From Methanococcoides seepicolus (GTDB lineage: Archaea; Halobacteriota; Methanosarcinia; Methanosarcinales; Methanosarcinaceae): a stretch of 41,519 bases of DNA. Under the pieces are notes generated by a model. The model was not told the DNA's origin. It made no database searches and worked only from the letters and a program-made list of their open reading frames with translations. The stretch lies in the NCBI RefSeq assembly GCF_023684405.1, contig NZ_JAGSOI010000017.1, positions 1-41,519 of the forward strand, read 5' to 3'. The stretch's first letter is position 1; every line of letters begins with the position of its first letter. Shown here piece after piece: positions 1-41,519 of this stretch. The position numbers and the translations under genes were made by a program.

Positions 1-72
1 TTGTACAATACGAAAGAAGATGTTGACATGCTGATTGAAGGGATAAAGAAAGTAGAGATGATGTACAAGTGA
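1..72 (+). CDS. Cysteine desulfurase (SufS-like), C-terminal end only
   Basis: Only the last 23 codons are in the window (reading LYNTKEDVDMLIEGIKKV near the end, stop TGA). This tail, with asparagine-threonine followed by a regular helix, is typical of the small C-terminal domain of class V PLP cysteine desulfurases of the SufS/CsdA group, which strip sulfur from cysteine for Fe-S assembly. The call rests mainly on context: the next gene is a SufE-like sulfur acceptor whose GTG start overlaps this stop as GTGA, a typical sufS-sufE translational coupling. The catalytic lysine and cysteine lie outside the window. Confidence 0.7.
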   Translation: MYNTKEDVDMLIEGIKKVEMMYK

Positions 73-494
73 ACGACGCTATTCAGGATGAGATCATAGA
101 AGAATTTGACGGCCTTGAATGGTTTGACAAATATACTCTCCTTATCTCTTTCGGCAAAAAGCTCAAACCGATGGATGAAGAGTTTAAGACTGAAGACAAT
201 TCGATCAGCGGATGCCAATCCAAAGTTTGGGTTAGAAGCTACAATAAAAATGGCAAATTGATCTTTGATCTCGATAGTGATGCCATGATAACCAAAGGGA
301 TCATTGCTCTTGTAGCTAAGGTAGTGAACGATCGGTATCCCCAGGAGATATTAGATGCTGACCTATATTTTATTGACAAGATTGGATTGAAGTCAAATCT
401 CTCGCCTGCAAGATCAAATGGACTTGAGTCGATCATCAATAGGATAAAAGAGGTAGCTGCAAACGAGGCGAATTCGAAGGGTTTAAAGGATTAA
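69..494 (+). CDS. sufE: SufE-like Fe-S cluster assembly sulfur acceptor
   Basis: A 141-residue cytosolic protein that matches SufE along its whole length. SufE takes persulfide sulfur from the partner cysteine desulfurase and passes it to the SufBCD scaffold. The acceptor cysteine is visible at residue 49 in the conserved SGCQSKVW motif, followed by the family's GxLxFDxDSDAxITKG stretch. The start is GTG at 69, which overlaps the stop of the upstream desulfurase by four bases, so the two are almost certainly translated together. Length is normal for the family and no residue appears to be missing. A hairpin at 541-560 may end the transcript. Confidence 0.92.
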   Translation: MNDAIQDEIIEEFDGLEWFDKYTLLISFGKKLKPMDEEFKTEDNSISGCQSKVWVRSYNKNGKLIFDLDSDAMITKGIIALVAKVVNDRYPQEILDADLYFIDKIGLKSNLSPARSNGLESIINRIKEVAANEANSKGLKD

Positions 495-540
495 GAAGGG
501 CACCTCATGGACATTGTCCACGATATTCCCCAACATGAAA

Positions 541-560
541 GGGATCACTAATCCGATCCC
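541..560. repeat. 20-bp hairpin repeat, copy 1
   Basis: A perfect 6-bp inverted repeat (GGGATC ... GATCCC, 8-base loop) preceded by AAA and followed by CGAAA? no: followed by GAAAAATCC. A closely similar 20-bp element occurs at 2797-2816 with the same flanks (AAA before, GAAA after). It lies 47 bases after sufE and could act as a terminator or processing site, although no long T run follows. Function is inferred. Confidence 0.45.
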
Positions 561-635
561 GAAAAATCCTTGACTGCACCCATAGAAAACTTGAAAACAC
601 CACATTTAAGTTAAAATGGTTTCCAAAAGGAGAGT

Positions 636-1013
636 TCAATCAATAATATTCAATATTTTTTTGGTCAACTCCGAACTTTGTTCCGTACATTCGAGGGCTG
701 ATTCATCAACACATTCATTATATACGAATCCTGAAAGTTCGTAAAGCACTCTGTTCAAGTTCCTACCTTTGCTTGTCAGATGGTATTCTATGCACAACGG
801 TGTCTTGGAAGTGATCCTCTTTTCTATCAGTTCATCCTGTCCTAACTGGCGTAATTTATCGGATAACACCTTACTGCTGAGTTTGGGATGACTCCTTAAA
901 AACTCATTAAATTGTTTCTTGCCACAGAACATGTCCCTGATAATATTAAGGGTCCACTTTTTGCTTATCAATTTGATTGCTTTATCTATCGGGCTATGTT
1001 CCAATCTTCCCAT
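636..1013 (-). CDS. HxlR-family winged-helix transcriptional regulator
   Basis: A 125-residue DNA-binding protein of the HxlR (MarR-like) winged-helix family. The signature is clear: the KWTLNIIRDMFCGKKQFNEF segment (residues about 19-38), then LSSKVLSDKLRQLGQDELIEKR (the recognition helix and wing) and a TSKGRNL turn. A cysteine follows the first helix (CGKK) and more lie in the C-terminal tail; in the YodB/HypR branch cysteines sense aldehydes or electrophiles, but a sensing role here is inference. The gene is divergent from fae, with palindromes in the gap. The start has GGTGG upstream. The natural hypothesis is autoregulation and control of fae, since the family's founding member activates a formaldehyde-fixation operon in Bacillus. 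Confidence 0.88.
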   Translation of the reverse strand: MGRLEHSPIDKAIKLISKKWTLNIIRDMFCGKKQFNEFLRSHPKLSSKVLSDKLRQLGQDELIEKRITSKTPLCIEYHLTSKGRNLNRVLYELSGFVYNECVDESALECTEQSSELTKKILNIID

Positions 1014-1026
1014 AAATTACCACCAG

Positions 1027-1042
1027 CTTACCAAATGGTAAG
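1027..1042. promoter_or_regulatory. Palindromic operator candidate upstream of the HxlR gene
   Basis: A perfect inverted repeat CTTACCA-AA-TGGTAAG, 14 bases before the HxlR start codon. On the minus strand an AT-rich TATA-like stretch (about 1050-1062) lies upstream, so the likely transcription start falls in or beside the palindrome. This is the expected arrangement for autorepression by a dimeric winged-helix protein. Binding is inferred. Confidence 0.5.
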
Positions 1043-1054
1043 GTAAAGTAATTA

Positions 1055-1071
1055 AATAACTTTTTGTTATT
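1055..1071. promoter_or_regulatory. Second inverted repeat in the HxlR/fae gap
   Basis: Perfect 6-bp arms AATAAC and GTTATT around a TTTTT loop. It overlaps the AT-rich region that probably holds the HxlR promoter on the minus strand. It may be a second protein site or only AT-rich promoter sequence. Confidence 0.3.
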
Positions 1072-1084
1072 AGAGGGTGCAATT

Positions 1085-1126
1085 ATGGCTTTGCAGATAG
1101 CCTTTATGATCTGGCGTAAAAGCTGA
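1085..1126 (+). CDS. Possible 13-codon leader ORF upstream of fae
   Basis: ATG to TGA with 13 sense codons (MALQIAFMIWRKS), preceded by a good GAGGGTG ribosome site at 1073-1079. It lies about 70 bases before fae on the same strand. It could be a translated leader, the remnant of a gene, or chance. No homology is claimed. Confidence 0.2.
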   Translation: MALQIAFMIWRKS

Positions 1127-1199
1127 GGTATTATTTCGGATCCTGAATTGAAGGATACGGATCAGGGCATTCTTAAAAAGTCTAAATGGAGATATAATG

Positions 1200-1703
1200 A
1201 TGGCAAAAATTACAACAAGTCTTATTGGCGAAGCATTGGTAGGAGAAGGACCTGAGATCGCTCATATCGATATCGTGGTAGGTACAAAGGGAAGCCCAGT
1301 CGAGACCGCGTTCATGAACGCACTTTCATCACCAAGCCAGGGACATACCCCATTGCTTGCAGTGCTTGAACCAAATGTGATCCCAAAACCTGCAACCCTT
1401 TTAGTGAACAAAGTAACTATCAAGAATGCAAACCAGGCTATCCTTATGTTCGGACCTGCCCAGGCATCCGTTGCAAAAGCTGTAATGGACAGTGTTGCAG
1501 AAGGCGTGATCCCAAAGGAAGAAGCAGAAAATTTACTGATAATCGTTTCAGTGTTCATCGAGTGGGATGCAATAGACAAAGAAAAGATCTACGAGTACAA
1601 CTACGAAGCAACAAAGCTTGCATTAAAGCGTGCTGTCGAAGGAACAACTACCGTAGATGAAGCACTTGCAAAGAAGGACTGTGCAGAACACCCATTCGCT
1701 TAA
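1200..1703 (+). CDS. fae: Formaldehyde-activating enzyme (Fae)
   Basis: A 167-residue cytosolic enzyme that condenses formaldehyde with tetrahydromethanopterin (tetrahydrosarcinapterin in this group) to methylene-H4MPT, removing free formaldehyde and feeding C1 carbon to methanogenesis. The full Fae domain is present: GEALVGEGPEIAHIDIVVG with the conserved histidine (His22), the SPSQGHTPLLAVL loop and the FGPAQASVAKAV segment. It is the stand-alone form; no Hps domain is fused to it. Two adjacent ATGs exist (1197 and 1200). The second is preferred because GGAG at 1188-1191 then sits eight bases away and the protein starts MAKI. An HxlR regulator is divergent, and a strong hairpin follows at 1713-1734. 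Confidence 0.95.
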   Translation: MAKITTSLIGEALVGEGPEIAHIDIVVGTKGSPVETAFMNALSSPSQGHTPLLAVLEPNVIPKPATLLVNKVTIKNANQAILMFGPAQASVAKAVMDSVAEGVIPKEEAENLLIIVSVFIEWDAIDKEKIYEYNYEATKLALKRAVEGTTTVDEALAKKDCAEHPFA

Positions 1704-1712
1704 ATGAAGACT

Positions 1713-1734
1713 TCCTGCGAGTAAGATCGCAGGA
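1713..1734 (+). terminator. Hairpin terminator after fae
   Basis: Perfect 8-bp stem TCCTGCGA / TCGCAGGA with a 6-base loop, 10 bases after the fae stop and followed by a T-rich run (TATCCTTACTTTATTTTA). This is the clearest terminator-like structure in the window. Confidence 0.65.
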
Positions 1735-1856
1735 TATCCTTACTTTATTTTAAAAAAGAATCCAGTTAAGGGATCACTCGTCTGGCAGGAAAACAATTCA
1801 ACACCCACCAGCACACCTCAGATAATCTTATACCCTCTGGCGTTCTATCTTTTAAT

Positions 1857-2441
1857 ATGCCATATCCAGTTGCGCATGTTATGTTCTTCGTATTCTGCAT
1901 CTGTGCAATAGCAGTCTATACAACCCTGGTAGCACTCCTTCGCAGAAATATTTCATCCAGGAATATCATGCATATACTGTTGCTACTGTTTGTAGGAGGA
2001 TTTTTTGCACTGTTCCCGGACATAATGGCTGTTTATAATATACTTGTAAATGGTACCGTGGAACATTGCCAGATCGGAACGATACCAACGCATTCACTGT
2101 TTTTCAGTTCTTCTGCGATCCTATTTGGAACAATTATTGGATATGTGGCATATCGGGAATTTGGCAGGGCTGTATATATGGGACTTTTTGCAGAAGCTGC
2201 GGCCCTTTCACATCTATTGCTGGATGACCTTGACGGAGCCGATATACAGTATTTTTATCCAATATACAATAGAAAGATCAGCGTGTTCGCGTATATGGAT
2301 AACGGATTAGCAAGGGCTGATCTCATTCCTTATCTGCTGACATCCTATGCATATATCATCTTTATCTTTACTGTGATGATGTTGGCATTGTTTGCGTTGA
2401 ATCACCTTGGTTTTGAGTTCAGATATAGGTCCAAAAAGTGA
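1857..2441 (+). CDS. DUF457/YdjM-type membrane metal-dependent hydrolase
   Basis: A 194-residue polytopic membrane protein. It carries the spaced acidic/histidine motifs of the YdjM/DUF457 family: MPYPVAH at the N terminus, FPD at about residue 44, THS near residue 81, SHLLLDD around residue 121 and FYP shortly after. These residues probably bind metal on the membrane surface. Four or five hydrophobic helices surround them. The family is annotated as membrane-bound metal-dependent hydrolases, but the substrate is unknown. The ATG at 1857 begins directly with the PYPVAH motif. The gene is not obviously in an operon. Confidence 0.75.
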   Translation: MPYPVAHVMFFVFCICAIAVYTTLVALLRRNISSRNIMHILLLLFVGGFFALFPDIMAVYNILVNGTVEHCQIGTIPTHSLFFSSSAILFGTIIGYVAYREFGRAVYMGLFAEAAALSHLLLDDLDGADIQYFYPIYNRKISVFAYMDNGLARADLIPYLLTSYAYIIFIFTVMMLALFALNHLGFEFRYRSKK

Positions 2442-2470
2442 TCTCATAGTATAAGGGATATACAAAGGAC

Positions 2471-2492
2471 TATCAGAGCTATATCAGAGCTA
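2471..2492. repeat. Tandem 11-bp direct repeat
   Basis: TATCAGAGCTA is repeated exactly twice head to tail upstream of the small ORF at 2580. It may be a regulator site or slippage product; function is unknown. Confidence 0.5.
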
Positions 2493-2503
2493 GCAACAAT
2501 CCA

Positions 2504-2522
2504 TTATTACTTTTGGTAATAA
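2504..2522. promoter_or_regulatory. Palindrome upstream of the small ORF promoter
   Basis: Perfect 7-bp arms TTATTAC and GTAATAA around a 5-base loop. It lies just upstream of a TATA-like element (about 2535-2543). The half-site TTATTAC recurs at 2560-2566 over the predicted transcription start. This looks like a two-site operator, but the binding factor is unknown. Confidence 0.4.
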
Positions 2523-2579
2523 ATTAACGACATGGTTATATAGTATTGATAATAACTCATTATTACAGGTGATAATAGA

Positions 2580-2759
2580 ATGAGTCGTGTAATTGGTCTA
2601 AATGCCCCTTCATTTACAGTTGTCGCAAGAAGGTTTGCAGACAAGGTCTTTAATGCTATTTTTGTTAGTGGAGAACATTCCATGTCCATGGGTCTCTACA
2701 CTTGCCCGGGCAGTTCCTGCAGATCATCAGTTGCAGAGAACATAGTTGATGGAAATTAA
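2580..2759 (+). CDS. Small orphan ORF, 59 residues, unknown
   Basis: Reads MSRVIGLNAPSFTVVARRFA at the start and ends VAENIVDGN before TAA. It is not recognised as a known family. The case for a gene comes from its surroundings: a TATA-like box (GGTTATATAG, 2534-2543) at the right distance, GGTGAT at 2569-2574 six bases before the ATG, and a palindrome upstream. Two cysteines (CPGSSC) could be a redox or metal pair. Against it: short length and no known homologue. It may also be the remnant of a larger gene. Confidence 0.35.
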   Translation: MSRVIGLNAPSFTVVARRFADKVFNAIFVSGEHSMSMGLYTCPGSSCRSSVAENIVDGN

Positions 2760-2796
2760 GGGATCCTTCAATATGACCAAAAAATAATGCAGTAAA

Positions 2797-2816
2797 GGGA
2801 TCAATCATCTGATCCC
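2797..2816. repeat. 20-bp hairpin repeat, copy 2
   Basis: Perfect 7-bp inverted repeat GGGATCA / TGATCCC with a 6-base loop, flanked by AAA and CGAAA-like sequence, closely matching the element at 541-560. This copy overlaps the last codons and stop of the PsiE-like gene and lies between two convergent reading frames, which fits a bidirectional terminator. Confidence 0.45.
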
Positions 2817-3268
2817 GAAACATCTTTTTTAACTGAAATATTAGGGAAGTTGAAACTACCGCCTTCGTGCTCAGGTGAATACTTTATCGCCAGCACACGC
2901 ACAATACCAAGTACAAGGATGAGTGACGAAAGAGCAAATATAAAATCGTAAGTGAACTCTTTGGCATACATTCCCACAGCGATCTCACGCATAACTATCA
3001 GTATGGTAGCATCGGTAACATAGGTCAGTTTGATCCTCTCATGTTCATGGTAATCAACAAAGGTGTTGAACAGGTCGATCAGAATGAATATCGTGAGAAC
3101 ACTTGAGACCATATGATTAAAACCTATATCCAGTGAAGTGAAGAGCGTTAATCTCAGATCGAATACGGTTTTAACCATCCCTACGACAAGGGTCAACAAA
3201 AGTACGTAGAGGAATAACGTTGTAATTGAATCGATTATTTTTCTGAACACCTTGTTATTGTCTATCAT
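2801..3268 (-). CDS. PsiE-like (phosphate-starvation-inducible) membrane protein
   Basis: A 155-residue protein with four hydrophobic helices: about residues 14-33, 48-66, 84-100 and 108-126. The pattern, including the loop DYHEHERIKLTYVTDATILIVMREIAVGMY and the later LSSLILVLGIVRVLAIKY, matches the PsiE family, whose E. coli member is induced by phosphate starvation but has no defined activity. The polar C-terminal tail (about 25 residues) is cytoplasmic or external. The start at 3268 is ATG, with an AAGGTAGTAAT-type ribosome site just before it. It is a single gene. Confidence 0.75.
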   Translation of the reverse strand: MIDNNKVFRKIIDSITTLFLYVLLLTLVVGMVKTVFDLRLTLFTSLDIGFNHMVSSVLTIFILIDLFNTFVDYHEHERIKLTYVTDATILIVMREIAVGMYAKEFTYDFIFALSSLILVLGIVRVLAIKYSPEHEGGSFNFPNISVKKDVSGSDD

Positions 3269-3509
3269 ATTACTACCTTGAAGAAGGAAAATGAAGGAAA
3301 GAGAATTAACTACATTGAACCCACTTCCTTTGAACCCGATATTTATCTCTAAATAAACAGATGATTATATATTATTTACCTGCATAGAATATAGATGAGG
3401 GGATGTAATATATAGAATATATATAAAATGCTGGGAAATACCCTTCTAAAATATCCATAAATAATATCGCATATCATTGATAACAGGAATAAAGAAAAGA
3501 GGGGAAATC

Positions 3510-4190
3510 ATGACCAATACCACACAATTCACACCGGAACACTATGAGAAGAACATACACCTTACAATACCCCATTATTCCAGCTTACAAAAGGAGATTA
3601 TCGACCTTATCAGAACAACAGAACCTGATTGTGAGGTCTGGCTTGACACTGGGTGTGGAACAGGTTCCTTGATCGAGCTTGCAAATGAGACATTTGATGA
3701 ATGCAACTTTTACCTGAACGACCCTTCCGAAGAAATGCTGTCATATGCAAGGACCAGACTCGGGAAATATCCTACTGAACGGTTCAAATTCACAAATTAT
3801 ACCACCGCAGACCTGCCTTTATCCGAAGTACCAAAATGTGATGTTGTTACAGCGATACAATCCCATCACTACCTGAACAGGGAAGAAAGGGTAAACACCA
3901 CAGCAAAATGCTACGAAATGCTTAAAAAGGGCGGCATTTTCGTAACGTTCGAGAATACCGCACCTGCAACGGAAAGAGGGATAGAGATCGTCATGGACAG
4001 ATTGAGAAGATTCCAGCTCGAATGTGGAAAGGACAGTGTTGCTGTGGAAGAGAACCTGGATCGATTCAACACCGCTTATTTTCCGATAACGATCTCCGAG
4101 CACCTTGAACTGCTTAAAGAGACCGGATTCACCACATGTGAGCTTTTCTGGACATCATACATGCAGGCAGGCTTCTATGCCATCAAATGA
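3510..4190 (+). CDS. Class I SAM-dependent methyltransferase
   Basis: A 226-residue soluble methyltransferase with a Rossmann fold. Motif I is DTGCGTGSLIELA (about residues 49-61), followed by the acidic loop FYLNDPSEEML and a post-motif TAIQSHHYL. The histidine pair at that point and the GGIFVTFENTAP strand suggest a small-molecule methyltransferase of the UbiE/Methyltransf_25 type, but the substrate cannot be read from the sequence. An upstream GTG-less extension to 3477 is possible in frame, but the ATG at 3510 has a strong AGGGG six bases away and is chosen. The upstream 240 bases are AT-rich promoter DNA with TATA-like runs near 3365-3375. Confidence 0.85.
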   Translation: MTNTTQFTPEHYEKNIHLTIPHYSSLQKEIIDLIRTTEPDCEVWLDTGCGTGSLIELANETFDECNFYLNDPSEEMLSYARTRLGKYPTERFKFTNYTTADLPLSEVPKCDVVTAIQSHHYLNREERVNTTAKCYEMLKKGGIFVTFENTAPATERGIEIVMDRLRRFQLECGKDSVAVEENLDRFNTAYFPITISEHLELLKETGFTTCELFWTSYMQAGFYAIK

Positions 4191-4234
4191 CAGAGAGTAA
4201 TACATCAAATATACTCCAGCCTCACAGACAGAGC

Positions 4235-4831
4235 TCACATTTTCACTATTTTTGCCCTATCCCTGGTCAGATTGATGAGCTTGTCTGCAAAACCATCTTC
4301 CTCACCCTTTCTCACCTTAACGGATAGTTTGACCACATCACTATAATCCTCCCCGGTGACCTGTCCATATTCCTCAGCCAGCCTTTTGACAGACTGCATA
4401 TCAGAATAATCAAGGCGGACCACCACATCCACCATCTCATGGACCTCAACTACTCCGGCTTCCTCAATTGCGGCAACTGCTGTTTCCCTGTAAGCCCTTG
4501 AAAGCCCGCCGAATCCCAGTTTGATACCGCCAAAATAACGGGTGACCACGACCACCGTATTGCTCAACCCCTTAAGCTCCAGCACCTTGAAAACAGGTTT
4601 TCCCGAGCTTCCGGCAGGTTCTCCGTCATCATCATATTTCGCCACCAGAGCATTGTCATTCTTTATCAGGTAAGCCGAAACATTATGATTGGCATCACTG
4701 TACTGTCCCTTGAGCTGATCAATAAAGGTCCTTGCCTCCGCCTCACTATCGATGGACCTCACATGACCTATGAAGGTAGAGTTCCGGAACTCTTTTCGGA
4801 CAACTGCAAAAGAACCTACTGTTTTATACAA
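4235..4831 (-). CDS. IMPACT/YigZ family protein
   Basis: A protein of about 199 residues matching the YigZ/IMPACT (UPF0029) family. The N-terminal domain shows NSTFIGHVR and the hallmark KYDDDGEPAGSSGKPVF and TRYFGGIKLGFGGLSRAY motifs. The C-terminal part is the DUF1949-like ferredoxin-fold domain (residues about 130-195). Members bind nucleic acid or ribosomes and are linked to translation control; the exact role in archaea is unknown. The frame is open to 4915, but the extra residues are hydrophobic and unlike the family. A TTG at 4831 preceded by GGTG fits best; ATG at 4867 is the alternative. Confidence 0.85.
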   Translation of the reverse strand: MYKTVGSFAVVRKEFRNSTFIGHVRSIDSEAEARTFIDQLKGQYSDANHNVSAYLIKNDNALVAKYDDDGEPAGSSGKPVFKVLELKGLSNTVVVVTRYFGGIKLGFGGLSRAYRETAVAAIEEAGVVEVHEMVDVVVRLDYSDMQSVKRLAEEYGQVTGEDYSDVVKLSVKVRKGEEDGFADKLINLTRDRAKIVKM

Positions 4832-4950
4832 TTCAACACCATCGCAATTAATGAATAGTAATAACATCAACCATTTAGAAAGACAGGATACATACGGATA
4901 GAGAACTATAACCAAGAATTAATTGATTATACATAAAATAGAGGGATTGT

Positions 4951-6090
4951 ATGTTATATCGTAAATTTGGCAATACAGATGAAAAGGTCTCGATCCTTGG
5001 ATTTGGTTGCATGAGACTGCCTGTGATCGATGGAAAAGAAGATCAGATCGATGAGGAAGAAGCGACCAGAATGATCGAATTTGCCATTGAAAAGGGAGTA
5101 AATTACTTTGATACCGCTTACCCATATCATGCCGGAATGAGCGAACCTTTTGTTGGAAAGGTACTTGCCAACAGCCTTCGGGACAAGGTGCTCCTTGCCA
5201 CAAAGCTTCCTTTATGGCTTGTGCAAACAAGGGAGGACATGGACAGATTCCTTGATGATCAATTGGAGCGCCTTCAGACAGACCATATTGACTTTTACCT
5301 CATGCATGGATTCACCAGAGGATACTGGAACAAGATGAGAGAGCTTGGCATGTTCGAATTCATTGAAAGCGCCATTTCCAGTGGAAAGATCAAATATATC
5401 GGATTCTCGTTCCACGACGATATCACGGTATTCAAAGAGATCATAGATGGCTACGACTGGGATTTCTGCATGATACAGTACAATTTCATGGATGAGGACT
5501 ACCAGGCAGGAAAGCAGGGACTTCAATATGCTGCACAAAAGGGAATAGATGTAGCTATAATGGAACCCTTACGGGGAGGAAATCTCGTACAGGTGCCTGA
5601 AACAGTACAGCGCATCTGGGACAGTGCCAAGATAAAACGCACCCCTGCAAACTGGTGTTTCCAGTATTTGTGGGACCAGCCGGAAATAAGCATAGTTCTT
5701 AGCGGAATGAGCACTTTTGAGCAGGTGGAGCAGAATATTGCCTATGCTGAGAAAGGAGAAGCAAATTCGCTTACAGACAATGACAAAGAAGTTCTCCAAA
5801 GGGTACGCAAGTTCTACAATGAGAAAATGGAAGTCAATTGTACCAACTGTAAATATTGTATGCCATGCCCAACAGGGGTGAATATCCCAGCCGCATTTAC
5901 CTATCTTAACAGTGCCTCGATGTATGGCAATGTTGAGAAAGCGAGTTTCCAATATGGTCTGTTCGTACCCCCCGAAGAAGCAGCCTCCATGTGTACGGAA
6001 TGTGGGCTGTGTGAAGAACATTGTCCGCAGCATATTCGGATACGGGAGATGCTGAAAAGGGTTGTGGAAGTTCTGGAGGAAAATGATTGA
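4951..6090 (+). CDS. Aldo/keto reductase with C-terminal 4Fe-4S ferredoxin domain
   Basis: A 379-residue cytosolic oxidoreductase. Residues 1-280 form an AKR barrel with the catalytic tetrad visible as Asp54, Tyr59 (DTAYPY), Lys85 (ATKLP) and His119 (LMHG). The C terminus holds two cysteine clusters, CTNCKYCMPCPTG and CTECGLCEEHCP, which should bind 4Fe-4S clusters. This architecture is common in methanogens and clostridia, where electrons probably pass between ferredoxin and a carbonyl or flavin substrate; the physiological substrate is not known. The start ATG has GAGGGA upstream. Length is normal and the gene stands alone. Confidence 0.93.
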   Translation: MLYRKFGNTDEKVSILGFGCMRLPVIDGKEDQIDEEEATRMIEFAIEKGVNYFDTAYPYHAGMSEPFVGKVLANSLRDKVLLATKLPLWLVQTREDMDRFLDDQLERLQTDHIDFYLMHGFTRGYWNKMRELGMFEFIESAISSGKIKYIGFSFHDDITVFKEIIDGYDWDFCMIQYNFMDEDYQAGKQGLQYAAQKGIDVAIMEPLRGGNLVQVPETVQRIWDSAKIKRTPANWCFQYLWDQPEISIVLSGMSTFEQVEQNIAYAEKGEANSLTDNDKEVLQRVRKFYNEKMEVNCTNCKYCMPCPTGVNIPAAFTYLNSASMYGNVEKASFQYGLFVPPEEAASMCTECGLCEEHCPQHIRIREMLKRVVEVLEEND

Positions 6091-6185
6091 CAGAACACTT
6101 CATATATAATTAAAGTGAACTGTATATACACACTTGAAGATTAATATTGTTAACTGAGTAGTTCGCCGAAAGGTAGGCAACATCA

Positions 6186-9100
6186 ATGACAGAAAACGGT
6201 CGTTTTGTCTCTATTGAAGATCTAGTGAACAAGGGGGAAGAGAAATACAAGTTCCTCATAGAGAATACAAGTGATATACTCTACATAGTGAATTCAGAAG
6301 GAATTGTGCTCTATATCAGCCCACAGATGAATCACTATGGGATCGATCCTAAAGATGTACAGAACACTCATTTTGAGGACCACGTATACCCGGATGATCG
6401 TGAAAGGCTCATTGATGATTTCCATAAGACGATGGAAAGTCGTAGAGCTTTTAATACAACTTTCAGATTGGTCGATAGCGAAGGAAATCCGCATTGGATG
6501 GAAACCCTGCCACAGTTCCAGAGCAATAAAGATGGCAGCTCAGCAGGCATAATTGGAGTTCTCAGAGATATAACAGAACATAAGCTCACGGAAGAGGATC
6601 TGCGGACATATCGCACACATCTTGAAAAGCTTGTTGATGAAAGGACCGCTGAACTGACAAAGGCAAACGAGGACCTAAAAAAGAAAATTGAGGAACGAAA
6701 GGAAATTGAAGCTTCCCTGAAAGAAGAGAAGGCCCGTTCAGACAGTATATTGCATGTGGCTCCAATCGGAATTGGAAAAGTCATTGGTCGGAAGATATTG
6801 GAAGTGAACGATGAAGTCTGTCGTATGACAGGATACCAACGATCAGAAATGATAGGACAGGATACCCAGAGATTCTACATTTCCAATGAAGATTACAAAA
6901 AGGCCGGGAAAGAGATATACACCAATCTAACTGAAAAACGAATAGCTACCGTAGAGTATCCTTTCAAAAGGAAGAACGGGCAGATAATAGATATACTGCT
7001 TAATTTTGCTCTTGCGGACCCTGAAGATGCTTCAAAAGGGTATATTTTCACAATGCAGGATATCACTGAGAAAAAGCTTGCTGAAAGGACCATTAGGGAA
7101 AAGGAAGCAAAGAACAGAAGTATCTTCCTTGCCACACCGATCGGAATTGGTGTTGTCTGGGACAGGGTATTCAAAGATGTGAATTAGGGATTCTGTGACA
7201 TTGTAGGCTACTCAAGAGAAGAGCTCATCGGAAGGAACGTAATGATATGTTACGATTCCGAAGAGGAGTACAATAAAGTTGGTACTGAGCTTATTAAGCT
7301 TATAAAAGACAGAACAACGGTAACTGTCGAAACAAAGCTCAGAAAAAAGGAAGGAAAACCTATTGACGTGCTACTAACAGTAGCCCTTGTAGATCCCAAC
7401 GATCCCGAAGTAGGAATGACCTTTACCGCACAGGACATCACCGAACAGAAAAGGATAGCCCTGGAAAAAGAGAAGAAAGAGCGACATATTCGCAGTATAT
7501 TCCAGGCAACACCAACCGGAATAGGGATCACATGGGCACGCAAGCTCCTCGATGTCAATGACAAACTGTATAAAATGTTCGGATATACAAAGGATGAACT
7601 TATCGGACAGGATACTGAGATCCTATATCCAAGCCGTGAAGAATATGAACGTGTCGGCAAAGAACTGAAGAGAATTATCGATAGCAAGAAACCGGGATTA
7701 ATAGAATCACAATGGGTTTGCAAAAACGGGGATATCAGAGATATCTATATGACATTTGCACTTATCGATGTTAATGACCCTTCGGCAGGAGTTACCTTTA
7801 CAGTGCAGGATTTTACAGAGAAAAAACTTGCCGAAGAAGATCTGTACAGACTTAACCAATTCCAGCAGACCATCATTGAAAGTGCAGATGTCTTGATAAA
7901 TGTCCTCAACAAGGATGCAGAGGTAATTGTTTGGAACAATGCTGCAGAGGCCATAAGTGGATATTCCAGGGAAGAAGTACTTGGAACCACAAAAATATGG
8001 GATCTCTTATATCCTGATAAAAAATATAGAAATGAGATCTTCGCCATAGCTACTGCCATCATAAACGAAGGACAGAAGGTATCAGGATTTGAAACCGTGA
8101 TCAAGAGAAAAGATGGAAATAAGCGCATAATATCATGGAATTCACGGGACCTTCTTGATGAGAGCGGCGAGACCATTGGCTCAATTGCAATTGGAAATGA
8201 CATCACTAGGCAAAAAGAAGCCGAGAAGGTGAAAAAACAACAAGTTCATTTCATGCAGGAACTTATCGATGCCATTCCAGTGCCAATATTCTATAAAGAC
8301 AAGGACGGAATCTACCTTGGATGCAACGATACTTTTGCAGAATTCACAGGCATTCCAAAAGAGGATATGATCGGAAAAGGTGTCTATGAGCTGTACGAGA
8401 AAGATATCGCAGAGAAGTACAATAAGATGAATACGGAGCTCATTGAAAAGGGAGGGACTCAGACATACGAGTACTACTTGCGATCAGTTTCCGGACAAAA
8501 CCGCGCAGTTATTTTTAACAATTCTATTTTCACAGATATAGATGGTAACGTTGCAGGACAGATCGGCGCAGTTTTCGATATAACAGAGCGTAAAGAGGCA
8601 GAGGAAGCCCAAAGAAAGCACGCCCATTTCATGCAGGAACTACTTGAAGCGATCCCTGCACCTGTGTACTATAAAGATAGGAATGGGAACTATCTTGGCT
8701 GCAACAGGGCCTTTGAGACATTTTCCGGTTCAAAATGTGAGGATATGGTAGGAAAGAACGCATATGAGGTATATGATGAAAAGCAGGCTGAAGAATACCA
8801 CCATATGGACCGGGAACTTGTGAAGAACGGCGGAACACAGACATACGAATCTGAAGTCGTTTACAGAGGGGATAGGACAGAACGTAATGTCCTTTTCAAT
8901 AAGTCAGTTTTCACTGACATGAATGGAGAAACTGCAGGACTTATAGGAGTTATCCTTGACATTACTCAGCGCGTGAGATCAGAAAACGAATTGAAAAAAC
9001 AGCTTCATTTCCTCCAGGAACTGATGGACGCTACACCTGCACCGATGTTCTATAAAGACAAAAAAGGACTATATATCGGATGTAACAAAGCTTTTGAAGA

Positions 9101-10067
9101 TATGACAGCTCATAAGAAAGAGGAAATTATTGGAAAAAGTGTATATGAGCTTTGTCAAAATGATCTTGCTTATAAATATCACGAAATGGATATGGAACTC
9201 ATGGCCAATGGAGGAATCCAGATATATGAAAGTCAGGTCGAAAATCCAGTGACAAAAAGCAGACAAGATGTGATATTCCACAAATCGGTCTTCACGGATA
9301 TGAATGGAGAAACGTTAGGACTTATTGGAGCCATCCTTGATATCACAGAACGTGTCAGGTCCGAAAAACTGCTTAAAAAATACTCTGAAGAACTTGAGCA
9401 TTCAAATGAACTCAAAGATATCTTTACAGACATCATGCGACATGACCTTTTGAACCACGCGACTGTGATAAGTGGATATACATACATGATGCTTTCTTCA
9501 GAAGATGATGAAACGAAGCTGAAAAGATTGGGAAAGATCGATCTCAGTACCAAAAATCTTATTGAACTTATTGAAAGTGCAGCTGCTTTTGCCAAACTGG
9601 AATCTACCGATGATCTGGAGTTTGAAGCCATTGATGTTGGTAATATGATAAATGGCATTATAGCCAACTTTGAGTATCAGGCAGAAGAAAAAGGTGTGGA
9701 TATCAGGATAATTTCGGAAGGGCCATGCACTGCACTTGCAAATCCAATGATAGAGGAAGTTTTCGTCAATTTAATATCAAATGCATTGAAATACGGATCT
9801 GACAAAGGGGACATAGGGGTCCGAATTGAAGATGCGGACGATAACTGTAAGATCGCGGTCACTGATTCAGGCGAAGGTATTTCCGACAAAGACAAGCCAT
9901 TGGTATTCGAGCGTTTCAAACGTGTGGGAAACAAGAGTATAAAGGGAAGCGGCCTTGGACTTGCTATCGTAAAAAGGATAGTTGACCTGCATAAAGGAAA
10001 GGTTGGTGTGGAAGATAATCCTGAAGGACAAGGTAGTATGTTCTGGGTCACATTGAAAAAAGCATAA
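6186..10067 (+). CDS. Giant multi-PAS sensor histidine kinase with one in-frame TAG codon
   Basis: The frame runs 1294 codons with a single TAG at 7185-7187 (codon 334). Without readthrough it gives a 333-residue PAS fragment and an orphan kinase half. The whole protein has about eight tandem PAS/PAC units (roughly residues 24-132, 185-302, 308-425, 432-550, 556-675, 683-800, 805-925, 930-1050), a coiled coil at about 138-185, a dimerisation helix with the phospho-acceptor His1086 (MRHDLLNH), and an ATPase domain with NLISNALKYG, DSGEGIS and GSGLGLAIVKRI. No membrane segment is seen, so it is cytosolic. The TAG lies in PAS 3 where the sibling PAS units have VND. Either UAG is decoded as pyrrolysine, or this is a fresh nonsense allele. 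No response regulator is adjacent. A cytochrome b5-like gene follows 47 bases later. Confidence 0.85.
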
Positions 10068-10114
10068 ATAATTATTAGGACATAGTAAAGATATAGAAAA
10101 AGGGGAGGAATCAA

Positions 10115-10348
10115 ATGGAAGAATTCACAACAGAGGAACTTGCAAAATACAACGGCAAAGATGGAGAAAAATGCTATTTTGCATATAAGGGGAAGGTCTA
10201 TGACGTAACCGATAGCATGTTATGGGAGGACGGCGACCATCAGGGAATGCATGACGGAGGCATTGACCTTACCGAGGACCAGGAAGATGCACCCCATGAT
10301 GATGATGTACTGGAAGATTTCACAGTAGTGGGAATTTTAAAGGACTGA
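10115..10348 (+). CDS. Small cytochrome b5-like heme-binding domain protein
   Basis: A 77-residue single-domain protein resembling the predicted heme/steroid-binding (Cyt-b5) family. It begins EEFTTEELAKYNGKDGEKCY, followed by AYKGKVYDVTDS, the classic start of the b5 fold, and has histidines in GDHQGMHDGG and APHDDD that could act as heme ligands. It lacks a signal peptide or membrane anchor. GGGGAGGAAT lies just before the ATG. It follows the sensor kinase in the same orientation, so it may be co-transcribed. A heme or redox partnership with the PAS kinase is possible but unproven. A hairpin follows the stop. Confidence 0.82.
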   Translation: MEEFTTEELAKYNGKDGEKCYFAYKGKVYDVTDSMLWEDGDHQGMHDGGIDLTEDQEDAPHDDDVLEDFTVVGILKD

Positions 10349-10363
10349 AACCTTCTTTTTTTC

Positions 10364-10389
10364 GAGGCTTTGGTAGCCTCATTTTATTT
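10364..10389 (+). terminator. Hairpin terminator after the cytochrome b5-like gene
   Basis: Perfect 6-bp stem GAGGCT / AGCCTC with a 5-base loop, followed by ATTTTATTTT. It lies 16 bases after the stop codon. Confidence 0.6.
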
Positions 10390-10507
10390 TGTTCTGGGTA
10401 ATAAACTCAAGAGCGGGCAGCATTTTTTTGAACGATTGTGTCCGAAATGTACATTCCCAACCACAATAGATTCACAATAAGGCAATTTTTGCCCTTTTAA
10501 TGAAAAG

Positions 10508-10516
10508 TTATATAAA
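10508..10516 (+). promoter_or_regulatory. TATA box of the coenzyme M operon
   Basis: TTATATAAA preceded by a purine-rich TGAAAAG stretch that could be a BRE. Its spacing to the ATG at 10538 puts transcription start only a few bases before the first codon, so the operon mRNA is probably leaderless or nearly so. No ribosome site is visible before the first gene, which agrees with this. Confidence 0.65.
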
Positions 10517-10537
10517 CATATTTTCCGACTTGCACCC

Positions 10538-11791
10538 ATGAACAAATATATTGTGAAATGCCCCGGATGCGGAGAAGTTCGTGACCCATACGCATTACAC
10601 TGCCCTGATGATGATGCATTACCACGTACCGAATACTTCAAAAAGCAGATCGAGCCAACCGATATGCCGGGAATATGGAGATATTACGATTGGCTGCCTG
10701 TAAACGGCATAATCAAGAAGGGGTCCGGCAGACCTGTGACCTACAAAAGCGAAGGGTTTGCAAAAGAACTGGGATTAAGCGATCTGAATATAACTTTCAA
10801 TGGATACTGGCCTGAAAAGGAGGGTGCCATAAGAACATGCAGTTTTAAAGACCTTGAATCGTTCCCAACCATGCAGCGCCTTATGGAACACAATGAGAAG
10901 AGGGTGCTTGTTGTGGCATCTGCAGGCAATACTGCAAGGGCATTTGCCTATGTAGCATCAATAACAGGATATCCATTATTGCTCATAGTTCCAAAGAACA
11001 GTACCCATCGGCTCTGGACAACTGAAGAGGATACATCTTCGGTCTGTACGGTAACGGTAGATGGTGATTACTACCAGGCCATTGCAATGGCAGAAAAGAT
11101 AGCATCAAGGGATGGTTTTGTCAGTGAAGGCGGAGCACGCAACGTTGCCAGACGCGATGGAATGGGAACCGTGATGCTTGATGCTGTTCTCACTACAAAG
11201 AGCCTACCACAGCATTATTTCCAGGCTGTCGGAAGCGGTACTGGTGGTATATCCGCCTGGGAAGCATCCATGAGGCTAATAGAGGATGGTCGTTTCGGGA
11301 ATAATATGCCACGCCTTCATCTTGCACAAAACCTACCATGTGCCCCTCTTTATTCAACCTGGACAGGCGAACAGACCAATGGGAAATGCCCCGAAGAGAT
11401 GTACGATGATGTGCTGTTCAACAGAAAGCCACCATACGGAGCCGCCGGTGGTGTGAAAGATGCACTAGATGACACTAATGGGATCATCTACGGAATAACG
11501 AACAAAGAAGCTGACAAGGCGAGAAAGCTCTTTGAAGAGAACGAAGGCATTGACATATTGCCTGCTCCTGCAATTGCCTGTGCAGCTATTATGAAAGCTC
11601 TGGAGAAAGGCGAGATAAAGGCTGATGAAAGTATTGTTCTGAACATTACAGGAGGGGGGCAGAAACGACTGGAAGAAGAATTATCAACCCGACAGTTGAG
11701 TGTTGATCTTGCAGTGTCCCCTGATGATGCGGATGCAGAGAACAAGATATTGGAAAAGGTCACTGAACTTTTAAAGAACAGAGGTTATTGA
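10538..11791 (+). CDS. Cysteate synthase (threonine-synthase paralogue)
   Basis: A 417-residue PLP enzyme of the threonine synthase family. In the Methanosarcinales this paralogue makes L-cysteate from O-phosphoserine and sulfite, the first committed step of coenzyme M synthesis in these organisms. The N terminus has a zinc-finger-like CPGCGEVRDPYALHC; the PLP lysine is Lys104 in CSFKDLESFPT; glycine-rich PLP-phosphate loops appear as VGSGTGGISAWEA and NITGGGQKRL. A true threonine synthase is possible on sequence alone, but comD and comE four and five genes downstream in the same operon decide for cysteate synthase. Its stop is directly followed by the next ATG (TGAATG). Confidence 0.92.
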   Translation: MNKYIVKCPGCGEVRDPYALHCPDDDALPRTEYFKKQIEPTDMPGIWRYYDWLPVNGIIKKGSGRPVTYKSEGFAKELGLSDLNITFNGYWPEKEGAIRTCSFKDLESFPTMQRLMEHNEKRVLVVASAGNTARAFAYVASITGYPLLLIVPKNSTHRLWTTEEDTSSVCTVTVDGDYYQAIAMAEKIASRDGFVSEGGARNVARRDGMGTVMLDAVLTTKSLPQHYFQAVGSGTGGISAWEASMRLIEDGRFGNNMPRLHLAQNLPCAPLYSTWTGEQTNGKCPEEMYDDVLFNRKPPYGAAGGVKDALDDTNGIIYGITNKEADKARKLFEENEGIDILPAPAIACAAIMKALEKGEIKADESIVLNITGGGQKRLEEELSTRQLSVDLAVSPDDADAENKILEKVTELLKNRGY

Positions 11792-12556
11792 ATGAACAGT
11801 ACCATCAAACTGACCATCGTGGGCGGCATTGATAAAACAGGAATAGAAGAAGCTGTAAAGATCGTTGAAGTGAACCCCGGAGATATTCTGGGAATAGTCG
11901 GACCCACAGGGTCTGGAAAAAGTACCCTTATAGATGACATTGAGCAGCTCGCACAGGGCGATACTCCGACACAGCGCAGGATATTGATAAACGATACCGA
12001 GCCTGAAATGGGACTCAGAGTAGACCCACGCCGGAAACTGATAGCACAACTTTCCCAGAACATGCATTTTCTTGCTGATATGACCGTTTCGGAATTTATC
12101 CAGATGCATGCCCGGAGTCGTGGAAAGGACCCGGAACTCATGCATCGTGTCATCGAACTGGCAAACCGCCTCACGGGAGAGCCAATACATGAAGATGAAC
12201 AGCTTACGGTCTTAAGCGGAGGTCAATCCCGCTCCCTTATGACAGCGGATATTGCGGTCATCAGTGATTCCCCTATCGTGCTTATCGATGAGATCGAGAA
12301 TGCGGGCATCAAGAAACAGGAAGCACTAAGCTTACTATCCGGTGAAGGGAAAATAGTAGTGGTAGTGACACATGATCCGGTACTTGCACTAATGGCATCC
12401 CGCAGGATAGTCATCAGAAATGGCGGAATGTGTGATATCATAACCACAAGTGCTGAAGAAAAAAATATGTGTAACCGTGTTTCAGAGGTAGATGACTGGC
12501 TGATGGACCTGCGTGAGATAATAAGGCGCGGAGACCTGGTAGAAGGTGTGGCATGA
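11792..12556 (+). CDS. Soluble ABC-type ATPase of the coenzyme M operon, function unknown
   Basis: A 254-residue ABC ATPase with every motif in place: Walker [10 protein letters not shown] (about residues 37-45), signature LSGGQSRSL, Walker [11 protein letters not shown] and switch histidine VVTHDP. There is no membrane domain, and no permease or binding protein gene is near, so it is not an ordinary importer. It begins at the base after the cysteate synthase stop and overlaps the next gene by ATGA. Together with the following GTPase and Fe-S protein it forms a three-gene set inside the coenzyme M operon. A role as an ATP-driven assembly, sulfur-delivery or reductive-activation factor is inference. 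Family assignment is secure; function is not. Confidence 0.85.
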
Positions 12557-13251
12557 AACTTGTAGTGGTTGCAGGAACCCCGGGTTCCGGAAAAACGTCA
12601 GTATTACTGCATACGATAAAGGCATTGATAAGAAGAGAAAACAAACCGGCCGTTGTCAAGGTGGATTGCCTCTGGACAGATGACGATAAGAGATTTGGAA
12701 GGCTTGGAGTTCCCATACGTGTAGGCCTTGCAAAAGATATGTGTCCTGACCATTTTACCATATATAACACCGAGCCAATGCTCAAATGGGCAGAAGAAGA
12801 AGGTGCCGATGTGCTGCTCAATGAGACCGCAGGATTGTGCCTGAGGTGTGCACCATATCCGGACTCCTGCCTTGCTGTCTGCGTAATCGATGTTACCACA
12901 GGCCCGAACACACCTTTGAAAGTAGGACCACTGCTCACCACCGCCGATGTTGTGGTGATGACAAAAGGAGATATTGTCTCACAGGCAGAACGTGAAGTGT
13001 TCAGAGAGAGAGTTTTGGAAGTTAATCCTGATAGCATGGTCATCGAAGCCAACGGCCTTACAGGCAAAGGTTCTATCGAACTTGCCGAGCTGATAGAAAA
13101 CAGCGTCGAAACAAGAGAGGGCATGGAGTTGCGATACAGTCCACCGCTTGCTATCTGTACACTTTGCAGTGGCGAAAAACGTGTGGAACGTAAGTATCAC
13201 ATGGGAGTTCTACGACATCTGGATGGTTTCATGGAATACAAGGGGGAATGA
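12553..13251 (+). CDS. G3E/HypB-CooC-like GTPase of the coenzyme M operon
   Basis: A 232-residue P-loop NTPase resembling the G3E metallochaperone GTPases (HypB, UreG, CobW). The P-loop is [10 protein letters not shown] near the N terminus, the switch region has VKVDC and LLNETAGLC, and the base-specificity motif appears as MTKGD in place of NKxD. Cysteines cluster at [12 protein letters not shown] (about residues 95-106) and at CTLCSGEK near the end, suggesting metal or Fe-S binding. G3E proteins insert metals or complex cofactors into enzymes, so the neighbouring Fe-S enzymes are possible clients. It overlaps the ABC gene by four bases and ends three bases before the next start. Confidence 0.82.
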
Positions 13252-13254
13252 GCA

Positions 13255-13881
13255 TTGGATGACCTATTGGAACTCCTTCCTGGATATAATTGCGGCAAAT
13301 GCGGATACCAGCAATGCAGGGACCTTGCTGAGAACATTAGAACAGCCGATGATATCGGTCGTTGCCCGTTCATGGGAAAACAGCAATTCGCAAAGAACAG
13401 GAAGAAGTTGAAAGAACTTCTGAAAACAACGGTCAAACGGCTGGACATTGTTGGCGTTATTGACGGACTCGAAGCTGATTTCACCCTTGCACCGCTTGAT
13501 GGTGAGCCGACCTGCAGAGAAGACATTCATCCCATAGATGGTACCGAGTTCAAAGCAGGCGACTTTGTAAGATATAGACCCCTTGGCTGTCCAATAACAC
13601 ATTTCGCAAAGGTGATTGCATCAGGAAGAGGAATGACCACGATCCACATGGTGGGTCCACAACAACGTCTTGGAAATGAAGATATTGAGTTCATCGATGG
13701 TGGGATCTGCCTGATATTCGCTTTTGATGGGAAGATCGAGCAAGGACGCATCCCAAAGGTCGGTGAGACCGTGAAGTTCATCCCCACACTCTGCATGATG
13801 CAAAAGGTGCACTCCGGTATTGTTGTCGGCATAGAGGATAGGAACATAAGGATAGAAGCTATCGATCTTAAGGTGTGGTGA
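13255..13881 (+). CDS. 4Fe-4S (CODH-gamma-like) domain protein of the coenzyme M operon
   Basis: A 208-residue protein whose N terminus carries the four-cysteine motif NCGKCGYQQCRDLAENI...CPF of the Fe-S domain (PF04060 type) found in the acetyl-CoA synthase corrinoid Fe-S subunit and in activases. The rest (about residues 50-208) is a beta-rich region with no family I recognise; it repeats TxKFIPTL-like strands. The start is TTG at 13255, preceded by AGGGGGAA; no ATG fits the motif. It overlaps comD slightly if the longer comD start is used. As part of the ABC-GTPase-FeS trio, it may hand electrons or a cluster to the coenzyme M enzymes (inference). Confidence 0.8.
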   Translation: MDDLLELLPGYNCGKCGYQQCRDLAENIRTADDIGRCPFMGKQQFAKNRKKLKELLKTTVKRLDIVGVIDGLEADFTLAPLDGEPTCREDIHPIDGTEFKAGDFVRYRPLGCPITHFAKVIASGRGMTTIHMVGPQQRLGNEDIEFIDGGICLIFAFDGKIEQGRIPKVGETVKFIPTLCMMQKVHSGIVVGIEDRNIRIEAIDLKVW

Positions 13882-13886
13882 TACAA

Positions 13887-14384
13887 ATGGATGCCAGTGT
13901 AGCAGTGTTTGACGGTCTAAAAATGACAGGAGTAGACTTTGTGGTGAGTGTTCCTTGCATCAACCTAAAAGAAATATTCCCCATGATCGATGATGATCCT
14001 ACAATGCTACATATTCCGGTCACGCGTGAAGAGGAAGGTGTGGGCATCTGTGCCGGAGCTTACATGGGAGGAAGGATCCCCGCAATGCTAATGCAAAATT
14101 CGGGACTCGGAAACTCGATCAATGCTTTGGCATCATTGAACAACCTTTTTCAGATCCCACTACTCCTTATAATGAGCCACAGGGGTTGTGAAGGTGAGAC
14201 CATTTGTGCACAATACCCAATGGGACAAATGACACCTTCATTACTTGATACCCTTGACATACCATACATCGTCCCCACCATCGATACTGTGGAAGACGCA
14301 ATACACTATGCGTGGAGAATAGCCATTGAAAAAAAGAGACCGGTAGCAGTTCTTCTTGAGATCGGGTTCTGGGAGGCAGAATGA
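13887..14384 (+). CDS. comD: Sulfopyruvate decarboxylase, alpha subunit
   Basis: The 165-residue alpha subunit of the thiamine-diphosphate enzyme that converts sulfopyruvate to sulfoacetaldehyde in coenzyme M synthesis. It corresponds to the pyrimidine-binding half of the TPP decarboxylase fold: VSVPCINLKEIF, the catalytic glutamate region VTREEEGVGICAGAYMGG, and MQNSGLGNSINALASL. An earlier in-frame start at 13875 exists; the ATG at 13887 has GGTGAT four bases upstream and begins MDASVAVFDG, so it is preferred. The stop overlaps the comE start (ATGA), ensuring equal production of the two subunits. Confidence 0.95.
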   Translation: MDASVAVFDGLKMTGVDFVVSVPCINLKEIFPMIDDDPTMLHIPVTREEEGVGICAGAYMGGRIPAMLMQNSGLGNSINALASLNNLFQIPLLLIMSHRGCEGETICAQYPMGQMTPSLLDTLDIPYIVPTIDTVEDAIHYAWRIAIEKKRPVAVLLEIGFWEAE

Positions 14385-14950
14385 GACGTTTCGATGCCAT
14401 TAAAGCGATAGTCCAAAAGGTAGAAGATAAGGATTCACTCCTCATCTGCAATATTGGATACCCTTCCCGTGAACTACATGATCTGAAAGACAGGAGTGCG
14501 AATTTCTACATGCTGGGTTCAATGGGACTTTCATCATCCATCGGCCTTGGAGTTGCCCTTTCAGTTCCCAACCGACATGTCATAGCAATAGACGGGGACG
14601 GTTCGGTCCTGATGAACATGGGAAGTCTTGCCACTATTGCACACCAGCACCCTGAAAATTACCTTTTGGTGGTGATAGATAATGGAGCCTACGGTTCTAC
14701 CGGAGACCAGCTCACAGCCACAGCTCTTGGTACCGATCTCGCAATCGTTGCAAAAGGAGCTGGTATCGATGAAGTTCATAATACTTTCAGCGAAGAGGAA
14801 TTCAGGGAGAAACTAAAAAATGTTGACAGGGGAGTAATTGTGGTGCACGTTGATGCAGGAAATTCAAAAGTTCCTGTGATACACCTGACCCCTGAAAAGA
14901 TAATCGAAAGGTTCATGTCCGAATGCGCTCGACCATCGATGTCATCCTGA
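14381..14950 (+). CDS. comE: Sulfopyruvate decarboxylase, beta subunit
   Basis: The 189-residue subunit carrying the TPP-diphosphate/Mg site: GDGSVLMNMGSLATIA followed by NGAYGSTGDQ, the classic GDG...N motif of TPP enzymes, and LGSMGLSSSIGLGVAL in front. With ComD it forms the complete active site. It is the last gene of the plus-strand operon. Its last 38 bases overlap, tail to tail, the end of the marker-16 gene on the other strand, so the two transcripts must be antisense at their 3' ends. Confidence 0.95.
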   Translation: MRRFDAIKAIVQKVEDKDSLLICNIGYPSRELHDLKDRSANFYMLGSMGLSSSIGLGVALSVPNRHVIAIDGDGSVLMNMGSLATIAHQHPENYLLVVIDNGAYGSTGDQLTATALGTDLAIVAKGAGIDEVHNTFSEEEFREKLKNVDRGVIVVHVDAGNSKVPVIHLTPEKIIERFMSECARPSMSS

Positions 14951-16196
14951 AAGAACCATCAAGTATCTGTTCTTTTAGCTTTTCAGATAATTCCAGAGCC
15001 CTTTTCTTATCAGATTGACGCAGGACTATAGGAACATTTGTGGACTCCCCTCCAAGCTCAAAATTGATGGAGCCAAGATTGGCAGTGTAAACATCGGTAA
15101 CACACAGAGTGGAACAAAGACCGCAATTGAAACATGTGTACCGGTCAAGTTTTACCTCACCATCCTCAAAGCTGATAGAAGCCATGGGACACATCTCCGC
15201 AGGTTCACACAAAGTACAGCCAATGCATTCATTCGGGCTGAAGTCTATCGCAAGGTCCGTGCCTTCCCATACATCACCATAGTCAGAATAACCAACACAT
15301 GCTCTTTTATCAACGGCCATTACCGACATCTTAAGCTGCCTGTCACGTTCCTTTATCGATTCGAGCACTGAATCACTTGTCACAGGAACAGGCACAGACC
15401 AGGAAACAATACATTCCGGACCGGCTGAAGTGAAAAAGCCGCCCATGTATTCAGGGTTCATCCCATGCATATCCGCAAAGGCAGTAAGGTTAGGTTTTTC
15501 CGCACTGCTGCGGGTCCCGGATCCCATTATGAAACCTTCTGAACCGTTCATGAGCATACGTGTCCCAATCCCAATGGATTCCAGGAGAGGATCGTTCTTC
15601 ACAGGATTTATCTGACCACAACCGGAAATAGTAGCCTCGGTAAGTTTTGGTCCAAACTCCATTGCATGGAATATGCTGGCTGCCGGCTCATCCGAAGTGT
15701 TCACAAATGCGGAATAGTTCTTGAAAGCATGCCTTGTACCGTAAAGCATGGCATACGGCATATCATCAAGTGTTACATGTGTCTTGAACGATTCACCTTT
15801 ATCAGTAACTACTTTGACCTCCACAGACATTCTTTCTGCAAGGTCACGGAAAAGATGACCAGCACCATAACGGGAGTCATCTACACTGTGATCTGTGCCG
15901 AAAAGCATCAGGTCAAGGATACCCAGCCTTTCGTTGGGACAGGGACCAACGTGTGCAGGCACACCATTCATATAGACTTCTTTTGCACGTAAGAAACTGT
16001 GTGAAGACTCCACCGGAAATGACAGGATGGCGTATGTACCACTCATTATGGCACGTGTGGCTGCTGTCACGACATCCACATCTTCAGCTCTTATATCTTC
16101 CCCACTATCCACAAGATCACAGACCTGTTGAGCAGTAAGCACAACTGCATCTCCTTTTTCGATCTTGCGATTTATCTGTTCAATACTTTGTTCCAT
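14913..16196 (-). CDS. comF: Methanogenesis marker 16 metalloprotein (DUF39 plus ferredoxin), probable ComF
   Basis: A 427-residue protein with an N-terminal DUF39 domain (about residues 1-330) and a C-terminal di-cluster ferredoxin (CIGCTLCEPAEMCP and CFNCGLCSTLC). A conserved cysteine is seen in ISGCGQINPV. This is the methanogenesis marker 16 family. As I recall, a member from Methanococcus was reported to convert sulfoacetaldehyde to coenzyme M and named ComF; related DUF39 proteins install sulfur to make homocysteine. Its position facing comDE supports this last thiolation step. The gene symbol is therefore probable, not certain. It is transcribed against the coenzyme M operon from its own promoter. 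Confidence 0.88.
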   Translation of the reverse strand: MEQSIEQINRKIEKGDAVVLTAQQVCDLVDSGEDIRAEDVDVVTAATRAIMSGTYAILSFPVESSHSFLRAKEVYMNGVPAHVGPCPNERLGILDLMLFGTDHSVDDSRYGAGHLFRDLAERMSVEVKVVTDKGESFKTHVTLDDMPYAMLYGTRHAFKNYSAFVNTSDEPAASIFHAMEFGPKLTEATISGCGQINPVKNDPLLESIGIGTRMLMNGSEGFIMGSGTRSSAEKPNLTAFADMHGMNPEYMGGFFTSAGPECIVSWSVPVPVTSDSVLESIKERDRQLKMSVMAVDKRACVGYSDYGDVWEGTDLAIDFSPNECIGCTLCEPAEMCPMASISFEDGEVKLDRYTCFNCGLCSTLCVTDVYTANLGSINFELGGESTNVPIVLRQSDKKRALELSEKLKEQILDGSFRMTSMVERIRT

Positions 16197-16216
16197 GAGA
16201 TCACCTGATTATTCTG

Positions 16217-18214
16217 TTAAATATCCCCACCTACAAAGAGAGGTGTTACCTTTGATATCATTTCTGGTGAGCCCATGAGTACAAGCACATCCCCTGATTT
16301 CAGAACAGTATCTGCATCAGGATTCGCTATGACATCCGAACTTCTCCTTATAGCAAGCAATGTGACACTGTACTTTTTCCTGAGATCAAGCTGTAATAGG
16401 TTTTTGCCGACTGCAAAGGATGATCCCCGCACTCTCAGATTGGTAATATCCATTTCCGGCAGGTCAATTTCCATGTCATAGATGCTCATAGTACCTGACA
16501 GTGTCCTGAACATCTCATATCCATCTGAACGGATCTCCGAGATGAACTTCTCCATCTCGTCTTTGGGAACGAGGTATCGTTTCATCAAACGCACGAATAT
16601 TTCTATCGATGTTTCAAATTCTTCAGGTATTACCTCGTTGGCACCCAGCTCATAAAGCGGCTTCATTTCCTGAAGATACTGGGTACGTGCGATAATATGA
16701 ATATTGGGATTCATCTTACGTGCCAATGCAATGGCCCTTCTTGTACCTGCAGGATCAGAGATACAAACGACCATTACTCTCGCATCTTTGATATCCGCAT
16801 GCTCCAGAACACCCTGCTGGGAAGAATCACCATAATAGATGAGCTCGCCTTTTAGCTGCTCCTTCCTGACCGTTTCAGGGTTCGTGTCAAGGATAAGATA
16901 AGGAATGCCTGCAACCGTTGCAGCTTTTGCAACTGTCCTGCCATTAAAACCAAATCCTGCAATGATAAGATGGTCTTCCAGATGGCCCTTCTTGTCAAGT
17001 ACCGGCATCATTTTACGGGAGTGGAAACCACATTTCATTTTTGAAGGAATTGGAAGGTTCACAACTTTGTCTGCAACTTTCGGGGACAGGGACATCACAG
17101 ATGATGTGACTGCCATAGTAAGAATAGAGACCACAAGGAAAAGCTGATAGACATCATCGGTGAGCAGCCCAAACTCCACACCGAACGTGGAGAGAACGAA
17201 GGAGAACTCACCTACTTGTGCAAGACCAAGTCCTGCCATTACAGCCGTATGCAAAGGGAAACCAAGCAAATACGAAGACATTCCTGCAATTACCGATTTG
17301 AGCATTAATACACAGACTGCGACTAGTATGAACAGAACAGGATCATTGAAGAAATAACCAAGGTCAAGCAGCATCCCTATGGATATGAAAAAGAAGCTCA
17401 TGAAAATATCACGGAATGGAATGAGGTTACTCAGTGCCTGATGACTATATTCGGATTCGGAGATGATAAGCCCTGCAAGGAATGCCCCCAGAGCAAGGGA
17501 CAGACCCAGACTCGATGTTAACCATGCGACAGAAAGGCAAATGACGATTATACTGAGAAAGAACAGTTCGGGATCCCTTGTCTTTGTTATCTGGAAAAGT
17601 ACTTGTGGAACGATCCATTTTGCACTTGCAAAAACAAGAAGGATCAAGCCAAGCCCTTTTGCGATGATAGGAATAAAAGCAGCATCCGACATGGAGCCAG
17701 CACCTGCAAGGAATGGAGTGATAAGTATCATTGGTACGACAATGACATCCTGATACAATAGAACTGCAAGTGAAAAACGACCGTGAGGTGCCTGAAGTTC
17801 CCCACGTTTCTGCAACAGTTTGAGCACGATGGCAGTACTGCTCAGAGAGAAAAGGAAGCCAATGAAGATCGATTCGCCTATCCCGTACCCAAGGTAGTTA
17901 GCAATGAAAAAGACAGCAATAATTGTAAGAAGGACCTGAATAGAGCCTCCGAATACAACCGCTCTTTTGATCTTCCAGAGATCTTTAATGGACAACTCCA
18001 CACCGATAGTGAACAAAAGAAGGACGATGCCCATCTCCGCAAGTACCTCCACCTCTTCGACGGCATCTATAAAACCATAGCCATGGGGACCTACGAGTAT
18101 TCCGGTCACAAGAAAACCGACAATAATGGGAATGTGAAGGCGATGACATAAGTAAAGGATTATTATGGATAGACCGAAGATTATGGTAAGATCGTTTATT
18201 ATCAAAGATATCAA
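16217..18214 (-). CDS. Kef-type monovalent cation:proton antiporter (CPA2) with TrkA domains
   Basis: A 665-residue membrane protein. About twelve transmembrane helices occupy residues 1-380 and include the CPA2 core (LLFTIGVELSIKDL, FSLSSTAIVLKLL, SLALGAFLAGLIISES). A RCK/TrkA-N domain follows (GFGFNGRTVAKAA, about residues 418-430, nucleotide binding), then a TrkA-C domain at the end. Such proteins exchange K+ or Na+ for protons and are gated by NAD(H) or ligands on the RCK domain. The start is a TTG at 18214; no ATG or GTG fits the frame. A TATA-like TTTATATAAT lies about 25-35 bases upstream on this strand, so the leader is short. Ion specificity is unknown. Confidence 0.9.
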   Translation of the reverse strand: MISLIINDLTIIFGLSIIILYLCHRLHIPIIVGFLVTGILVGPHGYGFIDAVEEVEVLAEMGIVLLLFTIGVELSIKDLWKIKRAVVFGGSIQVLLTIIAVFFIANYLGYGIGESIFIGFLFSLSSTAIVLKLLQKRGELQAPHGRFSLAVLLYQDVIVVPMILITPFLAGAGSMSDAAFIPIIAKGLGLILLVFASAKWIVPQVLFQITKTRDPELFFLSIIVICLSVAWLTSSLGLSLALGAFLAGLIISESEYSHQALSNLIPFRDIFMSFFFISIGMLLDLGYFFNDPVLFILVAVCVLMLKSVIAGMSSYLLGFPLHTAVMAGLGLAQVGEFSFVLSTFGVEFGLLTDDVYQLFLVVSILTMAVTSSVMSLSPKVADKVVNLPIPSKMKCGFHSRKMMPVLDKKGHLEDHLIIAGFGFNGRTVAKAATVAGIPYLILDTNPETVRKEQLKGELIYYGDSSQQGVLEHADIKDARVMVVCISDPAGTRRAIALARKMNPNIHIIARTQYLQEMKPLYELGANEVIPEEFETSIEIFVRLMKRYLVPKDEMEKFISEIRSDGYEMFRTLSGTMSIYDMEIDLPEMDITNLRVRGSSFAVGKNLLQLDLRKKYSVTLLAIRRSSDVIANPDADTVLKSGDVLVLMGSPEMISKVTPLFVGGDI

Positions 18215-18334
18215 CCCACATTTTTCCTTTGCTTTATATTATATAAACTAATAAGAATTCTCTAGAGCAAAACCATAAAGAGAAAGCAAAGGAAAGGAAA
18301 GATCGTACCGGTACGAAAGTACCGGGAGTTCAGA

Positions 18335-19471
18335 TCAAATGTTGTCCACGCCGAGAAGACTTGCAAGTTCCAGACCTTCACTGCCAAGCTCCGAAAGCTG
18401 GTCGAACAGATCGGTCTTGCTCACATATTTTTCAGTGCGAGTACCATCGTTCTCCTCGATCTTTATAGTGATCTCATCCTTAGCATAACCCCTTTCAAGA
18501 CACTCGTCGATAAGTTCTGTAAACTGCTCGGCAATAAGTTTCAAGCAATCGAATATCTGATTGTTCATGATAGCATCATCGCCATCAAGCACTAATTTGA
18601 CAAGAGTGTGTTTTTGGATGCTGGAACTAATGTGTTCTTTAAATGCATCAAGCAAAGCTATCACATGTTCCGATTTCAGAGACTGCATCAAAGCAGGGTC
18701 TGCAGTCACCTCGTTCCCATGGTAATGCAATACAAAGGAGTTGCCGTCCATTTCAACCTTGAAACGTTTGGTGGATTTCTTGTTCTCGAAACTGGCCATA
18801 AACCGAACATCATCAAACTCCAGGGACGTTAACATGAAATCGGATACTTCTTCCAATTTGACCTTTTCTTCTTTGTAAAATATGCCAGACTTTATCCATG
18901 TAGGCAGGAAAAGAGTGCCATATACACCCCTTACCGTTAGCAGGTCATCCTTGAAAGTAAGGTCAGACTCGTATTCCATTCCAGCGACTGTTGATGAAAG
19001 TTTTCCACTAAGAACACCCCTGTTCATTGCAGCGAAGAACTTGTCTGTCGTCCCATAGATGCCACCTTCAAAAAGAGAATTGAGACTCGACAATATCTGT
19101 TTGCTTGCACCCAAATTACCATCTTCGATGCTATTATTGATGCTCTCTATCTCAAATTGCATTGTCTTTGTGCTTTTATTGAAAGAAGCATCACACTGAT
19201 CAAAAACAGAATTCCTGTAATCAAGGATCTCTTTCATATCAGAATCTTCCGTCAGACCGTTTATGAATTCAAGAACCTTACTGTTAATAGACTCGAGCTC
19301 ATCGACCCCTTTTTCCAGAGAGATACGCCTTCTGTAGAGATCGTCGTTCTTTTCAATGGAAGCGTTCTCTATCGGAAGGACCTTTCTTGATATATCAACG
19401 AAATTCTGAACATCCTTGATAATATCTCTTTGAAGAGGGAGATCGGTAGAGTCCTGAAATGTGTATTTCAT
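18335..19471 (-). CDS. Uncharacterised 378-residue protein
   Basis: I do not recognise the family. The predicted protein is soluble, acidic and largely helical at the N terminus (about residues 10-130, with heptad-like spacing that could form a coiled coil), then has a beta-rich middle (about 150-260, with repeated FxVEMDGN-like strands) and a helical C terminus ending in ELASLLGVDNI. No cysteine cluster, P-loop or membrane segment is seen. Of two in-frame ATGs the second (19471) is chosen because GGGGAG lies at the right spacing; the first would add four residues. Its flanks are an antiporter and tyrS, with no shared operon overlap. Codon use looks native. Confidence 0.7.
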   Translation of the reverse strand: MKYTFQDSTDLPLQRDIIKDVQNFVDISRKVLPIENASIEKNDDLYRRRISLEKGVDELESINSKVLEFINGLTEDSDMKEILDYRNSVFDQCDASFNKSTKTMQFEIESINNSIEDGNLGASKQILSSLNSLFEGGIYGTTDKFFAAMNRGVLSGKLSSTVAGMEYESDLTFKDDLLTVRGVYGTLFLPTWIKSGIFYKEEKVKLEEVSDFMLTSLEFDDVRFMASFENKKSTKRFKVEMDGNSFVLHYHGNEVTADPALMQSLKSEHVIALLDAFKEHISSSIQKHTLVKLVLDGDDAIMNNQIFDCLKLIAEQFTELIDECLERGYAKDEITIKIEENDGTRTEKYVSKTDLFDQLSELGSEGLELASLLGVDNI

Positions 19472-19569
19472 ATTACTCCCCATCTTAACATATATTCATT
19501 AAATTAATTGTTAGAGTGCAAGCATTAAATAGGTTGTGTAGGCAGAAACAAATTTCTGCCAAAATATCA

Positions 19570-20523
19570 TTATCCAAGAACTGCACGTACCGGTTCGAGT
19601 ATCTCATTGAGGTATTTAGCTGCACCGTTCTTCAGGTCCATTGGATGAAGACTGCCGTCTGCAAACACTTTTTCAAGCTCAGCATAGCTCTTGCAGACAA
19701 GGTCACCACCGAACTTTTCCGGTCTTTCGAAAACCATCTCATCATAACGTGGGCTTATGTGATACTTGAACAGCTCAAGGACCGGATTGTTCTCAATATC
19801 TTCTGCCGGACAGAATGCTTTCTTGAACTTCTTTTTGAGAGCTGCTTCATCATCGTCAACAGAGATGTAGTTCTCATTTGAAGAGGACATCTTCGTACCG
19901 TCCAGTCCGAGAAGGATAGGTGTGTGGATACAAAGAGGTGCCTTAAAACCAAGCCCTGGAAGACCTTCCCTTGCAAGCATGTGTATCTTCCTCTGGTCAA
20001 TACCACCAACTGCAACATCGACACCAAGAAGAGCAATATCCACTGCCTGCATGATCGGGTAGACCATCTGGGATACCTTTGGATCTTCCATCTTTCTGCC
20101 TACCTCATCCATACTTCTCTTTGCCCTGTTGAGTGAAGTGGCCTGAGTAAGTTTGAGAACATTAAGCATGTATTCAGGAGATAACTGGAAGTCAGAGCCA
20201 TAAACGAAATTTGTCTTCTCCGGGTCAAGACCAAGTGCAAGGAAACATTCCTTGTTGTAATCAGCGGTCTTGCGTACTTCTTCCATTGTTCCCTTCTGAT
20301 TAAGATAAGCATGAACATCCGCAAGAAGGACCGTTATCTCAAATCCGGCTTTCTGGAGGTCAAGTAATTTGTTAACAGTAAGAACGTGACCCATGTGGAT
20401 CTTTCCGCTTGGTTCGTAGCCGGTATATGCTGAAGGATGTTCCTTTGTCTCCAACAATTTTGTAAGTTCCTCTTCCGTAACTATTTCCTGCACGTTCCTT
20501 TTTATAAGATCCATCTTTTCCAT
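19570..20523 (-). CDS. tyrS: Tyrosyl-tRNA synthetase
   Basis: A 317-residue class I synthetase of the short archaeal/eukaryotic type, charging tRNA-Tyr. The HIGH motif appears as HMGH in YEPSGKIHMGH (about residues 36-46), and the KMSKS motif as KMSSS near residue 208. Tyrosine-site residues are seen in YTGYEPSG and QAVDIALLGVDVAVGGIDQRK. Length matches archaeal enzymes, which lack the bacterial S4 domain. The ATG at 20523 has GGTGA four bases before it. It is a single essential gene. Confidence 0.97.
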   Translation of the reverse strand: MEKMDLIKRNVQEIVTEEELTKLLETKEHPSAYTGYEPSGKIHMGHVLTVNKLLDLQKAGFEITVLLADVHAYLNQKGTMEEVRKTADYNKECFLALGLDPEKTNFVYGSDFQLSPEYMLNVLKLTQATSLNRAKRSMDEVGRKMEDPKVSQMVYPIMQAVDIALLGVDVAVGGIDQRKIHMLAREGLPGLGFKAPLCIHTPILLGLDGTKMSSSNENYISVDDDEAALKKKFKKAFCPAEDIENNPVLELFKYHISPRYDEMVFERPEKFGGDLVCKSYAELEKVFADGSLHPMDLKNGAAKYLNEILEPVRAVLG

Positions 20524-20614
20524 GAATTCACCGCTCTAAATAATCCGTTATATTAGGATTTTTATGAATAATAAAACATTAAAGTTAAGCCATCCCAATA
20601 TAGGTTACGATACA

Positions 20615-21346
20615 TCAATAACCTATAAGATGTTTTTTCAAAAGATCATTACCTTCTTCAGAAGAGAATTGTGGGACTTCCCAATCCTGAACCACTTTTT
20701 TCCTTGTACTTGATCTTATTTCCTTGCGCACAGGATCAAATCCGGCTACCTCGTAATCGTCCTTATAGACAAGAACCCCTCTGCGTTGCCACATGGGAAC
20801 CTTATCGAGATTTATGCCGCGCTGGAATAGCAATTCATGTATATCCTGCGCCTTCTTACCCTTAATGGCCGATGCAGCATCCTTTTTGCTCATACCTTCC
20901 GAAAGCAATGTGTAATAGCCGTATGAACTTACACAGTTCCTCCACGCCTCACTCTGCCTCCAGATAAGATATTCAGCAACATTCTCCTTGCTTACCAGAA
21001 CGATCCTCGAATCGAAGGATACAGGTTCATCAAGACCCATCCTGATGGTAAAAGCACTGCTAAGATAACTGGATATGACAGAGTCCAATTTCTCGACCCG
21101 CCCGTCAAAAGGCAGATCAAAGAAGAGGATACTTGCCTCATCAGAAAATGTGTACGCCAACGCTGCATTAATTCCACTTTTTTTGAAAAAAAGCTCAAGT
21201 GAATCTGCCATTGCAGATGCAAACTTTTCATCATACGGCTTTTCACATCCAAGCCGGGAAAGTGTATTTTTGAATGTCCTGCCATCTACACGTACGATCA
21301 CAGGCGGTATGCAGCGAAGATCGGAATAGATCTCCCGTTTTTTCAT
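20615..21346 (-). CDS. tRNA-His guanylyltransferase (Thg1-like)
   Basis: A 243-residue enzyme of the Thg1/Thg1-like family that adds nucleotides in the 3'-5' direction to tRNA 5' ends. The metal-binding VDGRTF (Asp21, Gly22) and FSDEASILF motifs are present, as is ESxAWRNCVSSYGYYTL-type sequence in the palm. An upstream extension of the frame to 21532 exists, but it only overlaps the PRC-barrel gene in another frame and shows no family similarity, so the ATG at 21346 is used. Methanosarcina acetivorans Thg1 is known to contain pyrrolysine from an in-frame UAG; this homologue has no TAG interruption. It is seven bases downstream of the PRC-barrel gene. Confidence 0.92.
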   Translation of the reverse strand: MKKREIYSDLRCIPPVIVRVDGRTFKNTLSRLGCEKPYDEKFASAMADSLELFFKKSGINAALAYTFSDEASILFFDLPFDGRVEKLDSVISSYLSSAFTIRMGLDEPVSFDSRIVLVSKENVAEYLIWRQSEAWRNCVSSYGYYTLLSEGMSKKDAASAIKGKKAQDIHELLFQRGINLDKVPMWQRRGVLVYKDDYEVAGFDPVRKEIRSSTRKKVVQDWEVPQFSSEEGNDLLKKHLIGY

Positions 21347-21353
21347 AATAACA

Positions 21354-21626
21354 TCAATCGTCTTTTGCTTCCTCTTTTGCAGGTTTCTTGAACCTGCTGA
21401 CGACATCACGAATAATGACGATGTCCCCGGTTGTGACCACCCAGCGGTACGGAAGGATAACGCCTCTTGTCTGGACATCAAAAATATCACGATTGATGTC
21501 TGAAAGAGCAAGCCCCGAAACAATTCTTTCATCTACATCGAAGACGAGGTCGTTCACTTTACCCACATATGTACCCTGGTTCGTATACACATTTAATCCA
21601 AACAGTGAAGTTATATCTGCACGCAT
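21354..21626 (-). CDS. PRC-barrel domain protein
   Basis: A 90-residue single PRC-barrel protein: ITSLFGLNVYTNQGTYVGKVNDLVFDVDERIVSGLAL, then the second half with VRGVILPYRWVVTTGDIVIIRDVV. Such small archaeal PRC-barrel proteins occur widely next to RNA and cell-division genes and may be adaptors; the exact role is unknown. It is followed seven bases later by the Thg1 gene, so both are probably on one transcript starting in the AT-rich region 21627-21680. Confidence 0.85.
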   Translation of the reverse strand: MRADITSLFGLNVYTNQGTYVGKVNDLVFDVDERIVSGLALSDINRDIFDVQTRGVILPYRWVVTTGDIVIIRDVVSRFKKPAKEEAKDD

Positions 21627-21778
21627 GATAGTCCCTGTTGTATTCTTAATAATAAATATAAGTTATATGTTGATTCTATATATAAAATGTGTATTCTTAA
21701 TGTTAAATCCTTCTAAAGAAATGGCAACTCATCATCATTAAATAGAAGTATAGCTGAAAGTCCAGTGGAGCAAACAAA

Positions 21779-22540
21779 ATGCTTACAAGTACTTACACAC
21801 ACATCCCCGGAATTGGAAAAACGATTGAAAAACGAATATGGGAGAGTGGATATTGCACATGGGACGAGTACCTTGAGCATCAGGATGAAATATCCATTCC
21901 AGCAACCCGAAAAGAAAAGATAGCAAATGGCATAGCCGAATCGAAAGAACACCTGGAACAAAAGGATTTCGAATATTTCGCCAACTGCCTCCCAAGTGCG
22001 GAACAATGGAGGGCATTTGAACACTTCTCCGATTCGGTAGCCTATGTGGATATAGAGACAACCGGACTTTCACCTTCAAGTTCCTACATCACAGTGATAG
22101 GAATATACGATGGAGAAGATGCAAAAACGTACGTCAAAGGTATAGACCTTGAAGACGTTGTAGAAGAGTTACAGAAATATGAACTGCTCGTATCGTTCAA
22201 CGGTGCCCGTTTTGACCTGCCTTTTATACAAAAGGAATTCCCACAGATAGAGTTCAACCAGCTTCACATCGATCTGATGTATCCTCTAAGGCGCATCGGC
22301 CTTTCCGGCGGCCTCAAAGCAATTGAGAAGAAACTGGAGATAAACCGAACCGATGAGACCGTAGGGATCACCGGATTCGATGCTGTGAGACTCTGGCACG
22401 GATATGAACGCGGTAATGAAGGATCCCTTGAACTGTTGCTGGAATATAACAGGGAAGATATTGTCAACCTTAAAACAATAATTGAAAAAACGTATCCTCA
22501 GTTCATCGAGAGGACATTCCAGAAGACCCTCGGGAAATGA
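21779..22540 (+). CDS. RNase H-like 3'-5' exonuclease domain protein (YprB-like)
   Basis: A 253-residue protein. An N-terminal helix-hairpin-helix-like segment (HIPGIGKTIEKRIWESG) precedes a DEDD-type exonuclease fold: exo I VDIETTGLSP (about residues 90-99), exo II SFNGARFDLPFI (about 139-150) and exo III YNREDIVNL near residue 228. The family (RNase_H_2/YprB) is thought to degrade DNA or RNA, and the HhH part points to DNA. It lies just ahead of uvrC in the same direction (47-base gap), so a role in repair is plausible. The ATG at 21779 is the first in frame; the ribosome site is weak. Confidence 0.85.
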   Translation: MLTSTYTHIPGIGKTIEKRIWESGYCTWDEYLEHQDEISIPATRKEKIANGIAESKEHLEQKDFEYFANCLPSAEQWRAFEHFSDSVAYVDIETTGLSPSSSYITVIGIYDGEDAKTYVKGIDLEDVVEELQKYELLVSFNGARFDLPFIQKEFPQIEFNQLHIDLMYPLRRIGLSGGLKAIEKKLEINRTDETVGITGFDAVRLWHGYERGNEGSLELLLEYNREDIVNLKTIIEKTYPQFIERTFQKTLGK

Positions 22541-22587
22541 CAGAAAGGGAGCAGCACTTTCTGCTGTGACCGGAGGGAACAGCGATC

Positions 22588-24402
22588 ATGAGACCGGACA
22601 TATCCAACATACCTGACCTGCCGGGCGTCTATCTTATGAAGGACGTATCCGACAACATCATCTACATAGGAAAGGCGAAGTCCCTTAAAAAAAGGGTCAG
22701 CCAGTACTTCCAATCCAGCAAGAACCATTCCTCCAAAACAAGAGCAATGGTCAGGAAGATAGCGGATGTCGACTACATTGTCACGGAATCTGAGGTCGCT
22801 GCACTGATACTCGAAGCTAATCTGGTGAAGAAGAACAGGCCGCATTACAACATCGCCCTGAAGGATGACAAGCGTTATCCTTACGTGAAGGTCACTGTCA
22901 ATACAAAATTTCCCAAAATATTCATAACGCGCCGCAGGCTTATGGACGGCGCCCTCTATTTTGGCCCTTATACGAATGTGAAACCTGTCAAACAGACCCT
23001 TGAGATGATCTCACAGATATTCAGGATTAAAAGATGCAACCGTAGAATAGACGGCAAAGGAAAAAGGCCATGCCTGAACTATCATATCGATCGATGTTAT
23101 GCCCCATGCAATGGCTCGATATCGCCTGAAGAATATCGCAATAATGTGATGGAAGCAGTGAAGTTCTTTAAAGGCGAGACATCCGGTATAATAAAAGAGC
23201 TTCAGGAAAAGATGAACACCCATGCTCTGGCACAGGAATATGAAAGTGCTGCTGCGATACGTGACCATATAGATGCTCTGAAAAGCCTTTCCCAGCAACA
23301 GACGGCCACTGCGGGAAATGATGACAGCGACATAATTGCAACTGCCTCTGACGATGAGACCGTTTTCGTACAGATCTTCTACATCAGGGACGGAAATATG
23401 GTAGGTAAAGCCGATCTTTCCCTTTCATGGGGAGATGTCACCGGCAATATAGCCCGTGCCACAGAGGAATTCATAAAACAATATTATCAGGATGCCCCTG
23501 TACCACCTGAAATTCTTGTACAAAACCCGATACCTGAAAAGGAACTCGTTATCAAATGGCTTTCTGAAAAAGCCGCGAGAAGTGTACAGATACAGGTACC
23601 TCAAAGAGGTAACAAGAAAAGATTAATGGAAATGGCCGAGCAAAATGCCCAAATGACCATGGAGCAGTCACACCTTAAGCAAAACGATAAGGAACAGGCA
23701 CTGCAAGCACTGTTACAGCTCAGGGATGCCCTTTCATTGTCCATATTGCCTGCACACATCGAAGGTTTTGATATTTCCAACATATCGGGCACTGATGCTG
23801 TTGGTTCAATGGTGGTCTTTGAGAACGGCATACCTGCAAATAGCAAATACAGGCATTTCAACATAAAAACGGTAAAGGGAATCGACGATTTTGCCATGAT
23901 GGCAGAAGTAGTAAAACGCAGGTATACGCGGCAAAAAGCCGAGAAAGACAAACTACCAGACCTCATCCTCATAGACGGAGGTCCCGGGCAGGTCAGTGCT
24001 GCCATGGGTTCTTTAAAGGAACTGCAACTCGACATCCCGCTTGTGGGACTTGCAAAACGATTCGAGCATATCATTGTTCCAAAGGATGATACCGATGAGG
24101 TAGTGATACTTCCCCACACCTCCGAAGCACTCAAAATGCTCATGCGTGTAAGGGATGAGAGCCACAGGTTCGCCGTATCATCTCACAGAAGAAGACGCAC
24201 TGCACGTCTCTCCCACTCAGAGCTGGACACGATCCCGGGGATAGGAGCTTCAAGAAAAAAAGCTCTTTTGAACCATTTTAGTTCCATTGAGCAGATACGA
24301 CATGCATCCGTTGAGGAGCTTACTGCAGTTGATGGCATCAGTAAAGGACTTGCTGAAAGGATCGTTGCTCATTTTAAACAAGAGCGAGTTGCAAACCAGT
24401 AA
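22588..24402 (+). CDS. uvrC: Excinuclease ABC subunit C
   Basis: A 604-residue nucleotide-excision repair endonuclease that makes both incisions with UvrAB. It has a GIY-YIG nuclease domain at residues 9-90 (PGVYLMKD, NIIYIGKAKSLKKRV), a cysteine-rich CNRRIDGKGKRPCLNYHIDRC segment, a UVR helix (about 200-230), the RNase H-like C-terminal nuclease (GFDISNISGTDAVGSMVVF, LILIDGGPGQV, ESHRFAVSSHR) and two helix-hairpin-helix motifs at the end (IPGIGASRKKALLNHF, VDGISKGLAERIV). GGAGG lies 11-15 bases before the ATG. Full length, no missing motif. UvrA and UvrB are not in the window. Confidence 0.97.
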   Translation: MRPDISNIPDLPGVYLMKDVSDNIIYIGKAKSLKKRVSQYFQSSKNHSSKTRAMVRKIADVDYIVTESEVAALILEANLVKKNRPHYNIALKDDKRYPYVKVTVNTKFPKIFITRRRLMDGALYFGPYTNVKPVKQTLEMISQIFRIKRCNRRIDGKGKRPCLNYHIDRCYAPCNGSISPEEYRNNVMEAVKFFKGETSGIIKELQEKMNTHALAQEYESAAAIRDHIDALKSLSQQQTATAGNDDSDIIATASDDETVFVQIFYIRDGNMVGKADLSLSWGDVTGNIARATEEFIKQYYQDAPVPPEILVQNPIPEKELVIKWLSEKAARSVQIQVPQRGNKKRLMEMAEQNAQMTMEQSHLKQNDKEQALQALLQLRDALSLSILPAHIEGFDISNISGTDAVGSMVVFENGIPANSKYRHFNIKTVKGIDDFAMMAEVVKRRYTRQKAEKDKLPDLILIDGGPGQVSAAMGSLKELQLDIPLVGLAKRFEHIIVPKDDTDEVVILPHTSEALKMLMRVRDESHRFAVSSHRRRRTARLSHSELDTIPGIGASRKKALLNHFSSIEQIRHASVEELTAVDGISKGLAERIVAHFKQERVANQ

Positions 24403-24578
24403 ATTTGATCATTTATTGCTGCGAGATGCGACATTGTATCGTAAAAATTGCCTGCTTTTTTAGAGATATCGATGCATCAATGTACAGACATCATACATAC
24501 ATGCATACCATGTGATTTTTATTATTAAAATTATTGACGACTATTCAGATTCGAAAATAAGATTATTACAGAGCCAGA

Positions 24579-24587
24579 ATTATATAC
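24579..24587 (+). promoter_or_regulatory. TATA box of the giant helicase gene
   Basis: ATTATATAC in an AT-rich gap, about 75 bases before the ATG at 24660; it places transcription start near 24610. The solitary promoter supports an independent single-gene unit. Confidence 0.45.
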
Positions 24588-24659
24588 ATTTATCACATTA
24601 ATAGCCAAAATATAACAATTATTATAGTGTCATCAGATTATTTTAGACGGAGCAATGAT

Positions 24660-27600
24660 ATGAGTACTGTTAATAAAGAGCTGGAAGTAGCAAGACACAA
24701 TTTATTGGATCTCACAATGCGCAACTCATTGTTGAATTTCCATCCATCAAAAGACAGAAAAATAAGAGTGGTGGATGAAATACCAAGAGAGGTCTATGAT
24801 CGATTGGTTCTTCAAGAAAAGAAAATGGAGTTCCGTCCCAAATCAAAAAATCAAGATCAGAAATATGAAACATTTGCTGATGAAAACAAGTCAGACATAT
24901 CAAATGAAGATATTGACGATGACGAATCATCTTTACTTTGGAAAATGCCAGAGTCCAATGTAGAACTGGAAGGTAAACACACTGATCGTTTTCTTCAAAC
25001 AACACTGAAAAGTGAATATCTTCAAAAAAGAATGTACTATATTAGTCAGCAATCCCAATCGGTACTTGAAGAGCAGGGATATACTGTCCTGTATCTGGCT
25101 CTTGGATTTCTAGAGTGGGAAGACCCTACCACCACTTCCAAAATAAGGCAAGCTCCATTAATTCTTGTTCCTGTTGAATTGGTTCGCACAGTTGCAGGTG
25201 GTCCTTTTCAATTGTCATGGACAGGGGAAGACATATTCACAAATGTTTCTCTGCAGGCAAAGCTGATTGAAGACGGCATTTCACTTCCCGAATTTGAAAT
25301 GCCTGATGAGAAGGAAGGATTTGATCAATATTATCAAGATGTTGTAGAAGCTATCGCAAAAAAACCCAACTGGAAAGTTCTATCCGACATTAACTTGAGT
25401 TTCTTTAGCTTTACCAAGTTTGTTATGTATAAGGATCTTGATCAGATGGCATGGCCTGAGGATAATTCTCCAGCCAAGCATCCTTTGATAAAATGTATAT
25501 TTGATCCTGATACTCAAATTTGTGAAACTGAATTTTCTGAAGATGATGTTGACAAAAAAATTAATGCTCAAAATGTATATCACGTGATGGATGCCGATCC
25601 ATCTCAAATTGCTGTAATCGAGGATGTCAAATATGGCAAGAACGTGGTAGTAGAAGGGCCACCAGGGACAGGTAAATCTCAAACCATCACAAACATCATT
25701 GCCGAGCTTCTTGCAGCAGAAAAATCAGTACTTTTTGTTAGTGAAAAAATGGCAGCTCTTGAAGTGGTAAAAAGTCGTCTTGACCAGTCGGGTCTGGGTG
25801 ATTTTTGTCTTGAACTGCATAGCCGAAAATCAAACAAAAAAGAAGTTCTCAAAGAACTCGAACGCACTGTCTCCCTATCGCCTCCAAAATCGGTGTCTTT
25901 AGACAGCCGCTTTGATAAATTAGAATCGCTTAAAGCAGAATTAAACGATTATGCAAGTGCATTGAGAGAACCTTTCGGGTATATCAGACAGTCCCCATTC
26001 AATTTATTTTGTATGAAAGAGGATGCATTACGCTATTTTGAAAATGTTGGACGAGAAATGCCAAATGTTAAGTTTACCAATATTGAAAAATGTAGCCAAA
26101 AGGATTGGACAGAAGCAATATCAGCCCTTTCGAATATTTCCGACATATTATCTCTTGTAAAACCAGTCAATAATCACAAATGGAAAGGCTGTAAGTCAGG
26201 AATGATGCTTCCATCTGACGAATCTGAAATTGAAAAACTAATTGACGACTGTAAAATATCATTGGATAATCTTGTCGTTTCAGTAGATGATCTTTGTCAA
26301 CTTAGTTCGACAAATCTCCCCCATACTTTAAAAGAAATTCAATCATCTATTTCTGCTGCAAAAGTTGTAGCACTGTCAGGACCCATTGACAAAGAAGTTT
26401 TATTAAATCAAAATTGGGACAAAGAGCCTAGCACAACAACACCTCTAATTACAAAAATAAAGGATTTTCAGAAGCAAAGTTCAGCAATATATTCCATATT
26501 TATGGACGGTGCACTTGAAGAAGATATTGATTCTATTATCACAAAGTATAGGGTATTATCTGATAAGTATTTCATAATTCAATTTTTCGATAGCACATGT
26601 ATTAAGCATCTATGGAAGGGAAGTATCCCTCATAAAATACTTCCACCTGATGAAATTGAAATTGAAATACTGATTGATAAATGTAAAATGTCTTTGAATG
26701 ATTTTGAGAATACGATCAACAAGGTATGCGAGAGCGGTTCGATACATAGGCCTCTTACTTTAGAAGAGATAGAACCTTCTATTTCTGCTGCAAAAGTTGT
26801 GGCAGCCTCAAAACCTATCGATAAAGAGGTTTTATTAAATCAAGAATGGAATGAACAGAGCAATAAAGCAAAAATATTAATTAAACAGGTAGAAGATTTC
26901 CATGGACAAAGTTCTGCTTTACATTCCACATTTAGAGAGACTGCATTTGAACAGGATATTGAGTCTATTGCAAAGGAATATAAAGAACTATCTGCTAAAT
27001 TCATCGTATTCCGATCATTTAATAGTAGATATCGTTATCTGAAAAATGAAATATCTTCATTTTACAAAGACATTGCTCCTAAAAAAACAGAAGCTATCAT
27101 TGCGGATCTAAATGAGTTATCGGCATGCATTCAATCTCGAAAAGAAATTCGAAACTCGAACGAAAGTGGTCAGGGTCTTTTTGGTTCACACTGGAAAGAT
27201 GAAGAAAGTGATCCACAAATGCTTGATTCCTTTGCAAAATGGATCGTATCATTCCGTCAGCAGTTGTTGAAAGATGCCTTCGATGATCAAGTGGTTGATA
27301 AAGTCAGTTCAGGCATTTCCAAGGAAAATGTGAATAAATCAATCGATGATCTTTCTAGAGCCACAGAGCACTTTATTGAGCAACGTAATAATTTAGCAAA
27401 TCGCATAGGTGTGTCTCCAAAATCACTGTTTCCCACAAATAATGGGAATGTTTCTTTCGAAGATATTAACATCCAATTGGAACTATGGAAAAATGGTATT
27501 TTAGAACTTCAAAGATGGAAGAAGCTCACCAACGAATTCTACAGAAATACATCTCCTGAAAAGGCAGAGGCGATTATTTCGGACTTAAATGAGATTTCAG

Positions 27601-30371
27601 CATGCATTCAATCTCGAAACGAAATTCGAGAGTTAAATGAAACTGGACTAGCTATTTTTGGATCACATTGGAAAGATGAAGATAGTGATCCACAAAAACT
27701 TGAATCTTTTGTAGAATGGATGATCTCCTTCCGTCACTATTTATTGAACAAAGCATTTGATGAACATATATTTGACAAAATCAGTTCTGGTATTTCTAAA
27801 GAAGAACTGGAAAAAGCGATAGAAGATGTATCAAAAACCGTAGATATCTTTGCAGAACAACGCGATAAATTATTTAATCGGCTCAATTTAGATCACAAAC
27901 TAGTATTTGGTACTAATATTGACATTGTATGTATTGAGGACACGGATTCTCAACTTAAGTTGTGGAAAGAAGGAATCCCCAAGCTCCAGAAATGGGGACA
28001 ATTTACTGTTCGTAGAGAGCAATGTCTTGAAACGTTTGCAGCTCCAATTGTAAATCTTATTGATTCGGATCTCATGGAATCTGAGGATATAATTCCATGC
28101 TTTGAAGGTAATTTTGCAGAAGATCTTCTTCGATGCGCATTCATGGAAAGGCAAACCTTGGCAAGTTTTATGGGTGAACTTCATGAGAAAAAAATTAAAA
28201 CTTTCACAGAACTCGATCGTGAACTGATTTTCGAGAACCGACAGAGACTTGCATATTTGCTTTATGAAAGACAACCACCGATTCCCAGAGGTGCATCTCC
28301 GAAATCAGAGGCTGGCATTCTATTAGGAGAATTCAACCGAAAGCGCAAGCATATGCCCATTAGAAAGCTAATGAAAAATGCCGGTGGCTTAATACAAAAG
28401 ATTAAACCTTGTTTCATGATGAGTCCACTATCAATAGCGCAGTTTCTTGATCCCCTCAATATCAATTTTGATGTGGTTGTTTTTGATGAGGCTAGCCAAG
28501 TGCGACCCGAAGATGCTTTAGGAGCACTATTACGTGCAAACCAGTGTGTGATAATAGGAGATACTCGTCAACTTCCACCTACAAGTTTCTTTGACAAGAT
28601 AATTGATTCAATGGATGATTCCGATGAAGAGAATACAACATTATCGGATATCGAAAGCATACTTCACTTATGCAAGCGTAGTTTCCTGACAAAGAATCTT
28701 CGTTGGCATTATCGCAGTAGGCATGAATCATTAATTGCGGTTTCTAATCAGGAATTTTATGATCAGAATCTCGTGATCTACCCCTCACCTATGGCTGATA
28801 TGGAACACTTGGGACTAAAGTTTGTTCATTTACCTGATACTGTCTATGTTCGAGGGAAAAGTGGAGGGAAAAGTGAAGGGAATCGGAAAGAGGCAAAAGC
28901 TGTGGCAAAAGCTGCTCTGGAACACTTCACAAAATATCCCGATAAAAGTCTTGGAATTGGTACATTTAATATGAACCAGAAGCAAATCATACTGGAAGAA
29001 GTCGAAATGCTGCTCAAGGAACAGCCTGATATGACTGAGTTCTTCGAAAGTAAACGTCCTGATCATTTCTTTGTCAAGAATCTGGAAACAATACAGGGTG
29101 ACGAGAGAGACGTTATTTTTATAAGCGTTGGTTTTGGTTTTGATAGAGACCACAATTTTAGGCTTCAGTTTGGCGCACTCAATCGGGAAGGAGGAGAAAG
29201 AAGATTAAATGTCCTGATAACTCGTGCACGTGAAAAATGTGTTGTGTTCTCCAATTTCCAGGCAAAGGATCTTGCAACTATTCAAACTTCACCATTTGGA
29301 GTGAAAGCTTTGAAAACATTTTTAGACTTTGCCGAAAACAGGAATCTCCAAACAATTGAAGCTACAGGAAAAGACAGTGATTCACCGTTTGAAGATTCAG
29401 TTTATGATTTCCTTCTAGATTGTGGATATGATGCTCAAAAACAGGTTGGTTGTGCAGGCTATAGACTGGATCTAGCAGTTGTTGATCCCAACTCCCGTGG
29501 ACGATACCTTCTAGGAATTGAATGTGATGGTGCTAAATATCACTCATCTCCAGTTGCAAGAGATAGGGACAGACTACGCCAACAGGTTCTTGAAAACCTA
29601 GGCTGGACAATTTATCGTATCTGGTCTACAGACTGGTATCGAAATAAGAATGATTGCAAGATAAGGCTAAGGGATTTTATTGAGAAGACTAAGCTAAATA
29701 CTCCCAAACCCACAATAAATAAGAATAAACCATTGGAAAACCCAGTAAAAATACTGGATTCAGGTGTTGAGCGGGAAGAGGTTAATGAATCTTGTATTTC
29801 GAATGAAGGAACACTTCTTGACCTTGTTCCCGAATACAGAATATGTTCTGAAATCGACATCGATACACAGACACAAATACATGAACTGTCACATTCTGAG
29901 CTTGAAATAGCTATCATCCAGATCCTAAAAATTGAATCTCCTGTTCATATAGATGAGATGATAAAACGTATTCGTGAAAACCATGGCTTAAAAAGAACCG
30001 GTCCGAAAATCAAAAATGCAATCATAGAAGCTGTGAATTATTCAGAAAGGAATGGAAAACTTGTCAAACGTGGAGATTTCCTTTGGATGGACATCAATGA
30101 TGTAAAGGTTCGTCGGCGAGGCAAGGAAGTTGCTGCAAAGATAGAAATGATCTGTAATGAGGAAATAGCTGAAGCTGCAAAACTGGTTATTAAAAGTCAG
30201 CACGCTACATCCCCTGATGAACTAGTGGTTCAAACATCACGTTTGTTCGGAATTCGATCCACCAGCGGAACGATTGCGGAGAGAATAAAGGGTGTTGTTA
30301 GTAAAATGATTGATAAGAACGAATTGAGGGTTTTATCGAGTGGTATGGTAGACATTGTTGAGTCAAGATAA
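24660..30371 (+). CDS. DUF4011 / SF1 helicase / Vsr-like nuclease / DUF3320 protein (Hhe-like defence candidate)
   Basis: A 1903-residue protein. Order: DUF4011 (about 1-300, ARHNLLDLTMRNSLLNF), SF1 helicase motor with Walker A GPPGTGKS at 333-340 and DEAS at 1276-1279, GDTRQLPPTSF, LITRAREKC near 1520, a PD-(D/E)xK Vsr/DUF559-like nuclease (about 1575-1675, SPFEDSVYDFLL, RLDLAVVD, Glu1621-x-Asp1623 in GIECDG), and DUF3320 (about 1750-1895). From memory, DUF4011-helicase-Vsr proteins were reported as single-gene phage defence (Hhe). About 930 residues separate the two ATPase halves and hold two tandem duplications (see repeats). The gene is visibly AT-richer than uvrC, has its own promoter and no partner gene, which suggests transfer. 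The ATG at 24660 has GGAGC upstream and is preferred to GTG at 24627. Confidence 0.9.
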   Translation: MSTVNKELEVARHNLLDLTMRNSLLNFHPSKDRKIRVVDEIPREVYDRLVLQEKKMEFRPKSKNQDQKYETFADENKSDISNEDIDDDESSLLWKMPESNVELEGKHTDRFLQTTLKSEYLQKRMYYISQQSQSVLEEQGYTVLYLALGFLEWEDPTTTSKIRQAPLILVPVELVRTVAGGPFQLSWTGEDIFTNVSLQAKLIEDGISLPEFEMPDEKEGFDQYYQDVVEAIAKKPNWKVLSDINLSFFSFTKFVMYKDLDQMAWPEDNSPAKHPLIKCIFDPDTQICETEFSEDDVDKKINAQNVYHVMDADPSQIAVIEDVKYGKNVVVEGPPGTGKSQTITNIIAELLAAEKSVLFVSEKMAALEVVKSRLDQSGLGDFCLELHSRKSNKKEVLKELERTVSLSPPKSVSLDSRFDKLESLKAELNDYASALREPFGYIRQSPFNLFCMKEDALRYFENVGREMPNVKFTNIEKCSQKDWTEAISALSNISDILSLVKPVNNHKWKGCKSGMMLPSDESEIEKLIDDCKISLDNLVVSVDDLCQLSSTNLPHTLKEIQSSISAAKVVALSGPIDKEVLLNQNWDKEPSTTTPLITKIKDFQKQSSAIYSIFMDGALEEDIDSIITKYRVLSDKYFIIQFFDSTCIKHLWKGSIPHKILPPDEIEIEILIDKCKMSLNDFENTINKVCESGSIHRPLTLEEIEPSISAAKVVAASKPIDKEVLLNQEWNEQSNKAKILIKQVEDFHGQSSALHSTFRETAFEQDIESIAKEYKELSAKFIVFRSFNSRYRYLKNEISSFYKDIAPKKTEAIIADLNELSACIQSRKEIRNSNESGQGLFGSHWKDEESDPQMLDSFAKWIVSFRQQLLKDAFDDQVVDKVSSGISKENVNKSIDDLSRATEHFIEQRNNLANRIGVSPKSLFPTNNGNVSFEDINIQLELWKNGILELQRWKKLTNEFYRNTSPEKAEAIISDLNEISACIQSRNEIRELNETGLAIFGSHWKDEDSDPQKLESFVEWMISFRHYLLNKAFDEHIFDKISSGISKEELEKAIEDVSKTVDIFAEQRDKLFNRLNLDHKLVFGTNIDIVCIEDTDSQLKLWKEGIPKLQKWGQFTVRREQCLETFAAPIVNLIDSDLMESEDIIPCFEGNFAEDLLRCAFMERQTLASFMGELHEKKIKTFTELDRELIFENRQRLAYLLYERQPPIPRGASPKSEAGILLGEFNRKRKHMPIRKLMKNAGGLIQKIKPCFMMSPLSIAQFLDPLNINFDVVVFDEASQVRPEDALGALLRANQCVIIGDTRQLPPTSFFDKIIDSMDDSDEENTTLSDIESILHLCKRSFLTKNLRWHYRSRHESLIAVSNQEFYDQNLVIYPSPMADMEHLGLKFVHLPDTVYVRGKSGGKSEGNRKEAKAVAKAALEHFTKYPDKSLGIGTFNMNQKQIILEEVEMLLKEQPDMTEFFESKRPDHFFVKNLETIQGDERDVIFISVGFGFDRDHNFRLQFGALNREGGERRLNVLITRAREKCVVFSNFQAKDLATIQTSPFGVKALKTFLDFAENRNLQTIEATGKDSDSPFEDSVYDFLLDCGYDAQKQVGCAGYRLDLAVVDPNSRGRYLLGIECDGAKYHSSPVARDRDRLRQQVLENLGWTIYRIWSTDWYRNKNDCKIRLRDFIEKTKLNTPKPTINKNKPLENPVKILDSGVEREEVNESCISNEGTLLDLVPEYRICSEIDIDTQTQIHELSHSELEIAIIQILKIESPVHIDEMIKRIRENHGLKRTGPKIKNAIIEAVNYSERNGKLVKRGDFLWMDINDVKVRRRGKEVAAKIEMICNEEIAEAAKLVIKSQHATSPDELVVQTSRLFGIRSTSGTIAERIKGVVSKMIDKNELRVLSSGMVDIVESR
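26181..27044 (+). repeat. Intragenic tandem duplication A (2 x 144 codons) in the helicase
   Basis: Copy 1 at 26181-26612 (residues 508-651) and copy 2 at 26613-27044 (residues 652-795), exactly 432 bases apart. Shared landmarks: the WKG start, IEKLIDDCK / IEILIDKCK, SISAAKVVA, PIDKEVLLNQ and QSSAxxS. The units are diverged, so the duplication is old. Predicted to be a helical stalk between the helicase halves. Confidence 0.85.
27060..28013 (+). repeat. Intragenic tandem duplication B (2 x 159 codons) in the helicase
   Basis: Copy 1 at 27060-27536 (residues 801-959) and copy 2 at 27537-28013 (960-1118), exactly 477 bases apart. Landmarks in both: SACIQSR, GSHWKDE, SDPQ, SSGISKE, and a closing LQRW / LQKW. 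Short identical DNA stretches of about 20 bases remain, so this duplication looks younger than duplication A and is unrelated to it in sequence. Confidence 0.88.
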
Positions 30372-30401
30372 AAAATATCAATATTCCTACAGAACAACAA
30401 T

Positions 30402-30525
30402 AAGAAGATACGAATAGCAGGTGCAGGACCTTCCGGCATCAACACGCCTGCTTGAAACTTTGATAAAGGAAAATACCATAATTAAGATTAAGGAACACAG
30501 CGTTCAAAGAACAAACTCATGGTAA
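30402..30525 (+). pseudogene. Remnant of an FAD-dependent oxidoreductase N terminus
   Basis: The plus strand reads KKIRIAGAGPSGINT, a dinucleotide-binding motif (GxGPSG) typical of FAD/NAD(P) oxidoreductases such as geranylgeranyl reductase-like proteins. It then meets TGA at 30453; a +1 shift continues as RLLETLIKEN and on to TAA at 30523. No start codon precedes it. Only about 40 codons remain, between the helicase and the YkgJ gene, so it is called a decayed fragment. Confidence 0.35.
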
Positions 30526-30547
30526 CAAGCAGGTGATGACCTTTAAA

Positions 30548-31237
30548 ATGATAGACGAAATGATAAGGGAAACGGAAAAAGAGCTCAAAGCATTGAAAAA
30601 ATATCCCGATGCCAAGCTTATTGAGATAATAAAGGAAGTCGGGTTCGAGTGCGATTTGTGCGGGATGTGCTGCACCAGACAGTTCAACGACCATGTGTTT
30701 CTGCTGGAAAAAGATGTGGAAGCAATGAAACAAATAGATGAGTCCCTTATCACCCCTGCACCATACTATGAGTTCTGTGACCAGAAAGGGAATTTTTATG
30801 TTTCCGGATACTCACTGAGAACAAAAGAGGATGGAAGTTGCGTTCTTCTCGAGAACAATAGGTGTACCATCTATGACAAGAGGCCTACCATATGCAGCCT
30901 TTATCCGTACATGCTCCACCGGGAGACAGATGAAGAAGGCAACCTTGACTGGCGACAGATATCCGGTCTGGACCAGCATGGATGTTACCATAGTGAGATC
31001 ACGGATGAAGATGCGAAAGTGATAGCATCTGATATTAAAAGCTACGAAGAAGCATACCTTGAGCAGCAGATAGCTTTCTTTAAAAAAGTAAAGGAACATT
31101 TCAAAGAGAATGGATCAAGGCATGTCAAATCTGTCTATGACCGCCAGATGCGAGCCTTTGAAAAAGGAAAAGAGATAGTAGTTTACGTATTCCACAACAA
31201 CGGATTGGAGCTTTGCCGCATCTCAAAAGAAGAATGA
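30548..31237 (+). CDS. YkgJ-family cysteine-cluster protein
   Basis: A protein of about 229 residues of the YkgJ/CxxCxxCC family (predicted Fe-S or zinc binding). The cluster is clear: CDLCGMCC near residue 36, then SCVLLENNRCTIYDKRPTICSLYP with the further cysteines, and a later CYH. These proteins are often called Fe-S oxidoreductases or zinc/iron-chelating proteins, but no reaction is known. Starts at 30533 (GTG), 30536 or 30548 are possible; 30548 is chosen because GGTGATG then sits at a proper ribosome-site distance. It converges on the radical SAM gene with only two bases between the stops. Confidence 0.85.
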   Translation: MIDEMIRETEKELKALKKYPDAKLIEIIKEVGFECDLCGMCCTRQFNDHVFLLEKDVEAMKQIDESLITPAPYYEFCDQKGNFYVSGYSLRTKEDGSCVLLENNRCTIYDKRPTICSLYPYMLHRETDEEGNLDWRQISGLDQHGCYHSEITDEDAKVIASDIKSYEEAYLEQQIAFFKKVKEHFKENGSRHVKSVYDRQMRAFEKGKEIVVYVFHNNGLELCRISKEE

Positions 31238-31239
31238 GA

Positions 31240-32346
31240 TCACTCATTCCAGTTACCGTTGAGCTTACCATCTCTTGCCATTTTACCCAGCACCCGATTA
31301 ACAGGATCACTGATAGGCGAGGGAACGATGTTCTCGTAAGGTGTTGAAGGCAAAGGGGAAAGGTAATGGGCTCGCACTTTTCCACCCTTTTTGCTGATCC
31401 ATTTGATCTGGGCAAGTGTTCTTTGCTGGTCTTCTTCGGTCTCATTGGGAAAACCGAAGATAAAGTCCACTACCGGTATGATCTCATGCTCAAAACACCG
31501 TTCAACAGCGATATTGACATCTTCGGACGTGTGTCCCCTTAACATTTCTTTCAACATACTGTCACTGCCGGATTGAGCACCCAGACTTATTGTTCTGTTA
31601 CTGCAGTACTTATCGATAAGGTCCAGCCCTTCATGGGTTACAAATTCAGGACGTATCTCGGAAGGGAATGTGCCAAAAAAGATATTCTTGCCTTCAATGG
31701 AACTCAACTTTGAAAGCAGAGCTTCTACCTTGTCGAACCTTGGCTGAATACCATTGCCGCCATAAGCAAATGCGTTTGAGGAAGTAAAGCGCAGGTCGTT
31801 GTAATATTTAGCGAAACTGACAATGGAATCGATGCTTCGATGTCGCATCTCATGCCCAAATATGCGGGGCGTCTGACAGTATTTGCAATTCCACGGACAA
31901 CCCCTGCTTATCTCAATGGGTGAGCGAAGAGCTTTTGGATCGAAACAAGGATGATCATCAAGGTCCACATGGTCACGCTTTTCCGTAAGCACGACCTTCC
32001 CATCGCATTTGTATCCGATCCCCTTGACCTTTGAAACATCTCCGCCTTCAAGGAGCGTATTTACAAGATGAGGAAGGGTCTCTTCACCTTCCCCTATAAC
32101 GACAAGATCGAAGTGCTCAAGAGTATCCCCAACAGAGCCTGAAGGATGCGGACCACCTGCTATACAGATAGTATCGGATGTGCGGGAATCGACCTCTGCA
32201 AACACATTTTCTTTTTGTTTGGTGGCAAAGCTATAGATCATGATGCCCTCATGGATCTCTTTTACGAGCTTGCCTTCGGGAAGAAGGGGGAGAAGGGCTG
32301 CAAGGCTGTAAGTGTTCTTCTGCATCAACCTGAAACATACATCCAT
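31240..32346 (-). CDS. B12-binding / radical SAM protein, MJ1487 family
   Basis: A 368-residue radical SAM enzyme. An N-terminal cobalamin-binding-like Rossmann region (about 1-110, CIAGGPHPSG, VVIGEGEETLPHL) precedes the radical SAM barrel, with the cluster motif CPWNCKYC (about residue 150) and the GG-like FGTFPSE and LGAQSGSD strands. It resembles the archaeal MJ1487 group of B12-radical SAM proteins, which is widespread in methanogens but has no proven reaction. No His of a base-on B12 motif (DxHxxG) is evident, so B12 binding is uncertain. It lies ten bases after the M50 protease gene, as the last gene of a minus-strand cluster. Confidence 0.82.
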   Translation of the reverse strand: MDVCFRLMQKNTYSLAALLPLLPEGKLVKEIHEGIMIYSFATKQKENVFAEVDSRTSDTICIAGGPHPSGSVGDTLEHFDLVVIGEGEETLPHLVNTLLEGGDVSKVKGIGYKCDGKVVLTEKRDHVDLDDHPCFDPKALRSPIEISRGCPWNCKYCQTPRIFGHEMRHRSIDSIVSFAKYYNDLRFTSSNAFAYGGNGIQPRFDKVEALLSKLSSIEGKNIFFGTFPSEIRPEFVTHEGLDLIDKYCSNRTISLGAQSGSDSMLKEMLRGHTSEDVNIAVERCFEHEIIPVVDFIFGFPNETEEDQQRTLAQIKWISKKGGKVRAHYLSPLPSTPYENIVPSPISDPVNRVLGKMARDGKLNGNWNE

Positions 32347-32356
32347 TTTTTCAACC

Positions 32357-33466
32357 TCAAGTAATTACCAGTGTAAAAGGCACCAGAGTAAAACACAGCA
32401 GACCAAGTATGAAAGTTCCGATCCCCAATGCCATTCTCCTGTTGTCAAGCTTAATATCATCATTCAAGGTCCTTGGATGACCTGCCAGTGCAAAGAGCAG
32501 AAGGAAGATGGACCAGAACATCCAGATACCGCCATTTTGCTGAAGCACGAAGATGACATAAAGACCGAGGCATCCCAAAATGAAGGGCATTGCCATAGAA
32601 ACATGCTTTGCACGTTCCCCGAGCATTGCACGAACGATATGACCGCCATCGAGCTGACCCGAAGGTAGCAGGTTCAACACGGTCACCAGCATACCGACCC
32701 AGCCTGCAAATGCCACAGGATGCATGGTATCGACAGTATTGCCGGATATCGTATTAATAGCCTGGAACAGAAGGGGGACCTGTATATCGAGCACCATATT
32801 ACCGGGTGTGATTATGTATTCCACAGGCGGTAATGAAAGACCGATGAAAGTCACGATAACAGATGCCACAATACCCACAAGTGGACCTGCAACAGCCACA
32901 TCGAACAATGCTTTCCTGTCAGGTATGATACCCCTGTGTTTAATAACAGCACCCATTGTGCCAATGATCGTGGGAAAAGGAATGAAATATGGCAATGATG
33001 TTCGCATGCCGTGCATCTTCGCAGCCATGTAATGACCCATTTCATGAGAGCCGAGAACGAACATTATCGCAAGTGTAAAGGGAAGCCCTTTGGTGAACTG
33101 AGAAGGTTCGCTGAAAATATCCACCCCGAACATCGTAGCACCTGCGAACATGGTGGTAAATACCGTTGCTACAGCGAGCAGGACATTGATCCATATACGT
33201 TCAGGGACCTCTTGTATCGGAGAAACGACCAATACATCTTCCCCGAGTTCCTTGGTAAAGGAGAGTTGATAGCCCTTGGCTGTTAACTTTGGCCAAAGAT
33301 ATTGATGTACCATCTTGGGGTCGATTTGGGGAACTCCGTAAAAATGAATCGCGCTGTCAGCATAACCCACTTCATAGGCCTTGAAAAATGGATGAATGTC
33401 ATCATAGAGGCCCATAATCATGGCCTCTATTTCTGCATCCTCTGGAGCTTTAGTTCTTGAAGACAT
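32357..33466 (-). CDS. Site-2 protease family (M50) membrane metalloprotease
   Basis: A 369-residue intramembrane zinc protease. The catalytic HEMGH lies in LGSHEMGHYMA (about residue 141-145), and the third ligand in LLPSGQLDGGHI (near residue 269). Six or so hydrophobic helices surround these. The N-terminal approximately 100 residues are soluble and resemble the archaeal/plant EGY-type site-2 proteases. Such enzymes release membrane-bound regulators; no client is obvious here. It follows the aconitase X small subunit by 27 bases and leads into the radical SAM gene, so it is probably in the same transcript by position only. Confidence 0.92.
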   Translation of the reverse strand: MSSRTKAPEDAEIEAMIMGLYDDIHPFFKAYEVGYADSAIHFYGVPQIDPKMVHQYLWPKLTAKGYQLSFTKELGEDVLVVSPIQEVPERIWINVLLAVATVFTTMFAGATMFGVDIFSEPSQFTKGLPFTLAIMFVLGSHEMGHYMAAKMHGMRTSLPYFIPFPTIIGTMGAVIKHRGIIPDRKALFDVAVAGPLVGIVASVIVTFIGLSLPPVEYIITPGNMVLDIQVPLLFQAINTISGNTVDTMHPVAFAGWVGMLVTVLNLLPSGQLDGGHIVRAMLGERAKHVSMAMPFILGCLGLYVIFVLQQNGGIWMFWSIFLLLFALAGHPRTLNDDIKLDNRRMALGIGTFILGLLCFTLVPFTLVIT

Positions 33467-33493
33467 TAACTTTATTGTTTCCCACGTCTGAAT

Positions 33494-33907
33494 TTACCTG
33501 TCCATCAGTTCAACGAAACCGCCGGTACTATCGACCTTCACACGATCCCCATTCTTAAAAATGGTGAAAGGGTCCTTGTCAAGCCTGTCCACGAGAGGGA
33601 TATCAGAGATTATAGCTCCCACTGCCACTATCGGTTCAGAATCGATGTTTATCATTGCAGCAGGGGATACGTTGTTCTTTTTCAACTGGTATATCACGTA
33701 AGAACCCACGGTGGAGCCTTTGCCATGCGGGAAAACAAGTATTTTGTCCTTGATACATTCTCCATAAATAGCATGACCGGGATCAACAACTACTCCTGTT
33801 TTCGGGTCAACGTTACCTAAGAACGAGAGGGCATCCTCCGATAGAAGCACCTCACCTTCCGCAACCCCCCTTGCAATGGTCCTGCATTCGATCTTAATTG
33901 TCACCAC
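33494..33907 (-). CDS. Phosphomevalonate dehydratase small subunit (aconitase X swivel, DUF126)
   Basis: A 137-residue swivelling-domain protein: the DUF126 family motif VDPGHAIYGECIKDKILVFPHGKGSTVGSYV is clear, including the conserved GKGSxxGSY serine region. In archaea it pairs with the DUF521 subunit as phosphomevalonate 5-phosphate dehydratase, forming trans-anhydromevalonate phosphate. GTG is used as the start (33907 or 33904) and the frame overlaps the end of the large subunit gene by 14 bases, so translation is coupled. Confidence 0.9.
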   Translation of the reverse strand: MVTIKIECRTIARGVAEGEVLLSEDALSFLGNVDPKTGVVVDPGHAIYGECIKDKILVFPHGKGSTVGSYVIYQLKKNNVSPAAMINIDSEPIVAVGAIISDIPLVDRLDKDPFTIFKNGDRVKVDSTGGFVELMDR

Positions 33908-35081
33908 CTGCCCTTTTGATACATGTTTCCAGACTTCCGATCTTCGCAGGGACCTTGCACATTCCCGGAACGTAAGCCAGTGCTTTGCCTGAATTGACCA
34001 TCATGCAATTGTGGCCTTCCGTTGCAGGGGAGACGACCATACAGGTATCACACAACACCTTTGAGCCACTCTCTTCTATCCTTTTCACAACATCAGGATA
34101 TCTTTGGGCAACTTCCCTTGAAGTGCATACCCAGAGTTCCTTTTCTATCTTTTTGCCTTCCAGCAGATCGGCGATCTTGTTCAATTCCTCAGGAGAACAG
34201 TGCGGACAGCCGACCGCTACGATGTCGCATTCCAGGTCATCCTCACTACCAATGATGGTCTCATAGACCTCATCAAGCTGACTTCTCTGGATAGTGATGG
34301 TCTCATCGGGTTTATCGAAACGGACCTGCTTCGCCTCAGGCGTGACACCCTCCACGTGATACAATGCAACTGCGCCGGATGCCGCCATTGCAGCACCCAA
34401 TCCTTTCAGTTCATCTGAGGTAGGTGTGGAGGCCAGATGGAACATCGGTACGCGATTACCAATTTCCTTACCTGCGATATAACCAAGTGCACCATAATCA
34501 GAGCCGGAGAGCTCATGGTCCACGACCACGGAGACCGTAGGAACACGATTTTCATCAAGATGGTAACCGTAGTTCGCGGTTTTGCCGACCAGTGCAGCAG
34601 ATAATGCAGACGGACCGCCTTCGCGATTGGTGCGTGCACCTATCACCGAATTCGCATAAGAGACAGCTGAAGACTCGCTCCATGCAAGATGGTCCCCACA
34701 GGTCGCCGAGAAGCCTTCGAGATAGTAGGGAGTGCAAGTGCACTTTGAACTTATCCCGAGCTTTTCGTAAGCAGCTATTATCTCCAACTGTTTTTCCGCA
34801 AATTCCGGCTCTATGCCCATCTCTTTCCACCGGAGCATATCCATGCCTGCGGGATTCAATATTGAAGGGACCTTTACCGTACCTTCGAGATCGGATATCC
34901 ATTCAAGTCCGGCATCTCCTATCGTCTTGTAGGACACGCCTGCTATCTGGGCGCTCTTGACAGGGATCAGACCATCCGCACCATAGATATCTCCAAGTGC
35001 AACAAGGATCTCCATGGCTTTGCGCAGGGTCTCCCCCTGTTCGCCGTCAAGTACATTTTCTTCTTCTGCTGTCAGATACAT
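33894..35081 (-). CDS. Phosphomevalonate dehydratase large subunit (aconitase X catalytic, DUF521)
   Basis: The 395-residue catalytic subunit. It carries the aconitase X features: CTCTPYYLEG (about residue 120), GCPHCSPEEL, and a cysteine-rich C terminus (LCDTCMVV, HNCMMVNSGKA, PGMCKV) expected to bind the Fe-S cluster. In the archaeal mevalonate pathway it dehydrates mevalonate 5-phosphate. The neighbouring UbiD-type gene supplies the next step, which decides this function over the proline-related aconitase X enzymes. The start ATG lies 18 bases after the UbiD stop. Confidence 0.93.
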   Translation of the reverse strand: MYLTAEEENVLDGEQGETLRKAMEILVALGDIYGADGLIPVKSAQIAGVSYKTIGDAGLEWISDLEGTVKVPSILNPAGMDMLRWKEMGIEPEFAEKQLEIIAAYEKLGISSKCTCTPYYLEGFSATCGDHLAWSESSAVSYANSVIGARTNREGGPSALSAALVGKTANYGYHLDENRVPTVSVVVDHELSGSDYGALGYIAGKEIGNRVPMFHLASTPTSDELKGLGAAMAASGAVALYHVEGVTPEAKQVRFDKPDETITIQRSQLDEVYETIIGSEDDLECDIVAVGCPHCSPEELNKIADLLEGKKIEKELWVCTSREVAQRYPDVVKRIEESGSKVLCDTCMVVSPATEGHNCMMVNSGKALAYVPGMCKVPAKIGSLETCIKRAGGDN

Positions 35082-35099
35082 TATAATTTCCTATAGTTA

Positions 35100-36365
35100 T
35101 CATTCGGGCATCTTTGCGCGCTCGAATATCTCTTTTTCTGCAAGGACCTTTGTGGCATCTATGCCCATCTTGGTGGTGGTCCCATCAGGAGAACCTCTTG
35201 GGTCAAGGGAACTTCCACGCACGTTCGGGATTATCATGACATCGAGGTCAGCTTTCACCCTTGTTGCAATGGCAAATTCCACATCCATCATATTGAAGAT
35301 ATCGATATCCTCGTCCACGATAACAACGTGCTTAAGGCTCGTATGAGCTGCAAATGCCGCCATGATTGCGTTCTTGGCATCACCTTCGGTCTGTTTCTCT
35401 ATCTGGACCACCGCATGGAGATAGCAGCAGCCGCCTTCCGTTAACACTACGTTCTTTACGGTAGTGACCTCTGCCACTGCATTGTATATCTTTGGCTCGT
35501 AAGGCACGCCCATCATGAGAAGATGCTCTGCACCTGCCGGAAGGATACCGTGATAGATAGGGTCCTTCCTGTGCATTATCTTTGTAATTGTGATCACCGG
35601 TTCCTTGCGTACAAGGTCATAGGTACCTGTGATATCAACGAAAGGTCCTTCATCCACCCTTTCTGTGGGATCAACATAACCTTCAAGAATTATCTCCGCA
35701 TGTGGCACTTTCACACCGTTCTCACACTCGAACAGTTCCACAGGAGCACCCCTTAAAGCTGCTGCGTACTCGAACTCCTTACCTGCCGGAACACGGGTGG
35801 TGGAAGCGAAGGTTATTACCGGATCAGCACCCAGCACGATGGCTACCGGTAAAGGCTCGTTGTTCTCAGCTGCCTTCTTGTGGAGTACGAAAGAATGGCG
35901 TGGAGGAACAAGGCGTGCTGCCAGCTTGTTTTTGCCCACGACCATAAGTCTGTGGATGGATGCATTCATCATTCCGCCATATTCAGAAACGACAACTCCG
36001 GCTGTGATATAAGGACCACCGTCTTTCTCAAAGTGTGTCATCAGAGGAAGTTTTGAAAGGTCCACATCGTTCTCAATGACCTCCATGGTCGGAGAGGTAT
36101 TTACTATCTTTACTTCCCCATCCGGCCTTATATCGGAAAGTCTCTGTATAATACCGTCCTTGGGGACACCGAACATATCGGCAAGCTCATCCCTTGAACC
36201 CAACAGGTTCATGATGGCCTTTTGTCCGTCAATATCGTGGAACAGTATGGGAGCATTGCTCTTCTTTGCAAGTCTTGGTGCTTCGAATACTTTCGAAACA
36301 GGCTCTGTGACCTCAACTAACCTGCCACTGGTTCGTAAATGGTCGATAAAATCTCTGAAGCTCAT
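35100..36365 (-). CDS. UbiD-family anhydromevalonate phosphate decarboxylase
   Basis: A 421-residue prenylated-FMN decarboxylase. UbiD landmarks are visible: the IxxxPTMEVIENDVDL-like segment, PYITAGVVVSEYGGMMNASIHRLMV, the EGPFVDITGTYD motif with the catalytic glutamate, and HxDPIYHGILPAG-type sequence. With the two dehydratase subunits downstream it completes trans-anhydromevalonate phosphate to isopentenyl phosphate, the archaeal variant of isoprenoid synthesis. It needs a UbiX flavin prenyltransferase, not in this window. It is the first gene of the minus-strand cluster, with AT-rich promoter sequence at 36366-36430. Confidence 0.92.
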   Translation of the reverse strand: MSFRDFIDHLRTSGRLVEVTEPVSKVFEAPRLAKKSNAPILFHDIDGQKAIMNLLGSRDELADMFGVPKDGIIQRLSDIRPDGEVKIVNTSPTMEVIENDVDLSKLPLMTHFEKDGGPYITAGVVVSEYGGMMNASIHRLMVVGKNKLAARLVPPRHSFVLHKKAAENNEPLPVAIVLGADPVITFASTTRVPAGKEFEYAAALRGAPVELFECENGVKVPHAEIILEGYVDPTERVDEGPFVDITGTYDLVRKEPVITITKIMHRKDPIYHGILPAGAEHLLMMGVPYEPKIYNAVAEVTTVKNVVLTEGGCCYLHAVVQIEKQTEGDAKNAIMAAFAAHTSLKHVVIVDEDIDIFNMMDVEFAIATRVKADLDVMIIPNVRGSSLDPRGSPDGTTTKMGIDATKVLAEKEIFERAKMPE

Positions 36366-36456
36366 TGTATCGATGTATAAGAAAATGTCTCATGATAAAT
36401 ACATTGTCGTACCTTTCACTTTTCTTAGCCAGCAGATGCTATAGGAACATAAAAAA

Positions 36457-36561
36457 GAAAATGTTGTCAAAGGAAGGAGGTTGACCCAATTAAACATCAG
36501 AATTTTTGGGAAATCAAGATGTAAAGGAGTTGTAATGGGCTTTTTGTACGACAACATTTTC
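36457..36561. repeat. Short element with 12-bp terminal inverted repeats
   Basis: GAAAATGTTGTC at 36457-36468 recurs in reverse complement at 36550-36561 (all 12 bases match), enclosing 81 bases that also hold a CCCAA / TTGGG pair. It sits in the 295-base gap upstream of the UbiD gene. It could be a small non-autonomous transposon remnant (MITE-like), a large hairpin in a leader, or chance; copies elsewhere were not seen in the window. Confidence 0.4.
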
Positions 36562-36597
36562 GAAGCAATAGCTAGAAAAGCCTTATCACATAAATAG
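36535..36597 (+). CDS. Possible 20-codon ORF with strong ribosome site
   Basis: MGFLYDNIFEAIARKALSHK, preceded by GGAG six bases upstream. The composition looks protein-like and includes an amphipathic helix. It is the only TAG-terminated frame noted in the window, so if real in a pyrrolysine organism it might read on. More likely a fragment of a lost gene. Confidence 0.2.
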   Translation: MGFLYDNIFEAIARKALSHK

Positions 36598-36660
36598 TAA
36601 TGTTTTAGGATAATGTATGTCACCTCAAATGGTAACGATTTGCAATGGTACCCGTACCGC

Positions 36661-37122
36661 TCAATAGTCCAGAGACTCATTGATCCTGTGAAGGGTATCT
36701 GCCACAAGCATTTGCACATCTGTCATATGGTCATCGGAGATCTCACCGCTCTCGGTCTCGATCAGAAGTTGCAGGTCGGATACGATCTTGTGTATTATCT
36801 TTATCATCTCCTCCTGTCCAATGAGCCCGGCATAGTATGCATAAAAGAAAGTTGTACCGCTTCTCTCTATCTTGTGCTTGAAAGCAGCATATGCATTGGA
36901 CACTTCCTGCCTAGTATATGGCTCATCGACAAAAGGAACAAGCTCAGGCAGGTTCTCCCCTATCCAGGTCATCTCGGAACGGTTCGAGAGATTCTTGAAA
37001 TCAGCACACAAACGTGCGATCACCCATTCCCGTGCAGTAAGATGAGTGGTCTTTTTCAGAAAACGTGTGACATCAGAGTAACTTTTGTTCTCCAATTTAG
37101 TGAATTTCTCATATTTGTTCAA
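36661..37122 (-). CDS. Conserved archaeal protein, DUF5806-like
   Basis: A 153-residue soluble, helical protein. It resembles a family shared by methanogens and haloarchaea (DUF5806, from memory), by its YSDVTRFLKKTTHLTAREW, IARLCADF and GENLPELVPFVDEPYT segments. The early part has the spacing of a helix-turn-helix and may bind DNA, but no function is known. The rest is a run of amphipathic helices. The start is an ATG with GAGGGAATATT before it. It is a single gene between the UbiD cluster and the adenylyltransferase fusion. Confidence 0.75.
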   Translation of the reverse strand: MNKYEKFTKLENKSYSDVTRFLKKTTHLTAREWVIARLCADFKNLSNRSEMTWIGENLPELVPFVDEPYTRQEVSNAYAAFKHKIERSGTTFFYAYYAGLIGQEEMIKIIHKIVSDLQLLIETESGEISDDHMTDVQMLVADTLHRINESLDY

Positions 37123-37251
37123 AATATTCCCTCGAAATACCTATGTTCAGAAATGTATTGCAACCAGATAAATACTTTCCTGTGCATATATATTGTATCC
37201 CACATACAAAGAACAGAATATCAAACTTGATTAATTCACTAACTAACAATA

Positions 37252-38466
37252 TCATTCATCCTTACACAATTCTTTTCTAATCGAAGTTGAAGAAGTGCCA
37301 TTATCAAGGTAATCATCAAGAGGAATTACCTCACAAAGATCTAATATCTCAGGCTCAAGCTCGATGTCAACCCCTTTTCTCTGGAATACAAGGAAATGAG
37401 TTTTCGTTATCCTGAAATGTTCCAGCATATCCCTCATGTCCTCTTCATTGCGATAGTATCGGGTTTTGAACAGACGGTTCGCAGTATCTGCCCCGATAAT
37501 GAAAGTGGCATTTTCGAAGAGATTAACTTTCTGAACGAATAAGGGAGCGACAGTTAGTAGAAAACCACCAAAAAATACCCCATCCTTGTACTTCCTGAGG
37601 GAATCCAGCCTTTCCTGAAGCGATATAAGGTCTATTGGCGGCTTGTCCACGTTTGTGAGAGAGACCTCAAAGTGAACCTTCTTCCCCAATTTATTAAAGG
37701 CCAGCTCAGCCATTTGAATATGATTATTATGGCACGGATCGAAAGAACCTGGGAATATAACTTCCGGCTTTTCAGTAACAGTTTCGCTGCCCAGATCGAA
37801 TTGAACAACATCGGACACAAGGTCCAAACTGTTCATGATATTATCAGGCAGGGCGAGCATCTTCGCTACTTCTTTAGAAGCGGTGGCTTCCCTTTCTTCA
37901 ACGACCTCATCCCCATGTAAAAGTTCTTCAAGGAGCAGATTTCCGGTCCAAGAGCATTCTTTTGCAATGGAATCGACTACCATGCAAGTTGCAATATACT
38001 CCTCTTCTTCCCTCGACCGCTCTTTTCTGAGTATGAGCGTCCTCACGAGGGTCTTATCGAAGGACTGTATAGCAACGAAGATCTTATGTTCGCGCCCCTC
38101 GCGTTCATCATCCCCCACAGAAAGTTTGCAGGAAGCAGCCACACCTATCAAGCCTTTGCCTGCCACCCTGTCGTCATTGCCTGCAAGAGATAACGCACGG
38201 CGGTATGCAGCCATGGCCATGGCCCTTACGGTCACAGTTGAAGCATATTTTTCAGGCTTTTTACCAATAAGTTCATCGAGCGCTTTAGAACTATAGGGCA
38301 CAATAGCTTCAAGAACCGTAGCAGAACCGCCCCCATACCTCAAAAGTTGGTCAATGGCTCCGGCACCGCCTCCTGTTAGCGCAAGAACGAGCTGACAGTG
38401 GTGCTTGTGTATATGCATGATAATATCACGCAAAATGGCCACTTCCTTTGAACAAGGTTGGTTCAT
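37252..38466 (-). CDS. CinA/PncC-like domain fused to a nicotinate-nucleotide adenylyltransferase-like domain
   Basis: A 404-residue fusion. Residues about 1-170 resemble the CinA C-terminal domain (PncC), with ALTGGGAGAIDQLL, LEAIVPYSSKALDELIG and TVTVRAMAMAAYRRAL; PncC deamidates NMN to NaMN. Residues about 235-404 are a cytidylyltransferase-fold nucleotidyltransferase with FPGSFDPCHNNHIQMA (the HxxH motif as HNNH) and the GTSSTSIR motif. Joined, the two could recycle NMN to NaMN and then make NaAD. The PncC active residues cannot be confirmed by eye, so the first step is uncertain. Similar fusions exist in some bacteria and eukaryotes. Confidence 0.8.
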   Translation of the reverse strand: MNQPCSKEVAILRDIIMHIHKHHCQLVLALTGGGAGAIDQLLRYGGGSATVLEAIVPYSSKALDELIGKKPEKYASTVTVRAMAMAAYRRALSLAGNDDRVAGKGLIGVAASCKLSVGDDEREGREHKIFVAIQSFDKTLVRTLILRKERSREEEEYIATCMVVDSIAKECSWTGNLLLEELLHGDEVVEEREATASKEVAKMLALPDNIMNSLDLVSDVVQFDLGSETVTEKPEVIFPGSFDPCHNNHIQMAELAFNKLGKKVHFEVSLTNVDKPPIDLISLQERLDSLRKYKDGVFFGGFLLTVAPLFVQKVNLFENATFIIGADTANRLFKTRYYRNEEDMRDMLEHFRITKTHFLVFQRKGVDIELEPEILDLCEVIPLDDYLDNGTSSTSIRKELCKDE

Positions 38467-38481
38467 ATCCTCTTTTCATAG

Positions 38482-38771
38482 GACAGAAGTCTGTATGGAA
38501 CATCAGATAAAGTTTTTGATGATCGGGGAGAAGGTCTGATCATCCACTATATCCATGAATCGGTGGGTATCGCCATGGGCATTTAATTCAAGCCTTGGTA
38601 ACTCGCCCACACCCCAAAGCCCATGAATTTTCTGAGCAAGCATGTGGCTGAGACAATGATGTTGACCGTCCCTACATGCTGATCGTGGCGGTATATCCTG
38701 ATGAGGCAACCACCATCCCCGATCACTCTACCAATAAAAAGACCCTTGATGAAATAGCCAATTTTCTATGA
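38482..38771 (+). pseudogene. Decayed nitroreductase, C-terminal half, several frameshifts
   Basis: Pieces of one nitroreductase lie in order in three frames: VFDDRGEGLIIHYIHESVGIAMGI (start of the flavin-binding half), then LIQAL, then LAHTPKPMNFLSKH, then DRPYMLIVAVYPDEA and LDEIANFL ending with TGA at 38769-38771. The order and motifs (ESVGIA, THTPxPM, RPYxLxxVxYP) are those of nitroreductases that normally end this way. At least three frame breaks and internal stops make it non-functional. The intact upstream half is missing; the fragment abuts the end of the adenylyltransferase gene. Confidence 0.75.
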
Positions 38772-38833
38772 TCTTGGCAATGTAAGGGTGCCTTAAGGTG
38801 TCCTTTTTATTGATCGAACCCATGAGGTGTACC

Positions 38834-39151
38834 ATGGAAAAACATAATATATTTAACCAAATACCAGTCGATTTAACCCATGAAGTGTTCGAGCCTTTGG
38901 TGGATCAACAGGGGGTATTAATCGAGCGTATTATTTCAAAGAAACATGTGACCCCAGATGGACAATGGTACGATCAAGACCGCAGTGAATGGGTCATGGT
39001 GTTGCAGGGGGAAGCGAAGTTGGTGTTTGAAGATTCGGAGGTGGTGCACCTCAATCCTGGCGATCATATTAATATTCCTGCCCACTGCAAACACAGAGTC
39101 ATTTGGACCAGTGACACGACAGAAACCCTCTGGTTGGCGGTACATTATTGA
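38834..39151 (+). CDS. Small cupin-domain protein
   Basis: A 105-residue single cupin. Motif 1 is seen around DRSEWVMVLQGEAKLVF and motif 2 as HLNPGDHINIPAHCKHRVIW, with metal-binding histidines and a glutamate. Most cupins of this size are isomerases, dioxygenases or storage/regulatory proteins; no substrate can be assigned. The ATG at 38834 has GAGGTG five bases upstream; the frame is open to 38798 without a better site. It resembles bacterial cupins more than archaeal ones by eye, and it follows a wrecked nitroreductase, which suggests acquired DNA. Confidence 0.85.
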   Translation: MEKHNIFNQIPVDLTHEVFEPLVDQQGVLIERIISKKHVTPDGQWYDQDRSEWVMVLQGEAKLVFEDSEVVHLNPGDHINIPAHCKHRVIWTSDTTETLWLAVHY

Positions 39152-39164
39152 GCTAAATTAGTTA

Positions 39165-39818
39165 TCAGTCTCTTTCGATTCTTACAAATATGCTGTCCGC
39201 AATTTCCCTATCGACTGCATATCTCGTATGGATTAGGTCGAAGACATACGAAGGATACGACTGGACAAGATTCACCGGAATGCCCGGCAGTACACCCATT
39301 GCCAACATCTTCTGCATCTTCTCCTCTTCCTTCATATTGAAATATGCGATCTTGCCCCTCTGTCCTTTCTTTAACAATGAAAGGGGAGTGACAACCTGCT
39401 CCAACTCATCTCTGGCTTTCTTGCAGCATTCCCCTTCAGGTATAGATTTACCATGAGAACAGGTACGCGGGTGCCCTAGCAGGATGCACACATTATCATC
39501 AATGCCCCTATGGAGTATGTGCTCGAACTCACATGCAGAACTATGCACATATTTGTCCTTTGTGTTCAACACATCCACCAGAAGTCGCTCAGCAAGGCGA
39601 TGCCTTCTGACAACCAATCTGCCATTTTCGGCACCTTCCTCCGTAAGGCTTGCGTTTGTATTGGACATGGTGATATTGCCGATCTTAAGTAGCTCCTGCA
39701 TCTGCGGAGATGTTTCGTGCAGCCCGAGAGATTCCAGACTCACATGATCCACGTTATTTTCATTTGTGCAGATCCACATCCTTTCCAGAACTTCCTCTGC
39801 ATCTTCACTTATTTTCAT
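39165..39818 (-). CDS. DtxR/MntR-family metal-dependent regulator with FeoA domain
   Basis: A 217-residue regulator. The N-terminal winged helix (about residues 5-65) and the dimerisation region with metal-ligand candidates (HRLAERLLVDVL, CEFEHIL, HPRTCSHGKSIPEGECC, about 72-130) match the iron-dependent repressor family. Residues about 140-217 form a FeoA/SH3-like domain (TPLSLLKKGQRGKI, KMLAMGVLPGIPVNLV). It is the last gene behind feoB and the zinc-ribbon gene and overlaps the latter by four bases, so it presumably represses this Fe(II) transport operon when iron is plentiful. Confidence 0.9.
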   Translation of the reverse strand: MKISEDAEEVLERMWICTNENNVDHVSLESLGLHETSPQMQELLKIGNITMSNTNASLTEEGAENGRLVVRRHRLAERLLVDVLNTKDKYVHSSACEFEHILHRGIDDNVCILLGHPRTCSHGKSIPEGECCKKARDELEQVVTPLSLLKKGQRGKIAYFNMKEEEKMQKMLAMGVLPGIPVNLVQSYPSYVFDLIHTRYAVDREIADSIFVRIERD

Positions 39819-39979
39819 TTGAACAGCCCCCTGACAAATTTTTCCAGTTTCGTCTCCGGTGGAATCTCATACCCGCATTTCGGGCAGCGTTGCAGATTAC
39901 ATGAGCTGAACCTGCCACAGCTTGTACATTTCGACCTGTCTGGCTCATCGAACTCACAGCTACAAAGGGGGCACTTCAT
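39815..39979 (-). CDS. Small zinc-ribbon protein of the feo operon
   Basis: A 54-residue protein with four CxxC knuckles: CPLC, CTSC, CNLQRCPKC. The rest is a short basic tail (PPETKLEKFVRGLFK). It overlaps both feoB (upstream, end at 39976) and the DtxR gene (downstream, ATGA), so the three are translated together. Zinc or iron binding is likely; a role as a FeoC-like accessory for FeoB is an inference from position. The longer frame to 40117 is antisense to nothing useful and lies inside feoB, so the ATG at 39979 is used. Confidence 0.8.
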   Translation of the reverse strand: MKCPLCSCEFDEPDRSKCTSCGRFSSCNLQRCPKCGYEIPPETKLEKFVRGLFK

Positions 39980-41373
39980 AGAACCACCCCGAATGTAGTG
40001 AGAACATAGTTCACAACAAACCCTACTGCAAAAGCACTTGGGAAGATGAATGCAGCCATTCCAAGAGCTATCTTGACACCTCTCTCTTTCACAGTTACCA
40101 TGAACTGGGCTATACATGGCATGAACAATGTCAATGTGATAGCAGCAACAACGATGTTAATGTCACTCAGCAGCCCTGCGTTATACATATCGAACAGTCC
40201 GGCAGCACCGAAATCCCTTCTGAAGAAACCGAACAGGAACATGACCCCTGCTTCTGCAGGGAGTCCTATCCACTGCGATGGATAACTGAACAGTTGAACA
40301 GCCATCTCGAACAGTCCGGTAAGCCTTCCTATCCATATAAGCACACTTGCCACAACGAATAGTGGCAGTACCTCAAGGAAATACCATTGCATCCTCGAAT
40401 ATGTCTTTATGAGCACATTTGACAGCTTCGGAAGTCTCAGGGGTGGCATCTCCATAAAGAAACTGGGACTTGATCCCGGCAGGACCTTTGATGAAAGATA
40501 TCCCACCAATACCAGCTCCAGACAGATCACGATCGCCCATATGAACAGTGCCTTCCCACTGAATGACAGTATACCCAGTATGACACCAAGCTGTGCGGAA
40601 CAGGGTATTGCCAGTGACAGCAACATGCTTGTGATGATCCTTTCCCTTTTAGTCTCGAGAGTACGTGTCACCATGGTAGCCATGGTGGAACAGCCGAAAC
40701 CGAGTACCATTGGAATGACAGCCCTTCCACTCATGCCCATCTTCTTGAATGCACGGTCTATGAGCATTGCAAGACGTGGAAGATAACCCGTATCCTCGAT
40801 AATGGAGAACACAATGAAGAACGCACCAACAAGCGGCATGATAAGTGCTATTGCATACGTTACAGCCTGTGTGAGTATCCCATATTCACCTACGAAAAGG
40901 TCCTGTATGGCCGGATAGGGCACAGCAGCATTGAAACTCTCGATGACCCAGGGATTTATCATTTCTCCGAACAGCGTCCCTTCAAGATAATCCACAACCG
41001 TTCCTGCCGCAAACCCACCTACGAACTTGTACATCCCGAAATAAAGCACCAGAATCAGTATTGGAATTCCGGTGACAGGGTGAATGAGAAGACCATCGAT
41101 GCGCTCCCTTAGTGATGTTCGGGAACTTTTTTCAACGTCTTCTGTAAGTGTAACGTCCCTTTTTCCTGTTGTCATGACATTCTCAACAATATCATTGACG
41201 AATGCCTGCCTTTCTATGGTCAGGACATAATTAAGAGGATTATTGTACTCTTTTTCAGTTCCATCGATTATCTTCTTTATAGCAGCGACATCTTCGCCTT
41301 TCTGAGAGATGGTATCGAATGCGACTTTATCGTTCTGAAGCAGCAATTGAGCAAGCGTTCTTTTCGAGGCATT
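39976..41373 (-). pseudogene. feoB: FeoB ferrous iron transporter, 5' part lost to an IS insertion
   Basis: About 465 codons of FeoB remain: the linker region (SKRTLAQLLLQNDKVAFDTI, then NPLNYVLTIERQAFV), the gate helices (GRAVIPMVLGFGCSTMATMVTRT, SLAIPCSAQLGV) and the other nine or so membrane helices through to the C terminus. The N-terminal G domain (GNPNVGKS etc.) is absent. Reading upstream in frame, similarity ends at about 41373, and a TAG is reached at 41389-41391; at that point an IS1-like transposase reading frame on the same strand ends. The membrane half may still be translated from an internal TTG (41346), but without its GTPase a working transporter is unlikely. Confidence 0.85.
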
Positions 41374-41374
41374 G

Positions 41375-41518
41375 TTAACTAAACATAGCTAACTCTTTAT
41401 TTCTGTACTTCATCAAAAGAAGAACAGAGTACTTCAGCATTTCAAGACTCTTAGTATAACACTTTGACTTTCTTCTCAATCTTGCCAGAAAGTGCCTAAT
41501 TATGCTGTTATATCCTTC
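41375..41518 (-). mobile_element. IS1-family transposase, C-terminal end (runs off window)
   Basis: The minus strand reads 47 residues to a TAA at 41375-41377. It begins EGYNSIIRHFLARLRRK and continues SKCYTKSLEMLKYSVLLL, the highly conserved C terminus of IS1-type DDE transposases (Rx-RHxxARLxRKxKxYxKS pattern). The stop lies within a few bases of the feoB junction. The catalytic region and the far end of the element are beyond the window. The terminal inverted repeat should lie in about 41375-41400; I cannot fix it without the other end. Confidence 0.75.
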
Positions 41519-41519
41519 A

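Follow-up and report, generated by a model that had tools for sequence, protein, structure and literature searches.

A gene for a multi-PAS histidine kinase in Methanococcoides seepicolus carries one TAG codon within its reading frame, which raises the question of whether UAG is read at this point as pyrrolysine (Pyl), giving a full-length sensor, or whether it acts as a stop in a gene that has recently been broken. The gene lies in a window of 41,519 nucleotides, the whole stretch of DNA that was analysed, which is one entire contig of a 2.80-Mb draft genome (G000). In M. acetivorans, 20-30% read-through of an introduced amber codon, with insertion of Pyl, has been reported (PMC2933860), and the tRNA-His guanylyltransferase of this species, Thg1, contains a tolerated Pyl that has been ascribed to neutral evolution (Heinemann et al. 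2009, via PMC2933860); in addition, a UAG-interrupted sensory transduction histidine kinase was described as Cluster 16 in M. acetivorans, M. mahii and M. barkeri (Have et al. 2013, PMC3639795). Since the genome examined here decodes Pyl and TAG occurs inside many genes of the genus, the best reading is that the kinase TAG is a newly drifted, tolerated Pyl site in a full-length kinase of a UAG-decoding Methanococcoides, and comparison of sequences makes this reading highly probable.

The kinase frame and the context of codon 334

The frame runs from ATG 6186 to TAA 10065-10067, and the TAG at 7185-7187 is its sole internal stop in 1293 codons (Table 1), as had been claimed when the two open stretches on either side of it were first described. 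Profile searches placed the TIGR00229 PAS S-box in eight stretches, followed by a C-terminal HATPase_c domain; no Pfam HisKA match was obtained in the translation, in which an RHDLLN motif was seen by eye. The codon-usage score is coding-like on both sides of the TAG (0.29 before, 0.34 after), and no frameshift or second lesion accompanies it in the frame. This intactness speaks against one alternative, namely that the TAG is a fresh nonsense allele at which UAG stops translation, leaving a 333-residue PAS fragment that lacks the kinase domain, in a gene that is on its way out.

Reading across the TAG keeps the third PAS unit going, as DVN-[TAG]-GFCDIVGYSREELIG, beside EVNDEV and DVNDKL at the equivalent point of sibling units, and the sequence-only reading was right that the domain is unbroken past the stop. 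The conserved Asn of the DVN motif immediately precedes codon 334, which provides the first residue of the next helix in an AlphaFold2 model whose confidence is moderate (mean pLDDT 72). The residue found there is Gln or Asp in homologues and Asp in the sibling units, and because the position is variable within the PAS fold, Pyl334 would be expected to be near neutral. A search for stable RNA structure 3' of the TAG found none that stands out (z -0.70), and Rfam gave zero matches across the window.

A second alternative invokes two polypeptides: UAG would act as a stop, and re-initiation at ATG 7242 (Met353) would add to the PAS fragment a 941-residue kinase in which half of PAS unit 3 is missing. 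A Shine-Dalgarno-like GGAAGG located six bases 5' of this ATG would suit such a restart, but the bases of this region encode a conserved PAS motif and are largely alike in the orthologues that carry CAG at codon 334, so that no second function is needed to account for them; moreover, the split would cut inside a domain. Re-initiation is regarded as very improbable.

Every complete gene called in the window, bar a doubtful 20-codon ORF, had also been said to end in TAA or TGA, and this was borne out in a non-overlapping ORF set, where no other ORF of at least 100 aa ends in TAG. The window further encodes a protein of 1914 residues (24627-30371) in which DUF4011, AAA helicase domains, DUF3320 and an MTES_1575 nuclease domain were recognised; it resembles a large helicase-nuclease and may serve in anti-phage defence.

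Table 1. Features of the kinase gene, with positions in the window
Feature	Position	Strand	Remarks
Multi-PAS histidine kinase gene	6186..10067	+	1293 codons plus TAA if TAG is sense; full-length orthologues in G001 and G007
In-frame TAG, codon 334	7185..7187	+	Proposed pyrrolysine; CAG (Gln) in G001, G007 and G008
Third PAS unit, containing the TAG, residues 304-424	7095..7457	+	TIGR00229 stretch 304-424, alignment, AlphaFold2 model
RHD of the RHDLLN motif, residues 1085-1087	9438..9446	+	By eye in the translation
His1086, candidate phospho-accepting residue	9441-9443	+	RHDLLN motif, by eye
HATPase_c, residues 1189-1292, 3' of the TAG	9750..10061	+	PF02518, E 8.9e-25
Longest post-TAG ORF in the standard code, 941 codons	7242..10067	+	Matters only for the re-initiation alternative

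Pyrrolysine machinery and release factor

In the kinase-bearing genome, pylT, pylS, pylB, pylC and pylD stand in a row on contig C1. The tRNA-Pyl, with a CTA anticodon, was located by ARAGORN at L037:2883-2954; pylS matches TIGR02367 and NF007083 above cut-off, and the adjacent pylB, pylC and pylD match TIGR03910, TIGR03909 and TIGR03911, all likewise above cut-off. Pfam PF21360 missed pylC, which was then found as an ORF of the cluster and named by NCBIfam. The full set for which the sequence-only reading had suggested looking is thus at hand, and since the genome has pyl genes, the objection that it might lack them falls away. Three mtmB matches were also found, each with one in-frame TAG, two of the three copies lying on contigs that have a near-identical stretch in common. 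Decoding of Pyl by this genome is supported by the pylTSBCD genes together with the TAG-bearing mtmB copies, and the presence of the machinery counts against a nonsense allele in the kinase.

What favours the nonsense allele here is the existence of one canonical aRF1: a single match over cut-off was obtained per genome, with the NIKS motif intact in the five sequences read. A close aRF1 with intact NIKS implies that some UAG termination may occur. An altered release factor was also considered, and was rejected on the same observations, one match per genome and an intact NIKS motif in the five sequences.

It is of note that pylB itself ends in TAG (L037:5379-5381; L131-L141) in 11 of 11 Methanococcoides genomes, the next stop being a TGA exactly 42 codons further on, which overlaps pylC in another frame. 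In other genera, the terminal codon of pylB is TAG (g7, g11 and g2) or TGA (g4), and the TAG was already known in M. mazei, M. acetivorans and M. burtonii (PMC2933860). The retention of this TAG end in all 11 genomes indicates that some UAGs may terminate.

The kinase in related genomes

The nearest named relatives are M. alaskense DSM 17273 (G001) and two Methanococcoides MAGs (G007, G008). Codon 334 is CAG (Gln) in all three close orthologues, and the TAG is therefore private to one genome and one C-to-T step away from Gln; it had been called fresh, and this description holds. A private TAG at a CAG site counts in favour of a nonsense allele, and the sequence-only reading had held that Gln or Glu in all orthologues, with no spanning peptide in this strain, would tell against Pyl. 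As worded, Gln in 3 of 3 leans that way, but what it shows is that Pyl is not required at this position, not that UAG terminates there.

The M. alaskense orthologue, which is 94% identical, has a single TAG of its own at codon 421, a position that is Gln in the others. Shorter homologues in G003 and G005, 52-59% identical in the matched parts, have in common a TAG about 20 codons in, at a site that is Glu in most relatives. Over the approximately 900 codons 3' of this common TAG, comparison of the two gives a dS of 0.194 and a dN/dS of 0.184, which suggests that purifying selection continued to act on the protein while it carried the TAG, although this is weakened somewhat by an ambiguous start codon, for which reason the early TAG is weaker evidence than it looks. 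Where ATG would be expected as the start, the kinase homologues of G003-G006 and G009 (L143, L144, L145, L146, L147) instead have an ATA or ATC, which lies behind a G-rich stretch at the usual Shine-Dalgarno spacing; G010 has ATG at this place.

Before the TAG, the window's kinase shows 10 private changes that are synonymous and 3 that are nonsynonymous; after it (to codon 933), the corresponding counts are 15 and 6. There is no relaxed selection 3' of the TAG, but these changes are few, and their distribution is a weak test for so young a TAG.

A different outcome is seen in G002 (2,575,032 bp), which we take to be M. burtonii, where the kinase is gone except for its end and both flanks are kept. 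The kinase is therefore dispensable in the genus, and its deletion there is a further point in favour of a gene on its way out. Close by, approximately 2 kb at window positions ~11807-13857 have no counterpart at the syntenic position of G001, G007 and G008; in G002, the match runs on into this region, to the end of the compared stretch.

A third alternative is that the base at 7185 was miscalled or misassembled, for which one could point to the single draft assembly and to two contigs of it, C115 and C69, that have 33 kb in common at 99.93% identity, with 10 mismatches. This overlap suggests a redundant or mixed-strain assembly, mixed strains being possible where 33 kb are near-identical on two contigs. 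No second kinase allele was found in the genome, however, and similar TAGs occur in other genomes, including that of M. alaskense DSM 17273, and an error at this base is considered exceedingly improbable.

TAG codons inside genes across Methanococcoides

Stop statistics were drawn from stretches of ~0.2-0.43 Mb per genome. TAG ends 10 of 383 ORFs of at least 100 aa in a 434-kb sample of the kinase-bearing genome, four of these ten being the kinase and the three mtmB copies, and among ORFs with a minimum length of 150 aa in the stretches sampled from five genomes its share of terminators is 1.7-3.9%. A first homology screen for in-frame stops was dropped, many antisense and shadow ORFs having been counted. 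In a filtered screen, which required that homology extend past the stop and that composition be coding-like before and after it, ~1.2 Mb from three Methanococcoides genomes yielded coding interruptions by 8 TAG, 1 TAA and 0 TGA; given the codons that lie one step from each stop, the probability that TAG would make up at least 8 of the 9 is 0.002-0.006. A looser, wider screen gave 25 TAG, 4 TGA and 2 TAA, a TAG count that takes in conserved mtbB- and mttB-looking sites and tallies shared sites more than once; by eye, the six TGA and TAA cases are apparently shadow frames or a transposase.

The genes concerned are of an ordinary kind. In G002, TAG occurs in ThiI, an isocitrate/isopropylmalate dehydrogenase family enzyme (Iso_dh), a HerA-like ATPase and a VWA-like protein, and in M. 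alaskense in a LarE-like protein (the labels LarE-like and VWA-like are our own reading); the HerA-like ATPase has its TAG at different codons in M. alaskense and in G002. TAG mostly stands in for Gln, Glu, Ser or Tyr, residues that can each be encoded by a codon a single substitution away from it.

A wider sample adds two further cases. SepCysS, of tRNA-dependent cysteine synthesis, carries a TAG in G005 (G005:C1:2076579, within L175) where the G006 orthologue has Gln. A Cam-type gamma-carbonic anhydrase (L195, G000:C73:14234-14860; also L193, L194, L196 and L197) has TAG at codon 91 in 5 of 11 Methanococcoides genomes, one of them the genome of the window; the remaining six have Gln. A conserved SLAHQSQIHG stretch lies 3' of the TAG. 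Low dN/dS before the codon, and mostly after it as well, points to a Pyl site of long standing that has been maintained in a protein other than a methyltransferase.

The fact that interruptions in the genus are nearly all TAG, and hardly TAA or TGA, counts against a nonsense allele. Together with the separate TAG 421 of M. alaskense and the purifying selection that continues past the TAG in G003 and G005, this bias indicates that the kinase is not a simple dead allele, and a fresh nonsense allele is judged unlikely.

A probable tolerated pyrrolysine site

In the preferred reading, that of a tolerated Pyl site, a recent C-to-T change would have turned the CAG of Gln334 into TAG, and Pyl-tRNA supplied by the genome's own pylTSBCD would place pyrrolysine at this codon, giving the full 1293-residue kinase, perhaps with some truncated 333-residue PAS-only product. 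We infer that TAG 334 is read efficiently and that Pyl is the residue inserted.

Among the closest known systems is Thg1, in which the TAG likewise occurs in one species only, interrupts an ordinary gene of a methanogen that decodes Pyl, has no counterpart in the orthologues and specifies a Pyl that is not needed for function; as would be expected of such a neutral site, frame and homology in the kinase are unbroken across the TAG and the orthologues have an ordinary residue. Pyl was physically observed in Thg1, whereas in the kinase it is deduced from sequence. Cluster 16 likewise concerns a sensor histidine kinase of Methanosarcinaceae with an in-frame UAG, predicted computationally, and is likened here by description. 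MtmB, MtbB and MttB, methyltransferases in which TAG is read as Pyl, have in-frame TAGs in the same genomes, but theirs are conserved and catalytic; the kinase TAG is private, with CAG at codon 334 in relatives, and occupies a variable, non-catalytic position. Finally, Kivenson and colleagues (Science, 2025) reportedly described an archaeal "Pyl code" in which all TAG codons are Pyl. Methanococcoides resembles it in having TAG in ordinary genes genus-wide and TAG termination rare. Its reassignment may be only partial: some ORFs retain TAG as their last codon, pylB doing so in all 11 genomes.

Of the initial proposal, the Pyl-containing full-length sensor stands as the best reading, carried by the pyl genes and the TAGs of the genus, whereas a functional or regulatory role for Pyl is not supported. 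Control of kinase synthesis by Pyl supply is unsupported because the site is not conserved, the relatives have their TAG elsewhere or none, and G002 has lost the gene. The codon has the look of an accidental mutation that a TAG-coding genus can tolerate, not of a special switch.

Implications

The kinase TAG is a new instance of drifted Pyl sites, a kind already known. There is a slightly better than even case that UAG in Methanococcoides is effectively an ordinary Pyl sense codon, and that drift of codons one base away from TAG has made much of physiology dependent on Pyl supply, even without methylamines; with TAG drifting into housekeeping genes such as the kinase, ThiI, SepCysS and the carbonic anhydrase, two-component signalling and tRNA modification would on the same reading need Pyl. 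If this is true, automatic annotation splits or drops TAG-bearing genes, and sensors and housekeeping enzymes of the genus would contain an amino acid that is usually regarded as restricted to methylamine methyltransferases. Methanococcoides would also offer a natural test of the change of a stop into a sense codon, with independent TAGs in orthologues of one gene and CAG-bearing relatives as controls.
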